A stretch of 64,000 nucleotides of DNA, from positions 124,001 through 188,000 of the forward strand of contig CALUOP010000001.1 of assembly GCA_944322305.1 (NCBI GenBank), written 5' to 3'. Below the pieces are notes generated by a model. The model saw nothing but the letters and a program-made list of their open reading frames with translations, searched no databases and was not told where the DNA came from. Of the stretch, positions 1 through 64,000 are shown one piece after another. The number at the start of each line of letters is the position of its first letter. Position 1 is the stretch's first letter. This DNA comes from an uncultured Coriobacteriaceae bacterium. Lineage in GTDB: Bacteria > Actinomycetota > Coriobacteriia > Coriobacteriales > Coriobacteriaceae. The translations under genes and the position numbers were made by a program.

Positions 1-65
1 ACGCTGGGCGGAAGCCTTCTGCGGAACCGCGGCGGCGGCACGCCGGCACTCCTTGCAAGCAGATC

Positions 66-1580
66 CTACGCTTCGGCAACCTCGGGGCCGCGCCCCGTGC
101 GGTCGCGGTAGCTCTGCTCGTAGCGGAACTGCTCCCAGCCGCGGCCGCTCGGCTTCCAGAAGGCGCCGCGCTCCAGCCCCTCAGGCAGGTAGCGCTGGTC
201 CACCCAGCCGGCCGGGTAGTCGTGCGGGTACTTGTAGGTTCCGTACTCCTCGGAGCCGGGGCGATGGCGGTCGCGCAGGTAGCTCGGCACCTCGCGCTGA
301 CCGCCGGTGCGCACGTCTGCCAGGGCGGCGTCGATGGAGGCCTCGGCGGCGTTTGACTTGGGTGCGAGCGCGTTGTAGATGGCCGCCTGCGCCAGGTTGA
401 TGCGGCACTCCGGGTAGCCGATGACCTCGGCCGCCTTGAACGCGGCTTCCGCCACCAAGAGAGCCTGCGGGTCGGCGTTGCCGATGTCCTCCGAGGCGGC
501 GATCATGATGCGGCGCGCGATGAACTTGGGGTCCTCCCCGGCGTCGATCATGCGGGCGAGCCAGTACACCGCCGCGTCCGGGTCCGAGCCGCGCATGGAC
601 TTGATGAAGGCGGAGATCACGTCGTAGTGCATGTCGCCGTGCTTGTCGTACGAAAGCCCGGCGCGGGGGTTGGCCGCCTCAACGTCCTCGGGTTCGATGG
701 AGATGCGTCTCTCGCCCACCGGAACGTGCGCGGGCGCGTACGGCGAGGCCGCCGCCTGCGGCACAGCGTCAGAGGCGGGATCCTGCCGCGCGCCCATCTC
801 AGGAGCGGCACCCTCCGGCGCGTCCTCTCCTGCCGGTAGGTCCGCGGCGCCCTCCCCCTTTTCCGGCGCAGGCGCTTCCACCGGCGCGGGCGGCTTGTCC
901 TCAGCCATCTGGCTTGCGAGCTCGAGGGTGGTGAGGGCGGCGCGGGCGTCACCAGCGGCGAGCAGGCAGATGGAGCGCACTGCCGCCTCGCTCGTCCAGA
1001 AGCGGCCCGCCAACCCCTGCGGCGCCTCCAGCGCGCGGTAGATGAGCTGCGCCACGTCGGCGTCCGTGAGGTGTCCGAGCTCCACCACGCGCGAGCGCGA
1101 GAGCAGCGCCGAGTTGACCTCGAAGTACGGATTCTCGGTTGTGGCGCCGATAAGCACCACCGTGCGGTCCTCCACCGCGTGGAGCAGCGCGTCTTGCTGC
1201 GAGCGGCTGAAGCGGTGGATCTCGTCGATGAACAGGATGGTGCGGCGGTCGAAGGTGAGCAGGCGGTGGCGCGCGGCCTCGATCTCGCGGCGCAGGTCTT
1301 TCACCGTGCCGGTGACGGCCGAGACCTCCACGAACTCGCTGCGCGTGTGCGCGGCGATGATGTGCGCGAGCGTGGTCTTTCCCGTCCCGGCGGGCCCGTA
1401 GAGGATCACGCTGGAAAGCGCGTCGTGGTCGATGGCGCGCCGCAGCCACGACCCCGGCCCCACCGCCTTGACCTGTCCCACGTAGTCGTCAAGCGAGTCG
1501 GGCCGCATACGCACCGCGAGCGGCGCGTTGGCGTGTGTTTTCTTGGTCTCGATGGCAGAGAAAAGCGTGTCGCCGTCCAT
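66..1580 (-). CDS. rarA: Replication-associated recombination protein A (RarA/MgsA), AAA+ ATPase
   Basis: AAA+ ATPase of the RarA/MgsA/WRNIP1 family, which acts at stalled replication forks. The Walker A motif GPAGTGKTT lies near residues 62-70 and Walker B FIDEIHRF near 117-124, followed by the sensor-like GATTENPYFE. The C-terminal clamp-like region contains the family stretch GSDPDAAVYWLARM and the closing DRHRPGSEEYGTYKYPHDY. I chose the ATG at 1580 (MDGDTLFSA), which has a GAAGGGC ribosome site, over upstream in-frame ATGs that would run through a LexA-like box at 1604-1617. The protein is about 504 aa, longer than usual, because a Pro/Ala/Glu-rich linker of about 60 residues (roughly 227-289) separates the ATPase core from the C-terminal domain. 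Family assignment is secure; the linker is peculiar to this lineage. Confidence 0.95.
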   Translation of the reverse strand: MDGDTLFSAIETKKTHANAPLAVRMRPDSLDDYVGQVKAVGPGSWLRRAIDHDALSSVILYGPAGTGKTTLAHIIAAHTRSEFVEVSAVTGTVKDLRREIEAARHRLLTFDRRTILFIDEIHRFSRSQQDALLHAVEDRTVVLIGATTENPYFEVNSALLSRSRVVELGHLTDADVAQLIYRALEAPQGLAGRFWTSEAAVRSICLLAAGDARAALTTLELASQMAEDKPPAPVEAPAPEKGEGAADLPAGEDAPEGAAPEMGARQDPASDAVPQAAASPYAPAHVPVGERRISIEPEDVEAANPRAGLSYDKHGDMHYDVISAFIKSMRGSDPDAAVYWLARMIDAGEDPKFIARRIMIAASEDIGNADPQALLVAEAAFKAAEVIGYPECRINLAQAAIYNALAPKSNAAEASIDAALADVRTGGQREVPSYLRDRHRPGSEEYGTYKYPHDYPAGWVDQRYLPEGLERGAFWKPSGRGWEQFRYEQSYRDRTGRGPEVAEA

Positions 1581-1603
1581 GGTAGCCCTTCGCCCTGACA
1601 ATA

Positions 1604-1617
1604 CGAACATGTGTGCG
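1604..1617. promoter_or_regulatory. Candidate LexA (SOS) box upstream of rarA
   Basis: CGAACATGTGTGCG fits the CGAAC-N4-GTNCG pattern and lies 24-37 bp upstream of the rarA start. Its flank (ATACGAACA) matches sites upstream of the Y-family polymerase and dnaE. The LexA assignment is inferred from known gram-positive/actinobacterial boxes. Confidence 0.55.
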
Positions 1618-1691
1618 TGACCCAGCATACCACAAGCGGTTGGGCTCTGCCAGGCAACGCCCGCGAAGCTGCGCCTACGCGCAGGGGAGCC

Positions 1692-1967
1692 TCAGAGGAC
1701 GCAGAAGACCGCGACGAGCAGGCCAACCACAACGGGCATCAAGGCAAACAGCGCATAAGACAGGCGGGGCTTCTTGCTGAAACAGAACGTGCCGCCATAT
1801 CCGAGGAGGGCAAGCAGCAGGGCTACCCCTTCCTTTGAAAGGTATCTGGCGGTATGGCCACCGAACTGCGCAGGAACCTGTTCGGGCAAAAGAACCAAGC
1901 ACGCCGCGGCCATCAGCGTGACAAGCGCCGCAAGGAAGCATGTCGCCGCAGCAGCATGCGACCTCAC
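1692..1967 (-). CDS. Small DUF1648-like membrane protein
   Basis: A 91-aa hydrophobic protein with three likely membrane segments: residues about 6-26, 48-62 and 70-90. The stretch LPEQVPAQFGGHTARYLSK resembles the DUF1648 motif (lP..ip.hfg..G....k.sK) at the start of SdpI-type immunity/membrane proteins. Only this one module is present, so it is a minimal form. An in-frame stop 45 bp upstream limits the choice of start; GTG at 1967 is the only start after it and has a GAGGGC-like ribosome site at short spacing. It stands alone between rarA and dgt, downstream of a 180-bp AT-richer gap. The function is unknown and no partner is obvious. Confidence 0.55.
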   Translation of the reverse strand: MRSHAAAATCFLAALVTLMAAACLVLLPEQVPAQFGGHTARYLSKEGVALLLALLGYGGTFCFSKKPRLSYALFALMPVVVGLLVAVFCVL

Positions 1968-2150
1968 GCCCTCGTCAACGTTCTTTGCCCAGGTCTCAGC
2001 TCATAACAACATCCGAAGGGACATGCGAGTCCTTCCCTTAATGGTTCTCGCATAGAACGATAGTAAAGTCTCCCCCCAGTCAAGGCTCTTTTCCCGCTTG
2101 TTCTATACCACTTTGCTTGAAACCTCTGCGAAGCCGCGCGCCGTCGCCAC

Positions 2151-3353
2151 CTAACGGATGTAGGTCCGCCGCGGGAACGTAAGGCTGGGGAAGAGCTTCT
2201 CGGCGAGCTCCATGAAGTAGCCGTCGGTCATACTGGCGATGTAGTCCGCCACCGTTTGGTCGAGGTCGCGTTGCCAGTCGTAGCGCTTGCCGTAGAAGGA
2301 AAGCGCCCGCTCCACGCGCGCGATGTGGTGGCGGAAGATGTAGCTCTCCTCGCGCCCCTGCTCGAGATCGTCAAGCAGCCGCTCGTACATGAGGCGAAAC
2401 GCCGGCTCGATGGCTTGCGCGCACTCCCCCTCCACCGCGGGCGCGCGGTAGATCTTCTCGTAGTTCTCGCGCTTGGCGCGGGCCAGCTCAGAGAAGAGCT
2501 CCTCGGAAAGCTCGATGCGCGGCCTGCCGTAGCTGTGCTCCACGATGTCCACCGAGGCGCGCGCAAGGATCCAGGCGTTGTAGCCACCGCCGAGCCCGTC
2601 GGCGAACTCTGTGCCGTCAACCAAGCCGGCCTCGATGGCGTCCTGGCGGTCGCGCCCCACGTAGGCGATGATGTCGGCGATGCGCACCACGCAGCCCTCG
2701 AGCGTCATCGGCCGCAGGTGGCCTATGGCCGCGCCGCCGCGCGTGTAGCAGCTCTCGACCACCCGGTCGAACGCATCGAAGCCCGCCAGATCGGAAAGCT
2801 CGAAGACGCGTTGCTCGTACTCGCCGTTGTGGCAGAGCACCCCGTCGAGCACCTGCAGGCTCATGTTGCGGCCCGAGAGCTGCTCGAGCACGCGCACCGA
2901 GTGCACGTTGTGGTGGAAGTGCCGACCGCAGCGCTCGTGGTACACGGCGTGCAGGCAACGCTCGCCAGCGTGCCCGAAGGGCGTGTGGCCCAGGTCGTGG
3001 CCGAGCGCGATGGCCTCGATGAGGTCGGTGTTGAGCCCGAGCGCGTAGCCGATGTCGCGCGCCACGCGGGCAACCAGCTGCACGTGCAAACCGCGGCGCG
3101 AGAGGTCGTCGTTGCTGCGGAAGGAGAACACCTGGGTCTTACCGCTCATGCGGCTGTAGGCGGGCGTGTGGATGATCTTCTCGATGTCGCGCACGAAGGC
3201 GGGGCGCCACACGCTCGGCGCATCTTGCGGGCGCTGCTCGCGCCGCACGCTGGCTGCGTCCGGGCAGCGGTAGGGGCTGCGCCAGCCAGCAGCGCGGTCA
3301 CGCTCCATGCGGGCGGCAAGCTCGGGCGAAAGGTCAGAAGGCAGGTCGATCAT
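2151..3353 (-). CDS. dgt: Deoxyguanosinetriphosphate triphosphohydrolase-like HD protein
   Basis: A 400-aa member of the dGTPase branch of the HD superfamily, which hydrolyses dNTPs to deoxynucleoside and triphosphate and so trims dNTP pools. The metal-binding HD motif is at H119-D120 inside GHDLGHTPFGHAGE. The preceding SRMSGKTQVFSF matches the family's R(L/M)..KTQVF segment. A further conserved block is LEGCVVRIADIIAYVGRDRQDAIEAG. Length fits the short bacterial clade rather than the 500-aa E. coli enzyme. It starts at ATG 3353 and is followed, about 90 bp upstream on the same strand, by the prepilin peptidase. Substrate specificity cannot be read from the sequence. Confidence 0.9.
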   Translation of the reverse strand: MIDLPSDLSPELAARMERDRAAGWRSPYRCPDAASVRREQRPQDAPSVWRPAFVRDIEKIIHTPAYSRMSGKTQVFSFRSNDDLSRRGLHVQLVARVARDIGYALGLNTDLIEAIALGHDLGHTPFGHAGERCLHAVYHERCGRHFHHNVHSVRVLEQLSGRNMSLQVLDGVLCHNGEYEQRVFELSDLAGFDAFDRVVESCYTRGGAAIGHLRPMTLEGCVVRIADIIAYVGRDRQDAIEAGLVDGTEFADGLGGGYNAWILARASVDIVEHSYGRPRIELSEELFSELARAKRENYEKIYRAPAVEGECAQAIEPAFRLMYERLLDDLEQGREESYIFRHHIARVERALSFYGKRYDWQRDLDQTVADYIASMTDGYFMELAEKLFPSLTFPRRTYIR

Positions 3354-3444
3354 GTTGGCTCCTCACCAGGTAGGAGACGGCTTTTGCCCAGTATACCCGC
3401 CGGGCACCAGCCTTGCGCTGTCCAAAAACGCGGCCCACCATAGC

Positions 3445-3912
3445 TCAAAAGGCAAAAAGCGCCTGCCCCACCTGCCCCGCAAGCAGGGCGGCCGCAACAA
3501 ACGGAATGCAGGGCAGGGCGCGGCGCTTGAGCGCAAGACCGCAGGCGGCAAGCGCAAGCAGCCCTGCGCAAAACGCCGCCGGCAGCGCCAGCGGGTAGGC
3601 GGCCGTAGCCCCGAAGGCGAACTTGACGTCGCCCATCCCCAAGCCCGACGCGCCCGTTACGCGCTTGAAGACGAGCTCCGAGCCGAGAAGCACCCCCGAG
3701 AACGCAAGGGCCCACCCCGCGCGCACGCACAGATGGTGCGCGAGCGCCGCCGCATCGGCGCCCCGCGCCGCCGGGGGCGCAAGCGCCAACGCAAGACCGC
3801 AGACGGCAAGCGCCAGCGCCAGGCCGTTGGGCAGGATGCGCTCGCGCAGGTCGAACACGCACGCCGACGCCATGAGCCCCCAGAACAGCGCGAGCGTCAC
3901 CGCGGCGGCCAC
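3445..3912 (-). CDS. Type IV prepilin peptidase, A24 family (TadV/CpaA-like)
   Basis: A 155-aa polytopic membrane protein of aspartyl protease family A24, the short form without the N-terminal methylase domain, as in TadV/CpaA. The two catalytic aspartates are visible: D21 in FDLRERILPN and D95 in GMGDVKF. Such enzymes cleave the leader of Flp-type pilins at the G/A-XXXEY site on the cytoplasmic face. It begins with GTG at 3912, only 3 bp after the stop of the ATP-grasp gene, with GAGGAC as ribosome site, so the two are probably cotranscribed. It is not part of the Tad operon at 49.7-59.4 kb, yet no other peptidase is seen there, so it is the likely processing enzyme for that pilus (inference). 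Confidence 0.88.
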   Translation of the reverse strand: MAAAVTLALFWGLMASACVFDLRERILPNGLALALAVCGLALALAPPAARGADAAALAHHLCVRAGWALAFSGVLLGSELVFKRVTGASGLGMGDVKFAFGATAAYPLALPAAFCAGLLALAACGLALKRRALPCIPFVAAALLAGQVGQALFAF

Positions 3913-3915
3913 AGG

Positions 3916-5352
3916 CTAGTCCTCAGTCACGAGGCAGGACATCATGAGCCGCCCGGTGTGCTCGCCGATGGTGGCGTTGCGGCCGCAGCGCGTGAACACC
4001 CCGGCGAAGCGCCCGTTGAACAGGTAGAGTCCCTCCATGTTCATGTACGGCACGCAGGACGTTTCGCCGCTCGCCGGGTCACCAGGAAGGTTGGGCGTGG
4101 CGTACGGCCGCACGTACTCCTGCACCACGCCGCCCGTCGCGCGGATCTCCTCAAGGGCAGAGCGCCACTCCGCGGGCGTGCAGTCAGAGCCCGCCACGAC
4201 GCCCACCGAGTTGTAACCGTCGCGCGGCTTGGCGATCCAGGCATCCTTGTACGCGAAAGGCGCAAGGTCGCTCTGCTCGTTCAGCACGTAGGTAGCCGGA
4301 ACGTGCTCCTTCACGAAGGCGATCTCCTCGGAGGTGAGGAAGGTCGCGGCGACAGGGTCGTGCAGCACCGCGAACACCGTCTTGGTGGCCACAGGCCAGG
4401 TGCGGAAGCCGCCCACGATGGGCACGCGCCCCTCGCGCGCCGCCCGCATGAACGCCTCGGCCCCCGGGCAGGGCTTCTCCAACAGCTCGCTTATCACCAC
4501 GCGGCGCCACACGCCGTCGATGGGACCCTGGCTGTCGCTGAGGCGCCCGTCCTCATAGGCAAGGTTGCGGATGTCGGTGAAGCGCAGGGAGATACCCCGC
4601 GCGGCAAAGAGCTCGATGAACTCGGCGATCTCCTCGGCCGAGATGCTCTCGGCATAGTCGACCACGGCGATGCGGGGCTTCTCCGGCATGCCGGGCACCT
4701 GGCGGTAGCACGCCATGAGCGCGTCGGCGCACGCGCCCAGCACGTCGAAGACCGCTACCTTGTGCGCCACGGCGAAGCGCTTACCCGCCTCAGTAAGCGC
4801 GCAGGCGCGCGTGGTCTCCACGGTGTTGAGCATGCCGGCCGAGCCGTCGGTGTTGAGCTCGCAGAACTTGAAGGCGCCCGTTTGCTCGTCAAGGAAGATG
4901 TCCACGCGCGCGATGGGGATCTGCTGCTCGTAGGGCAGCGGCACGAGCGTGGCGGCCTCGACCTCGGGCGTGAAACCGAAGCGGGCCCGCAGCGCGGGGT
5001 CTTCGAGGTAGCGGCGCGTGAGCTTGTCCATGATGGCGCCCATGGTCTCGGCCGCCCACGCCAGGTGCGCGGCGTCCGCGGGCGAGAAGATCTTGGGGAC
5101 GTACGCCCACGGCATGGGCGCGCCGTGGTAGAGCGAGCGCGTGCCCGCCAGATAAGCTTGCGCGCGCTCGCGGCCAGCCAAGTCGCCGCCGAGCTCGGCA
5201 GCGCACGCCGCGTACTCCCCTTCCAGCGCCACTGAGTCCAAGGGTCCGTCGCCAACCTTGCGCTGCGCCCTGATCTGCGTGCGCCCCACCTGCGCAAGCC
5301 CCGCCGCCGCGTCCTTGCGCTCGGGGGAAACCGTTCCGTTCTTCTCGTTCAT
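3916..5352 (-). CDS. ATP-grasp enzyme of the glutathionylspermidine synthase family
   Basis: A 478-aa protein related to the C-terminal synthetase domain of glutathionylspermidine synthase (GSP_synth, PF03738), an ATP-grasp amide ligase. Recognisable segments are PYEQQIPIARVDIFLD and KFCELNTDGSAGMLN near the substrate/ATP site, KPRDGYNSVGV in the nucleotide loop, and VQEYVRPYATPN plus NMEGLYLFNGRFAGVFTR towards the end. The amidase domain of E. coli Gss is absent. I place the start at ATG 5352 (MNEKNG), preceded by GAGAGGA, rather than at an upstream in-frame ATG. Actinobacteria do not normally make glutathionylspermidine, so the true amine and acid partners are unknown. It precedes the prepilin peptidase by 3 bp. 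Confidence 0.8.
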   Translation of the reverse strand: MNEKNGTVSPERKDAAAGLAQVGRTQIRAQRKVGDGPLDSVALEGEYAACAAELGGDLAGRERAQAYLAGTRSLYHGAPMPWAYVPKIFSPADAAHLAWAAETMGAIMDKLTRRYLEDPALRARFGFTPEVEAATLVPLPYEQQIPIARVDIFLDEQTGAFKFCELNTDGSAGMLNTVETTRACALTEAGKRFAVAHKVAVFDVLGACADALMACYRQVPGMPEKPRIAVVDYAESISAEEIAEFIELFAARGISLRFTDIRNLAYEDGRLSDSQGPIDGVWRRVVISELLEKPCPGAEAFMRAAREGRVPIVGGFRTWPVATKTVFAVLHDPVAATFLTSEEIAFVKEHVPATYVLNEQSDLAPFAYKDAWIAKPRDGYNSVGVVAGSDCTPAEWRSALEEIRATGGVVQEYVRPYATPNLPGDPASGETSCVPYMNMEGLYLFNGRFAGVFTRCGRNATIGEHTGRLMMSCLVTED

Positions 5353-5576
5353 CGCTGTCCTCTCAGCCTGAGGCGTATGGTTTGTGTTGCTTTCCCCGTT
5401 ATACCCCGCGGCGCCGTCAACGCCGGGCCGGACAAGGCAAAATCCCGCGCTTGGCGTTACCGACTGCGGCGTTTTGCGCGTAGACCGCGCAACGGCAGGC
5501 AACGCAGCGCGTTCCTTGCGCTGCGTCTTCCGTAAAGCTTAAGCAAGGGCAAGCGAAGCTATAAGGACCTCCGCCG

Positions 5577-5582
5577 TATAAT
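5577..5582 (+). promoter_or_regulatory. -10 element of the 5613 gene
   Basis: A perfect TATAAT lies 31 bp upstream of the start codon at 5613, with the AAGGAG ribosome site between. No good -35 hexamer is visible at 16-18 bp. Confidence 0.5.
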
Positions 5583-5612
5583 GGACGCGTCGCAACCGAG
5601 AAAAGGAGTGGT

Positions 5613-6011
5613 ATGACTACCGCTGCAGAGATCACGCAAAACCCCGAGCCGCCGGTCATCGAGAGCGCAAGCGCCTCGACCGCGTGCCAGACCAACTCGT
5701 CGAAGACCCCTTACGTCATCACCGGCGTCACGCTGATCGTCATCATGCTCATCGCCGCGGGCCTTGCCGCGCTCGTGGTGCTGGGGGTGGGCGCCGCCTA
5801 CTCGTACTCGGACACCGGGGCCGCATACAGCAACTCGCTGAGCTTGGACGACGATGACTTCGGCGACTACTTCGACTTCGACGACCTGCACGGCTACGGT
5901 CACGACGGCTACGGCTACCATGACGGCTATGGCTGGGGCGGCTACACCGCGAGCAGCCAAAACGCCGCAGGCGCGCACCACGTGCACCACAGCCATGCGG
6001 ACGGCTGCTAG
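5613..6011 (+). CDS. Single-pass membrane protein with Gly/Tyr/His/Asp-rich tail
   Basis: A 132-aa protein I do not recognise as a named family. Residues 1-32 are polar, about 33-57 form one strong membrane helix (YVITGVTLIVIMLIAAGLAA), and the remainder is low complexity: an acidic block (DDDDFGDYFDFDD), then a Gly/Tyr/His repeat (HGYGHDGYGYHDGYGWGG) and a His-rich end (HHVHHSHADGC). The AAGGAG site and the TATAAT upstream argue that it is expressed. The His/Asp-rich tail could bind metal, and mntP lies just downstream in convergent orientation, but that is speculation. It ends before a strong bidirectional hairpin. Confidence 0.7.
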   Translation: MTTAAEITQNPEPPVIESASASTACQTNSSKTPYVITGVTLIVIMLIAAGLAALVVLGVGAAYSYSDTGAAYSNSLSLDDDDFGDYFDFDDLHGYGHDGYGYHDGYGWGGYTASSQNAAGAHHVHHSHADGC

Positions 6012-6087
6012 CTTGCCGGGCAACCGCCCGCCCGAAGCAGCTTGACGAGGTGTGCCCGGCGGACCTCACTGGTGCGGAGCACAGCAG

Positions 6088-6123
6088 AAAGCGGGAAGCG
6101 CAAACTACGCGCTTCCCGCTTTT
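6088..6123. terminator. Bidirectional intrinsic terminator
   Basis: A 13-bp perfect stem AAAGCGGGAAGCG / CGCTTCCCGCTTT with a 9-nt loop lies between the convergent 5613 gene and mntP. The A-run on the left and T-run on the right allow it to serve both strands. Confidence 0.85.
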
Positions 6124-6192
6124 ATCATGCGCAGACGCATCGCCGCGCCCGGTCCCGCGCGCTTGTCGCGGCTTGCGCTTCTCGCCGCTCCG

Positions 6193-6768
6193 CTAGCCGA
6201 GAAACGCCTTGAGGCCGATCAGGATGAGCACGACGCCGCCGGCAACCTGGGCGTGCGCGCCGAACCGCTCTCCCAGCCTGCGGCCCACCACGAGCACCGC
6301 GACGCAGCACGCAAGCGTGGTGAGGCCGATCATGCCGCCGTAGAGGGCGATGTTGGCCCGTGCGGCAGCGAGCGAGACGCCCACGATGAAGGCGTCGATG
6401 GAGGTGGCCACGCCCTCCATGATGATGGTGCCCCAGCTGAGCTTGGCGACAGGGCAGCTTTCGGGCTCGCACAGCTCGCGCACGGCCTCCCACACCATCT
6501 TGCCGCCCACGAAGCCCAAGATCACAAGCGACACGATGCCCGCGTACGCCTCGATGTAGGAGGCCACGAGCCGGCCGCCGAAAAAGCCGGCGACGGGCAT
6601 AGCGGCCTGGAACAGCGCGAAGGTCACCGGCATGGCAAGCTTCTTTGCGCGCGGCATGTCGGGCTCGCACAGCGTGTTGGAAAGCGTCACGGCCATGGCG
6701 TCCATGGCAAGCGCGACGCCGAGCACCAGCGCCTCGAACAGGGCGCCTGCAGTGATGGCAGTGTTCAT
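6193..6768 (-). CDS. mntP: Manganese efflux pump MntP
   Basis: A 191-aa polytopic protein of the MntP (DUF204) family, which exports Mn2+ and protects against manganese stress. Two internally repeated halves of three helices each carry the conserved acidic motifs AMDAMAVTLSN near residue 21 and EGVATSIDAFIVGVSL near 118. The start at ATG 6768 has a strong GGAGGGAG ribosome site. Length and topology are typical. The family is often under a yybP-ykoY riboswitch, but only 68 bp separate it from the upstream PLP-fold gene, so none fits here and cotranscription is likely. Confidence 0.93.
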   Translation of the reverse strand: MNTAITAGALFEALVLGVALAMDAMAVTLSNTLCEPDMPRAKKLAMPVTFALFQAAMPVAGFFGGRLVASYIEAYAGIVSLVILGFVGGKMVWEAVRELCEPESCPVAKLSWGTIIMEGVATSIDAFIVGVSLAAARANIALYGGMIGLTTLACCVAVLVVGRRLGERFGAHAQVAGGVVLILIGLKAFLG

Positions 6769-6836
6769 GGTCTCCCTCCGAAACGGTTGGCGGCACGGGC
6801 GCGCGCCCGCCCCAGCAGGCGCGCCGGCGCGGCCTT

Positions 6837-7856
6837 TTAAGGTTCGGGAGGGTTGCAGAAAAGCCGCAGGGCCTGGTCCAGGCTGTCAACGATGTCCAGC
6901 GGGTCGTCCACCCCGGCGAACAGCCGCAGGTAGCGGGCCTCGTCGCCCTTGAGCGCGGCGATGCGCGTTGCCGGACCGCCCGCCGGGGCCTCGCGGTTGG
7001 CGCAGGGGCACACGGCCAGGAAGCGCGCCGCAGCGCCGCCGGCAAGCTCGAAGTCGACCGCCGGGCCGCAGCCGTGTATGAGCACGCCGGCCGCCACCGC
7101 GTGGTCGGGATGCTGGAGAAGGCCCGGGTAGTGCACGCGCGCCACACGCGGGTGGCAGCGCAGGTACTCGGCGATGGCGCGGGCGTGATCCATGTGGCGC
7201 TGCATCCGCTCGGCAAGCGTGTCGAGCCCGCGCGCAAGCAGCGCGGCGTCGTTCTCGCCCACCGAGAGCAGCGTCGGGCCAGATGCCGCAACCGCCTCCT
7301 CGAGCAGCTGGAAGGCCGTGTCGGCAAGCGGGTCGGCCGGGTGCTTCCGGCCCTTGCGGGAAAACGGCGCGGCTACCGCCACGAGCTTCTCGGACAGGCA
7401 TCCGCCGCCCACGCGGTCGAGCGCCTCGAACGACAGATGCGCGCCGAGCTTGAGCGGCTCGCAGCCAAAAGCCGAGGGCACCGTGTTGTCGACGACGAAA
7501 AGCGCCCCCGCGTCGCGCGCCGCCGCGGCGAGCGCGCGCAGGTCAGGCACGCGCAGCCCGAAGCCGCCGATGCTGTTGACCAGCCAAAACGTCCGCGGCG
7601 CATCCCCCGTGGGCGCGGCCGCAGTGAAGGCCTCGGCCGTGGGCTCGGCGGCAAAAAAGAGAGACTCCCGGGGGAATCTCTCGGTAAAGGCGTCGGCGAA
7701 GTCGTCCGCGCAGACCACGAGCGCGTCCCCGGGACGCACGAGCCCAAGGCGCGCCAGGGCGTCGGGCACGTGGCGCGCCCGCAGGACGTGCGCGCTGCGG
7801 GCCGAGACGGCGGCCGCGTAGCGCGCCTGCGCAAGGCTCATGTCGGCGCGCGCCAT
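6837..7856 (-). CDS. Degenerate Cys/Met-metabolism PLP-fold protein (no catalytic lysine)
   Basis: A 339-aa protein of the fold-type I Cys/Met metabolism family (PF01053; cystathionine gamma-synthase/lyase relatives). Family landmarks are VVDNTVPSAFGCEPLKLGAH near residues 121-140 (the DNT cofactor-binding motif), RVHYPGL, and a C-terminal ...LFAGVDDPLDIVDSLDQAL matching SVGIED..DLI.DL..AL. The segment that should read SATKY.GGH is here EALDRVGGG, so the Schiff-base lysine is Asp or Arg depending on alignment. The N-terminal cofactor-clamp region is also shortened against the usual 380-430 aa. The start at ATG 7856 is set by an AGGAGAGAGGGG ribosome site; an in-frame GTG at 7880 is less likely. 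It may be a non-catalytic paralogue or a binding/regulatory protein. It lies between mntP and thrS on the same strand. Confidence 0.75.
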   Translation of the reverse strand: MARADMSLAQARYAAAVSARSAHVLRARHVPDALARLGLVRPGDALVVCADDFADAFTERFPRESLFFAAEPTAEAFTAAAPTGDAPRTFWLVNSIGGFGLRVPDLRALAAAARDAGALFVVDNTVPSAFGCEPLKLGAHLSFEALDRVGGGCLSEKLVAVAAPFSRKGRKHPADPLADTAFQLLEEAVAASGPTLLSVGENDAALLARGLDTLAERMQRHMDHARAIAEYLRCHPRVARVHYPGLLQHPDHAVAAGVLIHGCGPAVDFELAGGAAARFLAVCPCANREAPAGGPATRIAALKGDEARYLRLFAGVDDPLDIVDSLDQALRLFCNPPEP

Positions 7857-7916
7857 CGCGGCCCCCTCTCTCCTCGTCACGCGGCGCCTGGGCCGCGGGG
7901 TCGGTCGTGTGCGGCG

Positions 7917-9677
7917 CTAACGGCGCTCGTCGATCTCGTCGCGCACGCTCGCGATGAACTCGTCGAGCTCGGCGGTGTGCGTCTCGTTCGTGCGGTCGCG
8001 CACGGAGATGTTGCCGGCCTCGACCTCCTTCTCGCCCAGGATGAGCATGTAGGGCGGGCGGTCGATGTTGCGCGCCTCGCGGATCTTGTAGCCGATCTTC
8101 TCGTCGCGCTCGTCGAGCACCGCGCGAATGCCGGCGGCGTCGAGGGCCTCGGTCACGCCGCGCGCGTAGTCGCGGCTCTTCTCGGACACGGGCAGGACCT
8201 TCACCTGCACCGGGGCGAGCCAGGTGGGGAACTTGCCGGCGAAGTGCTCGATCAGGATGCCGATGAAGCGCTCGATGGAGCCGAAGCACACGCGGTGCAG
8301 CATGATGGGGCGCTTCTTGGTGCCGTCGGCGTCCACGTACTCCAGATCGAAGTTCTGCGGCATCTGGAAGTCGAGCTGAACCGTGCCGCACTGCCAGGTG
8401 CGGCCGAGCGAGTCCTCCAGGTGGAAGTCGATCTTGGGGCCGTAGAAGGCGCCGTCGCCCTCGTTGACCACGTAGTCCTTGCCCAAGCGCTCAAGCGCCT
8501 CGCGCAGACCCGCCTCGGCGCGCTCCCAGTCCTCGTCGGAGCCCATGGAGTCGTCGGGGCGCGTGGAAAGCTCGAGGTGGTAGGTGAAGCCGAACTTCTG
8601 GTACACCGAGTCGATGAGGTTCACCACGCCCACGATCTCGTCGGTGAGCTGGTCGGGACGGACGAACAGGTGCGCGTCGTCCTGGTTGAAGCAGCGCACG
8701 CGGAACAGGCCGTGCAGGGCGCCGCGCAGCTCGTGGCGGTGCACCAGGCCGATCTCGCCGGCGCGGATGGGCAGCTCGCGGTAGGAGTGCGGACGGGACT
8801 TGTACACCAGCACGCCACCGGGGCAGTTCATGGGCTTGATGCAGTACTCCTCGTCGTCGATGATCGTGGAGTACATGTTGTCCTTGTAGTGGTCCCAGTG
8901 GCCGGAGGTCTTCCAGAGCTGCTTGTTCATGATAAGCGGCGTGGAGATCTCGACATAGCCGGCCTTGTGGTGGATCTCGCGCCAGTAGTCGAGCAGCGCG
9001 TTTTTGAGGATCATGCCGTTGGGAAGGAAGAACGGGAAGCCCGGGGCCTCGTCGCGCATCATGAACAGGTCCATCTCGCGGCCGATCTTGCGGTGGTCGC
9101 GCTTCTTGGCCTCCTCGAGCATCTTGAGGTGCTCGTCGAGCTCGGCCTTGGTGGCGAAGGCGGTGCCGTTCACGCGCGTGAGCATCTTGTTGCTGCTGTC
9201 GGCCTTCCAGTAGGCGCCGGAGACGCCCGTGAGCTTGAAGGCCTTGAGCGCCTTGGTGTAGGTGATGTGGGGGCCGACGCACATGTCGATGTAGTCGCCC
9301 TGCTGGTAGAACGTGATACGCGCGTCCTCCGGCAGGTCGCCGATGTGCTCTACCTTGTACTTCTCGCCGCGCTCCTCCATGAGGGCGATGGCCTCGGGAC
9401 GCGGGAGCTCGAAGACGGAGAACTTGAGGTTCTCCTTCACGATGCGGCGCATCTCGTCCTCGATGGCGGGCAGGTCATCCTCGGAGAGGGTCTTGTCGCC
9501 CAGGTCGACGTCGTAGTAAAAGCCGTTGTCGGTGGCGGGACCGTAGGCGAAGTCAGCCTCGGGGTAGAGGCGCTTGATGGCTTGGGCCATGATGTGCGCG
9601 GCGCTGTGGCGGACGACGTGCGTAACCTCGTCGGCAGGGCACTCGGCCACGTGGCCGTCGTTGTAGAGAACCTTCAT
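7917..9677 (-). CDS. thrS: Threonyl-tRNA synthetase
   Basis: A 586-aa class II aminoacyl-tRNA synthetase charging tRNA-Thr. The N-terminal editing domain shows the zinc-like HSAAH motif at residues 24-28 and CVGPH further on. The catalytic core has the family signature PMNCPGG, RELPIRAGEIGLVHRHE (motif 2) and the class II motif 3 around MLHRVCFGSIERFIGILIEH, followed by the anticodon-binding domain (PVQVKVLPV). It is about 55 residues shorter than the E. coli enzyme because the N-terminal TGS domain is missing; the first residues are already the strand before the editing domain. The start at ATG 9677 has GGAAGG upstream. A leader ORF and hairpins precede it. Confidence 0.95.
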   Translation of the reverse strand: MKVLYNDGHVAECPADEVTHVVRHSAAHIMAQAIKRLYPEADFAYGPATDNGFYYDVDLGDKTLSEDDLPAIEDEMRRIVKENLKFSVFELPRPEAIALMEERGEKYKVEHIGDLPEDARITFYQQGDYIDMCVGPHITYTKALKAFKLTGVSGAYWKADSSNKMLTRVNGTAFATKAELDEHLKMLEEAKKRDHRKIGREMDLFMMRDEAPGFPFFLPNGMILKNALLDYWREIHHKAGYVEISTPLIMNKQLWKTSGHWDHYKDNMYSTIIDDEEYCIKPMNCPGGVLVYKSRPHSYRELPIRAGEIGLVHRHELRGALHGLFRVRCFNQDDAHLFVRPDQLTDEIVGVVNLIDSVYQKFGFTYHLELSTRPDDSMGSDEDWERAEAGLREALERLGKDYVVNEGDGAFYGPKIDFHLEDSLGRTWQCGTVQLDFQMPQNFDLEYVDADGTKKRPIMLHRVCFGSIERFIGILIEHFAGKFPTWLAPVQVKVLPVSEKSRDYARGVTEALDAAGIRAVLDERDEKIGYKIREARNIDRPPYMLILGEKEVEAGNISVRDRTNETHTAELDEFIASVRDEIDERR

Positions 9678-9711
9678 GGGGAACCTTCCTTATCACGTAG
9701 GTGGTCTCACG

Positions 9712-9831
9712 CGTGCGGGCAGGCGGCACCCGCCCTTCTTCATGAAAAACGCCCGCAGCCGCAGCGCGGCGACGAGCGATATACGGCGCCTGTCGGTGGC
9801 TCGCCAGCCATGAGTGACGGACAGACGCCTA
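9712..9831 (-). promoter_or_regulatory. Candidate attenuator in the thrS leader
   Basis: On the minus strand, directly after the leader peptide stop, comes a stem (9785-9829, GGCG.CTGTC / GACAG.CGCC). It is followed by a GC-rich hairpin (9750-9771) that ends in five T residues (9749-9745), i.e. a terminator-like structure. A further GC hairpin (about 9717-9735) lies just before the ribosome site. GCCCGC in that last region can pair with GCGGGC of the terminator arm. The arrangement resembles transcription attenuation, but I did no energy calculation. Confidence 0.4.
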
Positions 9832-9873
9832 GATAGTCTGCGTTCGAGCGATATGTGCGAGCAAGCGCTGCAT
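9829..9873 (-). CDS. Candidate 14-residue leader peptide of thrS
   Basis: A short ORF, ATG at 9873 to TAG, encodes MQRLLAHIARTQTI. It is preceded by AAAGGGG at good spacing. Two of its last four codons are Thr (ACG, ACT), which would suit a ribosome-stalling attenuator for threonyl-tRNA supply. Two Thr codons are few compared with classical leaders, so this is a hypothesis. Too short to judge by composition. Confidence 0.35.
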   Translation of the reverse strand: MQRLLAHIARTQTI

Positions 9874-10058
9874 GCGTACCCCTTTGCGTTAGGTGAGATA
9901 GTTGTACCACGCCGAGCGCGCCCGGTCTAGCGCGAAGGCGCTTTGTAACCGCCGTGCCATGCAGGTTCCACACCCGCGGCGACAGATGAAGCAGGCAGGC
10001 GAGGCTTGGAGCGCGCAATGTCTAAGCGACAGAGAGCGCGATCCCTGCCCCCCTCCGC

Positions 10059-10185
10059 TTCCGCATGCATACCGGGACGCCGGCATGTTCCGCATGCGTT
10101 TTGCATCAGTTGGCACATTCCGCATGCACTTTGTATCAGCTGCGCGCCGAAATCGACCGATACCTGATACGGAATGCATGCAGAA
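10059..10185. repeat. Array of 22-bp GCATGC-containing boxes (three direct, one inverted)
   Basis: Boxes beginning TTCCGCATGC occur at 10059, 10088 and 10118 (steps 29 and 30). The last two extend to 22 bp (TTCCGCATGC.YTTTGYATCAG). An inverted copy occupies 10164-10185 and matches the third box at 18 of 22 positions. The distance from the third box start to the inverted box end is 67 bp. The array fills the gap between the zinc-ribbon gene and thrS, about 385-510 bp upstream of thrS. No coding sequence is evident in 9890-10212. Confidence 0.6.
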
Positions 10186-10212
10186 GCTCCTGACTGCCGG
10201 CATGCGGCGCAC

Positions 10213-10240
10213 GAAAAAGCCCCCGCCAAAGGCGAGGGCT
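10213..10240 (-). terminator. Intrinsic terminator of the zinc-ribbon gene
   Basis: On the minus strand AGCCCTCGCC-TTTG-GGCGGGGGCT is followed by five T residues, 25 bp after the stop at 10265. Confidence 0.85.
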
Positions 10241-10264
10241 CTGGTGCAGCGAGAGGAGCAAGCG

Positions 10265-10696
10265 CTACTGGATGTGCGTGCGGCAGTACGGGCAGACCTT
10301 CCAGTGCGCGTCGAGCGGGCGGTGGCAGCTGGGGCAGACGTTGCGCACCTGGGTGTTGCACACCGGGCAGACCACGAAGTCCTTCTCGATGGTGGTACCG
10401 CAGTTGGGGCAGGCGCCGTACTCGTTGAGCTGGTGCTCGCGCAGGGCCATGTCGAGCATCTGCTCCTCGCGGTCGGCAATGTAGGAGTTGGGGCGCAGCA
10501 CCACGTACACCAGAAGGCCGATGAACGGGATGAGGGAGACGATGCCCCACACCCAGAAGGGCTCGGCGCCGCGGCGCTTGGCGTCGATGAAGGTGTAGAC
10601 CACCGACAGCACGTACAGGGCCACGATGAAGCCGACGAACACATAGCCCACAGCCACGAGCTGGGGCGACAAGAGCTCTTGCAGAAGTGAAGCCAT
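10265..10696 (-). CDS. Membrane-anchored double zinc-ribbon protein
   Basis: A 143-aa protein with two membrane helices (about 13-35 and 46-68; the second with the preceding PFWVWGIVSLIPFIG resembles a phospholipase D N-terminal-type anchor). It is followed by a cytoplasmic tail with four CxxC knuckles at C96/C99, C110/C113, C121/C124 and C135/C138, i.e. two zinc ribbons. Proteins of this layout are common and uncharacterised in Coriobacteriia and Firmicutes. The start at ATG 10696 follows AAAGGC. It is alone, bounded by a terminator downstream and about 190 bp to dnaE upstream. Confidence 0.75.
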   Translation of the reverse strand: MASLLQELLSPQLVAVGYVFVGFIVALYVLSVVYTFIDAKRRGAEPFWVWGIVSLIPFIGLLVYVVLRPNSYIADREEQMLDMALREHQLNEYGACPNCGTTIEKDFVVCPVCNTQVRNVCPSCHRPLDAHWKVCPYCRTHIQ

Positions 10697-10812
10697 CTCG
10701 ATTGCCTTTCAGCCTTGCCGATACGAACCGGTACCGAACCGCATGGGTTTGCGCACCATACTACACCGACCGCCCGGGCGCCGCGACGCTTGAGGAGCCC
10801 GTTCAACAAAAG

Positions 10813-10880
10813 TGCAGGCCCCTGGCTGATCCGCCGGCGATGCAGGCCCCTGGCTGATCCGCCGGCGATGCAGGCGCCGG
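10813..10880. repeat. 28-bp perfect tandem repeat, two and a half copies
   Basis: The unit beginning TGCAGGCCCCTGGCTGATCC (28 bp) is repeated exactly at 10813-10840 and 10841-10868, with a partial third copy (TGCAGGCGCCGG) to 10880. It lies a few bases downstream of the dnaE stop. Confidence 0.8.
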
Positions 10881-10887
10881 CGGCGCG

Positions 10888-13800
10888 CTAGATGATGGAC
10901 ACGTGGCCGCCGCTTCCCACCACCCCCATGACCTCGGCGAACAGCGGGATCGACTTGGCGTTCACGCGCACGGGGATCTCCGCGCGCATCGTGGCGCCGT
11001 CGGTCTGCTCGATGAAGAGCTCCACGCGGTCGCCGCCGGGGTTGGCGGTGAAGATCGTGGCGAGGCGCGCCATGTTGCCCTGGTTGAAGCGGGCGCTGGG
11101 CACCATGACCTCGAAGACGCGGGGGCGGTTGTTCTCCTCCGAGAGCTTTAAGGGGCGCACCTCCTGCGCGATGATCTGGTCGCCGCGGTCGGAGCGCTCC
11201 ACCTTGCCCTTCACGCGCACGAAGGCGTCGGAGAGCACCGCGCCGGTCTCGGGGTCGGTCTCGCCGTAGAGGTACTTCTCGGCCTCCTTGTAGGTCTTGG
11301 GGAACATGACCACGGTGGCCTCGCCCTCCATGTCCTCCAGGCGCACGATGGCCATGGGATCGCCGTTTTTGGTGACGCGCTTGGACACCTCGGCCACCAT
11401 GCCGGCGAACCAGTAGGGCTTGCCCTCCGGGATGGCGCGGTTCACCGTGCCCGAGCCGTCGGAGGCCAGCTCCTCGAAGCCGGTGTCGATCTGCGAGAAG
11501 GTGAAGTCGCGCGCCTGGGAGAGCGCGTACTCGTAGGGGCGCAGCGGGTGGTCGGACACGTAGATGCCCAGCACGTCCTTCTCCTGGGAGAGCTTGGTGT
11601 GGCGGTCCCACTCGTTGCCGTCGGGCTCGGGCACCTCGATCTCGAAGCCGGAGCCGGCCACGTCGCCCAGCATGTCGAAGAAGCTGATCTGGCCGGAGGC
11701 GCGGTCCTTCTGGCGCTTGACGGCGGCCTCGATGATGTTCTGGGGGTTGTTCTTGTCGACGAAGCCCATCATCTGGCGGCGCGGGTAGCCGGTGAAGTCG
11801 AAGGCGCCGGCCTTGATGAGCGCCTCGATGACGCGGCGGTTGGCCTGCGAGGAGTCCACGCGGTCCACGAAGTCGTGGAGGTTCTTGAAGGGGCCGCCCT
11901 TCTCGCGCTCGGCGATGACGGCCTCGGCCACGCCCTCGCCCACGCCGCGGATGCCGGCCAAGCCGATGCGCACGCCCTCCTTCACCGCGGTGAACTCGGT
12001 GCCGGACTCGTTGACGTCGGGCGGCAGCACCGGGATGCCGTCGTGGCGGCACGCCGAGATGTAGTGCACGATCTTGTCGGTCTTACCCGTGTAGCTCGTG
12101 AGCACGGCCGCCATGTACTCCTTGGGGTAATGGGCCTTGAGCCAGGCGGTCTGCATGACGAGGATGGCGTAGCCTGCGGAGTGGCTCTTGTTGAACGCAT
12201 AGGAGGCGAACTCGAGCACGTCGTCCCAGATCTTCTGAGCGGTCTCGCGGGCGTAGCCGTTCTTCTCGGCGCCGTTCATCCAGTGGTCGTAGATGGTCTC
12301 GTCCTCGCCGTCGGACCAGTTGAAGACCTGCTCGGTGAGCATCTTGATCTTCTTCTTGGCCACGGGCTTGCGGATGCGGCTGTCCGACTCGCCCTTGGTG
12401 AAGCCGCACATCTCGACCGAGATGTTCATAACCTGCTCCTGGTAGACCATGGTGCCGTAGGTCTCGCCCAGGATGTCGTCCAGGCGCGGGTCGTAGGAGA
12501 CGGCCGGCTCCTTGCCGTTCATGCGGTTGATGTAGCTCGTGACCATGCCGGCGCCCAGGGGGCCCGGGCGGTACAGGGCGATCAGAGCGACCACGTGCTT
12601 GTACTCGGTGGGCTTCATGTTCTTGATGGTGGCCGTCATGCCCGCGGACTCGATCTGGAAGACGCCCGCGGTGTGGCCGGCCTGCATGAGCTCGAAGATC
12701 TTGGGGTCGTCGAAGGGGATCTCGTCGACGTTGATGTCGATGCCGTAGTTGGCCTTGATGTTGGCCCGGGCCTTGGAGATGACCGTCAGGGTGCGCAGGC
12801 CCAGGAAGTCCATCTTGAGCAGGCCCATGTCGGCCACGGTGTGGCCTTCGTACTGGGTGATCTCCACCCCGCCCTTGGTGTCGAGCTTGGTGGGCACGTG
12901 CTCGTTGACCGGGTCGCGGCAGATGAGCACGGCGCAGGCGTGCACGCCCTCGCCGCGCGTGAGGCCCTCGATGGCGAGCGCCGCGTCGATGATCTTCTTG
13001 GCGTCGGGGTCCTTCTGGTAGGCCTCGGCGAAGTCGGGGTTGTAGTTCTCCTCCTTGCCCTCCTGCTTGGTGAGCACCTGCTTGAGCTTCACCTTGGGGT
13101 CCGAGGAGATCATCTTGGAGAGGCGCTGACCCACGTAGACGGGGTAGTCGAGCACGCGGGCGGCGTCGTTGATGGCTTGCTTCGCCTTGATGGTGGAGTA
13201 GGTGATGACGTGGGTTACCTTCTCGGGGCCGTAGAGCTGTCGCACGTGCTCGATGACCTCGAGGCGCCGCTCATCGTCGAAGTCCATGTCGATATCGGGC
13301 ATCTCGGTACGCTCGGGCGAGAGGAATCGCTCGAACATGAGGCCGTTCGACAGCGGGTCGAAGGTGGTGATGTCCATCGCGTAGGCAACGAGCGCGCCGG
13401 CCGCCGAGCCGCGGCCCGGGCCGACGCCGATGCCGTGCTGCTTGGCCCAGCGCACGTACTCGGCCACGATGAGGAAGTACGCGGCGAAGCCCTTGTCGCA
13501 GATGACCTTGTACTCGAACTCGAAGCGCTCCTTGACGGAGACGCCGCCCACCTCCTTGGTGCGCCAGTCCTCGCCGTAGCGCTTGGCCAGGCCCTCCTCG
13601 CACTCGCGCCTGAACTGGCTCTCGTGGGTCTCGCCCTCGTCGAGCAGCGGGTAGCGCGGCAGGATGATCTTGCCCCACTCAAGCTCCACCGAGCACTTCT
13701 CGGCGATCTCGAGGGTGTTGTCGAGCGCCTCGGGGCAGTACGGGAAGAGCGCGCGCATCTCCTCCTCGGTCTTCATGTAGAACTCGGTGCCCGTCATGCG

Positions 13801-14694
13801 GATGCGGTTGGGGTCGTCCACCTTTGAGTTGGTGCCGATGCACATCATGATGTCCTGCACCGGGGCGTCCTCGCGCGTGAGGTAGTGGAAGTCGTTGGTG
13901 GCGATGACCTTCACGCCGATCTGGTTGGCGATGCTGATGAGCTGGCGGTTCATCTCCTCGTCGGTCATGCCGTTGTCGGCGGTGATGCCGTGCTCCTGGA
14001 TCTCGATGTAGAAGTCGCCGGGGGCGAAGGTGTCGCGGAAGGTGGTGGCCCACTGGATGGCGCCCGGGATGTCGCCGGCGTCGATGCAGCGCGGGATGAT
14101 GCCCGAGATGCACGCGGAGCAGCAGATGACGCCCTCAGCATGCTCGCGCAGGCTGGCCAAGGTGGTGCGAGGCTTGTAGTAGAAGCCCTCCACCGCGGCG
14201 CCCGACACGATCTTCATGAGGTTGACGTAGCCCGTCTCGTTCTTGGCGAGAAGGATCAGGTGGTACAGCGCCGGCTTGCGGTCGCGCGCGAGGGTGTCGT
14301 CGGGAGTGAAGTAGACCTCGCAGCCGAAGATGGGCTTGATGACGAGCGGCGGCTTGGTGGACTCCAGGCTGCCCTCGGCCGCCCACGCCGCCATGTCGCG
14401 CTGCCACTGGGCGTGACCGCGCGGGTTTTTCTCGGGATCGGGCTCCTCGATCTCGTCGGCGCGGTCCTTCTCCAAGAAGCTCTTGTCGTGGCTCCAGGTC
14501 TTGTACTCGGGGGTGCCGTGGTTCACGGCGTCGCAGGCCAGGCCGAGCTCGGGGATGCCGTACATGTAGCCGTGGTCGGTAAGGGCCACCGCGGGCATGC
14601 CGAGCTCGACCGCGCGGTTGACCATGTCGCCGATGCGGGTGGCGCCGTCCAGCATGGAGTACTCGGAGTGGTTGTGCAGGTGAACGAATGCCAA
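10888..14694 (-). CDS. dnaE: DNA polymerase III subunit alpha (DnaE)
   Basis: A 1268-aa replicative polymerase of family C. It opens with the PHP domain (FVHLHNHSEYSML, residues 3-15; metal-binding H5, H7, H9). It carries the catalytic palm motifs PDIDMDFDD near residue 470 and GRGSAAGALVAYAMDIT before it, and ends with helix-hairpin-helix, OB-fold (RVTKNGDPMAIVRLEDMEGEATVVMFP) and tail regions. I place the start at TTG 14694 with GAGGAG six bases upstream; the HLHNHSEYS motif then starts at residue 5, as in the family. A possible LexA-like box lies 90 bp upstream. Long open frames on the opposite strand here are codon-bias shadows. Confidence 0.95.
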   Translation of the reverse strand: MAFVHLHNHSEYSMLDGATRIGDMVNRAVELGMPAVALTDHGYMYGIPELGLACDAVNHGTPEYKTWSHDKSFLEKDRADEIEEPDPEKNPRGHAQWQRDMAAWAAEGSLESTKPPLVIKPIFGCEVYFTPDDTLARDRKPALYHLILLAKNETGYVNLMKIVSGAAVEGFYYKPRTTLASLREHAEGVICCSACISGIIPRCIDAGDIPGAIQWATTFRDTFAPGDFYIEIQEHGITADNGMTDEEMNRQLISIANQIGVKVIATNDFHYLTREDAPVQDIMMCIGTNSKVDDPNRIRMTGTEFYMKTEEEMRALFPYCPEALDNTLEIAEKCSVELEWGKIILPRYPLLDEGETHESQFRRECEEGLAKRYGEDWRTKEVGGVSVKERFEFEYKVICDKGFAAYFLIVAEYVRWAKQHGIGVGPGRGSAAGALVAYAMDITTFDPLSNGLMFERFLSPERTEMPDIDMDFDDERRLEVIEHVRQLYGPEKVTHVITYSTIKAKQAINDAARVLDYPVYVGQRLSKMISSDPKVKLKQVLTKQEGKEENYNPDFAEAYQKDPDAKKIIDAALAIEGLTRGEGVHACAVLICRDPVNEHVPTKLDTKGGVEITQYEGHTVADMGLLKMDFLGLRTLTVISKARANIKANYGIDINVDEIPFDDPKIFELMQAGHTAGVFQIESAGMTATIKNMKPTEYKHVVALIALYRPGPLGAGMVTSYINRMNGKEPAVSYDPRLDDILGETYGTMVYQEQVMNISVEMCGFTKGESDSRIRKPVAKKKIKMLTEQVFNWSDGEDETIYDHWMNGAEKNGYARETAQKIWDDVLEFASYAFNKSHSAGYAILVMQTAWLKAHYPKEYMAAVLTSYTGKTDKIVHYISACRHDGIPVLPPDVNESGTEFTAVKEGVRIGLAGIRGVGEGVAEAVIAEREKGGPFKNLHDFVDRVDSSQANRRVIEALIKAGAFDFTGYPRRQMMGFVDKNNPQNIIEAAVKRQKDRASGQISFFDMLGDVAGSGFEIEVPEPDGNEWDRHTKLSQEKDVLGIYVSDHPLRPYEYALSQARDFTFSQIDTGFEELASDGSGTVNRAIPEGKPYWFAGMVAEVSKRVTKNGDPMAIVRLEDMEGEATVVMFPKTYKEAEKYLYGETDPETGAVLSDAFVRVKGKVERSDRGDQIIAQEVRPLKLSEENNRPRVFEVMVPSARFNQGNMARLATIFTANPGGDRVELFIEQTDGATMRAEIPVRVNAKSIPLFAEVMGVVGSGGHVSII

Positions 14695-14782
14695 GATGCG
14701 CTCCTCGCGTTGCGCCCCGAGGCGCGGGGCGGTTTTCGTTTGGGTTCGATGATACCGCAGACCGCCCGCCCCGCCGGGGAGG

Positions 14783-14796
14783 CGTTCATATGTTCG
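14783..14796. promoter_or_regulatory. Candidate SOS-type site upstream of dnaE
   Basis: CGTTCATATGTTCG with the flank GTATGTTTTG lies 89-102 bp upstream of the dnaE start. One half-site (GTTCG) is canonical, the other (CGTTC) is not, so it is the weakest of the three SOS-like sites in the window. Confidence 0.35.
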
Positions 14797-14843
14797 TATG
14801 TTTTGCATCCGCGCCGGGCGGGCGCCGGGCGGCGCGGGCCTTG

Positions 14844-15332
14844 CTAGGCCTTTTCGTCCTCCGCCAGCTCGTCGGGCAGCACGACCTTGTCAACGCCGCT
14901 TTTGCGCGCCTGCTTGATGTCGCGCTCGATGGACTTGAGCAGTCCCTTGGCGTGGTGCTTCACGCGGAAGTCGTACAGCTTGCCGTTGAGGCCCGCGAAC
15001 AGGCCGCGCTGCGACTGCGCGCCGCTGAAGCTCTCGGAGTACGCCACGGCGATGCCGCCCCCGGGCAGCGGGGAGACGCGGTAGTTGATGGCGTTGGCGC
15101 CCTGGCCGGAGGTGAAGCGCGCCTCGTAGCGCTCCGGGCGGCGGTACGCCTTGATCTTGACCTTGAGCGGCACCCCGCGGCGGCCGGTGGTGACCTTCTC
15201 GTACTTGTAGCCGTTGAGCTTGTCGGCCGAGACGGCCTTGCCCGTAGAGACGCGGATGTCGGCGATGATGGAGTTCTCCAGGCGGTCGAAGAACTCGTCG
15301 GGGGTGGCGTCAAGCTTGATGGTGAATTCCAT
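14844..15332 (-). CDS. DUF3284 domain protein
   Basis: A 162-aa protein with the DUF3284 pattern: MEFTIKLDATPDEFFDRLENS at the start, then TGRRGVPLKVKIKAY, a polymerising basic middle and INYRVSPLPGGGIAVAYSE. In Firmicutes this family often sits in beta-glucoside PTS operons; its function is unknown. Here it stands between addA and dnaE. The start at ATG 15332 has AAAGGAG nine bases upstream. A 6-phospho-beta-glucosidase exists at 39.4 kb but is not adjacent. The rich opposite-strand open frames across it are shadows. Confidence 0.8.
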   Translation of the reverse strand: MEFTIKLDATPDEFFDRLENSIIADIRVSTGKAVSADKLNGYKYEKVTTGRRGVPLKVKIKAYRRPERYEARFTSGQGANAINYRVSPLPGGGIAVAYSESFSGAQSQRGLFAGLNGKLYDFRVKHHAKGLLKSIERDIKQARKSGVDKVVLPDELAEDEKA

Positions 15333-15361
15333 GGAAGGGCTCCTTTGCGCGTGTGCAACAA

Positions 15362-15389
15362 GCGCCGCGCGCCCGGCTGCGCGCGGCGC
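15362..15389 (-). terminator. Strong GC hairpin after addA
   Basis: Perfect 11-bp stem GCGCCGCGCGC / GCGCGCGGCGC with a 6-nt loop, followed on the minus strand by TTGTTG. It is about 135 bp downstream of the addA stop and just upstream of the DUF3284 start. Confidence 0.5.
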
Positions 15390-15522
15390 GGCGTTTTGAC
15401 GAGAGGTATTGTACCCGCCCGCGGCATGGGCGAGAACACCGATCCGGGCGCGGGAGAGGTGGCCGGCGGCGGGAGCGGACGGGCGCGGCTGAGACGAGCG
15501 GGCGCGCAGCCCCGGCGAGCCC

Positions 15523-18500
15523 TTACCGCGCGGGCGCGACGATCTTTCCCGCCTCGGCGCGGAAGCGCACGACCTGCGGCTGGCCGGGATCTGCCGGGTC
15601 GGGCACCTCGACACGCGCGAAGGCGAGCTCGACCTCGGAGAAGCCCGCCGCAGCGAGCGCCGCGGCGTACACCTGCGCCTGGAGGGCGTGCTTGGCCGCG
15701 AGCTGGCCGGCATCCTCGTCGGGCGCCCCGCCGGTCTTGTAGTCAACCACGAGGGCGCGGCCCGGACGCAGCGGGTCGGTGCAGAGCAGATCGATCGAGC
15801 CCTCGGCGTAGCGCCCAAAGGCGCGCAGCTCGTCGGCGCCGCGGCAGAAAAACGGCACCTCGGCGCGGCGCACGGGCCAGCCCAGGGTCTCCGCGCGCAG
15901 CTCCGAGCCGAACCATCGCGAAAGCGCCGCGCGCAGGCGCTCGCCCTGCGCCTCGGAAACGCCCCAGAAGCGCTCCTGAGCCCGGATGCGCCGCTCGTCC
16001 GGCAGCGCTCCGCAGGCCGCCTCGTACTGGGCGAGCGTGTGGAACGCGCTGCCCAAGGCGGTCGGGTCGTCGGGACGAGGTGCGCTGGCGGGCTCGCCGG
16101 GCACCTCGGGTTCCTGCGCGGGCGCATCCCCGGCGGCAGGGGCCTGCGCGGGATGGAGCGCGCGGGCAACCGAGGTGTAGCTGTAGGCGTCGTCTGCCGC
16201 AGGCGCCGCGGCCGAGAAGCGCACGTGCGCCGGGCGCGGGAAGGCGAGCAGAAACGCGCGTTCCTCCCCCGCCTCGGCGGCTTCCGGCGCGGGCCGGATC
16301 GCCTCCGCAGCGCCGAGGCCGTCATCCGCGGCGCCGGCGCGCTCGTAGCGCTCCCCCTGGTAGGAGAAGTCGGCGAGCGCAAGCAGCTCGAAGTCCCCCG
16401 GGCGCGACCCCTCGTAGGCGAGCGTCCCCGCGTCCAGGCGCGCGCCCTCGGGAAGGATGCGCGCGAGGACCGCCTCGGTGAGGTCGGTCTTGCCGTTCAC
16501 GGAAAGGCGCGCCTCCTTGCCCGCCACCCGGGCGTCGAGCGCGAGTATCAGCACCTCGCGGGCGCGCGTCATCGCAACGTAAAGCAGGCGGGCGCGCTCC
16601 TCGAGCTCCAGGGTGCGGTTCTCGTCCATGAGCTCGCAGAACCGGCCGGCGTCGGTGCCGCCCACGACCTCGCCCCCGGCGGCGACGTCGGCCGCCACGG
16701 CGCGGCGCGCGTCGGAGAAGAGCTTCTTCTCGGCCTCGGTGGCAAACGACGCCGGAGCCAGGATCGCCTCGTAGGCGTTACCGCGCGCGGCGATGGCGAG
16801 GCTGCCGCCTGCGTCGCGCACCGAGAAGCAGTCGGCCACCGCCACCACCGGGAACTCGAGCCCCTTGGAGGCGTGCGCCGTCATGATGCGCACCGCGCCC
16901 GCCCCCTCGTCGCCCGCGGTGAGAGCGCCCGGGGACTCCTTGGCCCCGGCGAGGTAGCGCTCGAAGGCCTCCGACACCTGGCGCGGCGAAAGCTCGCGCC
17001 CCTGCTCGACGGCGCGCACGAGACGCTGCGCCTTGAGCACGTTGGCCGCGGCGGCCTGGCCCTCCGCGCCCTCACGGCCCAAGCGCTCAAGCCAGCCCGA
17101 GAAGCGCGTCGCCTCCTCGAAAAGCTCGCTGCACGGCCGGCGGCCGGCAGCGGCCGCGGCGCGGGCGAGCACCGCCGAGGCGCGCTTGAGCGCCGGCAGC
17201 TCGCCGAAGGCCGGCAGCGTCTCGGTGAGGTAGGTTACCGCGTCGACGTTGCGGCGGCTCGTCTGGCCCCTCTCGTCCTCGCAGGTGACCAAGGCCAGGA
17301 GCTCCTGGGCTCCCAGGGAGAAAAGCGGCGAGGCGAGCAGCGGCAGCACGCCGCGGCGATGGTCGAGCGGGTTTGCCAGAAAGCGCAGAAAGGCCGCGGC
17401 CACCTGGGCCTCGGGCGAGGAGGCGAAGACCGACCCGCCCGAGATCACGCAGGCGAGCCCCTCCGCGCGGACGGCGTCGGCGTACACGTCGGCGCGCGCC
17501 ATCTTGCCGAGCAGGATCACCATGTCGCCCGGGGCGAAGCCGGCGCGCGCCAGGTCGCGGAAGCGCCGGGCGACGGCGCGCGCCTTCGCCCGGCACCGCT
17601 CCTCGCCGCGGCCGCCGACCGCGAGCAGCGCCTGGCGGCGCGAGAAGGCGGGCGCCCCGGGCTTCTCCGCACGTTTGGGATCGGGTTCGAGCGCCTCGTA
17701 GCCTTGCATGACGTCCCAGCCGTCGCCGCGCTCCTCGAACACCTGGGTCACGTAGTCCAGGATGGCCGCGTGGCTGCGGAAGTTGCGCGCCATGGAGACG
17801 CGCTTGCCCGCGCCGGCACCCTCGAGGATGGCGCGCTCCTGGCTGCGGAACACCGACACGTCGGCGCCGCGGAAGCGGTAGATGGACTGCTTGGCGTCGC
17901 CCACCGTGCACAGCTCGCGCCGGTCCGGGCTGATGAGGCGGCTCACGAGCTCGACCTGCTGCTGCGCCGTGTCCTGGAACTCGTCGATCATCACCATCTT
18001 GAAGCGGCCCGCGTACTGCGCGGCCACCTCGGGGTGGTTCACGAGCGCGTCGTAGGCGAGGCGCAAAAGGTCGCTGTTGTCGAGCAGCGACTCGGCACGC
18101 TTGAGCGCGGTGTAGGCCGCGAAGAGCCGGCGCACCAGGTCGGAGAGCTCGCGCGCTGCCGGGTGCGCGTAGGCGAGAAACCCGCCCATGACCGCGGCGC
18201 CGCGCTCGGCTTTGAGCACGTCCACCAGCGGCTTTACCTTGCCGGCGGCGCGGGGCACGCCCAGGTGGCCCGCAAGCGCCAAGAAGTCGGCGCGGGTCTT
18301 GTCCGTCTCGTCGAAGGCTTCGAGGGCGGCGAGCGCCTCAGCGCACACCGCGGCGCCCTTGCTCGTTGGCGACACGGCGCCGGCCACCGCGCGGTAGGCG
18401 TCCTCAAGGGCAGCGGTCTCCAGGCGCGGGCGGGCCAAGCGCACGGCGTCGAAGCCCTCGACCGAGCCCACGGCCTTCTCGAGCAGGTCGCGCGCGAGGT

Positions 18501-19017
18501 CGGCCACGCTGGCCTGCGTGCCGAAGCCGCCGGCGGCCGAGCGCAGCGGGAACTGCCGGAGCAGCTCCGCGTAGGCGCCGCGGCGCGCGCCCACCTCGGC
18601 GAGCACCTGGTTCAGGGCTTGGTCCATGAGCTCGGAGGCGCGGTCCTCCCCCGCCACGGCGAACTCGGGGTCCACCCCCAGCTCGAGCGCGTGGGCGCGC
18701 AGGATCCGCGCGCACATGCCGTGGATGGTGGAGATCCAGGCGTCGTCGACCTTCAGGGCCTCGGCCATCATCCCCTCGGCGATAAGCGCCGAGCGGATGC
18801 GCTCGCGCAGCTCGGCGGCAGCCTTGGTGGTGAAGGTGATGGCGAGGACCTGGTCGATGCTTTGGATGAACGGGCCCGAGCCCGGCGTGAGCGCCCAGAG
18901 GATGCGCCGCGTGAGCGTGAAGGTCTTGCCCGAGCCGGCGCCGGCCGAGACGAACAGCGGCTGGTCGAGCGTTTTGACGATCTCGAGCTGCTGGGGCATG
19001 AGGGTTGAGAGATCCAT
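15523..19017 (-). CDS. addA: AddA-type helicase-nuclease subunit
   Basis: A 1164-aa UvrD/Rep-family helicase fused to a C-terminal PD-(D/E)XK nuclease, the AddA partner of AddAB, which resects double-strand breaks for RecA. Visible motifs: PQQLEIVKTLDQPLFVSAG then AGSGKT (Walker A, about 24-32), MIDEFQDTAQQQ (motif II, about 343), VGDAKQSIYRFRGAD (motif III) and VVDYKTGGAP in the nuclease domain (about 1090). The start at ATG 19017 has GGAGGAAGG upstream and lies 5 bp after the addB stop, so the pair is translationally linked. Length and domain order are typical. Confidence 0.93.
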   Translation of the reverse strand: MDLSTLMPQQLEIVKTLDQPLFVSAGAGSGKTFTLTRRILWALTPGSGPFIQSIDQVLAITFTTKAAAELRERIRSALIAEGMMAEALKVDDAWISTIHGMCARILRAHALELGVDPEFAVAGEDRASELMDQALNQVLAEVGARRGAYAELLRQFPLRSAAGGFGTQASVADLARDLLEKAVGSVEGFDAVRLARPRLETAALEDAYRAVAGAVSPTSKGAAVCAEALAALEAFDETDKTRADFLALAGHLGVPRAAGKVKPLVDVLKAERGAAVMGGFLAYAHPAARELSDLVRRLFAAYTALKRAESLLDNSDLLRLAYDALVNHPEVAAQYAGRFKMVMIDEFQDTAQQQVELVSRLISPDRRELCTVGDAKQSIYRFRGADVSVFRSQERAILEGAGAGKRVSMARNFRSHAAILDYVTQVFEERGDGWDVMQGYEALEPDPKRAEKPGAPAFSRRQALLAVGGRGEERCRAKARAVARRFRDLARAGFAPGDMVILLGKMARADVYADAVRAEGLACVISGGSVFASSPEAQVAAAFLRFLANPLDHRRGVLPLLASPLFSLGAQELLALVTCEDERGQTSRRNVDAVTYLTETLPAFGELPALKRASAVLARAAAAAGRRPCSELFEEATRFSGWLERLGREGAEGQAAAANVLKAQRLVRAVEQGRELSPRQVSEAFERYLAGAKESPGALTAGDEGAGAVRIMTAHASKGLEFPVVAVADCFSVRDAGGSLAIAARGNAYEAILAPASFATEAEKKLFSDARRAVAADVAAGGEVVGGTDAGRFCELMDENRTLELEERARLLYVAMTRAREVLILALDARVAGKEARLSVNGKTDLTEAVLARILPEGARLDAGTLAYEGSRPGDFELLALADFSYQGERYERAGAADDGLGAAEAIRPAPEAAEAGEERAFLLAFPRPAHVRFSAAAPAADDAYSYTSVARALHPAQAPAAGDAPAQEPEVPGEPASAPRPDDPTALGSAFHTLAQYEAACGALPDERRIRAQERFWGVSEAQGERLRAALSRWFGSELRAETLGWPVRRAEVPFFCRGADELRAFGRYAEGSIDLLCTDPLRPGRALVVDYKTGGAPDEDAGQLAAKHALQAQVYAAALAAAGFSEVELAFARVEVPDPADPGQPQVVRFRAEAGKIVAPAR

Positions 19018-19022
19018 GGCTT

Positions 19023-22000
19023 TTACGCCTTCCTCCTCTCGCAGGACAGGGCGGGGCAGAAGCGGCAGTCGAGCGGCTCGCTCGCCGGCGCGATCTCGCC
19101 GCGCGCAAGCCCCTCCAGGCGGCGCGCCACGGCCGCCTCCACATGGTCGAGCAGGTCGGTGAACGAGAGCGTGCCGCCGCGGGCGCCCGGAAAGCCGCTC
19201 TTGAGGCCCGGCACCATGCCGTCGGCGGCGTAGGCGTCGGCCACCGCGCCGGCGAACGAGCCGGTGCGCGTGCCGAAGTACAGCGCGCCCACCACCTCGA
19301 GCTCGCCGGCGAAGGCGCGCCTCACCGCCTGGGCGTATATGAGCGTCTGGACGTGCGGCGGCAGCCACGCCGGGTCGAGCCGCTCGCCCGGCTCCAGGCG
19401 CTGGGTGGGGTCCGCCAGGCGGAAGTCGGCCAGGGCGCGATGCTTGTAGTCTATGACCACGGCGCGCCCCTCCGCGTCAACGTCGATGCGGTCGATGCGC
19501 CCGCCGAGCGGCCAGCCGGCGTAGGTCACGTCCAGGCGGTCGAAGGCGTACTCGGCGTAGCGCGGCGTGAAGCCGGGAAGCAGCGCCGCCTCCGCCTTGA
19601 CGGAGCGGGCGAGCTGGCGCCACACCTCCTCGAACTCGAGGTCCTCGGCAGGCTTGAGCGGCACGAGCGCCCCGGAGGAGCGCGTCTTGCCCTGCGCGTG
19701 GCGCGCGCGCACCTCTTCGAACACGCGCCGCAGGACCGCGAGCGCGCGGGACAGGTTCTCCTCGGTCACGCGGCCGGCGGGGTCGGTAGCAAGCTCGGTG
19801 TGGAAGCGCTCCATGACGTCGTGCACGAAGTTGCCCTCCTCGAGCGGGCCGAAACCGGCGTCGACCTCTTGGGGGCGCACCCTCGAGGAGAGGAACCACT
19901 GGTAGGGGCACGAGAGGTACCCCTCGATCTGCGAGGCGGAGAGGCGGCGCGGCACGAGCCGGCCCTCCCCGTCGCGGCGCTTGAGCACAAGGTACGGCAG
20001 GGCCCCGGGCGCAAGGACCTCCGGGGCGAGCCGGGGCACCTCTGCGGTGGGCGCCGGGCCGGCGGGCTCAAGGTTTTCGGTGAAGCGCTCCTCGCCGGGA
20101 AGGCCTGCCACGCGCGCGGGCTCGGCGGCGGAGACGAGCTCGGTCCACAGCGCGGCCGGATAGCGCTCGTCGGCGTCGCCGTCGTGCGCCACGCGCGCAA
20201 GCACCGCGCCGGAGCGCCCCGCGCGCAGCGCCCGGTAGAAGCGCCGGCGGACGCGGGCGGCCGGCGCGAGCTCCACGCCGACGCGGCGCAGGTCGGCCGC
20301 CAGGGCGGAGGCCGCGTCCTCGCGCACGCTCAAAGGATAGCTCTCCACGTCCACGTCAAGCGCCACCACCGCGTCGGCGCTGGCGGAGGGCTGGTCTGCC
20401 GCCTCGGCAAGCGTTGCGAAGCGCACGCGCGCAAAGGGTCGGAGCGGCGCGTCGACCGCAGCGTCGCCGCCGGCGCCCTCTCCCCCGTCTGCGCGGGCGG
20501 CGAGGGAAAAGCTCGCCGGCAGGTCTTTCAGCACCTGCACGGCCGAGGCGGGCGAGACGCGCAGCCGCGAGACGGCGTCACAGAAAAACGCAAGCGCCTG
20601 CGCGCTCGCGCGCGCCTCGACCCACGAGCGGGTGGGGCCCATGCCGGGATACGCCCCGGGCCCGAGCGCCCGAGCCGCGCCGGCAAGCAGGCGCAGGGCC
20701 TCCAGCACGCGCCCGCGGCGCAGGGCCTCGACCACGTCGAAGCACGCCACGCCGTCTTGCGGCGGCAGCGGGTCACCAGGCGCCAGGTCGGCGCGCGCGG
20801 GAGCGGCGGCCGGCGCGGAGGCGGACTTCTCCGCCTGCGCGCGGCGCGCCTTGCGCTCGCGCGCCTGCAGGCTCTGCAGCGCGCTCATGACCTTTTCGGC
20901 ATCCCACGAGCGGTTGGACCGCAGCTTCTTGTCAAACGCGCGCGCCTCCGTCTGCGAGCAGCCCGAAAGCGGGCTCAGCAGCCAGTCGGCCAGCGCCGGC
21001 GCGGGCCACCAGGAGCCGGCGGGCTCGTCGCGCAGCTGGGTTGCGAGGGCCGCGAGCGCAAAGAACTGCTCGCCCGCGTAGGTCTGCGAAAACGGCAGCG
21101 TCAGGCGCGCCTGCGCTTCGATCCCGCGCTCGGCAAGCCACGGCGCCAGGCGGCAGAACGCCTCGCCGGGGCGCGGCGCCACCGCGAGCAGCTCGACAGG
21201 CCGCGGGCGCCCACCGTCAGAAGGGGGCTCGGCCACGCGGCGGGCCACCCGCTCGAACAGCTGCGCCTCGGCGTGGCTCTGCGCGGACGGCCCCGCGATC
21301 TCGGCGAGCGCAAGCTCCGGCATGCGCATGCGTCCCTCGCCCGCATGCCGGGCGCCCCGCGCGCTCAGACGCTGCGAGAAGAGCTCGTCGAGGCTCGCGG
21401 AGAAGCGCGTGGGGCGCTGCGGCGCCTCGCCGGCATCCTCGACGCACACCGCCGGGGACGCCTCCCCCTCGCCGGCGCCCCGCGCGCCTTCGGGCGCGAG
21501 CGCCGCGGCAAGCGCAGACGCCATGGCCTCCTCTTGCGCGTCCAGCAGAACAACCAGCCGGGACGCCTGCGCCTGGACGCGCAGCATGTCGAGCAGGTAG
21601 GCGCTCAGCGCGTCGGCGCCGCGCAGCACCACGCAGCCGCCGAACAGCCGCGCCTCGGCGCACAGGATCCCGGCCGCCTCGCATCGCTCAACCAAGCCGC
21701 GGCGGTCAAGCTCGCCGCGATAGCGCGCGAGCAGGTGCGCCACGCAGGCGCGGGCGCTCGCAGCGCCCGCGCCCGCTGCGGCCGCGCCCGCTGCGGCTGC
21801 GGGCCTCTCGGCCGCCGGCCGCGCGGAGACTTCCTGCCCAGACGCGGGCTTCTCGGCCGCCGCCTGGGGTAAAAGCTCCGCAGCCATGGCCGCCAGAAGC
21901 TTCACCGTGCCGGCGTTGTTGTCGAGCGGGCCGCGCTCGGCCTCGGAGGCGCAGGAAAGCACCTCGGCCATGAGCAGCCGGCGCTCGGAGGCGTTGACAA

Positions 22001-22235
22001 GGGTGCGGCCGTCTCCCCCGAGCACCCAGAGGTCCCCCAGCCACTGCGCAGGCGTGAGCACGGCCACGCCCAGGCCGACGCCCGCGCGCGCTAGCTCCCG
22101 CTCGACGCGGCGCTTCTCGGCCACGCTCCCTACCAGCAGCCACGTCTTGCCCTCTGCGGCGGCTTCGCGCAGCAGCGCAACCTCGGCGTCGAGCAGCTCC
22201 TGCGCCGCCAGCGTCCTTATGATCCGCACTCCCAT
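19023..22235 (-). CDS. addB: AddB-type nuclease subunit (PD-(D/E)XK, Fe-S)
   Basis: A 1070-aa partner of AddA. The N-terminal part is a degenerate helicase-like domain without clear Walker A. The C-terminal region has the Cas4/AddB-type nuclease: SASQIEGYLSCPYQWFLSS, EEGNFVHDVMERFHTEL, VVIDYKHRALADF (catalytic D and K) and a C-terminal CRFCPALSCERRKA. The cysteine of LSCPYQ and the three near the C-terminus form the expected four-cysteine iron-sulfur ligand set. I place the start at ATG 22235 (MGVRIIRTLA); its ribosome site is weak, and further upstream in-frame codons give low-complexity Arg-rich sequence. It is followed by addA after 5 bp. Confidence 0.88.
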   Translation of the reverse strand: MGVRIIRTLAAQELLDAEVALLREAAAEGKTWLLVGSVAEKRRVERELARAGVGLGVAVLTPAQWLGDLWVLGGDGRTLVNASERRLLMAEVLSCASEAERGPLDNNAGTVKLLAAMAAELLPQAAAEKPASGQEVSARPAAERPAAAAGAAAAGAGAASARACVAHLLARYRGELDRRGLVERCEAAGILCAEARLFGGCVVLRGADALSAYLLDMLRVQAQASRLVVLLDAQEEAMASALAAALAPEGARGAGEGEASPAVCVEDAGEAPQRPTRFSASLDELFSQRLSARGARHAGEGRMRMPELALAEIAGPSAQSHAEAQLFERVARRVAEPPSDGGRPRPVELLAVAPRPGEAFCRLAPWLAERGIEAQARLTLPFSQTYAGEQFFALAALATQLRDEPAGSWWPAPALADWLLSPLSGCSQTEARAFDKKLRSNRSWDAEKVMSALQSLQARERKARRAQAEKSASAPAAAPARADLAPGDPLPPQDGVACFDVVEALRRGRVLEALRLLAGAARALGPGAYPGMGPTRSWVEARASAQALAFFCDAVSRLRVSPASAVQVLKDLPASFSLAARADGGEGAGGDAAVDAPLRPFARVRFATLAEAADQPSASADAVVALDVDVESYPLSVREDAASALAADLRRVGVELAPAARVRRRFYRALRAGRSGAVLARVAHDGDADERYPAALWTELVSAAEPARVAGLPGEERFTENLEPAGPAPTAEVPRLAPEVLAPGALPYLVLKRRDGEGRLVPRRLSASQIEGYLSCPYQWFLSSRVRPQEVDAGFGPLEEGNFVHDVMERFHTELATDPAGRVTEENLSRALAVLRRVFEEVRARHAQGKTRSSGALVPLKPAEDLEFEEVWRQLARSVKAEAALLPGFTPRYAEYAFDRLDVTYAGWPLGGRIDRIDVDAEGRAVVIDYKHRALADFRLADPTQRLEPGERLDPAWLPPHVQTLIYAQAVRRAFAGELEVVGALYFGTRTGSFAGAVADAYAADGMVPGLKSGFPGARGGTLSFTDLLDHVEAAVARRLEGLARGEIAPASEPLDCRFCPALSCERRKA

Positions 22236-22500
22236 ACCAACCCCGCAACCGGCCCCGCCCGCAGCGGGCGCCGCTCGTTGTCGAACGCTTTTCCTTGCGG
22301 ACAAGCATACCAGCCCGTGCGGACACGAAATCCGCGCGGTCCTTCGGGCCGCGCGGCGCGCACGCAAAATCCCCGCCCTCAGCCGGCACGGTAAAATACG
22401 GCGGCGCACCCAAGACGTCGGGGCGCACGCCGGCTTGCGCCCCGCCTTGCAGACGGCGGGGAAACGCTGATGAAAGCAGCTTTGACCTGGTTGTTTGTCG

Positions 22501-22812
22501 CTACCGGCTGGGAACCGTCCCGTCCTCGAGCCCCACGAGCACGGCGCGGTACCCGCCCCACGGCCCGTTCAGGGCCTTGGACACGCGGCTCACCGTGGTG
22601 GACGAGACGCCGGTGCGCTCCTGCACCTCCACGTACGGGAAGCCCTCGTCCAAGAAGCGCGCCACCTGCAGGCGCTGGGCGAAGTCGCAGATCTCGCGCT
22701 TGGTGCACAGGTCGGCGAGGAAGGCGCGGATGTCGGCGGGATCGGTCAGCATGGCGAAGGCCCGCACGAGCTGGTCCACATCGCCTTGCGCAAACACGTC
22801 GTTCTCAGCCAT
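22501..22812 (-). CDS. YerC/YecD-type TrpR-related regulator
   Basis: A 103-aa protein of the TrpR/YerC/YecD family with a helix-turn-helix. Family signature: MLTDPADIRAFLADLCTKREI, ICDFAQRLQVARFLDEG and the recognition region YVEVQERTGVSSTTVSRVSKAL. In other gram-positives the related YerC is a small DNA-binding protein of uncertain ligand. The start at ATG 22812 follows GAAAGGCGG. It stands alone between addB (divergent promoter space 22236-22500) and apbE. No tryptophan genes are nearby, so its target is unknown. Confidence 0.85.
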   Translation of the reverse strand: MAENDVFAQGDVDQLVRAFAMLTDPADIRAFLADLCTKREICDFAQRLQVARFLDEGFPYVEVQERTGVSSTTVSRVSKALNGPWGGYRAVLVGLEDGTVPSR

Positions 22813-22941
22813 AACCGCCGCCTTTCACCCCAGCGCCCGAGGGCGCGCTTTACCGTGCCGAAGCGCCGACCAGTGTAGCACAAGCACTCGGGGAGGCGCC
22901 GGCCAAGGCGGCAGGGCGCGCAAGCCCTTGCGCGGCAGCCC

Positions 22942-23973
22942 TTAGTACCTGGTGAGCGTGGGAATGAGCGCAAGCCGGTCCTCCAGGCCGGCGGTGTAGC
23001 GCACCTCGTCGTCCTGCGTGATCACAACGGCCTCCACCCCCGGGATGGCCTCGATGAAGGGGATGGCCGCGTCCGCGCCCAGCATGAAGGCGGTAGTCGA
23101 GTAGCCGTCGCAGTCAAGCGAGCGCTCGGCCACGATAGTGGCGCTCGCCACGTCGGTCTCGGCTGGCATGCCCGTGCGCGGGCTCAGGATGTGGTGGTAC
23201 ACGCGACCCCCGCGCGCGAAGCTGCGCTCGAAGGCGCCGCTGGTGACCACCGAGCCGTCCGCGACGTCTATCAGCGCGCGATGGTGCGCCGGGTCGAAGG
23301 GGTTCACCACGCCGATGCGCCACGGGTCGCCGGCGCGGTGCGGCGGGCGGTGCGCGCGGTCCTCCGGGCGGCCACCTGCCACGAGCACGTTGCCGCCGAG
23401 GTTGAGCACGAAGCGGCGCTGGCCGTGGTCGGCAAGGATGCGCGCCAGGTCGTCGGCGATGTAGCCCTTGGCCACGCCGCCCAAGTCGAGAACCGCCTCG
23501 GGATCCTCGATCGCGAGCGTGGCGGCGGCGCGGTCGGCGCGCACGCGGCGCCAGTCGACGTGCGGGAGCTTCTCAGCCAGGGCGCGCTTGGAGGGAACCG
23601 CGCCGGTGTGAAAGTTCCACAGGCTGGTCACCGTGCCCATCGTGACGTCGAAGAGCCCCCGGCTGCGCGCGCAGTACCCCTGCGCCAGCTCGACGAGCTC
23701 GGCGGTCTCGGGGGCGACGGGCACCGGCGCAGGGGCGCTGGCGTGGGCGCGCGAGATGTCGGAGTCCGGACGCGTGCGCGAGAGCGCGTGCTCGAAGAAC
23801 AGGCAGCGGTCGCGGCAGGCGACAAGCGCCTCGTCGGCCGCGCCCTCCTCGCCCGCCTGCGTGTAGGCGATGAGGTGCACGTCGGTGTTGAAGATGAAAA
23901 ACGAGACGACCCGTTCCCCGGGCTGCGTGGAATACGGGCGCGCGGCCTCAGCCGGGCCGTAGGTAAAGGCCAT
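22942..23973 (-). CDS. apbE: FAD:protein FMN transferase (ApbE family)
   Basis: A 343-aa ApbE-family enzyme, which attaches FMN to threonine in substrate proteins such as Nqr/Rnf or fumarate-reductase-type flavoproteins. Landmarks are the FDVTMGTVTSLW segment, LDLGGVAKGYIADD (residues about 167-180), FVLNLGGNVLV and the C-terminal TGMPAETDVASATIVAERSLDCDGYSTTAFML. No lipoprotein signal is present at the N-terminus, which suggests a cytoplasmic form. No Rnf or Nqr subunit is in the window, so its substrate lies elsewhere. The start is ATG 23973. Confidence 0.92.
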   Translation of the reverse strand: MAFTYGPAEAARPYSTQPGERVVSFFIFNTDVHLIAYTQAGEEGAADEALVACRDRCLFFEHALSRTRPDSDISRAHASAPAPVPVAPETAELVELAQGYCARSRGLFDVTMGTVTSLWNFHTGAVPSKRALAEKLPHVDWRRVRADRAAATLAIEDPEAVLDLGGVAKGYIADDLARILADHGQRRFVLNLGGNVLVAGGRPEDRAHRPPHRAGDPWRIGVVNPFDPAHHRALIDVADGSVVTSGAFERSFARGGRVYHHILSPRTGMPAETDVASATIVAERSLDCDGYSTTAFMLGADAAIPFIEAIPGVEAVVITQDDEVRYTAGLEDRLALIPTLTRY

Positions 23974-24234
23974 GGATCCCCCTCCCCGCGCCGGACGGGC
24001 CGGCGCGCTGTCCTGCCGCCTATGGTAGCAGCACCGCGCGAGAAGCGCAGAAGGGGCGGGGCGCCGCGAAGCGCCGGGCAGCCAGGCGCGCTCCTGCCTT
24101 CATAAGAAAGTTCTAAGGCGCGCGTCGGAAAGATTTCAAGCGGCTTGGGAGATACTAACAAGCGAACGAGACACCGCGCACCGGACGCGCCGCGAGGCGG
24201 GCCCGGCGCTTATCGCATTTTGAAGGAGCCCCCC

Positions 24235-24597
24235 ATGTCTTTCGTCCTCAACTGGATCTTCACCGCCATCGCCATCGCCTTTGCTTCGTGGATCGTGCCC
24301 GGCATAGCGCCCTTCGGCCCGTACGAGGCCTGGATGTGCTTTCTGTTCGCCGGGATGTTCCTCAGCTTGGTGAACTCGCTCGTCAAGCCCATAGTGAGCC
24401 TGCTCTCGCTTCCCGTCACCATCATCACGCTCGGGATCTTCCAGCTGGTGGTGAACGCCTTCATGCTTGAGCTCGCCAGCTGGCTTTCGGTGAACGTGTT
24501 GGGCGCGGGCATCGCCATCAGCGGATTCACCTCGGCGCTGTTCGGCTCGATCATCATCAGCATCGGCTGCGCGATCCTCGGCGTGGCGAAGCGCTAA
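24235..24597 (+). CDS. Phage-holin-4-type small membrane protein
   Basis: A 120-aa protein of the mycobacterial 4TMS phage holin family (PF04020), despite the name usually a chromosomal housekeeping membrane protein. It is almost entirely hydrophobic with four helices, and carries the family core FLSLVNSLVKPIVSLLSLPVTIITLGIFQLVVNAFML (residues about 39-75). GAAGGAG lies nine bases upstream of the ATG at 24235. No endolysin or phage gene is near, so a lytic role is unlikely. It is convergent with the FMN/ferredoxin gene. Confidence 0.85.
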   Translation: MSFVLNWIFTAIAIAFASWIVPGIAPFGPYEAWMCFLFAGMFLSLVNSLVKPIVSLLSLPVTIITLGIFQLVVNAFMLELASWLSVNVLGAGIAISGFTSALFGSIIISIGCAILGVAKR

Positions 24598-24626
24598 GCA
24601 CCGTCGCGCACGCGATCGCATGCGCG

Positions 24627-24729
24627 ACGGCCCCGGGCGACTTGAACCTGAACTGCCTCCCATCTCTCGGACTTCTATTTCCATGTCCAAGAAATGGGAG
24701 GCGGTTCAGAACCGAGCGCCCGGGGCCGT
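24627..24729. repeat. Long imperfect hairpin (about 103 bp)
   Basis: Outer arms ACGGCCCCGGGCG (24627-24639) and CGCCCGGGGCCGT (24717-24729) are perfect complements. Inner arms CTGAACTGCCTCCCAT and ATGGGAGGCGGTTCAG pair with one mismatch, and the apical loop is about 30 nt with GGAC...GTCC inside. It lies 30 bp after the holin-family stop in a convergent gap. There is no T-run, so it may act as a terminator or be a small palindromic element. Confidence 0.65.
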
Positions 24730-24824
24730 CTTGTTGGGCCGAAACGTATGCGCGGCGAGGCAGGAGCGCGACGCGCTGGAAGCCGGCGACAGCGGAAAAT
24801 GGCGGCGCGGCTGCCTTGGGCCTT

Positions 24825-24900
24825 GGCCGGCCGAGGCGGCACACGAACCGCCTTGGCCGGCCGCGCGGCGCGTGGACACACCGGGCGAAGCCGGCCGCGC
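24825..24900. repeat. Short GGCCGGCCG array upstream of element A
   Basis: CCTTGGCCGGCCG is repeated at 24821 and 24851 (30-bp step), with a related AGCCGGCCG at 24889. It adjoins the boxed element that begins at 24917, as the GCTTGCGG array does at 30.2 kb. Similarity is short and GC-rich, so confidence is low. Confidence 0.35.
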
Positions 24901-24916
24901 ATTCGGCCATCCGCGC

Positions 24917-25141
24917 GTTTTTCTCGACAGGCGCAGGCAGCATCAGCCCTTTTGGGCTGTTTGCGCGCAAAGCTCTTAGCAGATGCAAGCGGCACCAGTC
25001 TCACGCGCGCCCAAGGCCCGCGTCTGTAGAGAAAAACCTGCCCGGCGCAAGGAAGATGCGCCATGCCGCTTGCAGCTGTCGAGAAAAAGCCGCAGAAATC
25101 AGCCACCGCGCCCCCGATTGTCCGCATCTGCCGAGAGAACC
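24917..25141. repeat. Boxed intergenic element, copy A
   Basis: An inverted box GTTTTTCTCGACAG (24917-24930) is followed by three direct boxes of the type CTGYCGAGAAAAAC starting at 25024, 25076 and 25128. Spacings are 94, 52 and 52 bp. Between the inverted box and the first direct box lies a conserved stretch including GGCTGTTTGCGCGCAAA and AGCAGATGCAA. Copy B at 30290 aligns without a gap (constant offset 5373). The element lies between the convergent holin-family and FMN/ferredoxin genes; I see no convincing gene in 24598-25249. Confidence 0.75.
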
Positions 25142-25189
25142 GCGCAAAGAGACCCGCTCTCCGCGCCCGACGCGTTCGCACCGGAATGA

Positions 25190-25240
25190 GGGGAAGCGCA
25201 GGCACGCGGCGGCTGCGCGCAGGCGCCCCACGCGCTCCCC
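25190..25240 (-). terminator. Hairpin downstream of the FMN/ferredoxin gene
   Basis: GGGGAAGCGC (25190) and GCGCTCCCC (25232-25240) can pair around a GC-rich inner stem, 10 bp after the stop. It lacks a T-run, so termination is only possible, not shown. Confidence 0.35.
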
Positions 25241-25249
25241 GCCCGTGCG

Positions 25250-25939
25250 CTACGCCAAGCCCTTTTGCACCACGGCGCCGGCGGGGCAGGCGTTGAAGCA
25301 GTTGCCGCACTCGTCGCAGCGCTCCCCCAAGATGGCGTAAGCGCCGCCGTCCGCGCCCGGAACGATGGCCTTGTGCGTGCAGGCGCCGGCGCACGCGCCA
25401 CAGGCGACGCACTTCTCCGCGTCGATGGAAAGGCCCGCGGGCTCGAGCTCGTCGCCGCCCCAGCAGAAGCGCTCGCGCAGGATCTTGTGGTCGCGATGCA
25501 CCATGTTGAAGTCGTAGTCGTACACCTCGCCGTGCGCGCGGCAGAGCACGAGCACGCGCGTGCGCGGGTACTTGTTGAGGTCGTACACCGCCACGTTGAA
25601 CTGCGGGTTAGCCGCAGCCTTCGCGCTCACCTCGTCAGGCGCAAGCAGCCGCACCCGGCCCGACACCCGCACCATGCGCCCCGGCATGAAGTGCGGCATG
25701 TTGTCCTCGTCCCACGTGCACGGGGCCTCGGTGCGCTCGCCGCACACGCTCACGCAGCCGCCCTCGACCAGCTGGCGGAAAAACGGCTTGACGTCCATGG
25801 TGCGCAGGTACAGGCCCTCGTCGTCGTACGCGAAGAAGTGCGCGATGCGGCTCTCGACCCCGCCGCGCCCGTCGAGCGTGGCGAAGCTGCAGCACCCGAT
25901 CTTCTCGAACTCCTCGTAAACCTCTTTGATGGAAAGCAT
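25250..25939 (-). CDS. FMN-binding split-barrel protein fused to 2x[4Fe-4S] ferredoxin
   Basis: A 229-aa two-domain protein. Residues 1-145 resemble the pyridoxamine 5'-phosphate oxidase-like split barrel (YEEFEKIGCCSFATLDG, ESRIAHFFAYDDEGLYLRTM, RMVRVSGRVRL), which typically binds FMN. The C-terminal 55 residues form a bacterial ferredoxin domain with two clusters, CVACGACAGACTHKAI and CDECGNCFNACPAGAV. The start is ATG 25939 because AAGGGG then sits six bases upstream; the ATG two codons earlier would have no spacing. The fusion implies electron flow between iron-sulfur clusters and a flavin; the substrate is unknown. It is the last gene of the importer/ATP-grasp group, 58 bp after the ligase. 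Confidence 0.8.
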   Translation of the reverse strand: MLSIKEVYEEFEKIGCCSFATLDGRGGVESRIAHFFAYDDEGLYLRTMDVKPFFRQLVEGGCVSVCGERTEAPCTWDEDNMPHFMPGRMVRVSGRVRLLAPDEVSAKAAANPQFNVAVYDLNKYPRTRVLVLCRAHGEVYDYDFNMVHRDHKILRERFCWGGDELEPAGLSIDAEKCVACGACAGACTHKAIVPGADGGAYAILGERCDECGNCFNACPAGAVVQKGLA

Positions 25940-25997
25940 GGGCATCCCCTTGTCCCCGGGCGTCGCCGCCCGGAATCCCTTCTGACACGGCGCGCCG

Positions 25998-26963
25998 CTA
26001 GCGGCCGGCACCTTCCAGCTCGCCTAAGCGCGCGGCGACGTAGTCGGCGTACTCGGCCATGAGGTCGTAGCCGAGCAGCTCCTCGCAGTCCTCCGACACG
26101 TTGGAAACGGAGTTGGCGTCGATGAACACGGGCGCCTCGGCGGTCTCGATCACGTCGAAGCTGCCCACCTCGAACCCGAGCAGGGCCGCGGCGCGCTCGG
26201 CGTCGGCGCGCACGCGCGCCGGGCAGTCGTCGTAGGGCTCGTAGGTGGAGCCGAAGTGGTAGGACGAGAGCCCGTTTGCGGCGATGCTGCGCCGGTGCAG
26301 GTGCGCGCAGCGGCCCGCCACGATCTCGATCCGCGTGAGAAACCCCGCCCGCGCCTGCTCGAACGCCTCCACGATGAAAACCGTGTCAGCCGGCGCGTCC
26401 GCAAAAAACGCCCGCGCCTCCCGTGCGTCCCGCAGCACCGCCGTGCGCGCGGAGCGGCCTCCGCAGTCCGGCTTGGCGACGCAGGGGTAGCCGAGCGCGT
26501 CGGGGTCGATCTCCTCCGGGCGCGCGCAGGCATACACCCGGGGCACCGCGATGCCGGCGCGCGCGAGCTCAGCCATGGCAGCGCGCTTGCTGACCTCGAA
26601 GGCGTGGGCGCGTCCGGGGTTGATGAGGACCGCGCCACGACCCGGGGCCTTCTCGACCACCGCGGCCATGTGCGCGTGCGAGGCGGCGTGCCCCCGCGCA
26701 AGCGCGCTGGCGAACACGCGGCTCACCAGCAGGCGGCAGGCAAGCGCCGCCTCCACGGCGTCCGGCCGCTCCATGTCGATCATGCGCACGGCGAGCCCGC
26801 GCGCCGCGAGCTCCTGGGCCAGCTTGAAGTCGGACCACTCGCTCGACTCGTACGCAACGCCGACCACCGGCGTGCCCGGCGCCGGGCCGTCTGCCTGGTA
26901 GGCAACCTCCCCGGAGCAAGCCGCCTCGGCGCGCGCGGCGGCGCGCTTCTCGGACCCAACCAT
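25998..26963 (-). CDS. ATP-grasp ligase (RimK-like), coupled to amino-acid importer
   Basis: A 321-aa ATP-grasp protein. Visible motifs: ALGYPCVAKPDCGGRSART (ATP-binding lysine and glycine loop, about 168-186), VFIVEAFEQARAGFLTRIEI and SFDVIETAEAPVFIDANSVSN (metal-binding acidic/Asn segment near the end). The N-terminal third (GVAYESSEWSDFKLAQELA) looks like a pre-ATP-grasp domain. Enzymes of this fold join a carboxylate to an amine via acyl phosphate. The start is ATG 26963, which overlaps the stop of the upstream ABC ATPase (TGATG) and has GGAGGG in front, so it is translationally coupled. Its job is probably tied to the imported compound (inference). The specific substrate cannot be predicted. 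Confidence 0.78.
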   Translation of the reverse strand: MVGSEKRAAARAEAACSGEVAYQADGPAPGTPVVGVAYESSEWSDFKLAQELAARGLAVRMIDMERPDAVEAALACRLLVSRVFASALARGHAASHAHMAAVVEKAPGRGAVLINPGRAHAFEVSKRAAMAELARAGIAVPRVYACARPEEIDPDALGYPCVAKPDCGGRSARTAVLRDAREARAFFADAPADTVFIVEAFEQARAGFLTRIEIVAGRCAHLHRRSIAANGLSSYHFGSTYEPYDDCPARVRADAERAAALLGFEVGSFDVIETAEAPVFIDANSVSNVSEDCEELLGYDLMAEYADYVAARLGELEGAGR

Positions 26964-27697
26964 CACACCCTCCATTCCAGCAGCTTGCCTAAGAACCGTT
27001 TGAGCTCGGGCGTGCGCGGATGCGAGAAGACCTCGGCGCTCTCGCCGTACTCGGCGAGCCGCCCGTTGCAGAGGAAGGCCACCTTGCTGCACGCGTGCCG
27101 CGCAAAGCCCATCTCGTGGGTCACCGCGACGAAGCGCGTGCCCCCGTCCTTGAGGTCGCGCAGGAGGTTCAGCACCTCGGTGGTGTACTCGGGGTCGAGC
27201 GCCGAGGTGGGCTCGTCGAGCAGCAGCATGCGCGGACGCGGAGCCACCGCCCGGGCGATCGCCACGCGCTGGCGCTGGCCGCCCGAGAGCTCCGAGGGAC
27301 GCTTGTCGGCCTCGGCGGCAAGGCCGAAGCGCTCGAGCAGCTCGTCGGCGCGGCGGCGCGCCCTGTCCTCGGCGAGGCCGTGAACCGCGCGCAGCGGCAG
27401 GGCGATGTTCTCGCGCGCCGTGAGGTGGTGGAAAAGGCCGCCGTCCTGGAAGACGAAGCCCAGGCTCGCCCGGTAGCGCGCGAGGGCCTCCCCGTCGCGG
27501 GGGACCTCCGCGCCGTCCACCCGCACCGTGCCCGCCGTGGGCGCGATCAGCCCGCCGACGATGCGCAGCAGCGTCGACTTGCCCCCGCCCGACGGGCCGA
27601 TGACGGCAAGGGTGGAGACGTCGTCGGCGAAGTCGATGCCCGCAAGCACCGGCGCGTCGGCGAAGGCGTGCGTCACGCCCTCAAGCTCAATGCGCAT
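26963..27697 (-). CDS. Amino-acid ABC importer, ATPase subunit
   Basis: A 244-aa GlnQ/TcyN-type ABC ATPase. Walker A GPSGGGKSTLL (about 34-44), Q-loop FVFQDGGLFHHL, signature LSGGQRQRVAIARA, Walker B MLLLDEPTSALDP and the H-loop VTHEMGFAR are all intact. It overlaps the permease gene by 11 bp and the downstream ATP-grasp gene by 1 bp. It powers uptake through the permease encoded just upstream. Polar amino acid specificity is inferred from family relationship and partners. Confidence 0.93.
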   Translation of the reverse strand: MRIELEGVTHAFADAPVLAGIDFADDVSTLAVIGPSGGGKSTLLRIVGGLIAPTAGTVRVDGAEVPRDGEALARYRASLGFVFQDGGLFHHLTARENIALPLRAVHGLAEDRARRRADELLERFGLAAEADKRPSELSGGQRQRVAIARAVAPRPRMLLLDEPTSALDPEYTTEVLNLLRDLKDGGTRFVAVTHEMGFARHACSKVAFLCNGRLAEYGESAEVFSHPRTPELKRFLGKLLEWRV

Positions 27698-28466
27698 AGG
27701 AGCCCCTTCTCTCGAACCAGCGGCTGACGAACATGATGGGCAGCGTCAGCACCAGGTACAGCGCCGCCAGCACCAGGTAGGTCCCGAAGAGGTTGAAGGT
27801 GCTTGCGCTGATCTCCTGCATGGTCTGCGTCAGCTCGATCACCGCGATGACCGACAGCAGCGAGGAGTCCTTGACGATGCTGGCGAACTGCCCGGTGAGC
27901 GCCGGCAGCGTGCGGCTCACCAGCTGCGGCACCACCACGTAGCGCAAGGTCTGCGCACGGGTGAAGCCCACCGCGCGGGCGGCCTCGAGCTGGCCGGAGT
28001 CGAGCGAAGAGAGGCTGCCGCGCACGATCTCGGCGATGTAGGCGCCCGAGAAGACCGACAGGATGATCACGCCGGCCGCGAAGCGGTTCTCCACGCCCCA
28101 CGCCGTGCCCACGATGTAGAAGAACAGGTAGATCTGCGCCAAAAGCGGCGTGCCGCGGATCAGCTTGACGTAGAGGTCGCACAGGTAGCGCACGGGCAGG
28201 ATGCGGCTACCCTGCCCCACCGCCACCGGCAGGCCGATAACGCAGCTGAGCACAAGGCTCGCCACCGAGATCTCGAGCGTGAGCAGAAGGCCGTCCGCGA
28301 TGCGCGTGCGGAACTGCGCCACGAAGTCCAAGTTGAGCGCGATGCCCGCCATGGCCAGCGACAGCCAGAAAAAGCCGATAACCGCGGCGCACACCAGCGC
28401 GTAGCTCGCCAGGGCTTGGGCGGGCGTGGCGCGCCCGTCCCGCCCGGCAACAAAGGGGTTGCGCAT
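27687..28466 (-). CDS. Amino-acid ABC importer, permease subunit
   Basis: A 259-aa HisM/GlnP-type inner-membrane permease with an N-terminal helix and the usual five-helix core. The ATPase-docking EAA loop is SLDSGQLEAARAVGFTRAQTLRYVVVPQ (residues about 163-190). The motif LIRGTPLLAQIYLFFY is characteristic of the polar amino acid family. Only one permease gene is present, so it should work as a homodimer. The stop overlaps the ATPase start, and the start lies directly after the stop of the substrate-binding protein. Confidence 0.93.
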   Translation of the reverse strand: MRNPFVAGRDGRATPAQALASYALVCAAVIGFFWLSLAMAGIALNLDFVAQFRTRIADGLLLTLEISVASLVLSCVIGLPVAVGQGSRILPVRYLCDLYVKLIRGTPLLAQIYLFFYIVGTAWGVENRFAAGVIILSVFSGAYIAEIVRGSLSSLDSGQLEAARAVGFTRAQTLRYVVVPQLVSRTLPALTGQFASIVKDSSLLSVIAVIELTQTMQEISASTFNLFGTYLVLAALYLVLTLPIMFVSRWFERRGSYAH

Positions 28467-29405
28467 TTACGCGTCCTTACCTTCGGAGTTTGCGGCCTCG
28501 CCCGCGTCGGCGGCGGCGCTGTCGCCCGTCGCGGCGTCCTGCTCGTCGAAGTCGAAGAACCAGCGGAAGCCCAGCTCGTCGAACGCGGCCTTCTCCTCGG
28601 CCAGGTAGGTCTCGGTGAGCTTGTCGAACTCACCGTTTTGCCTGCTTTCGGCGATAAAGGCGTTGAGCTCCTCGCGCAGTTCGTCGTCGCCCTGCTGCAC
28701 GGCGATGCCCCAGTACTCAGGGTCCTGGAAGGGGATGAACACGGCCACCGTGGTGTCGGGGTTGGCCTTTTGGTTGCGGTAGATGGTGAGCTGGTCGTAG
28801 AGGAAGCCGTCGGCGCGGCCCTGGGAGACCTCGGTCACGCAGGCGCTCTCGTCGGCCAAGCGCAGGATCTCGGCCTGGGCCAGGTTCTTGGTGGCGTACA
28901 CGTCGCCGGTCGAGCCGGTTTTCACGGCAACGGTCTTGCCCGGCTGGTTGAGGTCGTCGGCGGACTCGATTCCCGATGAGGCGTTGGCCAGGATCGCAAG
29001 CTGCGCCACCGCGTAGGGGTCGGTGAAGTCGACCTGCTCCTCGCGCTCGGGTGTGATGGTGATGGAGCTCATCACGCAGTCGGCCTTGCGCGTCTGCAGC
29101 GACGGGATGAGGCCGTCGAAGCCCATGTTCTCAACCTTGAGCTCGTACCCGTAGGCGTCGGCGAAGTCCTGCATGAAGGAGACCGAGACGCCCGTGGGGT
29201 TGCCGGCGTCGTCCTTGGTCTCGAACGGCGGGTAGGCGAGCTCCATGCCGACGGTGAGCGTGCGGCGGGAGGCCGATGCCGATCCGGCGGCGGTGCCAGC
29301 GCCTTCGGTGTCCGAGCAGCCGACCAGGGTGACGGCGGCTGTGGCGGCGGTGAGCGCCGAGGCAAAAAGCGCGCGGCGGGTAACAGGCGTGGACGAGAGG
29401 TTCAT
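28467..29405 (-). CDS. Amino-acid ABC importer, substrate-binding lipoprotein
   Basis: A 312-aa extracellular solute-binding protein of family 3. It has a twin-arginine-like RR followed by a hydrophobic stretch and lipobox LVGC (C30), so it should be a lipid-anchored protein. The binding fold starts LTVGMELAYPPFETKDD and contains GFDGLIPSLQTRKADCVMSSITITPEREEQVDFTDPY, the family signature. The C-terminus is an unusual acidic/Ala-rich tail (about residues 285-312). It is the first gene of the importer operon. Proximity to cysE and cysK makes cystine or another sulfur amino acid a plausible ligand, but nothing in the sequence proves it. Confidence 0.92.
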   Translation of the reverse strand: MNLSSTPVTRRALFASALTAATAAVTLVGCSDTEGAGTAAGSASASRRTLTVGMELAYPPFETKDDAGNPTGVSVSFMQDFADAYGYELKVENMGFDGLIPSLQTRKADCVMSSITITPEREEQVDFTDPYAVAQLAILANASSGIESADDLNQPGKTVAVKTGSTGDVYATKNLAQAEILRLADESACVTEVSQGRADGFLYDQLTIYRNQKANPDTTVAVFIPFQDPEYWGIAVQQGDDELREELNAFIAESRQNGEFDKLTETYLAEEKAAFDELGFRWFFDFDEQDAATGDSAAADAGEAANSEGKDA

Positions 29406-29495
29406 GGCGGGTCCTTTCTTGTGCGGATGGTTGAGTCCGGCGCCGGGCGCGCGGCAGCCCCTGCTTGGGCAGGCGGGCCAAGCGCCGGCGGCCGG

Positions 29496-29945
29496 CTAAC
29501 GGGAGTCGGCAGGTTTCTCGAGGGCTTGGGCGAGGTTGGCGCGCACGACTTCAAGCACGTGCACCGCGCACGCCAGCTCCTCGGCGCTCACGCCTTCTTC
29601 CCACATGGTGGCCAGCTCTTCAGAGATGGCGCGGAAGGCGGGCTCCAGCGCGCGCCCGCGCTCGGTGAGCGCCACGGTGGTTTGGCGGCGGTCGCCGGTG
29701 GCGCGCCGGGTGACGACGAGCCCCTGGGCGACGAGCTTCTTGGTAAGCGCGGTGACCGTTGACGGGTCGCGACCGATGGCGTGCGAGAGCCTGCCCATGC
29801 ACATCTCGCCATGCCGGAACAGCTGGGTGAGAATGTCGCCGTGCGAGGGTGCCAGGCTCAGCCCGCGGTCGGCCAGGCGCTTCACCAGGAACTGGTTGAG
29901 CAGCGCCCGCGTGCGCGAAACGTCGCTGGCAAAGCTTTGGTACAT
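29496..29945 (-). CDS. MarR-family transcriptional regulator
   Basis: A 149-aa winged-helix regulator. The core SLAPSHGDILTQLFRHGEMCMGRLSHAIGRDPSTVTALTKKLVAQGLV is the typical MarR recognition region, followed by the wing TRRATGDRRQTTVALTERG. The start is ATG 29945 with GGAGG just upstream. Two palindromes TTTGAYGTCAAA at 30065 and 30091 in its promoter region suggest autoregulation. It is transcribed toward the importer operon, 90 bp before the binding-protein gene, and may control it (inference). Confidence 0.88.
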   Translation of the reverse strand: MYQSFASDVSRTRALLNQFLVKRLADRGLSLAPSHGDILTQLFRHGEMCMGRLSHAIGRDPSTVTALTKKLVAQGLVVTRRATGDRRQTTVALTERGRALEPAFRAISEELATMWEEGVSAEELACAVHVLEVVRANLAQALEKPADSR

Positions 29946-30064
29946 AGGCCTCCTTCCCCTGCCACGGGCCGCAGGCGGCACGGCGCAAGCGGCGCGCAGC
30001 GGTCTCAAGCGCGGCTGCCCGCCCGTTCGGGCACGGGCGACCGTGTCCGCCCCTCCTATACTAG

Positions 30065-30102
30065 TTTGATGTCAAAGCGTTTCGAGATTGTTTGACGTCA
30101 AA
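30065..30102. promoter_or_regulatory. Paired palindromic operators, probably for the MarR protein
   Basis: TTTGATGTCAAA (30065-30076) and TTTGACGTCAAA (30091-30102) are 12-bp palindromes with centres 26 bp apart, about 2.5 helical turns. They lie 120-157 bp upstream of the MarR start. A related TTGATATCAA occurs upstream of the Tad operon. Confidence 0.6.
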
Positions 30103-30177
30103 GCATATGCGCACACAGAATCGCCATAACCGAGGTGCCCGATCGGTACGGGACAGGCAGCTGGCGTAGTCGCCTCC

Positions 30178-30289
30178 GGTTGCGGTACCCTCGCGCGCCT
30201 TTGCCCTTGCTTGCGGTGCCCGCGCGCGCTTTCGCTCTCCGCTTGCGACTCCCGCGCGCGCCTTTGACCTTCGCTTGCGGCGCCCGCGC
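30178..30289. repeat. Degenerate 31/32-bp tandem array next to element B
   Basis: Four units with the core GCTTGCGG.RCCCGCGCGCG. The TTGCG positions are 30180, 30211, 30243 and 30275 (steps 31, 32, 32). The last unit runs straight into the inverted box of element B. It lies between the MarR gene and cysE. Confidence 0.6.
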
Positions 30290-30514
30290 GTTCTTCTCGG
30301 CAGGTGCACGCAACATCAACCGTTTCAGGCTGTTTGCGCGCAAAACACCCAGCAGATGCAAAGACAACGGCCCCACCGCGTCCCGAAAACGTATACCTGC
30401 CGAGAAGAACCTGCCGAGCGCTGCGAAAAACCCTCGTGCTTCTCGCACCTGCCGAGAAAAACATGCAGAAAGGCTGCCATAACGCCTTATTCCATTGTGC
30501 TTGTCGAGAAAAAC
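30290..30514. repeat. Boxed intergenic element, copy B
   Basis: Inverted box GTTCTTCTCGGCAG (30290-30303) followed by direct boxes CTGCCGAGAAGAAC (30397), CTGCCGAGAAAAAC (30449) and TTGTCGAGAAAAAC (30501). Spacings are 94, 52 and 52 bp, identical to copy A at 24917. Also shared are GGCTGTTTGCGCGCAAA and AGCAGATGCAA. The spacer between the second and third direct boxes is about as dissimilar from copy A as random sequence, which points to selection on boxes and spacing. The stretch 29946-30606 holds no convincing gene. Confidence 0.75.
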
Positions 30515-30606
30515 GCGCGGCACCCGCGCCCGTCACGGCGCGGGCGCGCGCAGGCCCCACTTCGCATGGGTACCCGGGCCCCGTCGCAGCATGGGCGCCC
30601 GCAGGC

Positions 30607-31338
30607 TTACTTGGCGCGCGCGTCCTTTGCGGCACGGTCCTCGGCAGGGGTGCAGGGAACCTCGATCCCGCGCTCCTCGACCACGCGGCGCAGGCACTGC
30701 ACCTCGCGCACCAGGTCGCGGATGTAGGCGTTCTGCACGGTCTCGATCTCGCGCTCGGGGTCGGGCAGGAACTCCTTGTGGCTGCGCTCGTGCGCCGCCT
30801 CGTCGGCCACGCGCTTGCCGTCGCGGCGCACCACGCGCCCGGGGATGCCCACCACCGTTGAGTTCTCGGGCACGTCGTCCACCACCACGGCGCCGCCGCC
30901 CACCTTGGAGCCGCTGCCCACGTACACGTTGCCGAGCACGCACGCGCCGACGCCCACCAGCACGTTGTCGCCGAGCGTGGGGTGGCGCTTGCCCGTCTCG
31001 TGGCCGGTGCCGCCGAGCGTCACGCCCTGGTAGAGGGTGCAATCGTCGCCGATGACGGTGGTCTCGCCGATAATGACGCCCATGGCGTGGTCGATGAAGA
31101 AGCGTCGGCCGATCTGCGCGCCCGGATGGATCTCGACACCGGTGAAAAAGCGCGTGGTCTGCGAGATCACGCGGGCCAAACGCCGCCATCCGTGCGTCCA
31201 GAGCCAGTGCTCGGGGATGTGCATCCACCGCGCGTGCAACCCCGGATACGTGAGGAAGATGATGACCGAGCCCTGGGCGGCCGGGTCGCGCTCTTTCACG
31301 GCCTGGATGTCCTCTTTGATGGTGCGGAAAAACGACAT
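30607..31338 (-). CDS. cysE: Serine O-acetyltransferase
   Basis: A 243-aa left-handed beta-helix acetyltransferase making O-acetylserine, the substrate of CysK. The hexapeptide region runs from [31 protein letters not shown] through [10 protein letters not shown], with the catalytic His in FIDHAMG and in [15 protein letters not shown]. The C-terminus is longer than needed for catalysis (helical, [17 protein letters not shown]...). The start is ATG 31338, set by AGAGGGG; a longer in-frame form from 31470 would overlap the divergent promoter region. It is divergent from cysK with 229 bp between. Confidence 0.92.
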
Positions 31339-31351
31339 AAGAGCCCCTCTC

Positions 31352-31367
31352 GATTCAAGCAAGTGTA
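31352..31367 (-). promoter_or_regulatory. ACTTGCT motif upstream of cysE
   Basis: On the minus strand TACACTTGCTTGAATC lies 14-29 bp before the cysE start. It shares ACTTGCTKGA with the palindromic site before cysK. A common cysteine regulator is possible; no consensus known to me fits exactly. Confidence 0.35.
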
Positions 31368-31528
31368 CCATGACCGAAATCACGCTGCAGCTCCCTGGCC
31401 CTTCCCACGGCCTTGCTGCCGGCGCGCGGAACGCGCCTGAAACAATGTCCGCCGGCACGGCCAGAGACATATATGGGGGTACTATGCAGACAGCGCCCGG
31501 CCGTTGGGCGGCGCGCCCCTATAGGAAA

Positions 31529-31547
31529 TACTACTTGCTGGATAGTA
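31529..31547 (+). promoter_or_regulatory. Inverted repeat TACTA-N9-TAGTA upstream of cysK
   Basis: TACTACTTGCTGGATAGTA (31529-31547) lies 20-38 bp before the cysK start, close to where an operator or -10 region would be. The middle ACTTGCTGGA is shared with the cysE upstream region. Confidence 0.4.
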
Positions 31548-31567
31548 AAACTGTTGAAAGGAACGCC

Positions 31568-32497
<930 letters not shown>

Positions 32498-32573
32498 CAG
32501 GCGGGCGACAAGCACGCGCGAGCGCGCCCGCGCTTGCGCCTGCCGCCCCGCGCCGCATCCTTCTTTCACGCAA

Positions 32574-32615
32574 AACGCGCCCGGACGCAAGGAATTCCCT
32601 GCGTCCGGGCGCGTT
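32574..32615. terminator. Hairpin terminator between cysK and the DEAD-box helicase
   Basis: A perfect 16-bp stem AACGCGCCCGGACGCA / TGCGTCCGGGCGCGTT with GGAATTCC in the loop. AAAA at 32572-32575 gives the minus-strand (helicase) transcript a U-run; cysK transcripts meet only TT. Confidence 0.8.
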
Positions 32616-32692
32616 CGCGTAGAGCGCGCAGCGGCTCGGCAAAACCGGGCCGCCATCCTCACGGCCCGGGCGGGACCTGGCGCAGCGCCGCC

Positions 32693-35077
<2,385 letters not shown>

Positions 35078-35551
35078 GTAAGCGCGTTCCTTTTCCCGCG
35101 CGCGGCGCAGCTGCATGGGCAGCGCGGCCACGGAGCCGTGCTGCTGTATAGGTGCGGGGCGTTCCCGCGATGTTCATCGGATGGGGCGCAACCAACAAGG
35201 GCCGCGCGCTGCGAGCATCCGGCATGCTGCGCGCCTGAGCGCGAATCGTGTGCGCACGCCGGCAAAATCGATGGCGCAGGCGGCGAAAAGCCCCCGCGCA
35301 GTGCTCGTTACCCGGGCTGCGGAGCCCGTACCTTTGCGCGCTGTGTCTGAGCTAGCATAGCGCATGTACGCCGCCCTCCCCCAAAACCACACAGCCGGCT
35401 GTTCTGCCCGCGTACCCGGTCCGCCGCATGCAGGTCTTAGCTTCTTGCAACCACTGGCCGGACAAAACTACCCTCCCCCCTGGGGTGGGGGTGGTATACT
35501 CGGGAAGAACATCCAAGGCGCCCGGCGCCACCTGATTGCAAGGGAGCATGC
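35078..35551. other. Divergent intergenic region, helicase and copA promoters
   Basis: This 474-bp gap holds no convincing gene. On the minus strand TATGCT near 35358-35363 could be a -10 for the helicase. On the plus strand the CsoR-type operator and TATACT precede copA. A small GC hairpin (ACGGGCTCC / GGAGCCCGT type, about 35312-35332) lies between. Confidence 0.4.
35469..35500 (+). promoter_or_regulatory. CsoR-type operator and copA promoter
   Basis: TACCCTCCCCCC and GGGGTGGGGGTGGTA form a GC-tract inverted repeat (35469-35496) like the CsoR operator before the mycobacterial cso operon (TA-C-rich / G-rich-TA). It overlaps the -10 TATACT (35495-35500). The gene for a CsoR protein lies at the end of the same operon. 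Confidence 0.75.
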
Positions 35552-37897
35552 ATGGCACACGAGAAGTTTGACGTAGGCGGCATGAGCTGCGCCGCCTGCC
35601 AGGCCCACGTTGAGAAAGCCGTGGGCAAGCTCGACGGCGTGACGAGCGTGGCGGTGAACCTGCTGTCGGGCTCCATGGCCGTCGAGTACGACGAGAGCGC
35701 GATCTCGGCCGACGACATCTGCCGCGCCGTGGACCGCGCGGGCTACACCGCCTGCCCGCTCGACCTGCCGGCGGCAGACGGCGCTGCCGGCGGCACCGGC
35801 GCAGGCGCCGCCAGCGCCAAGGCCCGCGCCCGGCGCGAAAGCCCCGCCAAGAAGATGGAGGAGGCCGCGCACCACATGCGCAACCGCCTCGTCATCTCCA
35901 TCGTGCTCGTTGTGCCGCTGTTTTACCTCGGCATGGGCCACATGCTGGGCGCGCCCATCCCCGCCGCGCTCTCGGGCATGGAGAACTCGCTGAGCTACGC
36001 GCTCACGCTTCTCATCCTGGCGCTGGCCATCGCCTACGTGAACCGCGCGTACTTCGAGAACGGCTTCAAGAGCCTCGTCCACCGCGCGCCCAACATGGAC
36101 ACGCTCATCGCCATCGGCAGCGGCGCGAGCTTCGCGTACTCCATCTACACCATGTTCCGCATGTCGTACGCCTTGGGCCACGGCGACCTCATGGGCGCCA
36201 TGGACCTGCAGATGAACGACCTGTACCTGGAGAGCGCCGGCATGATCTTGGCGCTTGTCACCGTGGGCAAGTACCTGGAGACCCGCAGCAAGGGCAAGAC
36301 GGGCGCCGCGATCGAGAAGCTCATCGACCTCGCGCCCAAGACGGCCACGGTGCTGGTCGACGGCGAGGAGCAGACGGTTCCGGCCGACGAGATCCAGCTG
36401 GGTGCCACGGTACTCGTGCGCCCCGGCGAGAGCGTGCCGGTGGACGGCGTGGTGCTCGAGGGCACGAGCTCGGTCGACGAGAGCGCGCTCACCGGCGAGT
36501 CCATGCCGGTGGAGAAGCGCGCCGGCGACACGGTCTCGGCCGCCACGGTGAACCGCACCGGCGCCTTCACCTTCCGCGCCACCCGCGTGGGCGACGACAC
36601 CAACCTGGCGCGTATCGTGCGCCTGGTGGAGGACGCCAACGCCACCAAGGCCCCTATCGCCCACCTCGCCGACAAGGTGGCCGGCGTTTTCGTGCCGGTG
36701 GTGCTCGCCATCGCCGCGGTGACCTTCGTCGCGTGGCTCGCCGTCACCGGCAACGTGAGCCACGCCGTGCAAGCCGGCGTGGCCGTGGTGGTTATCTCCT
36801 GCCCCTGCGCGCTGGGGCTCGCCACGCCGCTCGCCATCATGGTGGGCACCGGCAAGGGCGCCGAGATGGGCATCCTGTTCAAGAGCGCCGAGGCGCTGGA
36901 GACCCTGCGCGGCGTGGACACCGTAGTGCTCGACAAGACCGGCACCGTCACCGAAGGCCGCCCGCGCGTGACCGACGTGCTGCCCGCCGAGGGCGTGAGC
37001 GAGAAGAGCCTGCTCAAGCTCGCCGCCACCCTTGAGGCCAAAAGCGAGCACCCGCTGGCCGAAGCCGTGCTCGAGCGCACCAAGGCCGCCGGCTACGTGG
37101 CGCGCCCCGTCACCGACTTCGCCGCCGTGCCCGGGCGCGGCGTGACCGCCACCGAGGGCGCGGCGCGCGTGGCCGCCGGCAACGCCCAGCTCATGGCCGA
37201 GCTCGGCGTCGAGGTGCCCGAACAGGTGCGCGCCGAGCTTGCGCGCGCCGGCAAGACGCCGTTGTTCTTCAGCCGCGGCGGGCGCTTCATGGGCACCGTC
37301 GCCGTAGCCGACGCGGTCAAGCCCACGAGCAAGGCGGCCGTGGCGGATCTGCGCACGCTGGGGATCGAGCCGGTCATGCTCACCGGCGACAACGAGCTCA
37401 CCGCGCGCGCCATCGCCGCCGAAGTGGGCTTAGACGAGCGCCACGTGATCGCCGACGTGCTGCCGCAGGACAAAGAGAGTCACGTGAGCCGCCTGCAGGC
37501 CGCGGGGCACAAGGTAGCCATGGTGGGCGACGGCATCAACGACGCGCCAGCCCTGGCGCGCGCCGACGTGGGCCTTGCCATCGGGACCGGCGCCGACATC
37601 GCCGCGGAGAGCGCCGACGTCATCCTCATGAAAAGCGACCTCATCGACGTCGCGCGCGCCGTTGAGCTCTCGCGCGCCACGATCAAAAGCATCAAGCAGG
37701 GGCTGTTCTGGGCGCTGATCTACAACGCCTGCGGGATCCCCTTGGCGGCCGGCGTGTTCTACCCGCTTCTGGGCTGGCAGCTCTCGCCGATGTTCGGCGC
37801 GGCGGCCATGAGCCTCTCGTCGGTCTGCGTATGCCTGAACGCCCTCAGGCTCCGCGGCTTCAAGCCGCGCGTGGCCCCGCTTTCCGTCGCGCGCTAG
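35552..37897 (+). CDS. copA: Copper-exporting P1B-type ATPase
   Basis: A 781-aa heavy-metal ATPase. The N-terminal HMA domain has the metal motif [10 protein letters not shown] (C12, C15). The membrane CPC motif lies in [16 protein letters not shown] (about residue 416), the phosphorylated Asp in [14 protein letters not shown] (about 460), the HP motif in [10 protein letters not shown], and the hinge in [18 protein letters not shown]. This matches Cu+ exporters of the CopA group. The start ATG 35552 follows AAGGGAG. It is the first gene of copA-copZ-csoR, behind a CsoR-type operator, so it should be induced by copper. Confidence 0.96.
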
Positions 37898-38023
37898 GCG
37901 CTGTGCGCGGCTGCAGAGAAGGGCCGGGCGCTCCCTTTCAGCCGCGCCGCAGCCGGAAGCGCCCCGCATTGGTTACCATGGTGGCTTAAGCGCCGCCTCA
38001 CGTTACACGAGAAAGGATCGAAC

Positions 38024-38242
38024 ATGAAAAGCTACATCCTGCACACCGAGGGCCTCATGTGCCACAACTGCGAGGCCAAGGCCGAAAGCGCGCTGCTCGC
38101 CGTTGCCGGCGTCGTCGACGCCGAAGCCGCCCACGAGACGCAGACCGTCCAGGTGAGCTGCGAGGACGCCGTCGCCGCCGACGCGCTTGCTGCCGCCGTG
38201 ACCGGCGCCGGCTACGGCGTGACCTCCGTCGAGGAAGCGTAA
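38024..38242 (+). CDS. copZ: CopZ-like copper chaperone (HMA domain)
   Basis: A 72-aa single HMA domain with the metal-binding GLMCHNCEAKAESAL (C13, C16), and the ferredoxin-like fold expected of CopZ/Atx1. It hands Cu+ to the N-terminal domain of CopA. The ATG at 38024 follows AAAGGA. It lies 126 bp after copA and 68 bp before csoR, in one operon. A Met-to-His change within the usual CxxC surroundings (CHNC instead of CxAC) is minor. Confidence 0.88.
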   Translation: MKSYILHTEGLMCHNCEAKAESALLAVAGVVDAEAAHETQTVQVSCEDAVAADALAAAVTGAGYGVTSVEEA

Positions 38243-38310
38243 GGGGTATCGCCGGCCGCGGCATGTCCTTGCTAGGCGCCGCCGCTTTTCTCCCCTAGGG
38301 AAGGAGACCC

Positions 38311-38583
38311 GTGAAAGCCGATCACAACCAGGTGCTGCAGTACCTCAAGACCGCGCGCGGCCAGATCGACGGCATCATCAAGATGGTCGAGGACGACCGC
38401 TACTGCATCGACGTCTCGACCCAGCTCATGGCCACGCAGTCGCTGCTCGCCAAGACCAACGCCTGCGTGCTCAAGGCGCACATGGAGTCGTGCGTGCGCG
38501 CAGCCATGGACAGCGGCGACGAAGCCGAGAAGGACGCCAAGCTCGCCGAGATCGAGAAGATCCTGGAGAAGCTCGCGCGGTAG
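38311..38583 (+). CDS. csoR: CsoR-family copper-sensing repressor
   Basis: A 90-aa helical metal-sensing repressor. The cuprous ligand set is intact: C32 (YCIDVSTQ), H57 and C61 (KAHMESC). The N-terminal helix RGQIDGIIKMVEDDRYC is the family hallmark. It starts with GTG at 38311, chosen because GAAGGAGA precedes it and no ATG is near. It should bind the operator at 35469-35496 and dissociate upon Cu+ binding, closing a feedback loop for the operon. Confidence 0.93.
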   Translation: MKADHNQVLQYLKTARGQIDGIIKMVEDDRYCIDVSTQLMATQSLLAKTNACVLKAHMESCVRAAMDSGDEAEKDAKLAEIEKILEKLAR

Positions 38584-38702
38584 TGGCGCGCGCCGTGTCG
38601 ACCTGCAAGACGCAGCGGCGCTCGGCGTGGCGCACGCCGAGCCGCCAGGCAACATTCGTCGGTCATGCGCCCGCGCTCTCCACAGTCCTATCCCGCGCGC
38701 CG

Positions 38703-38770
38703 GGCCGGGGGACGATGCGAACCCGGAATCCGCCCGATATCGGATTCCGGAACCGCATCGTCCCCCGGCC
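38703..38770. terminator. Long perfect-stem hairpin after csoR
   Basis: Stem CCGGGGGACGATGCG, a symmetric AAC/AAC internal loop, then CCGGAATCCG with an 8-nt loop, and the exact complements. The outer arms extend by GGCC on both sides and are followed by TTTCCTT. It lies 120 bp after csoR in a convergent gap. It is a likely terminator, though unusually long. Confidence 0.6.
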
Positions 38771-38884
38771 TTTCCTTGCCGCATAGCGTTGCGAATGCCG
38801 AGCAACAGAGGGACCCGGACACAGACGCCTTCCCTACACTCCGCCTTAGACACCATCGTCCTCCTCCAACACTCGCCATCCCGC

Positions 38885-39104
38885 GGCTGGTCGCACGGCC
38901 GACATCTAAGCTTTGGTTGGACGCGATAGCCGCAGGTAAGGATCCGGTTGGTCGCGAAAACAACGGACAGGCCTTCGGTTGATCGCGATAACCGCAGGTA
39001 AATTGCACTTGGTCGCCCAAGCGACGGCTAACTCCCGGATTTCCGGCAGTTAGCTGTCGTTTGCGAGACCAACCGCTCCAGCAACGACGAAATCGCGACC
39101 AACT
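38885..39104. repeat. Mirrored 12-bp box array, copy 1
   Basis: Boxes resembling GGTTGGTCGCGA start at 38885, 38915, 38946, 38977 and 39007 (steps 30, 31, 31, 30). Inverted boxes end at 39074 and 39104 (step 30). The centre of symmetry, 39040.5, coincides with the centre of a hairpin (39022-39059; CGACGGCTAACT / AGTTAGCTGTCG with CCGG/CCGG at the tip). The positions mirrored from the outer boxes (39135, 39166, 39196) match only weakly. I see no gene in 38584-39425. Confidence 0.7.
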
Positions 39105-39334
39105 GTGAGCGCGCCGCTCCTCCATGCAGCCTACAACGAGAGCGCGAGCACCCGTCTGCAACTTCCCACAGCCGTGTAAGGCAATAACGGACAACATCTC
39201 CGGGCAACCGCGGTAAAGCAGGAGGGACCCGCCGCATGGCGAGCCCCTCCCCCATGAACGCGGCCCTTCCTCTTCTGCGCTCGAACCGTGCGCCCACGTG
39301 CTGTGCGTTCGCGTTCCCTGTCTGCGGCAAATCG

Positions 39335-39380
39335 GCTTGGGCCGATGCTGCGGCAGGCAACCGCAGCATCGGTTCCAAGC
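39335..39380 (-). terminator. Hairpin downstream of the 6-phospho-beta-glucosidase
   Basis: GCTTGG + CCGATGCTGCGG pairs with CCGCAGCATCGG + CCAAGC around a 7-nt loop, 46 bp after the stop at 39426. On the minus strand it is followed by CGATTT, a poor T-run. Confidence 0.5.
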
Positions 39381-39425
39381 AATCCGAAAACGAAACGCAA
39401 CGGGCGGGAGCCGTGTTACAACCGC

Positions 39426-40919
<1,494 letters not shown>

Positions 40920-41022
40920 TTACCACACAGGCCTGTTTTCATGCCGCAGGCGCCGGTGCTCTTCGGCGGACGGGCAACGGTTTGTTTCCGCCTGAAAGCG
41001 GAAAGGCGGCGCGCGGCGCCCC

Positions 41023-41439
41023 TCAGTCCTGCCACGGGCACTCGTCGGGAATGTCCTCGCTTTGGATGTCGAGAAGGTCGGCGTAGGCGATCACGCGCTT
41101 GACCACGGTGAGCGCCTGCGCCTCCGGGTCTATGCGCGCAACCACCCCCGTCACGGACACGTAAGCGTCCCCGTCGTAGAACGTCACCGTGGCCATGCTC
41201 CCCTTGCGCAGGTGCGCGAGCTTGCGCGAAAGGCGCTCCCGGTCCTCTTGGGACAGGTCGCGGCGGCGCTCGGGCACCCGCTCGGTTTGGTGGACGAGCT
41301 CGTAGTAGCCACGCAGCGCCGCAAACGGCATGAACTGCCGCGCGCGCTTGGGGTCGGGCCGCCCCAGCACGTAGCCGCCGCCGGTCACCTCCCCGCCCCA
41401 CGCCGCGCGCGCACCCGGACAGCCCCGCGTCTCAGGCAT
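41023..41439 (-). CDS. YolD-like protein
   Basis: A 138-aa protein of the YolD-like family (PF08863), which accompanies Y-family polymerases in gram-positive SOS operons. Recognisable parts are RARQFMPFAALRGYYELV at the N-terminal side, then LSQEDRERLSRKLAHLRKGSMATVTFYDGDAY and the strand region VVARIDPEAQALTVV. The start ATG 41439 overlaps the end of the polymerase gene by 8 bp and has GGAGGACACC before it. Function is not established; a role as an accessory to the polymerase is inferred from context. Confidence 0.82.
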   Translation of the reverse strand: MPETRGCPGARAAWGGEVTGGGYVLGRPDPKRARQFMPFAALRGYYELVHQTERVPERRRDLSQEDRERLSRKLAHLRKGSMATVTFYDGDAYVSVTGVVARIDPEAQALTVVKRVIAYADLLDIQSEDIPDECPWQD

Positions 41440-42745
41440 GGTGTCCTCCCACCTGCTCGTTGCGCTCGCGGGCCGTTGCCTTCTCGGTGAGGCTCAAGCC
41501 CTTGATCAGCGCGTTCTTGCCGAACTTCCCCTTCACGGCGATCACTGCTTGCTGCAGCTTGCGCTCGCGCTCCTCGGCCGCTGGGTCGCAGAAGAGATCC
41601 TGCGTCGCGAACTTCTCAGGCTGCAGATCGTCCAAACCCACGTGTAGGCGCCTGACGGCGCGCCCGTCGTCGACGATCTCGTCGTACAGGGCCTCGAAGG
41701 CGCCGAGCAGCTTGTGCAAAGACGCCGTGCTGCCGCCGAGCTTGCGCGTGGCCGACGCATGCGGGCCCGAGCGCGGGTTGGCCGGGCGGGTACCGTGCTC
41801 GCCGGTGACCAGCGCCGAGCGAAAGCCGGAGCAGTCGTAGCCGACGTACAGCGAGATCCGGCCGCACACCTGGCGCTTGGCCACCAGGTCGAGCACAGCG
41901 CCGTCCACCATCTCCTTGAGAACGACAAGCGCCTCTTCTTTGGTGTAGGGACAGCTCAGCACCTGGCCGTTGACCGACGAGGAGCTCTCGGGCACGTAGG
42001 CGTGGATGTCGGCGATGGTGCAGGGCTCGATGCCGTACGCATGGTCGATCAGGTACGCGGCGTTGACGCCGAACTCATTGAAGAGCAGCTCCGGGTCGAG
42101 CTGCGCCACTCCGGCGAGGCTCACCACCCCGTACTTCGCGAGGCGGCGCGCTATCCCCGGCCCGATGCCCCAGATGTCGGTGATGGGCTTGTGGTGGCGC
42201 ACGGTATCGAGGAAATCCCCGCGCGTGAGCTCCCCGATGCCGCTCTCGTCGTTTTTGGCCGTGATGTCGAGGGCGACCTTGGCCAAAAAGAGGTTCTCGC
42301 CGATGCCGGCGGTGGCGAAGATGCCCGTCTCGCGCAGCACCGCGTCCATGAGCGTCTGGGCGAAGCCGCGCCGGTCCTGCCCGTACAAGCGCAGGTACGG
42401 CGTGGCGTCGATGAAGCACTCGTCGATGGAGTAGACGTGGATGTCCTCCGGCGCCACGTAGCGCAGGTAGATCCCGTAGATCTTGGCGGAGACCTCCATG
42501 TAGCGGCGCATGCGCGGCTTGGCCATGATGTAGCGTATGCCCTTGGGTATCTCGAAGACGCGGCAGCGGTTGCGCACCCCGAGCGCCTTCATGGCGGGGC
42601 TCACCGCCAGGCAGATGGTCTTCTCCGTGCGGTCGGGGTCGGCCACCACCAGGTTGGTGGTGAACGGGTCGAGCCCGCGCTCAACGCACTCCACCGAGGC
42701 GTAAAACGTCTTGAGGTCGATGCAGAGATACGTGCGCGCCCCCAT
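41432..42745 (-). CDS. Y-family DNA polymerase (UvrX/DinB type)
   Basis: A 437-aa translesion polymerase. Motif I CIDLKTFYASVECVERGLDP begins at about residue 8, motif III YSIDECFIDATPYL gives catalytic D/E near 120, and DIWGIGPGIARRLAKYG is the helix-hairpin-helix. The little-finger region follows. This pattern (Y-polymerase then YolD) is the plasmid/prophage UvrX group. The start is ATG 42745 (MGARTYLC) with GGGAGGGG upstream; longer in-frame forms would enter the operator. A large inverted repeat with two LexA-like boxes lies just upstream, so expression is presumably DNA-damage induced. Confidence 0.92.
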   Translation of the reverse strand: MGARTYLCIDLKTFYASVECVERGLDPFTTNLVVADPDRTEKTICLAVSPAMKALGVRNRCRVFEIPKGIRYIMAKPRMRRYMEVSAKIYGIYLRYVAPEDIHVYSIDECFIDATPYLRLYGQDRRGFAQTLMDAVLRETGIFATAGIGENLFLAKVALDITAKNDESGIGELTRGDFLDTVRHHKPITDIWGIGPGIARRLAKYGVVSLAGVAQLDPELLFNEFGVNAAYLIDHAYGIEPCTIADIHAYVPESSSSVNGQVLSCPYTKEEALVVLKEMVDGAVLDLVAKRQVCGRISLYVGYDCSGFRSALVTGEHGTRPANPRSGPHASATRKLGGSTASLHKLLGAFEALYDEIVDDGRAVRRLHVGLDDLQPEKFATQDLFCDPAAEERERKLQQAVIAVKGKFGKNALIKGLSLTEKATARERNEQVGGHHA

Positions 42746-42764
42746 ACGCCCCTCCCGGTGAAAA

Positions 42765-42815
42765 CGAACGTCTGTACGTGTTTCATCATACCACAGAAAC
42801 ACATACAGGTGTTCG
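42765..42815. promoter_or_regulatory. Twin SOS-type boxes in a 51-bp palindrome
   Basis: CGAACGTCTGTACG (42765-42778) and, inverted, CATACAGGTGTTCG (42802-42815). The 20-bp arms CGAACGTCTGTACGTGTTTC and its near complement match at 17 of 20. It lies 20-70 bp upstream of the Y-family polymerase start. LexA binding is inferred. Confidence 0.7.
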
Positions 42816-42896
42816 TATTTTTCATGGGGACGCATTGCTCGGAATTCAGGGTAAGAAAACGGCATCTACCTGCGGATACGCGCGCAGCCGACGAGC

Positions 42897-43946
42897 TCAG
42901 AAGAAAAGACGCCGCGCGTTCTCCCATGCCGCGCGCACAACCGCCGCGGGATCCTCCCCGGTAAGCCGCACGCGCTCGGCTACGAGCCGCTCGGCCGTGA
43001 AGGCGATAAGCGCCGGCTCGCACTCGATGCCGCGCACCGGCTCGGGCGCCATGTAGGGGCAGTCCGTCTCGAACACCAGGCGGTCGAGCGGACAGGCGGC
43101 AAACGCCTCCCGCACGGCGTCGTTGCGCTTGAACGTGGCCGCGCCGCCGAAGGCCACGAAGCACCCCGCCTCGAGAAAGCGCTCCATGCACGCGCGGTCC
43201 TCGCCGAAGCAGTGCAGGACGCAACCCGCCGGGGGCACCCCCACCTCGGTCAGCACGCGCAGGGCGTCGGCGTGGGCCTGGCGGCCCTCGTCGCCGGCGT
43301 CGTTGCGCACGTGCAGCTCGACGGGCAGCTCGCGCGCGCAGGCAAGCGCGAGCTGGCGCGCCATGCACGACATCTGCACGTCGTGCGGCGCCGCCTCCAC
43401 GTCGTCGTCCGCGTCGAAGTGGTAGTCGAGCCCGATTTCGCCCACGCCGACCGCCAGCGGGCTCTCAAGGGCGCGCGTGACCTCGCGCTCGACCGCGTCG
43501 GTGTAGCTCGGCGCGCCGTACGGGTGCACGCCCGCCAAGAAGCGCACGTTGTCGAGCAGGCTCACCGGGCAGGAGGCGCCGGCGGGCACCGTTTTGGCAA
43601 ACGGCGGGCGCAGGCCCTCGTCCTCCGCCTGGGCGAGAAGCACGCGGGCCTCGGCGAGCATGCCGTCCAGCCCGGCGAGAAACGCCTCGGCGCTCATCTC
43701 GTCGCCGTACGGGTCGAACAGCGTCACGAGCGACCCCACGCCAGCAAGGGCCGCGCGGGCCAGGGCCTCGGCAGGGCGCACCCGCCAAAACGAGTTCAGG
43801 TGCGCGTGCGTGTCGGCCAGCGGGTAGAGCGCCCGCGGAACCGTGAAGACCTTCTTCTTTTTAGCGAAGGCGAGCGAGAAGCGCTCGTCGCCGCACGCCC
43901 GCGCCTCGTTGGCGCCTGCCGCTTTCGCCTCGTACGCTGCCGTCAT
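42897..43946 (-). CDS. tatD: TatD-family metal-dependent hydrolase
   Basis: A 349-aa TIM-barrel deoxyribonuclease/hydrolase. Motifs: ADTHAHLNSF (HxH metal site, about residue 45), AVGVGEIGLDYHFD, ELHVRNDAGDE, VLHCFGE and VFETDCPYMAPEPVRG near the C-terminus. It is longer than the usual 260 aa owing to an N-terminal extension of about 40 residues (lysine-rich KKKKVF) and insertions near 110. ATG 43946 follows GAGGGGGG. It is the last member of the rsmI-metG-rsmA-tatD run; this neighbourhood is conserved in gram-positives. Confidence 0.88.
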   Translation of the reverse strand: MTAAYEAKAAGANEARACGDERFSLAFAKKKKVFTVPRALYPLADTHAHLNSFWRVRPAEALARAALAGVGSLVTLFDPYGDEMSAEAFLAGLDGMLAEARVLLAQAEDEGLRPPFAKTVPAGASCPVSLLDNVRFLAGVHPYGAPSYTDAVEREVTRALESPLAVGVGEIGLDYHFDADDDVEAAPHDVQMSCMARQLALACARELPVELHVRNDAGDEGRQAHADALRVLTEVGVPPAGCVLHCFGEDRACMERFLEAGCFVAFGGAATFKRNDAVREAFAACPLDRLVFETDCPYMAPEPVRGIECEPALIAFTAERLVAERVRLTGEDPAAVVRAAWENARRLFF

Positions 43947-44040
43947 ACCGCGTTCCCCCCTCTGCTCTCTCCTCGCAACGCGCCGCGCTTGCCAAGCACC
44001 CGCCCGCGCTGTTGCACGCCCCGCCGGGTGCTCCGAACCC

Positions 44041-45018
44041 CTATGCCGCCGTGCCCCCGAACGCGCCCTCTGCGTCGAGGACGCGGGTCAGGCGGGCGAA
44101 GTCCGCCGTCGAAAGCGTCTCGGCGCGCGCGCCGGGCGCCACGCCCGCCGCGGCGTACGCCCGGTCGAGGGCGTCTTTGGCAAAGCCCGCCGACGACATG
44201 GCGTTGCGGATGGTCTTGCGGCGCTGCGAGAAGGCCGCGTCGGCGACCTGCGCGCAACGCGCGCGGAACGCGGCGTCGGCAAGCGCGGGGTCGGGCCAGA
44301 CGCCCTCCTGCCAGCGTTCGATCCGCACCACGGCCGAATCCACGTGCGGCGCGGGCATGAAGCAGCGCGGCGGCACCTCGAAGCGCCCCACCACGCGCCC
44401 GTACATGCCGAGCTTGGCCGTGTAGGCGCCGTAGGCCTTGGTGCCGGGGGCCGCGGCGATGCGGTCGGCCACCTCTTTCTGCACCATCACCACCGCCGCC
44501 TCGAGCGAGGGCATCTCGGAGAACAGCGCCAGGATGAGGGTGGCGGCCACGTTGTACGGCAGGTTGGCGACGAGCGTGCTCGGCAGCGCTTCTCGCCCGC
44601 CCGCGTCAGCGTCGGCGGTGTCCGCAGCGTTGCCGCCCGGCGCCTGCCCCAAGCGCGCGGCGATGCGCCCGTAGGCTGCCGCGAGCTCCTCGGGCGCCAC
44701 CTTGAGCGCGTCGCCCATGAGGTAGGCGAAGTTGGGATGCGCCGCCGCGTGCTCCTCGAGCACCGGCTCCAAGGTCTCGTCCATCTCGACGGCCACCACC
44801 GCGCCCGCCTCCTGCACGAGCGCGAGCGTCAGCGTGCCGATGCCCGGCCCCACCTCGAGCACGCGCGCCGCGCCGAGGGGCGCGGCCAGCGCCATGATGC
44901 GCTCGATCACGTGGTTGTCCACCAGGAAGTTCTGGCCGAGGCGGTGCTTGGTGGCCAGGCCGTAGCGCTCCAGCACGTCGCGCGTGGCGGCGGGGCTTGC
45001 CAGCGGGGATGTGGTCAT
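44041..45018 (-). CDS. rsmA: 16S rRNA adenine-N6 dimethyltransferase RsmA (KsgA)
   Basis: A 325-aa SAM methyltransferase that dimethylates A1518 and A1519 of 16S rRNA. Family motifs: KHRLGQNFLVD near the N-terminus, VLEVGPGIGTLTLAL (SAM loop), AVEMDETL, and the catalytic NLPYNVAATL. A Gly/Asp-rich insertion (about 155-180) precedes the NLPYN motif. ATG 45018 follows GGAGCACC and lies 63 bp after metG. Confidence 0.95.
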   Translation of the reverse strand: MTTSPLASPAATRDVLERYGLATKHRLGQNFLVDNHVIERIMALAAPLGAARVLEVGPGIGTLTLALVQEAGAVVAVEMDETLEPVLEEHAAAHPNFAYLMGDALKVAPEELAAAYGRIAARLGQAPGGNAADTADADAGGREALPSTLVANLPYNVAATLILALFSEMPSLEAAVVMVQKEVADRIAAAPGTKAYGAYTAKLGMYGRVVGRFEVPPRCFMPAPHVDSAVVRIERWQEGVWPDPALADAAFRARCAQVADAAFSQRRKTIRNAMSSAGFAKDALDRAYAAAGVAPGARAETLSTADFARLTRVLDAEGAFGGTAA

Positions 45019-45081
45019 GGTGCTCCTAACGCGTGAGGGGCAAGGTTGGGTGCCGCAGGAGGTCGCCGGGATCAGTTACCC

Positions 45082-46695
45082 CTAATCCTGCAGACGGGGG
45101 AACAGCGCCGCGCCCTTCTCGACCGGCTGACCGCCCGCCAGGCCGCCCCAGGCGCAAGCGGCCTTGAGGTCGCGCGTGGGCACGGCGGCGAGCGACATGC
45201 GGCGGCGCACCTCGGCGGAGATCGCCGGCATGAAGGGGTCGTAGAGCTCGGCGGCGATGCGGATGGCCTCGAGCACGTTCCAGATCACGAGCGCCAGCTC
45301 GTCGGCGCGGGCGGGGTCCTTGGCGAGCGCCCACGGCGCGCTGTTCTCGATGTAGAGGTTCGCAGCCTCCACGATCCCCATCACGTCGGCGCAGGCGGCC
45401 TGGTAGTTGAACGCGGCCATGTGCTCGGCGTACGCGTCGAACACGCCCTCGCAGGCGGCCTTGAGCGGCGTGGCGGCCTCGTAGCCGGCTGGGCGCTCGG
45501 GCGCGCAGCCGTCAAAGTACTTGGCGCTCATGTTGAGCGCGCGCGACACGAGGTTGCCCCAGCTGTTGGCCAGGTCGGCGTTGTACACCTGGCGCATGCG
45601 GCCCCAGGAGATGGGCGCGTCGGTGCCGTGGATCACGTCGCTCATGAAGTAATAGCGGTAGGCGTCGACGCCGAGCAGGTCGATGACCTCCTCGGGCGCG
45701 ATGGCGTTGCCGCGGCTCTTGCTCATCTTCTCGACCTTGCCGGTCTGCTCGTTGCGCACGGTGAGGAAGCCGTGCACGAAGACCTTCTCGGGCAGCGGCA
45801 GACCCGCGGCCATGAGCAAGGCCGGCCAGATGACGCAGTGGAAGCGGATGATGTCCTTGCCCACCACATGCACCTGCGCGGGCCAGCGGCGCTCGAACTC
45901 GGACTCGTCGTCCGATCCGTAGCCGAGCGCCGTGATGTAGTTGAGAAGAGCGTCGACCCACACGTAGGCCACGTGCTTCTCGTCGAAGGGGAAGGGCACG
46001 CCCCAGTCGAAGGTGGAGCGGCTGATGGAGAGGTCCTTGAGGCCGCCCTTCACGAAGGAGAGCACCTCGTTTCGGCGCGTCTCGGGCTGGATGAAGTCGG
46101 GGTGCGCCTCGTAGAAGTCGAGCAGCGGCTGCTCGAAGGCCGAGAGCTTGAAGAACCAGCTCTCCTCCTTGATGCGCTCGAGCGGGCGGTCGCAGTCGGG
46201 GCAGAGCGGGTGCTCGGGGTCGGCCGGGGCCTCGCCCGCCGCTTGGCGCGCCTCCTCGTGGTGGCGCACCTGGGTCTCGGTGAAGTACGTCTCGTCCGGG
46301 CGGCAGTACCAGCCGTCGTAGGCGTCCTTGTAGATGTAGCCGCGGTCGAGAAGCACCTTCAGGAACTTCTGCACGCCGGCGACGTGGCGCGGCTGGGTGG
46401 TGCGGATGAAGTCGTCGTTGGAGATCTCGAGCGTCTCCCACAGGTCGCGGAAGGCCGGCTCCATGGAGTCGCACCAGTCCTGCGGGGTGGCGAAGCCGTT
46501 CTTCTCGGCCGCCTCGGCAACCTTCTCGCCGTGCTCGTCCATGCCGGTGAGGAACTTCACGTCGGCGCCGCAGGCACGGCGGAAGCGCGCCTGCACGTCG
46601 GCCATGACGGTGCAGTACGCCGTGCCCAGATGCGGCTTGGCGTTGACGTAGTAGATGGGCGTGGAAATGTAGTAGGAAGGTTTGTCCGCAGCCAT
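45082..46695 (-). CDS. metG: Methionyl-tRNA synthetase
   Basis: A 537-aa class I synthetase. It opens with YYISTPIYYVNAKPHLGTAY (HIGH-like HLGT), GMDEHGEK, a knuckle region CPDCDRPLERIKEESWFF, and KMSKSRGN at about 321-328. It lacks the C-terminal EMAP/tRNA-binding dimerisation domain of E. coli MetG, so it is a monomeric short form. The start is ATG 46695 with AGAAGGGC upstream. It lies between rsmI and rsmA. Confidence 0.95.
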   Translation of the reverse strand: MAADKPSYYISTPIYYVNAKPHLGTAYCTVMADVQARFRRACGADVKFLTGMDEHGEKVAEAAEKNGFATPQDWCDSMEPAFRDLWETLEISNDDFIRTTQPRHVAGVQKFLKVLLDRGYIYKDAYDGWYCRPDETYFTETQVRHHEEARQAAGEAPADPEHPLCPDCDRPLERIKEESWFFKLSAFEQPLLDFYEAHPDFIQPETRRNEVLSFVKGGLKDLSISRSTFDWGVPFPFDEKHVAYVWVDALLNYITALGYGSDDESEFERRWPAQVHVVGKDIIRFHCVIWPALLMAAGLPLPEKVFVHGFLTVRNEQTGKVEKMSKSRGNAIAPEEVIDLLGVDAYRYYFMSDVIHGTDAPISWGRMRQVYNADLANSWGNLVSRALNMSAKYFDGCAPERPAGYEAATPLKAACEGVFDAYAEHMAAFNYQAACADVMGIVEAANLYIENSAPWALAKDPARADELALVIWNVLEAIRIAAELYDPFMPAISAEVRRRMSLAAVPTRDLKAACAWGGLAGGQPVEKGAALFPRLQD

Positions 46696-46827
46696 GCTGA
46701 GCCCTTCTTCTCGGAGGAGTACTGGTGCCGGAAGGGCCGCGGATGAGGCGGGCGTCCGGCCGCGCGCGGGCCGTGTGCCCGCGGCGCGCGACGCGCCCGC
46801 CGAACGCGGCGGGCACATCCGATGATT

Positions 46828-47766
46828 TTAGCGCACCGGGCCGGTGGTGGTCGAGGTCTCCGAGAGGCTGAGCGCGAGCTCGTAGACCTCGCGCTTGCGG
46901 CGCGAGAAGCGCTGCGAGAGGCGCTTGGCCACGCTTGAGACGCTCTCGCCGGCCGCCAGCGCGCACTCGACCTCCGCACGCAAAAGCTCGTCGGGATCGG
47001 GCGGGGCCGCTGCGGCAGGGCCCTCGGCGCCCGAGGCGCCCGGCGCGGGGGCAGCCTGCGCGGCGGCCCGCTGCGCGCGCAGGCGCTCAAGCTCGGCGGG
47101 CGCGGGCGGGGCCACCACGACCACCGCCTCGCCTTTGAGGTTCTCGCGCGCCGCAACGCGCTCGGCCAGGGCGGGGGCGACGTCGCGCACCACCTCTTCG
47201 TGGAGCTTCGTGAGCTCGCGACACAAGGCCGCCTGCCGCTCGGGGAAGACGCGGGCCACGACCGCGAGCGTGGCCGCCGCGCGGTGGGGCGACTCGTAGA
47301 AGATAAGCGCCCCGGGCACGGAGGCGAGCTCGCGCAGGCGCTTCTCCTGCGCCTCGGCGCGCCGGGGCAGGAAGCCCTCGAAGAAGAAGTGCTCAGAGGG
47401 GATGCCCGAGGCCACGAGCGCCGTCACGCAGGCAACGGGACCGGGCACCACCGACACCGGCAGGCCGGCGGCGCGGGCGGCGTCCACCAGGTGCTGGCCG
47501 GGGTCGGACACCCCGGGCATCCCGGCATCGGAGGCGTAGGCGATGTTCTCGCCCGCCTGGAGACGGGCGAGGATCTCGGGGGTCTTGCGCGCGATAACGT
47601 TCTCGTCGCAACGGATGAGCGGCTTTTTAACCCCCAGGTGCGCCAGCAGCTTGCCGGTGACGCGTGTGTCCTCGCAGCACACCGCGTCGGCGGCGGCGAG
47701 CGCCTCGGCGGCGCGCGGGGAGAGGTCGGCCAGGTTGCCTATCGGCGTGCCCACAACGGTCAGCAT
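46828..47766 (-). CDS. rsmI: 16S rRNA (cytidine-1402)-2'-O-methyltransferase
   Basis: A 312-aa tetrapyrrole-methylase-fold enzyme. MLTVVGTPIGNLADLSPRA at the start, VCCEDTRVTGKLLAHLG, ASDAGMPGVSDPG and PSEHFFFEGFLPRR are RsmI signatures. The C-terminal 80 residues form an Ala/Pro-rich linker plus a helical RNA-binding domain (SVSSVAKRLSQRFSRRKREVYELAL). ATG 47766 follows GGAGTAGGCGC and begins 4 bp after the GH5 stop, so the two are cotranscribed. Confidence 0.94.
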   Translation of the reverse strand: MLTVVGTPIGNLADLSPRAAEALAAADAVCCEDTRVTGKLLAHLGVKKPLIRCDENVIARKTPEILARLQAGENIAYASDAGMPGVSDPGQHLVDAARAAGLPVSVVPGPVACVTALVASGIPSEHFFFEGFLPRRAEAQEKRLRELASVPGALIFYESPHRAAATLAVVARVFPERQAALCRELTKLHEEVVRDVAPALAERVAARENLKGEAVVVVAPPAPAELERLRAQRAAAQAAPAPGASGAEGPAAAAPPDPDELLRAEVECALAAGESVSSVAKRLSQRFSRRKREVYELALSLSETSTTTGPVR

Positions 47767-47770
47767 GCGC

Positions 47771-48841
47771 CTACTCCATCATGCCGCGCTCGAAGGAGGA
47801 CAGCGACACGCGCGCATCCCACGCCGGGATGCGCCGCTCGGTCTTCCAGGTCTGGAAGAACCAGCCGCCGGCCGCCTCGAACGAGGCGAGCTGGCTCGAG
47901 ACGAAGACGCGCTCGTAGGCGATGCGGCCCTCGGGGGTCATGGCGGCGTCGGGCAGCACCGCGGCGGCCGACCACTCGCCCACCAGCACGTTAAACTTGG
48001 TGGAGGTGGCGGCGCGCAGCACGCGGTGGTTGCGGGCGAGTGCCTGCTTGAGCCCTTGCGGGGTCGAGATGTCCTGCGCGTTCTCGCCGCGGTAGTGGTA
48101 GAGGTGCACGTCGATCCAGACGTTGCGGTAGCGGTCCTGCCGCATGAAGTGCTTCCACGCGCCCGGGTACCCCGAGGCCGAGAAGACCACCGCCTTGTCC
48201 TCGGACATGTGGGCGCGCACGAGCTCGTAGGCCTCGCGGTAGAAGTTGCGCAGGTAGTGAGCGGGAATGCCGTCGGTCACGTTCAGGCCCTTGCGCACGC
48301 GCATGAGCGGCGAGTCGAGCAGCTCGATGCCGAAAAGCGCCGGGTGCGAGCCGAAGCGGCGCGCCAGCCCCTCGAGCACGTTGAGCGCCGTCTGCCGGCC
48401 GCGGGTGGACGAGTGCCACTCCGCGGTGTTCGGGGTCGACGGCGTGCCGTTGGAGTCGCCCTGCCCGCCGGGAACCGTTGCGAGGTCGAGAAGCACGCTG
48501 ATGCCGGCGTCAGCCGCCCACCCCAGCGCGCGGTCGAGGTAGTCCGCGCACGGAACGTAGCGCGTGACCTCGCCGGTGGCGCCCTCCTCGGGCTCGAAGA
48601 CGTGCCACGGCACGGGGATGCGCACGGAGTTGAAGCCCGCCGCCTCCATGCGCCGGAAGTCGTCCTCGAACACGAAGGTGTCGTAGTGCTTGCGTATCTT
48701 CTCCTGATAGGCGCGCTCACCCAAAACGCGCAGCAGCTCCTCCTCCGTCGTTGCGCCCGTTGCCGCGAACAGCGAGGGCGTCACCCACGGCTCCACGATG
48801 AGCCAGCCTGACAGGTTCACTCCGCGCAATCGATCCGCCAC
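47771..48841 (-). CDS. Glycoside hydrolase family 5-like protein (changed acid/base residue)
   Basis: A 356-aa cytoplasmic protein related to exo-beta-1,3-glucanases (GH5). It opens RGVNLSGWLIVEPWVTPSLF, and has FNSVRIPVPWHVFEP, SVLLDLATVPGGQGDSNG, YHY and the nucleophile strand FNVLVGEWSAAAV, all family hallmarks. The segment that should read GIELLNEP is GIELLDSP, so the usual acid/base Glu is a Ser. No signal peptide is present. It starts at GTG 48841 with AAGGAG upstream; longer in-frame forms would run antisense through the tRNA gene. It lies 4 bp before rsmI. Confidence 0.78.
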   Translation of the reverse strand: MADRLRGVNLSGWLIVEPWVTPSLFAATGATTEEELLRVLGERAYQEKIRKHYDTFVFEDDFRRMEAAGFNSVRIPVPWHVFEPEEGATGEVTRYVPCADYLDRALGWAADAGISVLLDLATVPGGQGDSNGTPSTPNTAEWHSSTRGRQTALNVLEGLARRFGSHPALFGIELLDSPLMRVRKGLNVTDGIPAHYLRNFYREAYELVRAHMSEDKAVVFSASGYPGAWKHFMRQDRYRNVWIDVHLYHYRGENAQDISTPQGLKQALARNHRVLRAATSTKFNVLVGEWSAAAVLPDAAMTPEGRIAYERVFVSSQLASFEAAGGWFFQTWKTERRIPAWDARVSLSSFERGMME

Positions 48842-48930
48842 GTTGCACTCCTTATGGTCCGCGCGCCGCACCTTGGGCGCGTCTTGCACATAGTAGAAAA
48901 AATAATTCCCAAAAAAGATGATACACAGAC

Positions 48931-48959
48931 TTGACGGGCTTCGCCATTTTGCATATATT
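48931..48959 (+). promoter_or_regulatory. Promoter of tRNA-Phe
   Basis: -35 TTGACG (48931-48936) and -10 TATATT (48954-48959) with 17 bp between, about 24 bp before the tRNA 5' end. Confidence 0.85.
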
Positions 48960-48982
48960 AATCCCCGCGTTGAAACGCCAAC

Positions 48983-49055
<73 letters not shown>

Positions 49056-49068
49056 CCCCGCAATTGCA

Positions 49069-49094
49069 AGCCCCGCCTCGTGCGGGGCTTTTTG
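49069..49094 (+). terminator. Intrinsic terminator of tRNA-Phe
   Basis: AAGCCCCGC / GCGGGGCTT stem with a CTCGT loop, followed by TTTT. Confidence 0.9.
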
Positions 49095-49153
49095 TTAGCT
49101 CAGGCCAAGCCCTACAAGAGCTTGACCCGCGATTACGCCACACGGCCGTGGCG

Positions 49154-49399
49154 CTACAGCGTCGCGACAACGGCCTTCACTATGTAACCGACGCGATCCT
49201 TCGTTTTCCGATCCACCTGGGCCACCACAGATGCCGGAAGTTCAACGCAAACGGTAAGCGGTTCTTCAGATTCCCCATCCGACGGAGTGTGAAACCTTTC
49301 GAAATGACCGCCCCACGCCTCGCGCTCATACTCAGCGCACTCACGCTCAATTTCTTCGTCACTCAACAGATCCCCGCTCGCTAGCCTGTACGTGGCCAT
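49154..49399 (-). CDS. Antitoxin-like protein of a small two-gene module
   Basis: An 81-aa protein beginning MATYRLASGDLLSDEEIERECAEYE, a form I associate with small antitoxin-like proteins in Bifidobacterium and Coriobacteria. The C-terminal half (TVCVELPASVVAQVDRKTKD) resembles a ribbon-helix-helix DNA-binding segment. The ATG at 49399 shares its A with the stop of the upstream gene (TAATG), and AAGGAGG sits inside that gene, so the two are coupled. Order is toxin-like first, antitoxin-like second. Functional assignment rests on resemblance and layout only. Confidence 0.55.
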   Translation of the reverse strand: MATYRLASGDLLSDEEIERECAEYEREAWGGHFERFHTPSDGESEEPLTVCVELPASVVAQVDRKTKDRVGYIVKAVVATL

Positions 49400-49665
49400 T
49401 AGCCCAACCTCCTTCGCGCCTTTTCCATCTCGCGCTTGAACCTCTTGGTCGGTGGCGTCATTGCATGGTAAACAAGCCACCCCGTTTCCAGCATAACCCC
49501 GACCATCTCCAGTTCACGCCCCTTGTTATCAAATCCCAAGCGCACCTCTCGCTCTCCCGGAACGCGAACAGCCGCCGCGTGGCAACCACGCCATGCCGTC
49601 ACCACGTCACCGCAACTCAAATCGGGATGCCGTTGGAACACTCGGGGATGAACGCGAACAATCAT
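49399..49665 (-). CDS. Toxin-like partner of the small module
   Basis: An 88-aa basic protein. The pattern MIVRVHPRVFQRHPDLSCGDVVTAW, a strand region VRLGFDNKGRELEMVGVML and VYHAMTPPTKRFKREM resembles small BrnT/RelE-fold-like toxins that carry an N-terminal H-P-x-L and a C-terminal HAMTPP motif. ATG 49665 follows GGAGG; GTATACT lies just upstream and could be a -10. It overlaps the next gene by 1 bp. I cannot tell whether it is an RNase. Confidence 0.55.
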   Translation of the reverse strand: MIVRVHPRVFQRHPDLSCGDVVTAWRGCHAAAVRVPGEREVRLGFDNKGRELEMVGVMLETGWLVYHAMTPPTKRFKREMEKARRRLG

Positions 49666-49710
49666 GCCGCCTCCAGTATACGCAATCAGAAAAGCAGTGG
49701 CAGCCCATCA

Positions 49711-50088
49711 CTAAAAGCCGCCATCTGTCACCTCCAACCGCTCGCCGGGCACCGGCCAGGGGAGGTCGGGGCGCGCCATGCGCTCAAGGACATACCTGGA
49801 GCCCGGGCAGCCGAGCAACCGCAGCGGGGCAACACCCCGTTCGGCGCGCAGCACCCTTCCATCTGCAGCGGCAAAGGCAACGTCGATGGGGCCCGCCATG
49901 AACACGGTGTGCACCGACGAACAGCGCGGGAACAGCAGGCACAGCGCACCGGAAGCGAGCGGGTCCGCGGGACCGCGGCGCGCGATGAGCCCGCGCAGCC
50001 GCAGCCAAAACGAGCGCGCCGACAGCACCGCCCACCTCCGGCCCGCCCCATCCGTGACGAGAACCGCCTCGCGCCCGCGCCCGCTCAT
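49711..50088 (-). CDS. DUF192 family protein in the Tad operon
   Basis: A 125-aa protein with DUF192 features: WAVLSARSFWLRLRGLIARRG at the N-terminal side, SSVHTVFMAGPIDVAFAAADGRVL (the family's WMK/HT-M--PIDV-F---G block) and SRYVLERMA near the end. It starts at ATG 50088, overlapping the TadE stop in ATGA, so it is the last gene of the Tad operon. DUF192 proteins have no settled function, but are repeatedly seen near pilus loci. No signal peptide is visible. Confidence 0.8.
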   Translation of the reverse strand: MSGRGREAVLVTDGAGRRWAVLSARSFWLRLRGLIARRGPADPLASGALCLLFPRCSSVHTVFMAGPIDVAFAAADGRVLRAERGVAPLRLLGCPGSRYVLERMARPDLPWPVPGERLEVTDGGF

Positions 50089-50573
50089 CCGACCACCCCC
50101 GAATGCCATACGTCCACGGTCACCGCGCGTTCATGGGAGAGAAACGCCGGCACGCGCGCCTCAACGCCGGCGATGGAGAAGTGCGAGGGCCACGGGGCAT
50201 AGCGCATCACGCACCGGTAGGTCCTCAGCGGAGCCACCAGCGAGATCAGCGCGCCGGCAGGCCCCTCGCCCTCCTCAATCTCCTCGGTAACCTCGACCTC
50301 CACATCGAAGCCCTCCATGGCCTCGGCAAGCGCGCTGCGCACGATGTCGGCGGGCTCGCCCTCCCCTTCCCCCGCTGAAACCGCCCGGGCAAGCACGATA
50401 TCGGGCGCCACACGGTCGAAGCGCGCCGTGGCGGCGACGAAAACCCCGAGGTTGTAAACGATGAGCGCAAGCACCACGAGCACCGGAACCACCACGGCCA
50501 TCTCCACCATGGCCTGCGCCCGCTCCGAGAGAGCCGCGGCGCCCGCGCGATGCGGTACGGTGCGCGCGCTCAT
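50085..50573 (-). CDS. tadE: TadE-like minor pilin
   Basis: A 162-aa protein with a short basic leader (MSARTVPHRAGAAALSER), the pilin-type motif AQAMVEMAVVVPVLVVLALIVYNLG and a helix of about 25 residues. The rest is a mixed periplasmic/surface domain ending in DVWHSGVVG. TadE-like pseudopilins are cut by the A24 peptidase and help prime Flp fibres. The start overlaps the TadG-like stop in ATGA; its own stop overlaps the DUF192 start likewise. Confidence 0.8.
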   Translation of the reverse strand: MSARTVPHRAGAAALSERAQAMVEMAVVVPVLVVLALIVYNLGVFVAATARFDRVAPDIVLARAVSAGEGEGEPADIVRSALAEAMEGFDVEVEVTEEIEEGEGPAGALISLVAPLRTYRCVMRYAPWPSHFSIAGVEARVPAFLSHERAVTVDVWHSGVVG

Positions 50574-52636
50574 ACGAGGTCACCGAGCCGCACGGAAAGC
50601 GGGATGGATCTCGACGTGCCGGGGATGGGTATCTCGCCGAGCGTCAGCTCGGTCTCGGCAATGCGCCCGCGCACCTCGTAGCCAAGCGCCTCGAGCAATG
50701 CCTCCGGATTCGTCGTGCCGATGGCGAGCGTCCTCAGCGAGCCTTGGGCATCGAGCAGCGAGGCTGCACCACCTGCCTCCAGTACGTTTGAGGTATTGGT
50801 AAGCACCGGTTTTTTCAGGCGGAGATCGACCGGCTCGATGCCCAGCGCCTCGACCGCCCCCGAAAGCCGATCAGCCAGCCAGTCGGAAAGCGCGCCGCCA
50901 CCGAGCCCCTTGAGATCCCCGAGCAGCCCGTCAGCCACCTCCCCGGCACCGGAGGCGATGTCCCCGTACGACATGAGGAGCTTGCCCCAGAGGTCCATCA
51001 CCGAGTCCGCCAGGCCAACCGCGCCGCCGTCTCCGCAGCGCTCCTTCAGCCCCGAGAAAAACGAGCTGAGGACGTTGTTCTCCTGCGTTGCAGGCTCAGG
51101 CGCGAGAACCGCCGCGGCAAGCGCCCCGCGGCGCTCCTGGTCCGGGGCGGCCGCAAACGAGGAGAGGAGCTCCTCGGGGTTCTCGGCCTCTCCCGACACC
51201 GCAAGCCCGATGCACCCGCTGCGCCCGGGCGGAGCGATTCGCGGCCGCTTGGTTCCCAACGATTCCAGCGCCTCCTCAAAGACGTCGCCCGTGTCCTCCG
51301 TTGCCGCGCGGGCGCGCTTCTCGAGCGCGATCTCCTCGGAACGCGCGCGGCCGTATTCGTCAAGCGCTTGGGTATAGGCGCGCAGATGGTACTCGAACCC
51401 GTTCGAGATGGAAGTGGACGCCGCGGGGACCTTGCCCACGTCGCCGATGCTGAACTTGCACACCGGGCACTCGCGCACGCTCCCCGCCTCTATCGCAGCG
51501 AGCGAGGAGGTCGGACCCGCCGCCCCTTCGGCACCCGGGCACGAAGCCGCATAGTGCAAAGTGAGGCCGCTTTCCTCCTGTGTGGTGGGCCAACGCACGT
51601 CGGTGTAGACGCTGGTCTTGCGCATCTCAGCGGTGTTCTTGGGAAGCAGTGGAACGTCGATAACGCAAGAGTCCCCTGTGTCCTCGATCCGCGCCCGGTT
51701 GAGCACCTCGACAGCATAGGCGTAGAACACCTTGCGCGCGGCGGAGTCCGCCTGCGCCTCCACGCCCGATCCCTGGGGCTTCTCGTGCGAGAGACGCCAG
51801 CGGTAATAGGCGCGGGCGCGCCTGAGCCCCACCGCCGGCTCCCAAGTGATGCTCGAGGCATAGTCGGGGTTCTGCGCCGCGCTGAGGCCCGAGAGCGAGC
51901 CCGCGCGCTCCTGCATGTTGGCACCCGCGCTCCCGCAGTCGGCAAGCCACGCCTTCTCCTTGGCCTGCGCCGTGCGCTCAGACGCCCGGGCGAGCTCGTC
52001 GGCCGCTTGCTCGAGCGTGTCAGTCGCTTGCTCAAGGGCGCCGGTGTCGATCTGATCGCCCGAAAGGGCCGGGAACTCAGAAGCCGACGAGGCGGGCACT
52101 GCAACCGCAAGCCCTGTGTAGGAGACGAGGCCGCCGCCGTGGGCCTTGCAGGTGCGCGCTCCGTTGGCGGCAACAAGCGCGGGGAGCGCCGTCTCCAGCT
52201 TCTGCAGCCCCTGCGAGACGCTTTTCGCAAAGGTGTTGCGCGCCTCAAGCATGCGCAGGCCCGCCTGGAGCGTCTGAGCCCCCAGCGAGGCGGCCGGCGG
52301 GATGAGAAGCGCCACCGCCCCGACGCCCGTCGTGCAGAGCCCGGCGATGCTCAGGCTCAGTATGCTCGCGTCGGCCACCGTCGCCGCCGTGGTGTACGAA
52401 GAGACCACGTTGGCACCCGCCAGCGCCCCGGCGTCCGCGCTGGCCTGAACGTCGCCCGCGCGCGAGAGGCTCCACGCGGCGAGCGCCGCCGAAAACGTCA
52501 GCGCGAGCACCAGCAGCATGGCCACCGCGGCGGCAACCGTGGTGTAGGCGCCCGTATCGCTAACGAAAGCTCCCAACCCGTCGGGAAAGGCAACTGACTC
52601 CCTCTCCTCACGAGCCCCATTGCGCAACCCAGTCAT
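50570..52636 (-). CDS. Large TadG-like Flp pilus assembly protein
   Basis: A 688-aa protein with one N-terminal membrane helix (AAAVAMLLVLALTFSAALAAW, about 32-52) directly followed by QASADAGALAGANVV, the TadE/G-like (PF13400) signature. The following 600 residues are external and include helical stretches (EQATDTLEQAADELARASERTA) and at least two CxxC pairs (ECPVCKF and single Cys). I see no clear von Willebrand domain, so it is TadG-like rather than a true TadG. The start ATG 52636 (MTGLRNG) follows GAAGGGGGC and overlaps the upstream gene by 29 bp. It likely anchors or caps the pilus machinery. Confidence 0.7.
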   Translation of the reverse strand: MTGLRNGAREERESVAFPDGLGAFVSDTGAYTTVAAAVAMLLVLALTFSAALAAWSLSRAGDVQASADAGALAGANVVSSYTTAATVADASILSLSIAGLCTTGVGAVALLIPPAASLGAQTLQAGLRMLEARNTFAKSVSQGLQKLETALPALVAANGARTCKAHGGGLVSYTGLAVAVPASSASEFPALSGDQIDTGALEQATDTLEQAADELARASERTAQAKEKAWLADCGSAGANMQERAGSLSGLSAAQNPDYASSITWEPAVGLRRARAYYRWRLSHEKPQGSGVEAQADSAARKVFYAYAVEVLNRARIEDTGDSCVIDVPLLPKNTAEMRKTSVYTDVRWPTTQEESGLTLHYAASCPGAEGAAGPTSSLAAIEAGSVRECPVCKFSIGDVGKVPAASTSISNGFEYHLRAYTQALDEYGRARSEEIALEKRARAATEDTGDVFEEALESLGTKRPRIAPPGRSGCIGLAVSGEAENPEELLSSFAAAPDQERRGALAAAVLAPEPATQENNVLSSFFSGLKERCGDGGAVGLADSVMDLWGKLLMSYGDIASGAGEVADGLLGDLKGLGGGALSDWLADRLSGAVEALGIEPVDLRLKKPVLTNTSNVLEAGGAASLLDAQGSLRTLAIGTTNPEALLEALGYEVRGRIAETELTLGEIPIPGTSRSIPLSVRLGDLV

Positions 52637-53150
52637 CGTAGCCCCCTTCCACCCATGCCGGGCGATACGCGTAAGACGCCCGCGCCTCGAGCGCCACGTT
52701 TCCCTGCGCGTCATGCGCCGCGAACGCAGCGGCAAACGCCCCGAGCACCGGCAGCGGCTCAGCGGCACCAGCTACGCGCACGCCTACCTCGCGCTCGCCC
52801 ACCTCGATCTCAACCTCCCAGGAAAGCGGTCCACCTGCGTGAAATATCCCGAGGTCGGGCACGGCGGCAAGCCTGCGCAACGCAAACGCCCGGCACGCCT
52901 CACCGTCGGCGTCTCCCTCCGCAAGCGCCGCTACGCGCGCCGTCTCCGCCGCAGCCGACTCCATCACCGCCTGCGTGTACAGCAAACACACCGGCTGCAG
53001 CGCCAACAGCAGCAAGGTGAGAAACGCCGGCAGGAGCATGGCGGCCTCAACCGTCGCCTGCGCACAGGCGCCGCCCGGGCGCTCAGTACAGCGCGATGTC
53101 GATCCATCCCAAGCCGCCCATCCCGTGCGAGGCGCCTTGCTCGGCGGCAT
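52608..53150 (-). CDS. TadE-like pseudopilin, start uncertain
   Basis: A pseudopilin with CAQATVEAAMLLPAFLTLLLLALQPVCLLYTQAVMES, i.e. the TadE form of the pilin motif and a long helix, then a periplasmic domain (LSWEVEIEVGEREVGVRV). Between the previous gene's stop (53083) and the motif there is no in-frame ATG, GTG or TTG; the ATG at 53150 overlaps the previous gene by 68 bp and has a poor ribosome site, and the ATG at 53039 would begin inside the pilin motif. I report the longer form (180 aa). The open frame continues upstream in shadow. Confidence 0.6.
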   Translation of the reverse strand: MPPSKAPRTGWAAWDGSTSRCTERPGGACAQATVEAAMLLPAFLTLLLLALQPVCLLYTQAVMESAAAETARVAALAEGDADGEACRAFALRRLAAVPDLGIFHAGGPLSWEVEIEVGEREVGVRVAGAAEPLPVLGAFAAAFAAHDAQGNVALEARASYAYRPAWVEGGYDDWVAQWGS

Positions 53151-53337
53151 CGGCGAGCGCGCCCTCGCCGGCCGCGTGCGCAAGCAGCGCGCAGGCCGCC
53201 AAGATCGCCAGAAACACCGTGAGGACAACGGCGTACTCGACCGTTGCCTGCGCCGCCTGAAAGCGCGACGGGGCGCGGCCGAAGCGCGGCGGCTCCCCTC
53301 TGCGCGCAACGCCTCCCCCATGCTCCAACCTCCGCAT
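53083..53337 (-). CDS. Short pilin-like protein
   Basis: An 84-aa protein with a basic leader (MRRLEHGGGVARRGEPPRFGRAPSRF), the prepilin-type AAQATVEYAVVLTVFLAILAACALL and a short tail ending in GWIDIALY. The TVEYAVVL site with Glu at +5 relative to the cleavage site fits an A24 substrate. It could be a minor pilin. It lies 17 bp after the preceding gene. The start at ATG 53337 follows GGAGAGCG. Confidence 0.75.
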   Translation of the reverse strand: MRRLEHGGGVARRGEPPRFGRAPSRFQAAQATVEYAVVLTVFLAILAACALLAHAAGEGALADAAEQGASHGMGGLGWIDIALY

Positions 53338-53353
53338 CTCGCTCTCCGATCTG

Positions 53354-53923
53354 TCACGAGCCCCCGTCTTTTGGCGTTGTCGCCCCGGTCATTCGCGTAA
53401 CGGCAAACATGGTCGACGCGTCGTTCTCGTCTGCCTGCGCCACCACCACGTCGACCCACTGGCCGGGGCGCGCCACAAGCGCGCCCCACGCGTTGCCGCG
53501 CAGGTCGAGGTAGCCGTACGTCAGCAGCCGAGCCGTTCCGTCCTCTTGATACGTCTCAAGAAGAGCGGCAACCGCCGCCTCAAGGCCGCGATCCTCCGTC
53601 CACACAACGCCTGCCTCGGCCGCACCGTCCGCCGCGCGCTCGCCGAGAAGGGCGAGCGCCTGCGCGCGGCCGGCCGCCTCGGCAACCCGCGTTCCCGCCT
53701 CGGCACCGCTGCCGGCGACGAGACCCTCCGCAGCGCCGTTGGTGGCAAGCCCCTCCGCAGCGGCTTCCTCGGAGGAATCGCTCGCCTCCGCACCCTCCGC
53801 CTCAGCAGGACCGTTCCCACCGCCCGCGGGCGGGCGTGCCCGCGCCAGCCCCCACGCAAGGAGCGCAACCGCCAGGCACGCCGCCGCAAGCAGGGCGTAA
53901 GGCACCCACACCCGCCGCGTCAC
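53354..53923 (-). CDS. Membrane-anchored protein of the Tad operon, function unknown
   Basis: A 189-aa protein with one N-terminal membrane helix (WVPYALLAAACLAVALLAWGL, residues about 6-26), a Glu/Ala/Ser-rich linker (30-100) and a globular domain with YLDLRGNAWGALVARPGQWVDVVVAQ. It starts at GTG 53923, overlapping the Flp stop in GTGA, so it is coupled to the pilin gene. I do not recognise the family. Its place after flp suggests a role in pilus export or localisation (inference). Confidence 0.7.
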   Translation of the reverse strand: MTRRVWVPYALLAAACLAVALLAWGLARARPPAGGGNGPAEAEGAEASDSSEEAAAEGLATNGAAEGLVAGSGAEAGTRVAEAAGRAQALALLGERAADGAAEAGVVWTEDRGLEAAVAALLETYQEDGTARLLTYGYLDLRGNAWGALVARPGQWVDVVVAQADENDASTMFAVTRMTGATTPKDGGS

Positions 53924-54138
53924 AAGCTGTTGATCCCCGAGGAGATCGCCTCCCACAGCTCGCTCACCCGGTCGCGAAACGCCACGATCGCCAAGATCGC
54001 GATAACAACCAGGACGCCGACCAAGATGGCGTACTCCGTGGTGCCCTGCGCCGCCTCCTCCCGTGCGCGCGCCAAGGCTCCACGCCCGCGCGCGCCAAGA
54101 GCGCTCAGGCACACCCTCGCAGAACCGTTCTTCGTCAT
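53920..54138 (-). CDS. flp: Flp-type type IVb major pilin
   Basis: A 72-aa pilin. A basic leader (MTKNGSARVCLSALGARGRG...) precedes QGTTEYAILVGVLVVIAILAIVAF, the Flp motif with the cleavage expected after Gly and the invariant Glu/Tyr. The mature helix ends in RDRVSELWEAISSGINSL. ATG 54138 follows AAGGAGGAGACC, the strongest ribosome site of the operon, as expected for a major subunit. Its stop overlaps the next gene's GTG. Confidence 0.93.
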   Translation of the reverse strand: MTKNGSARVCLSALGARGRGALARAREEAAQGTTEYAILVGVLVVIAILAIVAFRDRVSELWEAISSGINSL

Positions 54139-54149
54139 GGTCTCCTCCT

Positions 54150-54788
54150 TCACATCATCCCGCTGGCCGAAAGCAGCGGGCCCAATATGGCTAGCAGCAG
54201 CGCAGGCAGAATCAGCGTGCCGGTGGGGATGAGGATCTTCACCGGCGCGCGCTCGATCGCCCGCTCGATCTCCGCGCGGTTGGCTTCGCGTATCTCGCGG
54301 CTCTGGGCGAGCAGCGCGTCCGAAACCGGCGCGCCGAACGCGAGCGCCTGGCATACCGTCGCGCCGAAAACGCCGAGGGCCGGCACCCTCAGCTCGCGCG
54401 CCGCCTCCCTGAGCGCGTCCTCCCGGGTAGCAAGCCCCACCTGCCACGAGAACTGCGCCTGACGCATGCGTTGGGAAAGCGGCGTGGCCCTGTGGGCGCA
54501 AAACAGGTCGAGCGCCGCGTCGAAGGTGAGCCCCGCCCTGAGGCCGAGGCGCACCACGTCGACCATGTCCGACACTTCGCGCGCGGCGACAGCGCCGCCC
54601 GCATGCCGAGCACCAGACACCAGGGCGCGCAGACGCGCAGCCTCTTCACCAACGGCGCGGCCCATCCGCTCGAGCACCACATGCACCGCATCGGGAGCCC
54701 TGTCGCGCGTGGGCGCCGGGGCGCCGCCCGTGCCAACCCACACCGCCGCGGCGGCAAGCGCGCCCGCCGCAACAACCTCAGCAGCCAT
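54150..54788 (-). CDS. tadC: TadC-like pilus platform protein
   Basis: A 212-aa T2SS-F-domain protein. The membrane N-terminus (VVAAGALAAAAVWVG) is followed by a cytoplasmic helical region (SDMVDVVRLGLRAGLTFDAALDLF) and DALREAARELRVPALGVFGATVCQALAFGAPVSDALLAQ, then C-terminal helices ILIPTGTLILPALLLAILGP. It pairs with TadB to form the inner-membrane platform. It lies 3 bp after tadB and 11 bp before flp. Confidence 0.85.
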   Translation of the reverse strand: MAAEVVAAGALAAAAVWVGTGGAPAPTRDRAPDAVHVVLERMGRAVGEEAARLRALVSGARHAGGAVAAREVSDMVDVVRLGLRAGLTFDAALDLFCAHRATPLSQRMRQAQFSWQVGLATREDALREAARELRVPALGVFGATVCQALAFGAPVSDALLAQSREIREANRAEIERAIERAPVKILIPTGTLILPALLLAILGPLLSASGMM

Positions 54789-54791
54789 CCC

Positions 54792-55739
54792 TCACACCCC
54801 CACGTCCATGATCCGACGGATGATCCACCACGCCACGGCGTCGAGCGCAAGCGCCGCAGCGATCGCCCCCACGCCCACAGGCGTGGCCGCCCCCGCCCGG
54901 AAGTCTGCCGAGAAGAGCCCGAGAAAACCGATCATCACGAGCGGCATCGCGGCAACCACCTGCGCGGACATGCGCGCCTGCGACGTTTTGACCTCAAGGG
55001 CGCGCTCGAGCGCGAGCCTCTCGGACACGATGCCCGACGCCTCCTCGAGCAGCTCCTTGAGCGGGGCGCCCGTGCGCTGGGACACGCCAATGGCGGGCAC
55101 GACCAGGTCCAACCCAGGCGCGTCGATCTCGCGCTCGAGCACGGCGAGCACCTCGGACAGGGGAACGCCGCAGTCAAGCGAGAACGCCGCGCGGGAAAAC
55201 GCCCCCGCTATCGGCTCGCGTTCCCCCTCCCCCACGTAGCGGAACGCCTGGGGCACGGAGCGCCCCGAGCCAAGCGCCACGGCAAGGGCCTGGAAGACCT
55301 CGGGCATCGCCTGCTCGAGCGCCGCACGCTCGCCCGCGCGCGCCTTGCCCGCGCGGCGGGCTGCAAGGGCACAGACGCCCGCCGCCCCCGCAGCCGCCCC
55401 CAACGGCGATCCTGCGAGCACGAAGCCGGCAAGCGCCGACGCGCACAGGGCGACGAGGCCGCACGCCAAGAGCTCCGCGTCGCTCAGGCTCCGCACGGCA
55501 GCCGGTAGCCCCGGCCTCAGGCGCGCGACAACGCGGCGCACGCGCGGCCCGCGCGCCAAGCGCCCGAGCGCCGGCAAAGCGGACAAGCGGGCCAGCCCCT
55601 CGCGCAGCAGCTCCTCGCGCAGCAGCTCCTCGCGCGACGCGGGCACCGGGCGCGCGCCCTTCTCGCCCGCCGCCCCCAGCGCCAAACCCGCAGAACAGGC
55701 TGCCAGGCACCCTACGCCCACGCACGGCCAGACCTCCAT
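54792..55739 (-). CDS. tadB: TadB-like pilus platform protein
   Basis: A 315-aa T2SS-F-domain protein with two N-terminal helices, the core EQAMPEVFQALAVALGSGRSVPQAFRYVGE, LKELLEEASGIVSERLALERALEVKTSQARMSAQVVAAMPLVMIGFLGLF and a C-terminal helix. An in-frame repeat EELLREELLREGL near residues 38-50 comes from a short tandem DNA duplication (about 55600-55632). Its start overlaps the tadA end by 28 bp. Confidence 0.88.
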   Translation of the reverse strand: MEVWPCVGVGCLAACSAGLALGAAGEKGARPVPASREELLREELLREGLARLSALPALGRLARGPRVRRVVARLRPGLPAAVRSLSDAELLACGLVALCASALAGFVLAGSPLGAAAGAAGVCALAARRAGKARAGERAALEQAMPEVFQALAVALGSGRSVPQAFRYVGEGEREPIAGAFSRAAFSLDCGVPLSEVLAVLEREIDAPGLDLVVPAIGVSQRTGAPLKELLEEASGIVSERLALERALEVKTSQARMSAQVVAAMPLVMIGFLGLFSADFRAGAATPVGVGAIAAALALDAVAWWIIRRIMDVGV

Positions 55740-57037
55740 GCCTCCACCTCCTCAGCTCCGAGCAGCCCGGCGCGCGCCGAGCACTCCACAAACGGCGGTT
55801 CCTCCACCAGCGACCAGGTGCGCTTTGCGCTGTCGAAGGCAACGTAGGGCGCAAGCGCCACACCGCCGCCCGGCGCAGCCGCCACGCCCGTGAACGAGCC
55901 CACGTACCGCCGCCCGTCCGCTTGGCGCTCGGACATCACGATGCCGTCCAGCGCCGAGGCGACCTGCGCCTCGATGAGGTCGGAGGGCAGGTCGATGCCG
56001 TAGCGCGCCAGCAGGATCAGGCGCGTCACCGTCTCTTCGGCCGTGCCGGCGTGCAGGGTGGTAAGCGAGCCGTCGTGGCCGGTGTTCATCGCCTGCAGCA
56101 TGTCGATGCACTCGGCGCCGCGCACCTCGCCCACCACGATGCGGTCGGGGCGCATGCGCAGGGCGTTCGCCACGAGCATGCGGATCGTGACCGCCCCCTC
56201 GCCCTCGATGGAGGCCTCGCGCGCCTCCAGACGCACCACATGCGGGTGATGCGAGAACTTGAGCTCGGCGGAGTCTTCGATGGTCACGATGCGCTCGCCG
56301 GGGTCGATCTCGCAGGAGAGGGCGTTCAGAAGCGTCGTCTTGCCCGAGCCGGTCCCGCCGGCCACCGCCAGGTCCTGACGCACGCGCACCGCCCAGGAGA
56401 GAAGCGTCGCGTACCACGCCGGGACCGACCCCAGGCCAACCAGCTCGTCCAGGGAGCTGATGCGGTCGGAGAACTTGCGAATCGTGAGCACCGGCCCGTC
56501 GATCGCAACCGGCGGGATGACGGCGTTCACGCGGTAGCCGTTTTTCAGGCGCGCGTTGACGATCGGGCTGCGCTCGTCGATGCGCCGGCCGATCGGCGAG
56601 ATGATGCGGTCGATGGCGATGCGGATCTGCTCCTCGGAGTCGAACACGCGCCCCAGCGGCACGAGCTTGCCCGCCCGCTCGAAGAACAGCGAGTCCACGC
56701 CGTTGACCATGATCTCGCTCACCGTGTCGTCCTCCAGCAGCGGCTGCAAGGGCCCGAGGCCCAGCACGTCGTCGAGAACCTCCGAGGCCAGCTGCTCGCG
56801 GTCGACGGCGCGCGCGTCCTCGCGCTCGGTGGTGTTGAGCACCGCGTCCAGCGCCGGGCGCATCTCCTCGCGCGCCTGCGCCACGTCGGCGAGGGCCGCC
56901 ATGCGCGCCGCCTCCTCGAAGCCGACGCGCTCGAGAAGCTCGCGCTTCACCGCCGCTTTGAGCGCCGGCGGCAGCTCGCCGCCGCCGGGAGCCGCGGCGT
57001 CGCCGGACTCGTCTCGTATCCTCTCGAGCAGGCTCAC
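55712..57037 (-). CDS. tadA: Tad secretion ATPase (TadA/CpaF)
   Basis: A 441-aa VirB11/PulE-like hexameric ATPase powering Flp assembly. EIMVNGVDSLFFERAGKL in the N-terminal domain, Walker A AVAGGTGSGKTTLLNA (about 222-237), the Asp box TIEDSAELKF, Walker B/His box VVGEVRGAECIDMLQAMNTGHDGSLTTLHA. All catalytic motifs are intact. ATG 57037 overlaps the tadZ stop in ATGA. Confidence 0.94.
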   Translation of the reverse strand: MSLLERIRDESGDAAAPGGGELPPALKAAVKRELLERVGFEEAARMAALADVAQAREEMRPALDAVLNTTEREDARAVDREQLASEVLDDVLGLGPLQPLLEDDTVSEIMVNGVDSLFFERAGKLVPLGRVFDSEEQIRIAIDRIISPIGRRIDERSPIVNARLKNGYRVNAVIPPVAIDGPVLTIRKFSDRISSLDELVGLGSVPAWYATLLSWAVRVRQDLAVAGGTGSGKTTLLNALSCEIDPGERIVTIEDSAELKFSHHPHVVRLEAREASIEGEGAVTIRMLVANALRMRPDRIVVGEVRGAECIDMLQAMNTGHDGSLTTLHAGTAEETVTRLILLARYGIDLPSDLIEAQVASALDGIVMSERQADGRRYVGSFTGVAAAPGGGVALAPYVAFDSAKRTWSLVEEPPFVECSARAGLLGAEEVEAWRSGRAWA

Positions 57038-58575
57038 GGGCGCGTCTCCTCCTTCCAGGGCAGCTTGAACTTGCGGCGCGCCGCGTCGGCGGGCGCCGTC
57101 TCGGGCGGCGGTGCGATCACGCAGCCCAGCTCGCGCAGCAGCAGGCGCGCGAACTTGCGCACGTCCTCCGCAAACGGCTCCCGGCGCTTGAGCACCTCGC
57201 CCAAGCGCCCGAGGCGCATGAGCTCGGCGGCCTCCCCGCTTGCCGCCGCGACGCGCGTCTTTGCCGCAAGGCCGGCCTCCATCTCCAGGCGCAGGGCGAA
57301 CTCCTCAACCGGCGAGCGCCCCTCGAAGCGGTTCGCCACGCAGACCATCTTGGTTCGCGGCACGCCCAGCTTCGCCGCGAGCTCTATCACCCGCTTGGTG
57401 GCGGGTATCATGCCGGCGCGCAGGTCGGCTGCGACCAGGCAGCGCTCCGAGCGCGCCACCGCCTCGCTCACCGCGTCGCCCCACGGCGAGGCGGTGTCCA
57501 CGAGAACCACGTCGGCCTCGCGCGCGAGCGCCTGCAAGAGGTCCCCCATGCGCGGTGCCACGAGCTCGGCCGTCTCGGGAAGCCCGCACGGGCCCCAAAC
57601 CGTGAGGCCCGGGGCCACGAGCAAAGCCGACCGCGCGAGCGCCGCCTTCTCCAAGGGGGCGGGCTCGTTGGCGACAAGCGCCAGGTCGGGCGCGGCGTCG
57701 CACCCAACCAGCCGGTGCAGGTTGCCGAACATCAGGTCCGCGTCGACCACGGCCGCGCGCAGCCCCCACTGGGCCGCGCAGCAGGCAATACCGGCAAGAA
57801 GGGTCGTCTTGCCCGTGCCGCCGCGGCCCGAGATAACCGTAACCACCGGCGCGGCGGCATGCTGCGCCTCCCCTTCGCCGCCCGCCGAGGAGCCCCAGCG
57901 CCCTGGCGGGCCCGCAGCAGCTGGCCGGGGAGACCCCGGTGGGTCGGGCCGGCCCTCGATGATGCGCACCGGCGCGTTTTTTGGCGCGGGCTCCGGAGCC
58001 TTCTCGGGTTCGGGAGCCTCCGGCTGAAAGGCGCTTGCCCCGCGCGCGGAAACATCCCCAGGGCCCGGTGCCGGCCCGTCTCCGCCCTCCTGCGCGGAAC
58101 GGGCCGCCGGGGGCGCAGGGTCGGGCTGCGCGTCCCCGGCGGCAGAGACAGCCGCGGGTGCGGCCGCCGAGGAGGGAAGCGTGCTGGCACTCCGAAGGCA
58201 GGATCGCTCCTCCACCCGCGCCCCATCCTCAGAAAGAGCAGCGCTCCCCTGCTCGGCCGCCACAACCTCGGTGGCGCCGGCGGCAAACAGCAACGCGATG
58301 CGCCCCGGGTCGAGCACGCGGGCAACCACCACGATCTCCCGCGCGTGCCCGTCCGAGGCGATGCCCGCCACCACGTCGCGCACGGCGCTCGACTCGTCAC
58401 CGGAATCGACCAGCGCCACGCTCGCGCCGCCCGCAGGCAGCGCCCGCGTCATGCGGCGCACCTCGCCCAGGTCGCTCATGCGCAGAAGCTGGGCCCCTTC
58501 GTCCCGTGCGAGGATCTCGCGCTGCACGCCCCGGTACTCGTCGGCGGCGCAGCATGCCAGCCAGATCGCGCTCAT
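57034..58575 (-). CDS. tadZ: TadZ/CpaE-like MinD-type ATPase
   Basis: A 513-aa protein with an N-terminal receiver-like domain (about 1-95, ALVDSGDESSAVRDVVAG), a long Pro/Ala linker (about 110-235) and a C-terminal ParA/MinD ATPase: VISGRGGTGKTTLLAGIA (deviant Walker A, about 245-262) and VVLVDTASPWGDAV. CpaE/TadZ recruits the pilus machinery to its cell site. The start is ATG 58575, coupled by ATGA to cpaB. Confidence 0.88.
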   Translation of the reverse strand: MSAIWLACCAADEYRGVQREILARDEGAQLLRMSDLGEVRRMTRALPAGGASVALVDSGDESSAVRDVVAGIASDGHAREIVVVARVLDPGRIALLFAAGATEVVAAEQGSAALSEDGARVEERSCLRSASTLPSSAAAPAAVSAAGDAQPDPAPPAARSAQEGGDGPAPGPGDVSARGASAFQPEAPEPEKAPEPAPKNAPVRIIEGRPDPPGSPRPAAAGPPGRWGSSAGGEGEAQHAAAPVVTVISGRGGTGKTTLLAGIACCAAQWGLRAAVVDADLMFGNLHRLVGCDAAPDLALVANEPAPLEKAALARSALLVAPGLTVWGPCGLPETAELVAPRMGDLLQALAREADVVLVDTASPWGDAVSEAVARSERCLVAADLRAGMIPATKRVIELAAKLGVPRTKMVCVANRFEGRSPVEEFALRLEMEAGLAAKTRVAAASGEAAELMRLGRLGEVLKRREPFAEDVRKFARLLLRELGCVIAPPPETAPADAARRKFKLPWKEETRP

Positions 58576-59402
58576 CGTCCCGCCTCCGTCTCCGCCGCGG
58601 CGCTCCGCTCAGAGCCCGCCGCGCCCTCGTCGTCCTGCCCTGCCGCAGCCTCGGGGTCTCCCGCCGCGCCTGCCGCATCGGCATCCTCCTCGGCCGCGCC
58701 CTCGTCGGAGGTGCGGCCCGAACCCCCGTCCTCCGCAGCCTCGTCTCCTCCGGCGCCCCGGGCTCCGTCAACACCGAGCCCCGAGAGCGTGAGCGAGACT
58801 GTCCCCCGCGCGCTTGCGGCCAGCAGCTCCTCCACGCGCTCCGGCTCAACCGCCACCGTCACCCACGTGAGGTCACCCGAGCCGTCTGTGCCGAAGGTGC
58901 TTGCGTCGATCACGCGCGCCGCCTCGCTTATGCGGTCAACCACGCCGGAGGCCGCCACGTACACGTCCACCTCGTCGCCTGAGGTCAGCGCGCCGCCAAG
59001 CGCGTATTCCTGCTGCACTGGCACAGACACCGCCACGAGCCCCTCGGGCACCTCCACTGCGCTCTCCCGGCGCGAGAAGTACGTCTCCGAGATCACGGCT
59101 CCCTTCGGCACCCGCTCGGCAACCTCGCGCCCGCCCACCTCGTCAAGCGAGGTACACGCGTCCTCCGGCAGAAGGTCCGCAACCCAGTCGCGCAGCTCCA
59201 CGTTGGTGGCGTCGAGCTCGTCCCCCGCCTCGAGGGAGCTGGTCGCCACGCACACCGTAACGACCTCTCCCCCGTAGGCGGCAAGCGCTTCGGCGCGCGC
59301 CGCCTCGGCCTCGCGCTCCGCGGAGGAGACGGCCGTGAGCGCGAGCCCCGCGGCAGCCACGCCGGCAAACGCGCTGAGCAGCACGCGCACGCTTCGCTTC
59401 AC
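58572..59402 (-). CDS. cpaB: CpaB/RcpC-like pilus assembly protein (SAF domain)
   Basis: A 276-aa protein with an N-terminal signal/anchor (MKRSVRVLLSAFAGVAAAGLALTAV), a SAF domain (SSLEAGDELDATNVELRDWVADL; FSRRESAVEVPEGLVAVSVPVQQ) and GDEVDVYVAAS. The last 60 residues are acidic, low complexity (ADAAGAAGDPEAAAGQDD). It is the first gene of the operon. It starts with GTG at 59402; GGGGGTG is in front. Confidence 0.85.
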   Translation of the reverse strand: MKRSVRVLLSAFAGVAAAGLALTAVSSAEREAEAARAEALAAYGGEVVTVCVATSSLEAGDELDATNVELRDWVADLLPEDACTSLDEVGGREVAERVPKGAVISETYFSRRESAVEVPEGLVAVSVPVQQEYALGGALTSGDEVDVYVAASGVVDRISEAARVIDASTFGTDGSGDLTWVTVAVEPERVEELLAASARGTVSLTLSGLGVDGARGAGGDEAAEDGGSGRTSDEGAAEEDADAAGAAGDPEAAAGQDDEGAAGSERSAAAETEAGR

Positions 59403-59468
59403 GCAATCACCCCCGTCGGATCGCCGTGGCCCCGAGCACCGGCCCGCCTGCTGGCGGAGCGCGGCGCC

Positions 59469-59478
59469 TTGATATCAA
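59469..59478. promoter_or_regulatory. Palindrome TTGATATCAA before cpaB
   Basis: Ten-base perfect palindrome in the promoter region of the Tad operon, similar to the TTTGAYGTCAAA pair near the MarR gene. Confidence 0.35.
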
Positions 59479-59749
59479 TTGTGGGGGCAGAGCGTGCGCG
59501 AACCGCCTGCGCGCCAGGTGTTTGCCCGCACTCCCCGCCAAGGTCTTGGCGCACATCCAACACGCGCGAACGCGTACCGGCAACGCACCCGGTCAGCGCG
59601 TCGCACCCGGCAAACAGTGGAAAACCTCGCCAAGGTTGCGCAGGGCAAACGCGGTATACTCGCGACCGCCTGCCGGCCAAAACCGACCGCCCGGGGCCCT
59701 TCTCGCACCTCGCGCGAAAACAAGCGCAACCCGAGCCTGCGCGCACATG

Positions 59750-59776
59750 AAAACACCCCAGGCTAGCTGGGGTGTT
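59750..59776 (-). terminator. Intrinsic terminator of rsgA
   Basis: On the minus strand AACACCCCAG / CTGGGGTGTT with a short loop, followed by TTTT (59753-59750), 89 bp after the rsgA stop. Confidence 0.85.
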
Positions 59777-59864
59777 ACGAAATACTCCCTTGTGGAAAAC
59801 GCCCGGAAGGCACGGGCGGGAACCTATCTGCCCGCGCACGCGCCCGCCAACGCGGCGCCACCCG

Positions 59865-61040
59865 TCACGGTGCGACGTCAGGGTCCAGGCTCTGGGCGCT
59901 CACGCGCATCTCGGCCGCCAGCGCGCTGAACGCCTCGAAGCGCACCGCGTCGATCTCGCCCGCCGCAAGCTGCGCCAGCACCTCGCATCCCGGCTCGCGG
60001 GCGTGCGTGCAATCGTTGAAGCGGCACCCGCGCGCGGCCCGCACGATCTCCGGAAAGGCCCGCGCGAGCCCGCGCTCGTGCCCCACCAGCGGCAGGCTCC
60101 GCAACCCCGGGGCGTCGGCCACCACGCCCGCCCCGGGCAGTTTCACCATCATCCGGGCCACGGTGGTATGGCGCCCCGCGTCGTCGCGCTCGCGCACCGC
60201 GCCGGTGGCCAGCGCCTCATGGCCGAGCAGGCCGTTCAGCAGCGTGGACTTCCCGGCGCCCGACGCGCCTAAGATCATGCCGACCGTGCCGGCGGGTATG
60301 CAGGAGCGCACCTCCTCGAGCCCCGAGCCGAGCGCCGAAGAGGTGGCCACCACCCGCACGCCCGGCCCCACGAGGCGCTGCACGCGCTCAACGTCGGATG
60401 CAAGCGCGGCGGCATCCCCCTTGCGGTCGGCCTTGGTGAGCACCACCACCGGCTTGGCTCCGCAGTCGAGCGTCAGCACGAGCGAGCGGGCGATGCGCGC
60501 CAGCGGCACCGGGTCGGGCCCCAGCGCTTGGACGGTCAGCACCTCGTCCACGTTGGCGGCAAGCGTCTGGCGCTCGCCGCGGCTCTTGCCGCGCCAGCGC
60601 TCGAAGGCGCCCTTGCGCGGCAGAACCCGCTCGATCACGCCCATGTCGTGACCTGCCGGGCAAAGGAGCACCACCCAGTCGCCTACGGCGGGCAGAAGCG
60701 CGTCGCCCTTCTCGCGATCCTGCTTGGCGAAGCCGACCGCGTGCTCAGCGCGCACCGTGCGGTCGCTTGCCACCACTAAGGGAAAGCCGCGGTCGAGCCT
60801 GATCACGCAGCCCAGGCGCGCCTCGTCGGGGTTCTCCGCAGCGGCGCGCGCCCCCTCGAACGCCGCACGCTGCTCGGGCGTGGGCGCAAGGTCCCCGAAC
60901 GCGGGCACGTCGTCATACGCGTCCGCCGGCGGGAGATCGGCGAGAACCGCCGCCACGTCGACGGAAGCCGCTTTGCGCTCCCGCCGCCTGCGCTCTGACC
61001 TTCTCGCCTGTGCCTTGCCCGCCTGCCGCTTCTTGCCCAT
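59865..61040 (-). CDS. rsgA: Ribosome small-subunit-dependent GTPase RsgA
   Basis: A 391-aa circularly permuted GTPase assisting 30S maturation. OB fold (VVASDRTVRAEHAVGFAKQ region), G4 VLTKADRKGD, G1 LGASGAGKSTLLNGLLG, G3 VVADAPGLRSL, and a zinc-binding CRFNDCTHAREPGC. The N-terminus is extended and very basic (MGKKRQAGKAQARRSERRRR), which may help rRNA binding. It is a single gene with a terminator, downstream of the mirrored repeat array. Confidence 0.94.
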   Translation of the reverse strand: MGKKRQAGKAQARRSERRRRERKAASVDVAAVLADLPPADAYDDVPAFGDLAPTPEQRAAFEGARAAAENPDEARLGCVIRLDRGFPLVVASDRTVRAEHAVGFAKQDREKGDALLPAVGDWVVLLCPAGHDMGVIERVLPRKGAFERWRGKSRGERQTLAANVDEVLTVQALGPDPVPLARIARSLVLTLDCGAKPVVVLTKADRKGDAAALASDVERVQRLVGPGVRVVATSSALGSGLEEVRSCIPAGTVGMILGASGAGKSTLLNGLLGHEALATGAVRERDDAGRHTTVARMMVKLPGAGVVADAPGLRSLPLVGHERGLARAFPEIVRAARGCRFNDCTHAREPGCEVLAQLAAGEIDAVRFEAFSALAAEMRVSAQSLDPDVAP

Positions 61041-61085
61041 GCGCGCCCTCCTTCGTCATCTCCCTATGGTAGCGGAACACGCCCT

Positions 61086-61335
61086 CGTTGCCCGCGATTA
61101 CGTCACCTACCGCCCGGTTGCCCGCGACTTTGACCGCGAGGGGCTCGGTTGCACGCTGACGCGGCGCCTAAGAAGCGGTTAGCCGCTCCAAGCGCACGCA
61201 ACGCCCGTCATATCGAGAATCACCCGTCGTCAAAGCTCCCAACTGCTCCGACGGTGTCGAGCTCGCGACCAACCGGAAGCCTGTACGTCGCCGGAGCGGC
61301 CAAGCGAGCGCCCAACGCCACATCCGCAACCAGCC
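61086..61335. repeat. Mirrored 12-bp box array, copy 2
   Basis: Direct boxes start at 61086 (CGTTGCCCGCGA), 61116 (GGTTGCCCGCGA), 61147 (GGTTGCACGCTG) and 61177 (GGTTAGCCGCTC). Inverted boxes end at 61244, 61274, 61305 and 61335 (read on minus: AGTTGGGAGCTT, GGTTGGTCGCGA, GCTTGGCCGCTC, GGCTGGTTGCGG). Steps are 30, 31, 30 on both sides, mirrored about 61210.5. The box core is the same as in copy 1 at 38.9 kb. No gene is evident in 61041-61480. Confidence 0.7.
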
Positions 61336-61393
61336 GGGCCGCCCCTCGCTGCCACACGCCGCTGCGGACCGGCACGTCCGCCCTCCGCGCATG

Positions 61394-61424
61394 AAAAAGC
61401 CCCGGGGCACGCAACCCCGGGGCT
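61394..61424 (-). terminator. Intrinsic terminator of the P-type ATPase gene
   Basis: AGCCCCGGGG / CCCCGGGGCT stem, followed on the minus strand by TTTTTC. It lies about 57 bp after the stop. Confidence 0.9.
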
Positions 61425-61480
61425 CGGCTTGCAGTGTGCGGCGCAAAGGAGCGCCGGCGCGCGACGCGTCTGCCGCAGCC

Positions 61481-64000
61481 TTACGCCTTGTCCTTCTCGA
61501 CGGCGCGCATGATGGCCTTGTAGACCTCCATGAGCGGGATGATGAGGAACGCCAGGCCCAGTGCGCAGGCAAGCGCCACGGGCGGCAGCTCCATGAAGCC
61601 GAACATCTCGGCCAGGGCCGGAACCTCGACCACGATGACGGTCAGCACGAGCGCGAGCGCGGCGGCGCCCCAGAGCCACTTGTTGTGGCTCTTCATGGTG
61701 AAGAGCGACTGACGGCGGCTGCGCATGTTGAAGCAATGGAAGATCTCCACCATGGACAGCGTGATGAACGCCATGGTGACGCCCTCCTCGTCGGCGGTGC
61801 CGGCGATCATGTCGGCGATGTCGATGTAGCCCATGTCGAAGTACACGCCCACGAAGAAGCTCGCCAGCACGAGCGCGGTGATGATGACGCCCTGGACGAC
61901 AATGTCGACCCCCATGCCGCCGGCGAACACGCCGTCGGAGGCCTTGCGGGGCTTGCGCTTCATGATGTTGCCCTCGGCGCCCTCCATGCCGAGCGCGAGC
62001 GCCGGGAAGCAGTCGGTCACGAGGTTGATCCACAGCAGCTGCACCGGCTGGAAGATGGTGAAGCCCACGAGCGTGGCCACGAACACCGAGAGCACCTCGG
62101 CGATGTTGGCCGACAGCAGGAACTGGATGACCTTGCGGATGTTGTCGTAGATGCGCCGGCCTTCCTCCACCGCGTTGATGATGGTGGCGAAGTTGTCGTC
62201 GGCGAGCACCATGTCGGCCACGTTCTTGGTGACGTCGGTGCCGGTGATGCCCATGCCGACGCCGATGTCGGCGCGCTTGATGGAGGGCGCGTCGTTGACG
62301 CCGTCGCCCGTCATGGCCACGATGTTGCCGCGGCTCTTCCAGGCGTCGACGATGCGGGCCTTGTGCTCGGGCTGGACGCGCGCGTAGACGCTGTACTCGG
62401 TGACCTTGTCCTTGAAGTCCTCGTCGGAGATCTTGTCGAGCTCGGCGCCGGTGATGGCGTGGCCCGCGCCGTCGCCCTCGAGGATGCCGAGGTTCTTGGC
62501 GATGGCCACGGCGGTATCGATGTGGTCGCCCGTGATCATGACCGGGCGGATGCCGGCCTCGCGGGCCTCGGCGATGGCGGGCGCCACCTCGGGGCGCTCG
62601 GGGTCGATCATGCCGGACAGGCCGCAGAACACCAGGTCGTGTTCGAGGGCCTCAGGCGCGCAGTCGGCGGGCACCGCGTCCCAGGTGCGGCTCGCAAGCG
62701 CCAGCACGCGCAGGGCCTCGTCGGCCATGGCCTTGTTCTCAGCCAGGAGCGCGGCCTTGCGCTCAGCCGTGAGCGGGACGATCGCGTCGCCGTCGTAGAT
62801 CTGCGTGCACAGGTCGAGCACCACGTCGGGCGCGCCCTTGGTGTACTGCTCGAAGGTGCCGTCGGCTTCTTCCACGACAACCGACATCATCTTGCGGCCC
62901 GAGTCGAACGGAGCCTCGCCCACGCGCGGGTGCTCCACGTCGAGCCCGGTCATGCCGGCCTTCGCGGCGTCGTTCACGAGCGCGCACTCGGTGGGCTCGC
63001 CCTCGGCCTCGCCATCCTCCTCGCTCCACTTGGCGTCGGAGCACAGCGCCATGCCGGCGAGGAACTTCTCCTCGGGGGCGGCGAGCACGTGCTTCACCAC
63101 GGTCATCTTGTTCTGGGTGAGGGTGCCGGTCTTGTCCGAGCAGATCACGGTCGTGCAGCCGAGGGTCTCGACCGCCGTCATCTTGCGGATGATGGCCTGG
63201 CGCTTGGCCATCTTGGTGACGCCCATGGAGAGCACGATCGTGACCACGGCCACGAGGCCCTCGGGGATGGCGGCGACGGCGAGCGACACGGCGACCATGA
63301 AGGTGTCGAGGATCATCTCGGGGTTGGAGCCCAGCTCGCCGCCGTGGCGGATAAGGTCCACGGCGAAGATGACCACGCAGATGCCGAGCACGAGCTTGGT
63401 GAGGATGCCCGAGAGCTCGTTGAGCTTGATCTGGAGCGGGGTGAGCTCCTTTTTGGCGGTAGTCAGGGCGTTTGCGATCTTGCCCATCTCGGTCTTCATG
63501 CCGGTCGCGACCACCACGGCCCGACCGCGGCCGTAGACCACGGTGGAGCCCATGTAGCACATGTTCTTGCGGTCGCCGAGCGGCACGTCGTCAGCGTCGG
63601 AGGCAAGGACGATGGCCTGCGTGTGCTTCTCCACCGGCACGGACTCGCCGGTGAGCGCGGCCTCCTCGATCTTCATGCTGGCGCTCTCGATGACGCGGCA
63701 GTCGGCCGGGACCGAGTCGCCGGCCTCGAGCACCACGACGTCGCCGGGCACGAGCTCGGACGAGGGCAGGTGCACGAGCTTGCCGTCGCGGATCACCTTG
63801 GACTGCGCGGCGCTCATCTGCTGCAGGGCCTCGAGCGCCTGCTCGCTCTTGGCCTCCTGCACCACGCCGAGCACCGAGTTGATGACGACGACGGCCAGGA
63901 TGATGATGACGTCGGCCCATTCAGGCTCGCCCTGGATGGTGCCCGTGATGGCCGAGATGGCCGCCGCCACGATGAGCATGATGACCATGGGGTCGGCCAT
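61481..64000 (-). CDS. P-type cation ATPase, P2 (calcium-like), partial at window end
   Basis: At least 839 residues are inside the window; the true N-terminus lies beyond 64000 (the ATG at the edge is internal). Motifs: ALTGESVPVEK (A domain), TVICSDKTGTLTQNKMTV (phosphorylation site), FDSGRKMMSVVV and KGAPD (N domain), MTGDGVNDAPSIKRADIGVGMG (hinge), and FQPVQLLWINLVTDCFPALALGME in the C-terminal helices. The membrane region contains VAAIPEGLVAVVTIVLS, whose PEGL is typical of Ca2+/Mn2+-type P2A pumps. Substrate is likely Ca2+ but not proven. Single gene with terminator. Confidence 0.93.
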   Translation of the reverse strand: MADPMVIMLIVAAAISAITGTIQGEPEWADVIIILAVVVINSVLGVVQEAKSEQALEALQQMSAAQSKVIRDGKLVHLPSSELVPGDVVVLEAGDSVPADCRVIESASMKIEEAALTGESVPVEKHTQAIVLASDADDVPLGDRKNMCYMGSTVVYGRGRAVVVATGMKTEMGKIANALTTAKKELTPLQIKLNELSGILTKLVLGICVVIFAVDLIRHGGELGSNPEMILDTFMVAVSLAVAAIPEGLVAVVTIVLSMGVTKMAKRQAIIRKMTAVETLGCTTVICSDKTGTLTQNKMTVVKHVLAAPEEKFLAGMALCSDAKWSEEDGEAEGEPTECALVNDAAKAGMTGLDVEHPRVGEAPFDSGRKMMSVVVEEADGTFEQYTKGAPDVVLDLCTQIYDGDAIVPLTAERKAALLAENKAMADEALRVLALASRTWDAVPADCAPEALEHDLVFCGLSGMIDPERPEVAPAIAEAREAGIRPVMITGDHIDTAVAIAKNLGILEGDGAGHAITGAELDKISDEDFKDKVTEYSVYARVQPEHKARIVDAWKSRGNIVAMTGDGVNDAPSIKRADIGVGMGITGTDVTKNVADMVLADDNFATIINAVEEGRRIYDNIRKVIQFLLSANIAEVLSVFVATLVGFTIFQPVQLLWINLVTDCFPALALGMEGAEGNIMKRKPRKASDGVFAGGMGVDIVVQGVIITALVLASFFVGVYFDMGYIDIADMIAGTADEEGVTMAFITLSMVEIFHCFNMRSRRQSLFTMKSHNKWLWGAAALALVLTVIVVEVPALAEMFGFMELPPVALACALGLAFLIIPLMEVYKAIMRAVEKDKA

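Follow-up and report, generated by a model that had tools for sequence, protein, structure and literature searches.

Mirrored, helically phased box arrays form a dispersed intergenic family in a Coriobacteriaceae bacterium

Upstream of rsgA, in a window of 64,000 nucleotides (the whole stretch of DNA that was analysed), eight short boxes stand in two mirrored sets of four, which raises the question of what such an arrangement is. A preliminary description had placed the boxes at 30/31/30-bp steps about an axis at 61210.5. All eight are confirmed in the sequence, and both the steps and the axis prove to be the canonical anatomy of a whole family (50 copies). The parts of the array and its neighbours are:

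61086, direct box CGTTGCCCGCGA
61116, direct box GGTTGCCCGCGA
61147, direct box GGTTGCACGCTG
61177, direct box GGTTAGCCGCTC
end 61244, inverted box AGTTGGGAGC (reverse complement, read from the end)
end 61274, inverted box GGTTGGTCGC (reverse complement, read from the end)
end 61305, inverted box GCTTGGCCGC (reverse complement, read from the end)
end 61335, inverted box GGCTGGTTGC (reverse complement, read from the end)
61177..61244, plus strand, 68-bp core: left core box GGTTAGCCGC (61177), then CGCACGCAACGCCCG...CGAGAATCACCCGTCG, then right core box AGTTGGGAGC (end 61244)
61086..61176, plus strand, left arm: boxes 61086, 61116 and 61147 pointing toward the core, at -91, -61 and -30 from the left core box
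61245..61335, minus strand, right arm: inverted boxes with ends 61274, 61305 and 61335 pointing toward the core, at +30, +61 and +91 from the right core box
59865..61040, minus strand, rsgA (small ribosomal subunit GTPase), downstream neighbour, judged to lie outside the element
61481..64000, minus strand, P-type cation (calcium-type) ATPase gene, upstream neighbour, judged to lie outside the element

The array lies downstream of the ATPase gene, which ends at 61481, and of its terminator-like GC-rich hairpin with a short T run (about 61394-61425, recognised by eye; a stricter scan raised no flag). No consensus promoter was found at the rsgA/ATPase locus.

Single boxes say little. Within the 64-kb window, GCGACCAAC with one mismatch was observed 22 times against 26 expected by shuffling, so that single boxes are no proof and the rest of the genome is the test. 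On that scale, the mirrored array next to rsgA proves to belong to a family of intergenic DNA elements scattered through the chromosome. The host is a member of the Coriobacteriaceae, near Enorma/Collinsella, with a 2.35-Mb genome in a draft assembly of 15 contigs, and a sequence-only model finds about 70 copies spread over most of these contigs. Specifically, GCGACCAACCG occurs 99 times in the host genome compared with 5 times in the reversed control, and a DNA search with the rsgA-side array matched 12 further places in the host (best E=1e-25). A core model built from 22 seed pairs, with the rsgA-side copy left out, recovered 50 cores including the one left out. After refinement of the model this copy scores 67.6 bits and the reversed sequence never exceeds -19.6. 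Of the roughly 70 host copies, a few are degenerate or differ by one base in the spacing of their core, and a single array spans roughly 130-970 bp. Among the array clusters examined there is no gene-bearing (autonomous) copy. We found no published description of the array family in the open-licence literature, and it is apparently undescribed so far.

Apart from the genome-wide family, the first reading had overlooked its conserved centre AACTCCCGGAWWTCCGGGAGTT, present as a degenerate copy in the middle of the rsgA-side core, and a second array within the window. This array extends over 38885-39104:

38885..39006, plus strand, left arm of the second array: boxes 38885, 38915, 38946 and 38977
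39007..39074, plus strand, core of the second array, flanked by the genes for a CsoR-type repressor and a family 1 glycosyl hydrolase
39075..39104, minus strand, right arm of the second array: one inverted box, end 39104

The canonical layout is a directional 68-bp pseudo-palindromic core with converging boxes at +30, +61 and +91 bp. With one flanking base on each side, the core consensus reads CGGTTGGTCGCTCAAACcGCAcgcAACTCCCGGAtTTCCGGGAgTTAGgTGcCGTc.GaGCGACCAACCG over its length. Measured from the core boxes in 50 copies (100 arms), converging boxes at 0, 30, 61 and 91 bp are found in 98, 90, 61 and 26 arms respectively, and slightly shifted ones in 6 more at 60 bp and 11 at 92 bp; at the canonical offsets of these 50 copies no box has the wrong orientation. 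Every 30/31-bp unit also contains a second motif, CANNTAA, 18 bp after the start of the box. When all copies are oriented, the two halves differ systematically, e.g., by GGTTGAACGC in the -30 box of the left half, and the element thus has a direction. Terminal inverted repeats and sharp ends were not found: similarity fades outward and arm length is variable.

Conservation ranges from 28% to 100% over 138 aligned columns, with a standard deviation of 0.19 compared with 0.06 expected under uniform (neutral) decay. Because this is far more uneven than neutral decay would leave it, the boxes are constrained and the copies are not simply decaying repeats. Judging from this pattern, something in trans probably reads the copies, or did so at the time of their spread.

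The spacing of the boxes follows the helix. Beyond 95 bp from the core, box positions keep a 10.4-bp phase (n=154, R=0.75). The phase holds when close relatives are removed (n=117, p ~5e-27), and boxes of opposite orientation at these distances have it too (n=58, R=0.71). In the reversed-sequence control the signal is weak, with n=26 and p=0.01 including relatives and n=20 and p=0.22 without them. Recurring spacings between boxes are about 30.5, 42, 52, 62, 73 and 104 bp. The earlier suggestion that three turns per step point to a repeating protein array is strongly supported by this, since spacing is quantised at 10.4 bp family-wide. Some of the arms carry tandem duplications, of 93 bp (95% identical) in L101, of 42 bp in L106 and of 30-31 bp in L108, L132 and L155; over all arms the shortest class of duplication measures 30-32 bp. 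Arms therefore grow by duplication, and the phased steps are partly non-independent. The duplicated units differ between arrays and each is close to a whole number of helical turns, the trace that would be expected if selection favoured proteins bound along a single helical face. The spacing of about 70 copies alone records the 10.4-bp pitch of DNA, and is evolutionary evidence that something reads one helix face over hundreds of base pairs.

To place the family in the genome we used gene calls made for the analysis, by which all 50 of the copies checked are intergenic. The gaps that hold arrays are tandem in 29 cases, convergent in 10 and divergent in 7, proportions no different from those of the remaining gaps (p=0.20), and there is no clear relation of element direction to transcription. 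Outside the host, core searches gave no match in the family (66 other genomes) and no signal above background in the class. Among 397 other genomes of the class, a more sensitive model detected relatives in the congener G001 alone, with three copies (one of the searches with stricter filters). Two of the three G001 copies lie inside stretches almost identical to the host genome, which indicates recent exchange of these two. The syntenic G001 gaps that were read or compared contain no arrays. Their median length is 246 bp compared with 668 bp in the host, and the host excess tends to be larger where the array is longer (Spearman 0.80, p 0.0006), with little or no length difference in 2 of 14 gaps (L113, L094). 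As the G001 gaps are array-free and shorter by roughly the length of an array, the DNA was gained in the host lineage. Target-site duplications were looked for, but the gap sequences are too diverged; none was seen at L090, the clearest empty site. The copies are about 70% alike, and even the closest, aside from neighbouring pairs at one locus, are about 85% alike over 330 bp; such low likeness implies that the spread is old and the amplification not recent. A viral, phage or plasmid origin was also considered and rejected, as phages, plasmids and viral contigs gave no match to the array.

We lean, with somewhat better than even confidence, toward a lineage-specific, non-autonomous dispersed element that assembles a cooperative array of a putative protein. 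The likeliest role of each 30/31-bp unit, made up of GGTTGGTCGC and then CANNTAA, is to bind a single unit of a sequence-specific DNA-binding protein, and units of whole turns would bring the proteins onto one face of the DNA where they could contact each other. Binding would nucleate at the 68-bp core and extend outward along both arms. The lineage gained the element as additional DNA at some 70 intergenic sites, in what would be a non-autonomous (MITE-like) manner and presumably by transposition rather than by recombination or gene conversion; the arms have since lengthened and shortened as units of whole turns were duplicated in tandem.

In placement and net gain of DNA the family behaves like MITE-type dispersed elements such as BrickBuilt and ERIC. 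As in a MITE, the copies are short, non-coding, numerous, dispersed and mainly intergenic, with filled and empty sites relative to G001; terminal inverted repeats at sharp ends are missing from the picture. ERIC has a conserved centre; it is a single element and is not known to contain repeated box units or to be helically phased. It is an intergenic imperfect palindrome present in tens to hundreds of copies, with a lineage-dependent number (PMC10969869). Array and ERIC are alike as lineage-dependent intergenic imperfect palindromes, and we claim no sequence relationship. The BrickBuilt MITE of Porphyromonas gingivalis is non-coding, dispersed and reported to be strictly intergenic, with an internal array of 23-nt repeats in variable number; it has leader and tail segments whose terminal inverted repeats match an insertion sequence of its host, and its internal repeats run in direct tandem (PMC4596501). 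The arrays share with it dispersal, lack of coding, intergenic position and a variable number of short internal repeats, but their repeats converge on a conserved centre, have no ends that we could find and are spaced by whole turns. In the sources consulted, helical phasing over hundreds of base pairs is not reported for any of the families compared. We file the arrays as dispersed intergenic repeats whose mode of action would be that of an array binding protein cooperatively. Stem-loops and truncated insertion sequences are the usual forms of dispersed repeat in bacteria.

The most interesting rival, and the main alternative, is that the copies are chromosome-organising sites of a lineage-specific nucleoid or partition protein (Noc- or SlmA-like), kept for the benefit of the cell rather than selfish. 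We consider this unlikely, though by a smaller measure than any of the explanations that follow. About 70 sites on most contigs, intergenic, indifferent to gene direction, constrained and helically phased, are what it would lead one to expect, and Noc of B. subtilis also has about 70 palindromic sites scattered over the chromosome, which load a protein that spreads along the DNA (PMC4331003). These Noc-binding sites are single short palindromes, whereas the arrays are multi-box, hundreds of base pairs long and confined to one lineage. The core also differs from the known Noc site, and the arrays are absent from the syntenic gaps of the congener and from all other genomes of the class that were searched, although such systems are usually conserved. 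Canonical ParB is present in all four genus members, and the host and G001 share a second, weakly matching ParB-like protein (in the host at L211 829-2331, G000:C4 near 197 kb) that was not detected in G002 or G003. However, G001 has this extra gene with only three arrays. The second ParB-like protein has the same distribution as the RAYT transposase discussed below, and we take it as a lead, not as evidence. Tentatively, and with the same low expectation, about 70 phased multi-box arrays might be loading platforms for a cooperative DNA-binding protein, forming a private chromosome-organising or DNA-marking system unlike single-site ParB, Noc or MatP. Finding the protein would separate a selfish element with a cooperative protein from a recently evolved chromosome-organising system.

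That the arrays are operators of a global transcription regulator is more doubtful still. Cooperative phased operators are common in bacteria, and at rsgA the closest box is only 46 bp upstream of the start codon. However, 10 of the 46 array gaps lie between convergent genes and offer no promoter to act on, orientation is random relative to genes, and one array spans roughly 130-970 bp. The neighbours are functionally unrelated: besides rsgA, the cation ATPase, the CsoR repressor and the glycosyl hydrolase 1, they include genes for thioredoxin, ribosomal protein S12, transketolase, GTP cyclohydrolase, rubrerythrin and PTS proteins. A regulon for rsgA and the ATPase, or for any functional class, was rejected after 30 proteins were scanned, mostly of array neighbours, and found to be unrelated. 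A link to rsgA or the ATPase is not supported: copies of the element have some 70 unrelated loci as neighbours, with genes in every orientation. Stoperators of Cluster A mycobacteriophages are many dispersed sites for one protein, mostly between genes. By general description they are single short asymmetric sites in a phage genome, whereas the arrays are phased, mirrored and chromosomal. As a separate observation, L123 (G000:C8 near 48 kb) holds a tandem pair of arrays that share 86% of their sequence and are separated by 371 bp, upstream of the mraZ end of a division and cell-wall gene cluster (names read from translations).

A structured RNA, terminator or REP-type hairpin element is very improbable, despite the mirror geometry and the presence of other palindromic repeats and a RAYT gene in the host genome. 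Within copies, the arms match each other with identity 0.548, lower than the 0.578 of shuffled partners, so that they do not covary; RNA folding on either strand was no better than shuffles (z-scores -0.4 and -0.6), and Rfam gave no match in the array. Of the "giant interrupted palindrome" proposed for the locus, the geometry stands, but arms that do not covary, halves that differ and folding equal to shuffles speak against it. Arms that do not covary and halves that are unlike favour DNA recognition over base pairing, and the array is probably a DNA-level, putatively protein-bound design, not a hairpin RNA. The family resembles REP, BIME and REPIN elements with their RAYT in being made of dispersed intergenic repeats in mirrored arrangement. 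REPs are stem-loops with pairing arms, in contrast to the arrays, and the RAYT gene of the host is flanked by another repeat (GGGTTGGTTGGGGACGTG...); the stem-loop with compensating arms that defines a REP/RAYT element was not observed, and this assignment was rejected.

Single boxes are no commoner in one window than expected, yet a chance pattern in GC-rich intergenic DNA can be dismissed on the strength of the genome-wide counts, the fixed spacing and the scores of the model. A CRISPR array, with near-identical repeats, unique spacers and cas genes, was likewise rejected: the boxes are about 10 bp and degenerate, the spacers are partly conserved and the scanned neighbours are ordinary.

For the favoured dispersed element, we also looked for a mobiliser. 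The only Y1 (RAYT) transposase of the host is shared with G001 and missing from G002 and G003, a distribution over species that fits that of the arrays, but its own, different repeat flanks the gene and it was rejected. The rve transposases were rejected as well, being ordinary IS3- and IS21-like with no arrays beside them. Among the Y1 and rve transposases searched there was hence no autonomous partner, and no arrays lie beside either. The RAYT-type Y1 gene itself, at L198 (G000:C4 near 265 kb), is flanked by its own REP-like repeats GGGTTGGTTGGGGACGTGTTCCATCTGACCC.

The genome also holds a separate dispersed family, seen in the window at 38700-38770, whose members are long, nearly perfect hairpins sharing the conserved interior GAACCCGGATTTTGCCCGATATCAAAATCCGGAACC. 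The stems of these hairpins appear to compensate. The family is found in the host and the congener, with further members at L156 (about 2845-2905), L093, L111, L113, L152 and the G001 locus L189.

Finally, the G001 loci L141 and L142 are 94-99% identical to the host loci L130 and L156 over several kilobases. Other syntenic genes of the two species are mostly about 75-90% identical, and the 94-99% stretches represent recent exchange between species. One exchange breakpoint in this comparison adjoins an array and a hairpin. At about 2780-2950 of L130, beside the array, the host carries an insertion of roughly 170 bp with a GGGACAGGGGACTTTG motif, which is absent from the otherwise nearly identical G001 stretch L141.
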